Below, piece after piece: positions 1 to 10,920 of a stretch of DNA of 10,920 nt; position 1 is the first letter of the stretch; each line of letters starts with the position of its first letter. Location: NCBI GenBank assembly GCA_001790855.1, contig MGDH01000043.1, positions 1 to 10,920 on the forward strand. Reading direction: 5' to 3'. The notes under the pieces are model-generated. The model made no database searches, was not told the DNA's origin, and was given only the letters and a program-made list of their open reading frames with translations. Position numbers and translations under genes: made by a program. The stretch is from Candidatus Schekmanbacteria bacterium RIFCSPLOWO2_02_FULL_38_14. Its GTDB lineage: Bacteria; Schekmanbacteria; GWA2-38-11.

Positions 1-33
1 TAGTGATTTTTTAATATAAAATTATAGAAATCA

Positions 34-45
34 ATCTAATTAGAT
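34..45. repeat. Perfect 12-bp palindrome upstream of the T2SS promoter
   Basis: ATCTAATTAGAT is its own reverse complement. It sits about 85 bases upstream of the -35 box, in a 187-base non-coding start of the window that otherwise shows nothing but AT-rich sequence and the promoter. It could be a regulator site, but palindromes of this length also arise by chance in AT-rich DNA. Confidence 0.25.
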
Positions 46-130
46 AGAGAAACATTGTCAATACAAAACAAACAAAAACCCAAAGCAAGTGAAACTTAGC
101 AGGTTTAAGATGTATCTTTAGAATTGACAT

Positions 131-159
131 TAGGCAGAAAATCCATTACTTTGTATAAT
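131..159 (+). promoter_or_regulatory. Sigma70-type promoter of the T2SS operon
   Basis: A perfect -10 box TATAAT lies at 154-159. A 4-of-6 -35 box TAGGCA lies at 131-136, giving a 17-base spacer. A perfect TTGACA at 124-129 is 24 bases from the -10 box, too far to serve as its partner. Transcription would start near 166, leaving a leader of about 20 bases that is mostly the ribosome binding site of gspE. Read from sequence only. Confidence 0.6.
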
Positions 160-173
160 GAAACAGGATTAAA

Positions 174-179
174 AGGAGG
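174..179 (+). promoter_or_regulatory. Ribosome binding site fixing the TTG start of gspE
   Basis: AGGAGG lies eight bases upstream of TTG at 188-190. No ATG is available at a suitable distance, so this site decides in favour of the TTG start. Confidence 0.8.
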
Positions 180-187
180 GTATTCTT

Positions 188-1894
188 TTGAACTATGCAG
201 AAGATTTGATTACTGAAATACTGTCGAGCCAGCCAGGTATCACTCAGGAACAGATTGAGAAGGCAATAGAGGAACAGTCAGAAAAAGGCGGAAGGCTTGC
301 AGACAACATTGCTGCCTTGGGATATATGGCGGAGATTGATGTTCTGAGAGCGATTGGAGAAAAGCTGAACATCCCGTTTCTTCCTTCAATAAAAGATGAG
401 GATGTTGATTCGGTATACATATCAAAGGTTCCTCTAAATTACCTTAAAAATAATTTTATTTTTCCATTAAAAAGAGAAAATGGTTCACTTTTTGTAGCAA
501 CTGCAGACCCTTTCGATACGCAGATTCTTGATAACATTTCATTGTATCTTGAGGAGGAAGAAGCCAAGCCTGTTATCTGTCCAAAGGCTGAAATAACTGA
601 TGCCATTAACCGGTATTACCACCACGAGTCAGCAGATGCCGAGCAGATGATAAAGGATATGGACGAGGATATTTTTGACACAATTACATCTTTATCAGAG
701 GAACCTAAAGACCTTCTTGATATTTCAGATGACGCGCCAATAATCAAGCTTGTAAATGTTATCCTCTTTCAGGCGGTTAAGAAAAGAGCAAGCGATATCC
801 ACATAGAGCCATTTGAAAAGGAGCTCAGGGTAAGGTACAGGATAGACGGGATACTTTATGATACAATAAACCCGCCTGTAAGATATTTATCCGCAGTAAT
901 TTCAAGAATTAAAATTATGGCAAATCTTGACATAGCCGAAAAAAGGCTCCCTCATGACGGAAGGATAAAAATCAAAATAGCTGACCGCCTTATTGACATC
1001 AGGGTTTCAATAATTCCCACTGCCTTCGGCGAAAGAGTGGTTATGAGGCTTCTTGACAAGTCAAGCATTCTTTTAGGGCTTGAGGATGTAGGGCTTTTTC
1101 CTGATGATTTAAAGACCATTCATGCAATGATTAAAAAAACTAACGGAATAATCCTTGTCACCGGTCCTACAGGAAGCGGAAAGACAACAACACTTTATGC
1201 AGCCCTTACAAAAGTGAATACTACTGATAAGAATATAATAACAATTGAAGACCCGATTGAATACCAGCTTTTTGGGATTGGACAGATACAGGTGAACACA
1301 AAGATTGAGCTGACATTTGCCCGTGGGCTGAGGTCTATTTTACGGCAGGATCCTGATATTATAATGGTTGGAGAAATCCGCGATGTTGAGACTGCTGAGA
1401 TTGCAATTCATGCATCGCTTACAGGACACCTTGTTTTTTCAACACTTCATACAAATGATGCTGCAGGGGCTGTTACAAGGCTTTTAGATATGGGTGTTGA
1501 GCCGTTCCTTGTTTCATCAACCCTTTCTGCTGTAATAGCGCAGAGGCTTGTCAGGGTTATCTGCAATGACTGCAAGGAGAGTTATGTGCCTGATGATGAA
1601 TCCCTTTCGGAAATAGGAATTGGAAGAGACCAGTTGAAGGACGGCGTTTTTTACCGCGGCAGGGGTTGTCCTTCTTGCGTGAATACCGGTTACAGGGGAA
1701 GAATTGGAATTTTTGAGATTCTCAAAATGGATGAAGTGACAAAAAAGCTTGTTCTTGAGAAATATGACTCAAATGCAATTAAAAAAGAAGCTGTGAAGAA
1801 CGGAATGCTAATTTTAAAGCATGATGGCGCAAGAAAAGTGATTGAAGGACTTACAACAATTGAAGAAGTTCTGAGGGTTGCTCACGAGGAGTGA
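188..1894 (+). CDS. gspE: Type II secretion system ATPase GspE
   Basis: This 568-aa protein is the cytoplasmic hexameric ATPase that drives pseudopilus assembly in type II secretion, docking on GspF and GspL. The N-terminal part (about residues 1-145) is the GspE/PilB-type N domain, including PFLPS near 63. The catalytic domain follows. It has the SDIHIEP block near 205, Walker A GPTGSGKTT at 326-334 (Lys332), a His box GHLVFSTLHTNDA, and the Walker B-like DPDIIMVGEIRD at 388-399 with Glu396. A tetracysteine zinc motif, C459-x2-C462 and C494-x2-C497, is the form seen in GspE and PilB. It is slightly longer than many GspE proteins. Translation begins at TTG with a strong ribosome binding site. 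PilB of a type IV pilus is the only real alternative, and the following GspF-K order favours GspE. Confidence 0.95.
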   Translation: MNYAEDLITEILSSQPGITQEQIEKAIEEQSEKGGRLADNIAALGYMAEIDVLRAIGEKLNIPFLPSIKDEDVDSVYISKVPLNYLKNNFIFPLKRENGSLFVATADPFDTQILDNISLYLEEEEAKPVICPKAEITDAINRYYHHESADAEQMIKDMDEDIFDTITSLSEEPKDLLDISDDAPIIKLVNVILFQAVKKRASDIHIEPFEKELRVRYRIDGILYDTINPPVRYLSAVISRIKIMANLDIAEKRLPHDGRIKIKIADRLIDIRVSIIPTAFGERVVMRLLDKSSILLGLEDVGLFPDDLKTIHAMIKKTNGIILVTGPTGSGKTTTLYAALTKVNTTDKNIITIEDPIEYQLFGIGQIQVNTKIELTFARGLRSILRQDPDIIMVGEIRDVETAEIAIHASLTGHLVFSTLHTNDAAGAVTRLLDMGVEPFLVSSTLSAVIAQRLVRVICNDCKESYVPDDESLSEIGIGRDQLKDGVFYRGRGCPSCVNTGYRGRIGIFEILKMDEVTKKLVLEKYDSNAIKKEAVKNGMLILKHDGARKVIEGLTTIEEVLRVAHEE

Positions 1895-1903
1895 TAAAAA
1901 GCA

Positions 1904-3136
1904 ATGGGAGTTTATGAATATAATGCATTAAATTTTAAAGGTAAAGAGATTACCGGTATTATAAATGCAGACTCACTTCTGGATGCAAGACAGAAAATAA
2001 GGGGTCTTGAACTTCACGTGAGCAGGGTAAGGGAACTTGAGGAAGGAGAGGGGAGTGAGAAAAAATCTCTGGACCTTTCCAGCATCAAAGGACTTGTAAG
2101 CTGGATTAAGCCTCAGGAGATTTCGCTTTTTTCAAGACAGCTTGCAACCCTTCTCAAAGCAGGACTTCCTCTTATAATGGCTCTCAATGCTTTAATTGAC
2201 CAGTTTGAGGGATCAAAAATCAGGAAGGTTATTTACCAGATAAGGGAAAAGGTTAATGAAGGAAGCTCTTTAGCAAATGCCCTTTCAGACCATCCAAGGT
2301 ATTTCTCCGACCTTTATGTGAGCATGGTGAGGGCAGGAGAGGCAAGCGGCGCTCTGGATATTGTGCTTGAGAGGCTTGCGGAGTTTTCAGAGAAACAGAA
2401 CGAGCTGAAGAATAAGATAAGGGCAACTCTTGCATATCCTGTAATTATGTGCGTCATAGGGTTTGCAATCCTCGGGTTTCTTTTTACCTATGTGATACCA
2501 AAGGTTACATCCATTTTTGAGCAGACAAAGCAGGCTCTGCCCCTGCCAACACTACTTTTGATTGGGATAAGCAGTTTTCTTAAGAAATTCTGGCTGGTTA
2601 TAGTAGTTGCAATTATTGTTGCCTATGTAATGATAAAAAGAACATTGAAGACAGAAAAGGGAAGGTATTTTTATGACAACTTGAAACTAAAGCTTCCAAT
2701 TTTTGGTTCCCTTTTCCAGAAGATAGCAATTTCTCGTTTTGCCAGAACACTCGGCACTTTACTCAACAGCGGTATTCCTATTCTGCAATCTCTTGATATT
2801 GTTAAAACCGTTGTTGCCAACAAGGTTTTGCACAAGGCGATTGAGGATGCGGGACAGAATATTTCTGAGGGCGCAGACATTGCCACTCCTTTAAAGAAAA
2901 GCAAGATGTTTCCTCCAATTGTAATACATATGGTTGCAACAGGAGAAAGAAGCGGCCAGCTTGAAAATATGCTTTTAAAGGTTGCTGAGAGCTATGATAG
3001 CGAAACAGATTCGACAATAAAAGCTCTGACTTCTCTTATGGAGCCAATAATGATAGTTCTTATGGGAATAGCAGTTGGTTTTGTGGTTATTGCAATATTG
3101 CTTCCGATTTTTGATATGACAAAGGGAATTAGATGA
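1904..3136 (+). CDS. gspF: Type II secretion system inner-membrane platform protein GspF
   Basis: This 410-aa polytopic inner-membrane protein is the platform on which GspE acts to push pseudopilins outward. It carries the duplicated T2SSF domain typical of the GspF/PilC family, at about residues 75-198 and 278-400. The duplication is visible by eye: FSRQLATLLKAGLPL is echoed by FARTLGTLLNSGIPI, and MVRAGEASGALDIV by MVATGERSGQLENM. Three membrane segments lie near 177-201, 226-245 and 380-402. Length is normal for the family. The ATG start lies nine bases after the gspE stop, with GAGGAG at 1886-1891 as a somewhat distant ribosome binding site (12-base spacing). It is probably co-transcribed and translationally coupled with gspE. 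Confidence 0.95.
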   Translation: MGVYEYNALNFKGKEITGIINADSLLDARQKIRGLELHVSRVRELEEGEGSEKKSLDLSSIKGLVSWIKPQEISLFSRQLATLLKAGLPLIMALNALIDQFEGSKIRKVIYQIREKVNEGSSLANALSDHPRYFSDLYVSMVRAGEASGALDIVLERLAEFSEKQNELKNKIRATLAYPVIMCVIGFAILGFLFTYVIPKVTSIFEQTKQALPLPTLLLIGISSFLKKFWLVIVVAIIVAYVMIKRTLKTEKGRYFYDNLKLKLPIFGSLFQKIAISRFARTLGTLLNSGIPILQSLDIVKTVVANKVLHKAIEDAGQNISEGADIATPLKKSKMFPPIVIHMVATGERSGQLENMLLKVAESYDSETDSTIKALTSLMEPIMIVLMGIAVGFVVIAILLPIFDMTKGIR

Positions 3137-3312
3137 GTTGGTGAATGGGGAGAAGTGAATAGTGAACAGTATTTAGTGAATGGTGAATAGGTGTTATAAT
3201 GTCAAATGTTAAAATTCAAAGTTCAAATGAAATCCAAAGCTTAAATGACTAAAATTTTCAGAATTTGGATTTTGACATTCATTTGACATTTGGATTTTAG
3301 TATTTGGATTTA
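3137..3312. repeat. Short-word and inverted-repeat intergenic sequence between gspF and gspG
   Basis: The first part (3137-3190) repeats the word GTGAA about five times. The second (3199-3312) is built from words such as ATGTCAAATG, TCAAAG and TTTGGATTTT. ATGTCAAATG at 3199-3208 is the exact reverse complement of CATTTGACAT at 3280-3289, so a long AT-rich hairpin could form. TTTGGATTTT recurs three times on the right side. No plausible gene lies here. It looks like a dispersed non-coding repeat, with related words at 6468-6492. Confidence 0.55.
3192..3200 (+). promoter_or_regulatory. Candidate extended -10 promoter upstream of gspG
   Basis: TGTTATAAT fits the extended -10 consensus TGnTATAAT exactly. 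The -35 region 17 bases upstream (TTTAGT at 3172-3177) is weak, as is allowed for extended -10 promoters. It would give the pseudopilin genes, led by the abundant pseudopilin GspG, their own transcript with a leader of about 130 bases that contains the inverted repeat. Sequence match only. Confidence 0.4.
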
Positions 3313-3335
3313 ATAATCAAAATGAGGGAGAAAAT

Positions 3336-3785
3336 ATGAAAAAAGCATTAAGCTCAAATTCTGGCTTTACATTCATTGAGATAATGGTTGTAGTTGTAAT
3401 AATAGGTATTCTTGCAACCCTTGTTGGCACTGCTGTTATTGGGAGAATTGATGAAGCAAATATTGCCAAGGCTAAAAGCGATATAGCAACCCTTCAGGGT
3501 TCGCTTCAACTTTATAAACTTGATAACGGGAATTACCCGACAACGGAACAGGGACTTGATTTGCTTGTAAAACCTCCTGCTGAAACTGAAGGCTCAAAAA
3601 CATGGAAAGAAGGGGGATATATTGAAGGAGGAAGGCTTCCTTTGGATTCATGGAAAAACCAGTATCAGTACCTCTCACCGGGCGTCAATAATCCAAATTA
3701 TGATTTGTGGTCTATGGGAAAGGACGGGGAAAGCGGCAATGAAGATGATATTCAGAGCTGGAATCTGGATAAGGCATGGAAGTGA
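3336..3785 (+). CDS. gspG: Major pseudopilin GspG
   Basis: This 149-aa protein is the main subunit of the periplasmic pseudopilus. It has a type III (prepilin) signal cut between Gly10 and Phe11, giving a mature end FTFIE with Glu at +5, followed by the hydrophobic helix to about residue 34. GspG-family marks follow: NYPTTEQGL at 67-75, LDSWKNQYQY at 103-112, and a C-terminal loop DLWSMGKDGESGNEDD at 123-138 that corresponds to the calcium-binding loop of GspG/PulG, with Ser126, Asp130, Asp137 and Asp138 as likely contributors. GAGGGAG at 3324-3330 is a good ribosome binding site five bases before ATG. Length is normal. The repeat-bearing gap separates it from gspF. Confidence 0.96.
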   Translation: MKKALSSNSGFTFIEIMVVVVIIGILATLVGTAVIGRIDEANIAKAKSDIATLQGSLQLYKLDNGNYPTTEQGLDLLVKPPAETEGSKTWKEGGYIEGGRLPLDSWKNQYQYLSPGVNNPNYDLWSMGKDGESGNEDDIQSWNLDKAWK

Positions 3786-3800
3786 GAGTGGAACGAGATT

Positions 3801-4304
3801 ATGAAGAAAAAAAAAGGATTTACCCTGATAGAACTCTCAATAGTAATATTTATTATTGGCCTTATGGGGCTTTATGTCCTCCCTAATATGGGAGACAGGC
3901 TTTTCCATACCGAGACGAAATTTTCTTTAAGAAGGATTGCAGGCAACATCAAAGAAGTTTTTAATTTAGCTGCCATAAAAAGGCAGACTTATTATTTTGT
4001 TTTAGACCTTGATAAAGACCGCTACTGGGTTGCGCTTCCTGATGACAAGGGAAATCTTTCTGAAGAAGCATCAACCCATATGATTCATATTGAGCTTGCC
4101 AACAAAATAGACCTCGTTGATGTGGCAACTGCAAAAGAGAAATACAGCAAGGGTGAGAATATCATTCTTTTCACTCCAAGAGGGCTTTCAGAGAAACACC
4201 TGATTCACCTTAAAAGCAATGACACAAACTACACCCTGATTATCTCTCCTTTAACCGGACAGGTAGATATAAAAGAGGGTTATGTGGAACTCACAAATGC
4301 GTGA
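3801..4304 (+). CDS. gspH: Minor pseudopilin GspH
   Basis: This 167-aa protein has a very short prepilin leader, MKKKKG, cut before Phe7 (mature FTLIE, Glu at +5), then a hydrophobic helix and a beta-rich globular domain ending in LIISPLTGQVDI. Position directly after gspG, together with length and leader, supports the minor pseudopilin GspH, which sits near the pseudopilus tip. Sequence conservation outside the helix is low in this family, so the assignment rests partly on order. The start is preceded by a weak GAGAG/GGA ribosome binding site. Codons 2-5 contain a run of nine A bases (3807-3815), a possible polymerase slippage site. It begins 16 bases after the gspG stop. Confidence 0.85.
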   Translation: MKKKKGFTLIELSIVIFIIGLMGLYVLPNMGDRLFHTETKFSLRRIAGNIKEVFNLAAIKRQTYYFVLDLDKDRYWVALPDDKGNLSEEASTHMIHIELANKIDLVDVATAKEKYSKGENIILFTPRGLSEKHLIHLKSNDTNYTLIISPLTGQVDIKEGYVELTNA

Positions 4305-4659
4305 TGAAAAGGGTTTTACCTTTCTTGAAATAATGGTTGCAGTTGCAATCCTTTCAATTGCCCTGATTGCTGCTTTAAGAGCCCAGTCACAGAGCCTTTC
4401 AATTGCAAGCGAATCAATAAGAACTACCAATGTTGTTTTTCTGGCAAGAGAGAAGATGGCTGAAATTGAACTTGATGGCTATCCCCAGCAGGAGAAGACA
4501 GACGGAGTATTTGAAAAGCACCCTGAATACAGATGGGAAATAGAAGTAAAGGAAACTCCAGTTGAAGATTTAAAGGATGTTACCCTGACAATTCTGTGGA
4601 AAGAGGGTGACAGGGAGAGGAGGTACAGTCTTGAGACTCTGTTGGCAAGGAAAGACTGA
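4297..4659 (+). CDS. gspI: Minor pseudopilin GspI
   Basis: This protein of about 120 aa is a minor pseudopilin that, with GspJ and GspK, forms the tip complex starting pseudopilus assembly. From the chosen ATG the leader is MRDEKG, cut before Phe7, giving mature FTFLEIMVAVAILSIAL with Glu at +5, followed by the alpha/beta domain with LAREKMAEIELDG, typical of GspI. A second in-frame ATG lies at 4282 and would add five residues (MWNSQ). It has AGAGGG only two bases upstream, too close. The 4297 start has GGA at an eight-base spacing, overlaps gspH by eight bases, and gives a leader like that of gspH, so it is preferred, though not certain. Translational coupling to gspH is likely. Confidence 0.85.
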   Translation: MRDEKGFTFLEIMVAVAILSIALIAALRAQSQSLSIASESIRTTNVVFLAREKMAEIELDGYPQQEKTDGVFEKHPEYRWEIEVKETPVEDLKDVTLTILWKEGDRERRYSLETLLARKD

Positions 4660-5340
4660 ATGAAAATCAAAAATCAAAAATCAAAAATCAAAATTACTGA
4701 AGGCTTTACCCTTCTTGAGCTTGTAGTTGCAATTGCAATTTTCGCTATTATTTCAACCTTTGTATACGGGGCATACACGGGTACTGTTTCTACAACAGAA
4801 AGAGCTCAGAAAAAAATAGAATTTTACCAGAAGGCAAGGCTTGTTCTTAGCAGAATCTCTGAGGAAATTGAGCAGGCAGCGCCTCCGCGCGAGAAGGGAG
4901 AGATGCCGGATTTTTCTTATTTTTCAGGAAGCAATGATGAAATCAACGGAGTCAATGCGGATGAATTGAGGTTTGTAAGCCGTGCTGACAGTGGTTATTC
5001 AAAAGAAAGCGGAAAACCTGCAATTGTCAGAATCACCTATCGCATAGAAGTGGCTTCAGGAGAAGGGAATGAATATTATGTTCTAATAAGAAAAGAGGAC
5101 CCGATTTTTTTCAGGGAAGATGAGGAACGCGAAAAGACAGAAGAATTTCTTGAAAAATGCGAGGGAATAAATTTTGAATATTATTCTGATGAAGGCTGGG
5201 TAAACGAATGGGATGACCAGACAAGCACTGGAGTGGAAGGCAGGATACCAAAGGCTGTAAGAATTACTCTGACATTAAAGGACGATGAAGACAAGCCAAG
5301 AGATTTCAGCACCACAGTTTATTTGCCACAGGGAGGTTAG
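4660..5340 (+). CDS. gspJ: Minor pseudopilin GspJ with repeat-encoded leader
   Basis: This 226-aa minor pseudopilin is part of the GspI-J-K tip complex. The prepilin leader is 15 residues and rich in lysine, cut between Gly15 and Phe16 (mature FTLLE, Glu at +5), then the helix LVVAIAIFAIISTFVYGAY and a beta-rich domain. Length and the position between gspI and gspK fit GspJ. ATG follows the gspI stop directly (TGAATG), with AAGGA at 4647-4651 eight bases upstream. Oddly, codons 2-10 are made of four exact 7-bp repeats, so the leader is largely repeat-derived. Losing or gaining one unit would shift the frame and reach a stop within about 20 codons. Confidence 0.9.
   Translation: MKIKNQKSKIKITEGFTLLELVVAIAIFAIISTFVYGAYTGTVSTTERAQKKIEFYQKARLVLSRISEEIEQAAPPREKGEMPDFSYFSGSNDEINGVNADELRFVSRADSGYSKESGKPAIVRITYRIEVASGEGNEYYVLIRKEDPIFFREDEEREKTEEFLEKCEGINFEYYSDEGWVNEWDDQTSTGVEGRIPKAVRITLTLKDDEDKPRDFSTTVYLPQGG
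4663..4690 (+). repeat. Heptanucleotide tandem repeat in the gspJ leader
   Basis: Four exact copies of AAAATCA follow the gspJ start codon immediately, and a partial copy AAAT continues after. The unit length is not a multiple of three, so copy-number change alters the frame. Confidence 0.95.
5331..5336 (+). promoter_or_regulatory. Ribosome binding site fixing the GTG start of gspK
   Basis: GGGAGG lies six bases upstream of GTG at 5343-5345, inside the last codons of gspJ. It supports the GTG start, which gives the expected prepilin leader. Confidence 0.8.
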
Positions 5341-5342
5341 AA

Positions 5343-6461
5343 GTGAAGAGGTTCTATAAAGAAGAAAGGGGATTTGCCCTTGCTCTGGTATTGCTGATAA
5401 CCACCCTTGTTGTGATTACAGTTCTTGAGTTTAATTATGAGATGAGAGTGGATGCGAGCATTGCGTCTAATTACAGGGATGACCTGAAGGCTTTGTATAT
5501 TGCCAAGGGTGGAGTGAATGCTGCTATTGCTCTTCTGAGGCAGGATTTTAGGACAGATAAGGAAAGACACGCAGGCCAGCAGGTTGACTCTCTTGATGAA
5601 GACTGGGCAAAACCTGAAATGACACTGCAGATTGGCAAAGGAGTGGCAACAGGAATGATAATTGATGAGTCAGGAAAGATAAACCTGAATGAATATTTAA
5701 AGGAAAGCGAGGATGAAGAAGACAAGAGTGGAGATGGAAAAAATAAAGGAGGAGGGGAAAAAAGCATTGAGACAAAGGAAGAGCAAAAGGAAAATATTGT
5801 AAGAAGAATTTTTGACAACCTGTCTGTAAGCAATAATAATACAGATGAAATAATTGAATCACTCCTTGACTGGCTTGGAGAGAGTTCTGAGGATAATCCA
5901 AGTATTGAGGCATATTACCATTCATCACCTTCTCCCTATGATAGTAAAATTTCCCTCCTTGACGACATTACAGAGCTTATTCTTGTTAAGGGAATGAGCA
6001 AAAATGTTTTTTATCAGGAGAAAGAAAAAAATTTATATGAGGAAATAACAGGACAGGAAAAAGACGAGACTGAGATTTCAAAACCTTTTCCAAGTATTTT
6101 CACTGTTTATTCAAAATTAAAAGGGGAAATTAATATCAATACTGCTCCAAAGGAGGTTCTTCTTGCGTTTCACGAGGATATGGATGAAGAAACAGTGAGC
6201 GAGATTATTGATAAAAGGACAGAAGAGCCTTTTGAATCTAAAGATGAAGTCAAGAAATTATCGCAAACAATTCAGGATATTTTTGAAGATAAACCAGAAG
6301 GACTGAAGGGAATAAGAGATTTAATTGATGTAAAAAGCAATTTTTTCAGAATAATTGCCCATGGAACTATCAATAATGTCACAAAGACAATCGAAGCAGT
6401 TGTTTTCAGGGATGCAAAGAATGATGGACGGATAACAATTAAATCATGGGCAGAGTTTTAA
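5343..6461 (+). CDS. gspK: Minor pseudopilin GspK
   Basis: This 372-aa protein is the large minor pseudopilin that caps the pseudopilus tip. The leader MKRFYKEERG is cut before Phe11. The mature +5 residue is Leu, not Glu, as is usual for GspK because it sits at the tip. The membrane helix is followed by NYRDDLKALYIAKGGVNAA, typical of the family, then DESGKINLNE near 108, LLDWLG at 174-179, SLLDDITELILVKGMSK at 204-220, and the second helical domain starting GEININTAP at 261. Most GspK proteins are a little shorter. The extra length includes a low-complexity charged stretch at about 119-150, rich in Glu, Asp, Lys and Gly. It starts with GTG two bases after the gspJ stop and is the last gene of the operon. 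Confidence 0.93.
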   Translation: MKRFYKEERGFALALVLLITTLVVITVLEFNYEMRVDASIASNYRDDLKALYIAKGGVNAAIALLRQDFRTDKERHAGQQVDSLDEDWAKPEMTLQIGKGVATGMIIDESGKINLNEYLKESEDEEDKSGDGKNKGGGEKSIETKEEQKENIVRRIFDNLSVSNNNTDEIIESLLDWLGESSEDNPSIEAYYHSSPSPYDSKISLLDDITELILVKGMSKNVFYQEKEKNLYEEITGQEKDETEISKPFPSIFTVYSKLKGEININTAPKEVLLAFHEDMDEETVSEIIDKRTEEPFESKDEVKKLSQTIQDIFEDKPEGLKGIRDLIDVKSNFFRIIAHGTINNVTKTIEAVVFRDAKNDGRITIKSWAEF

Positions 6462-6491
6462 AAATAAATCTCAAATTTCAAAATCCAAATT

Positions 6492-6560
6492 AATCCCTCC
6501 ATCGTCCCTTTTTTGTTGGATTATTTTCCACTTTAACAAAGGGGGATACAGGGGGATTTT
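6492..6560. repeat. Imperfect inverted repeat of AATCCCCC type
   Basis: The left arm (6492-6517, beginning AATCCCTCC) pairs imperfectly with the right arm (6535-6559, ending GGGGGATTT) across a loop of about 17 bases. On the minus strand the right arm reads AAAATCCCCCTG, then CCCCC and TTGTTAAAG, which closely matches the + strand at 9171-9200. Both are therefore probably members of one dispersed palindromic repeat family. It lies between the gspK stop and the terminator. Confidence 0.6.
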
Positions 6561-6580
6561 CATTTTTTGCTTCTTGTAGA

Positions 6581-6608
6581 AACACACCTTCAGGTGTGTT
6601 GTTTTTTT
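6581..6608 (+). terminator. Intrinsic terminator of the T2SS operon
   Basis: A perfect 8-bp stem AACACACC / GGTGTGTT with loop TTCA is followed by GTTTTTTT. It lies 120 bases after gspK. On the minus strand there is no T-run after the hairpin, so it acts mainly for the + strand operon. Confidence 0.88.
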
Positions 6609-6726
6609 AACTAACAGGTCTGAACCTTCCTGCTGCAGGCAGGCAGCTACAAATTACGGTTCTTCTACATGCCAACATTCCAGCCTCCAAACGTTCTAAG
6701 AACTATCATTCACTATTAATTTATTA
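6609..6726. other. Rest of the convergent intergenic region
   Basis: No gene is visible here. It holds small GC-rich and palindromic words (CCTGCTGCAGG at 6629-6639, GTTCTAAGAAC at 6693-6703) and, read on the minus strand, AATAGTGAATGATAG, which resembles the GTGAATAG words at 3137-3190. No convincing terminator for the minus-strand protease gene was found. Confidence 0.4.
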
Positions 6727-9636
6727 TTACGGCAATCCTAACTGGAGGGCAGGGTCTCCGAAAAGAGCCAAATCTTCAAGGTACTCATCTGGAAGATAGG
6801 TGTTGGTTACAGCGGAAATCAGAGAGTCAGTAACAGCCTTGCCGAGTGTTTTTTCTTTGTTCTGAAAAATAGTTTTAAAAAGCTCAGTTCCTATCTTTTC
6901 ATAATCTGCATTGAACCCGACCCCTGTTGCTCCCCAGAATCCAATTGCCCCTTTGTCTTTGGCAAGTAAAAACTCCTCGCCAAGGCTTTCACCTAAATAA
7001 TCAGGAAAAAATCCGTTCAGACAGTTCAAGGTGGTTACAAAGGTCAATTTATTGTTATTGCTGAGGGATGGAATATCATCAGAAGTAAATATTTTTTCAC
7101 GAGCCCAGTCGACTTTATCACCATGACCTGTGTAATTTGTAAGAAGAGCGCCATCGTTTATTCCGTTAATAATTTCAGTTCTTGTTGCTGAAACAATATT
7201 TTGTAACTGAGCATCTGAGGTATCTTTTGGGTAGTCAGACAAATAGGTTTTCTGAGATATAAAAGGATTTGATAAAAGAGCTGCTAAATTGTCAGAGAGA
7301 TTAGGAAAGTTTCCTCCATCATCAGGAACGCCATCTTCTATATAATTATCTGATATCAACAGAACATTATTATTCCAATCTGAAAATGGCTGGGAGTTTT
7401 CATAATTTATAATTTTGTTAACAACTGCTTCTACTTCTTCTTTTGTTTTAGCAGGAATCCGTCCAATATAAATATCAGGAAATTTATCGTCTCCGTTAAC
7501 AGAAACAAACCAGTTATCAGATGGAGTTGGTCCAAAGAATGAAGTGTTTACAAGTTTTACAGGGATATAATTCTTAACTCCACTCTTTATATAGTCTTTA
7601 TAATCATAATTGGCATCTCCGACTAAAAGCACATACTGTGGTTTTGGGTTCCAGTTTTCATAGGTAAATTTCAAGAAATCTCTTATTGCATCAGGGGTGA
7701 AGATTCCGGAACTAAACTCATCATAAACATCATCTATTTTTACAACTTTTACGTTTAGTCCTTTGCCTTCTCTAAAGACCTTAAGCGGATTTATGGCATC
7801 ATAAAAATCTTTGTGTGTAATGATAATATAATCAGCACCGTTTCCGGAAGATTTTAAAGCTGACTCTTCGTCAATTTCTATCGTATCAGACTTTTTGACT
7901 TTGTTTTTTTCAATTGCATAATAATTCTTTTCTCCTTCTATCTTGTCTTTGAACAAGGCTGCAAATTTTCCAGCAATCTTTTTTGTTTTAGCCTTGATAA
8001 CCTTTACTTCATATGGGTCAGTAACATCAAAAACTTCTATGTTTTTTGTAGAAAAATTTGTCACCTTGAACTGAGAATTTTTATTTCCTGTTTTTGAAAA
8101 AATAAGGCTGTCATTTTCTGCCGCAAGGAGTTTATAATATCCTATCTCAAACCAATTCAGATTTATCCCGTCAATTGTTATTCCTTTATCAGCAAAGGCT
8201 TTAATTTCGAGAGTGTTTTCTTCGTTTTTAAGCAATGAATGGGGGATGGTTTTGTTAGGCGAATATTCAGAAAATCCATCCCATTTTTTTTCATCTACTA
8301 ATTTATCATTAAGAAAAATCTGCGTATGATGGTCTGGATTAACAGGGACATCTGTTAACCCTTGAAATGAAACTTTCAGAGATGTATTTCCATTTTTCTT
8401 TTTGAGGTTGTTTAAGGTGAAATTGATTGTGAAAGACTTGCTGGTGTTTTCCTCTGTGATAAATGTATGCCAGAACCAGTGTTCTTTTCCTTCTTTCTTT
8501 GGTATTGTCTGGGTGTATTCGATATTTTCTTCGCCATGGTAAATTGCTTTGAAAGAGCTTTCAAATGGTTTGGATAAAGAAGGGGATGTTCCGGAATTAT
8601 TCATCCTTTTTCCGGGAGCATCGTCTATAACAAGCCAGTAGATATTTGTATCAGTAAATTCTCCATTGTTTTTCTCTCCGTAAAATTCAATGTAGTCCCC
8701 ATCATCAAAGACTCCATCATTTTCTCCCATAGAGAGAATTGCTAATTCATTTTCCTTGTTGAACATTCTGATGTTTTTGGGGTCAATGGTAGAGGTGTCT
8801 ATGCCAGCCTGTTCTAAATCACTGGAAGTAATCCTGTAGATTCCGTCCTCTTTTATTGCTATTTTCAGAGATGGAAATTGAGTTGCGGAAAAAATTGAAG
8901 TCTTTTGGGATGAGTTGGATTTAAAATTAACTTTTTGTATATCAGGTTCAAAGGATATTTGAATTTTGATTTTTGGATAAACCCTTATTTCTCTTGAAAC
9001 AGGATTAAACTGTACAGGGAAAATTTTCAGTAAAGCGACTTTCTGGTTCCTTATAAAACCTTCCTTAGAGATTTCCACAATATTTTCAGGATAGAATTCA
9101 TTTTTAGAATAAATGTTGCCATTAATAGCAAATCTTTTTGAGATTATAAAATTTCCATTGATTTCCTGTGAAAATCCCCCCTGCCCCCCCCTTATTAAAG
9201 GGGGGTAAAGGGGGATTGTCTTATTATTTTCTTTGCTCTGTTGAGGTATGAGTATTTCCTGAGAGTATATTTCTGGGTATGGAGAAAGATAAAAACCTTT
9301 ATAAATATTGGAGCGGGCTTCAATAATTTTATATGATAATTTTTTTCCAGAAGGAATTTCAATCAATTTGCTTTTGACAGGCAAGATTGGTGCGCCGGGG
9401 ATATTTGTTGAACCAGAATTTTCCAAGCTGATTCCCTGGAAAAGTTCTCCATTTATCTCTTTATTATGAGATTTTATCCCTCCAGCTTTGAACTCGTAAA
9501 CAAGAGAGTTGCTGTCCGAGCTTATAAGTTTCAACTCTCCGGAATAAGCCGGTGACAGAGTGAATAAATTAAATAAAAATAAAAAAAATGGTGTCAGAAT
9601 TAAATATTGTTTTTTTATTTTATTTTGTTCAAACAT
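6727..9636 (-). CDS. Secreted gingipain-type cysteine protease (peptidase family C25)
   Basis: From ATG at 9636 the product is 969 aa. It has a classic signal peptide (KIKK, a hydrophobic run, SPAYSG). A C25 propeptide-like region follows (PGAPILPVKSKLIEIPSG), then a region like the PorU/C25 N-terminal part (DGIYRITSSDLEQAGID, IEFYGEKNNGEF). The catalytic domain covers roughly the last 370 residues. It includes YVLLVGDANYDY, PSDNWF, DIYIGRIPAKT, the histidine in YTGHGD (His838) and the cysteine in LNCLNGFF (Cys872), so the catalytic dyad is intact. It ends LALFGDPALQLGLP without a type IX sorting domain. Export by Sec then T2SS is plausible but inferred. A palindromic repeat inserted in frame encodes residues 141-155. 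An in-frame TTG at 9660 would add eight residues, but the promoter makes it unlikely. Confidence 0.88.
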   Translation of the reverse strand: MFEQNKIKKQYLILTPFFLFLFNLFTLSPAYSGELKLISSDSNSLVYEFKAGGIKSHNKEINGELFQGISLENSGSTNIPGAPILPVKSKLIEIPSGKKLSYKIIEARSNIYKGFYLSPYPEIYSQEILIPQQSKENNKTIPLYPPLIRGGQGGFSQEINGNFIISKRFAINGNIYSKNEFYPENIVEISKEGFIRNQKVALLKIFPVQFNPVSREIRVYPKIKIQISFEPDIQKVNFKSNSSQKTSIFSATQFPSLKIAIKEDGIYRITSSDLEQAGIDTSTIDPKNIRMFNKENELAILSMGENDGVFDDGDYIEFYGEKNNGEFTDTNIYWLVIDDAPGKRMNNSGTSPSLSKPFESSFKAIYHGEENIEYTQTIPKKEGKEHWFWHTFITEENTSKSFTINFTLNNLKKKNGNTSLKVSFQGLTDVPVNPDHHTQIFLNDKLVDEKKWDGFSEYSPNKTIPHSLLKNEENTLEIKAFADKGITIDGINLNWFEIGYYKLLAAENDSLIFSKTGNKNSQFKVTNFSTKNIEVFDVTDPYEVKVIKAKTKKIAGKFAALFKDKIEGEKNYYAIEKNKVKKSDTIEIDEESALKSSGNGADYIIITHKDFYDAINPLKVFREGKGLNVKVVKIDDVYDEFSSGIFTPDAIRDFLKFTYENWNPKPQYVLLVGDANYDYKDYIKSGVKNYIPVKLVNTSFFGPTPSDNWFVSVNGDDKFPDIYIGRIPAKTKEEVEAVVNKIINYENSQPFSDWNNNVLLISDNYIEDGVPDDGGNFPNLSDNLAALLSNPFISQKTYLSDYPKDTSDAQLQNIVSATRTEIINGINDGALLTNYTGHGDKVDWAREKIFTSDDIPSLSNNNKLTFVTTLNCLNGFFPDYLGESLGEEFLLAKDKGAIGFWGATGVGFNADYEKIGTELFKTIFQNKEKTLGKAVTDSLISAVTNTYLPDEYLEDLALFGDPALQLGLP
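9173..9217. repeat. Palindromic C-rich repeat inserted in frame in the C25 protease gene
   Basis: The + strand reads AATCCCCCC, CTG-type spacer, a C-run, TTATTAA, a G-run, TAAAGGGGGATT: an imperfect inverted repeat with arms of about 19 bases. On the coding strand it translates as IPLYPPLIRGGQGGF, a Pro/Gly peptide unlike the flanking protein. It is related to the repeat at 6492-6560. Confidence 0.75.
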
Positions 9637-9660
9637 AATAATAAATCTTGGTTTGGTCAA

Positions 9661-9689
9661 AGGATATTCAATATTTTATCGTCTGTCAA
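9661..9689 (-). promoter_or_regulatory. Promoter of the C25 protease gene
   Basis: On the minus strand a perfect -35 TTGACA (9689-9684) is followed after exactly 17 bases by TATCCT (9666-9661), 4 of 6 matches to the -10 box. The predicted start of transcription is near 9654, downstream of the in-frame TTG at 9660. The usable start codon is therefore ATG at 9636. No clear ribosome binding site precedes that ATG. Confidence 0.6.
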
Positions 9690-9894
9690 TTTGGTATAAA
9701 AAATCTCAAAATGTTAAATCCCTTGCATGGTTTAATTTAAAGTAGTTTATTTTTTCATCTGGAAGAAGTGGAACTAATTGTTTTACAAGTCGTTTCAGAT
9801 AGCTTTTATAGAAGGTTAATTATTCTGAAAGGTGTTAAAAGGGAATAATTTTATCATTTTATCAAAACCATTCAATATTAAATTACTACTAATC
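9690..9894. other. Gap between the C25 protease and the small peptide gene
   Basis: These AT-rich bases contain the approach to the C25 promoter but no GC-rich hairpin that would end the peptide transcript. One minus-strand open stretch (9819-9706, 37 codons, no usable start codon) has a protein-like composition with many Lys and Leu, but no supporting signal. Confidence 0.4.
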
Positions 9895-10050
9895 TCAACT
9901 TCCCTGATTAAAGCATTGGGGTATTATACACTGGCTCTGGGTTGGTCCAGAAATGCTGATTCCCTTGCAGACCCCAAGAACAGCTTCCTCAGGGACAAGT
10001 TTTATTTGTCTGAGCTGAGGCTTTTTGTAAGTTTTAAGTTTCTTTTTCAT
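9895..10050 (-). CDS. Small cysteine-containing peptide, possible RiPP precursor
   Basis: This 51-aa gene is normally missed by length cut-offs. ATG at 10050 is preceded by AGGAG five bases upstream, and TGA lies at 9897-9895. The N-terminal half is basic and leader-like (MKKKLKTYKKPQL), containing YxxPxL at residues 8-13, then LVPEEAVLGVCKG at 18-30. The C-terminal half is uncharged, rich in Ser, Gly, Gln and Ile, and holds C41 and C46 after C28. There is no signal peptide. This leader-then-core layout, and the likeness of YxxPxL to the motif bound by RiPP recognition elements in lasso peptide leaders, suggest a modified-peptide precursor. That is inference; no maturation enzyme is visible. 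It lies 46 bases after the S8 protease stop on the same strand, so co-transcription is possible. The translation of the opposite strand here is a shadow. Confidence 0.7.
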   Translation of the reverse strand: MKKKLKTYKKPQLRQIKLVPEEAVLGVCKGISISGPTQSQCIIPQCFNQGS

Positions 10051-10055
10051 ATAGT

Positions 10056-10060
10056 CTCCT
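10056..10060 (-). promoter_or_regulatory. Ribosome binding site of the small peptide gene
   Basis: AGGAG on the minus strand lies five bases before ATG at 10050. It is the strongest such site on this strand in the window and is the main argument that the 51-aa frame is translated. Confidence 0.75.
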
Positions 10061-10096
10061 AATTTTCCTATTTCTTTTCTTTCCGCTAAATACTAT

Positions 10097-10920
10097 TTAT
10101 TTTATTAAAATCGGGCCATAAATAGTGCTTTCGCCTCTGTTATTGATATCTTCGAGTTTATACCAATATATTTTGCCATAGCTGGCTTTTTTATCAATAA
10201 ACCTGTAGCTTGCGCCATTTAATTTATTCCCTCTTGCAATAATAATTTTTTTGTTAATCTTTGTGTACTTACCATTTTCAGCATTGCTTCTTAAAATATT
10301 AAAACCAAGATTGTCAATTTCAGATTCTGTTGACCAATCCAATATCACTCTTTTCTTTTTCTGCTGAGCGATATTATTTTTCTTTGAGTTTGATTCAGTA
10401 GCAGTAAAAGAGGACAGAGAGATAAGTGTTGGCCCGCTTGGAAGATTTAGCCTTCCTGAACCATAAATGTTATCTTTGCCGGCAGTTCCCATATCAATTG
10501 CATTTCCTTCAAGATAGGATTGAACCTGGTTGACAGTAAAGGAGGGAAATCTCTGCCATACAAGTGCGGCTGCTCCCGCGACATGAGGAGATGATGCAGA
10601 AGTACCAAACCAATGCCCGTATGTAAAACTATCAACATTATCAGGACCTGCAATATCAGGTTTTATTCTTGGAGTTGCTCCGTTCCAGTTTGTTGTTGGT
10701 CCCTTGGAACTGAAGCTTTCCTGAGGTCCTGTTGTCCAACTTGATGAAGCGATGGCACCAACTGCCATTACTCCGGTTGCATCAGCAGGAGACATAAAGC
10801 TTCCAGAAGGAGTCCTGTTGTTTGATTGAAGGTCGTGTCTGAAGGTGTATAATTTCATATCGCAGTTTCTTGTTGTGGAAAAATTTTCTATAATTATTCC
10901 GTAACTTCCAGAACCTCCGG
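10097..10920 (-). CDS. Subtilisin-like serine protease (peptidase family S8), C-terminal part
   Basis: The frame is open to the right edge, so 273 residues of a longer protein are seen. The Met at 10858 is internal, not a start. The first about 25 residues (GGSGSYGIIIENF, then MKLYTF) look like the end of a beta-sandwich insert. The subtilase core then shows PADATGVMAVGAI, SSKGP, RIKPDIAGPDNV and the catalytic serine block FGTSASSPHVAGAAAL, with Ser encoded at 10600-10598. The catalytic Asp and His lie outside the window. After the core (GSGRLNLP) comes a fibronectin-III/FlgD-like domain, from ILDWSTESEIDNLGFNILRS to YWYKLEDINNRGESTIYGP, common at the ends of secreted proteins in Deltaproteobacteria-like lineages. 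No anchor follows. It is probably secreted. Confidence 0.9.
   Translation of the reverse strand, partial: GGSGSYGIIIENFSTTRNCDMKLYTFRHDLQSNNRTPSGSFMSPADATGVMAVGAIASSSWTTGPQESFSSKGPTTNWNGATPRIKPDIAGPDNVDSFTYGHWFGTSASSPHVAGAAALVWQRFPSFTVNQVQSYLEGNAIDMGTAGKDNIYGSGRLNLPSGPTLISLSSFTATESNSKKNNIAQQKKKRVILDWSTESEIDNLGFNILRSNAENGKYTKINKKIIIARGNKLNGASYRFIDKKASYGKIYWYKLEDINNRGESTIYGPILIK

Follow-up and report, generated by a model that had tools for sequence, protein, structure and literature searches.

A small overlooked gene of Schekmanbacteria is supported as a RiPP precursor whose relatives cluster with radical SAM, HprK-like kinase and SipW-type peptidase genes

Does a short reading frame near the end of a Schekmanbacteria contig encode a RiPP precursor and, if so, which enzymes would mature it? 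The frame lies in the window (the whole stretch of 10,920 nucleotides analyzed here), which is contig C43 of the 43 contigs of the source genome (G000). An initial annotation of this DNA had proposed a complete frame with a strong ribosome-binding site and a peptide carrying YKKPQL, PEEAVLGVCK and CIIPQC. Translation of the minus-strand frame, giving MKKKLKTYKKPQLRQIKLVPEEAVLGVCKGISISGPTQSQCIIPQCFNQGS, confirmed the frame, with AGGAGA 4 bases before the ATG, and contains each of the three blocks. The features of the gene are as follows.

9895-10050, minus strand: gene of the 51-residue peptide, supported as a RiPP precursor; stop codon at 9895-9897
10055-10060, minus strand: ribosome-binding site AGGAGA, 4 bases 5' of the ATG, from the sequence
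10012-10029, minus strand: leader motif YKKPQL, residues 8-13, with a precedent in PMC13381572
9976-9993, minus strand: conserved junction PEEAVL, residues 20-25; a leader cut after Ala23 is predicted by inference
9898-9981, minus strand: predicted core, residues 24-51, with Cys28, Cys41 and Cys46; its boundary is inferred
9898-9900, minus strand: C-terminal Ser51, a predicted phosphorylation site (inferred)

The overlooked frame is a real, conserved gene. No Pfam or NCBIfam model scored over its cut-off on the peptide. G000 holds 3 copies in total, the two paralogues on C4 and C26 being 65-68% identical, and the Schekmanbacteria relatives G002, G001 and G003 hold about 10, 4 and 2, respectively. 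The family consensus is MxxxKKxYxKPTIKKVKLVPEEAVLGVCKxDTGAGPNQSxCxIPQCFNxGS, with a core that is almost invariant among the dispersed Schekmanbacteria precursors. Pooled over 105 pairs from 15 copies, pN/pS was 0.19 at a pS of 0.75, indicating selection on the encoded protein. The initial annotation had held that its reading would fail without homologues in related genomes or without protein constraint in the substitution pattern; it passed on both counts, with copies in three relatives and a constrained pattern. Some copies look degenerate: the one on C113 of G001 lacks a start codon at the usual position and ends in Arg, and two in G002 (C6 and C14:107695) have lost most of the leader (coordinates L045:2229-2381; L041:9573-9683; L038:9695-9856). 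L004, L005 and other matches at E values near 0.1-1 were excluded as weak, and plasmid and viral collections contained no relatives of the peptide. Separately, three weak relatives stand in tandem behind a protein carrying an FnIII-like domain in G104 (L112:2007-4966), a genome of a different phylum.

Homologues were also found in about 14 further lineages (the number of family labels among the genomes searched), within clusters of modifying-enzyme genes. These clusters encode a PqqD-type recognition protein, a radical SAM/SPASM enzyme, an HprK-like kinase and a SipW-type (S26) peptidase, often with NTP_transf_5 and an ABC exporter, both of which are present in the full clusters. The G041 homologue, for instance, lies among two radical SAM genes and genes for an HprK-like kinase, a methyltransferase, an S26 peptidase and NTP_transf_5, with PqqD immediately upstream. 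Matches occurred in 7 of 82 genomes of the G047 phylum and in 15 of 386 of a wider sample. The precursor accompanied the radical SAM enzyme and the HprK-like kinase in G041, G075, G094 and G116 and at all 11 loci retrieved from the wider set; PqqD and S26 were present at most of these loci and unseen at some, and several loci stop at a contig edge. The search profiles included the Gly-Ser end, a mild bias, and several matches covered the leader half only. A conserved small gene with a leader that co-occurs with a recognition protein and a modifying enzyme is a general criterion for a RiPP precursor, and the family fulfils it, in G000 with the enzymes in trans.

The orthologous enzymes of the source genome are encoded on contig C29.

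C29, 59606-59902: PqqD-type recognition protein, free-standing
C29, 58433-59599: radical SAM/SPASM enzyme
C29, 57482-58360: HprK-like kinase
C29, 56993-57475: SipW-type S26 peptidase

The same four-gene locus (56993-59902 in G000) occurs on C4 of G002 and on C237 of G003, where NTP_transf_5 is added; it was not found in G001, which is 70% complete. The surroundings of the G000 locus showed no NTP_transf_5 and no ABC exporter. The C29 genes stand apart from all G000 precursor copies, and a profile search of the maturation-locus stretches of G000, G002 and G003 recovered no precursor of the 51-residue family, so that the pairing of enzymes and precursor rests on orthology. In a maximum-likelihood tree, the radical SAM enzymes of the G000, G002 and G003 maturation loci and of all cis clusters share one branch (support 100/99). 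Eleven further radical SAM enzymes were compared, and 10 of them fall apart from this branch; the eleventh, on a long branch, sides with the C29 type. Alignment showed that CxxxCxxC, the SPASM cysteines, the kinase His and GKST (with the Walker-A Lys) and the peptidase Ser-His-Asp are kept, while the second kinase Asp is replaced by Glu in the three Schekmanbacteria (Asp-Glu versus Asp-Asp elsewhere). The S26 protein of G000 scored 63.2 bits against TIGR02228 (cut-off 51.85) and the PqqD-type protein exceeded its Pfam cut-off; the kinase stayed under that of Hpr_kinase_C, its motifs nonetheless being kept in the alignment. Among solved structures, TbiB1 is closest to the recognition protein and SkfB to the radical SAM enzyme; the latter reached none of the curated maturase cut-offs (AlbA, SkfB, PapB). 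The RiPP precursor reading of the initial annotation, and its suggestion that the modifying enzymes are remote, are supported by the orthologous C29 locus together with the cis-cluster homologues elsewhere.

The leader and the C-terminus suggest how such enzymes could act. Of 33 homologues, 32 retain YxxPx[LIVFA], with Y or W first. This motif is a known contact of the recognition proteins of lasso peptides and of linear polyphosphorylated peptides (LPP; Popov et al. 2026, PMC13381572), and YKKPQL is the predicted contact of the PqqD-type protein, recognition itself being inferred. The YxxPxL motif had been taken as a lasso leader motif; it holds as a leader motif but not as a lasso-specific one, since LPP leaders and the present radical SAM-linked family share YxxPx[LIVFA]. 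LPP leaders are cut by a SipW-type peptidase 16 residues downstream of the motif Tyr, counted inclusively (PMC13381572), and this register, applied to the 51-residue peptide, places an inferred cut after Ala23, between PEEA and VLGVCK. The last residue of the 33 intact precursors compared is Ser in 30 and Thr in 3. For the 17 of them that come from other lineages than Schekmanbacteria, the chance of such an end is about 1e-13 from the local Ser+Thr frequency, assuming independence, a figure that shared ancestry makes less extreme. This ending suggests that the C-terminus is phosphorylated in the manner of PadeK, a kinase whose target in the paeninodin precursor is the C-terminal Ser (PMC9266682); LppK phosphorylates a Ser close to where the LPP core begins (PMC13381572). 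The closeness of the radical SAM enzyme to SkfB makes a Cys thioether plausible, though unproven.

In the proposed route, the PqqD-type protein would bind the leader via YKKPQL and hand the peptide to the radical SAM/SPASM enzyme, which would modify the Cys-containing core, most plausibly to a Cys thioether. The HprK-like kinase would phosphorylate the C-terminal Ser, and the SipW-type S26 peptidase would take off the leader, probably behind PEEA. In Schekmanbacteria a single maturation locus would act in trans on several scattered, near-identical precursors. With no expression or mass data, recognition, chemistry, the modified product, the cut site and phosphorylation are all inferred, as is any joint function with neighboring proteins.

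The genes around the peptide gene are as follows.

10097-10918, minus strand: subtilase, truncated by the contig end; its stop lies 46 bp before the peptide start
about 10097-10429, minus strand: C-terminal FnIII-like domain of the subtilase
6727-9660, minus strand: 977-residue C25 peptidase with a C25 propeptide, 234 bp downstream of the peptide gene

Each of the 13 copies in G000 and G002 has, within 2 kb, a gene whose product carries a C-terminal FnIII-like domain (binomial p about 1e-6 for G000 and 2e-15 for G002), although these values are overstated because some copies share one array. The link runs one way, many FnIII-like genes having no peptide. In G001, an FnIII-like gene precedes one copy, and two others are found at contig edges; no FnIII-like gene accompanies the C113 copy of G001 or the C116 copy of G003. 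The FnIII-like fold itself has support from sequence and from a moderate-confidence model (pLDDT 73; top Foldseek match an Fn3-like protein, E 1.2e-3). On C171 of G003, the genes behind the precursor encode a protein whose end is PEP-CTERM-like and a C25 peptidase that is a homologue of the one in the window (36% over 961 residues). The G002 maturation locus comes after a subtilase 62.6% identical over 187 residues to that of the window, and the cluster of G301 is preceded, at a distance of 36 bp, by a C25 peptidase carrying an FnIII-like domain. What is observed is an association between peptide and exported proteins, and its meaning is unsettled; as most copies stand beside a gene for an FnIII-like exported protein, the mature product probably acts together with this system of surface or secreted proteins. 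That the peptide, with its radical SAM modification and C-terminal phosphate, serves these proteins as partner, subunit or covalent tag, processed or joined by the C25 peptidase, and serves export or display rather than being a free product, is a speculative reading that we think unlikely to be right as it stands; if true, a RiPP would serve a protein-export or surface-display system. The window also carries type II secretion genes on the plus strand (188-6461; GspE, GspF, GspG and GspK over NCBIfam cut-offs, with pseudopilin-like frames between them), which may export the neighboring proteins, a possibility left untested. A type IX secretion context was considered and rejected, SprA not exceeding its cut-off in the four genomes.

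By gene content the family comes nearest to LPP, sharing with it the free PqqD-type recognition protein with a YxxPx[LIVFA] leader, the SipW/archaeal-type signal peptidase and the HprK-like kinase, each borne out on testing, as well as an NTP transferase and an exporter in its full clusters. It differs in having a radical SAM/SPASM enzyme, in a leader without YxxPxVLxHQxIxFETxxS, only the YxxP part being common to both, in a likely phosphosite at the C-terminal Ser instead of core Ser3, and in the dispersal of the Schekmanbacteria precursors. The LPP paper does not mention radical SAM and describes LPP as restricted to Bacillota (PMC13381572). Sactipeptides and ranthipeptides (SkfB, AlbA, PapB) likewise combine a SPASM-type radical SAM enzyme with a Cys-containing core, but the new clusters add a kinase and a SipW-type peptidase, and the bond type is undetermined. 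Several precursors per single maturation enzyme are known from prochlorosins (PMC10783134). There the enzyme is the lanthipeptide synthetase ProcM, of another class. Prochlorosin cores vary strongly, whereas the core of the new family is nearly invariant. The SynChlorMet cassette was rejected as a match, ScmC, ScmE and ScmF giving only weak hits below cut-off, and no paper on it was found in the open-licence literature.

Other explanations were weighed against this evidence. A lasso peptide, its leader cut by a B2 protease and its core threaded by a macrolactam synthetase, would account for the YxxPxL motif and for TbiB1, a lasso protein, as the closest structure; HprK-like kinases and nucleotidyltransferases also accompany paeninodin-like lasso peptides, the kinase with a C-terminal Ser and the nucleotidyltransferase in pseudomycoidin (PMC9266682), and G000 has a Transglut_core3 gene at C1. 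We nevertheless regard this as very improbable: that B2-type protease, used as query, had no match in the cis clusters, the ORFs listed for L108 and L110, both complete clusters, include none recognized as an asparagine-synthetase-like cyclase gene (Pfam was run on part only), and a radical SAM enzyme occupies the cis clusters instead. Somewhat better, yet still improbable, is maturation of the RiPP precursor by another G000 radical SAM locus (C1, C36 or C11) rather than C29. Such loci exist, with PqqD-like and HprK-like genes, and could compete, and the C1 type, present in G000, G001, G002 and G003, shows no precursor of its own; however, C36 and C11 have their own small peptides, and in the tree the radical SAM enzymes of the cis clusters fall with the C29 type, not with those of the C1, C36 and C11 loci.

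An unmodified or disulfide-bonded secreted peptide, merely traveling with exported-protein genes, would fit the conserved cysteines and the close proximity to those genes, but the sequence has no hydrophobic signal sequence and homologues in other lineages sit in maturation clusters, leaving this reading little credence. Hardly any remains for a chance frame or the antisense of another gene, despite the shortness of the ORF and an overlapping, longer opposite-strand frame (9832-10062), given a pN/pS of 0.19 over 15 copies; no antisense frame is open throughout the copies compared, and the 9832-10062 frame, rejected as a gene, is broken in other copies. The shared gene set, the added radical SAM enzyme, the absence of the LPP consensus and the failure to see a lasso protease or cyclase support classifying the peptide as a RiPP precursor that, by the features tested, is filed under neither lasso peptides nor LPP; we infer that the family works like LPP plus a radical SAM step. 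Taken whole, a 51-residue RiPP precursor matured in trans by C29-type enzymes, with an FnIII-linked function, is an explanation that we consider probable.

Neither this precursor family nor its combination of enzymes turned up in the open-licence literature searched. The family would link radical SAM chemistry on peptides with the recently described route in which a kinase and a signal peptidase take part in leader processing, across about 14 lineages. In Schekmanbacteria, a near-invariant product is repeated beside varied exported proteins, unlike the usual layout of one cluster and one product, which suggests a testable surface role.

At C1 of G000 (L079:7027-9982) there are PqqD, HprK-like and radical SAM genes, with similar sets in L083, L086 and L089 and no precursor recognized alongside any of the four; L079 also has a lasso-B2-like Transglut_core3 gene, and frames resembling it occur in L083 and L089. 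A further precursor-like system, unrelated to the 51-residue family (L085:9442-19839 on C4 of G002; L074/L160 on C11 of G000), comprises small peptides with YxxPEVITY and LGxxQAC, an HprK-like gene, an exported FnIII-like protein and a radical SAM gene that is PqqD-like in its N-terminal part, to which G002 adds C25 peptidase, S26 and VanZ-like genes. On C36 (L078:4136-9987) lies a RiPP-like cluster in which two radical SAM genes are accompanied by PqqD, S26-like and NTP_transf_5-like genes; it has a small peptide of its own, MKYEKPELKSLNLKNPEPKSPNDEKIETAGGDVCTEGGNAGTCNIGYDDGHLTGG.
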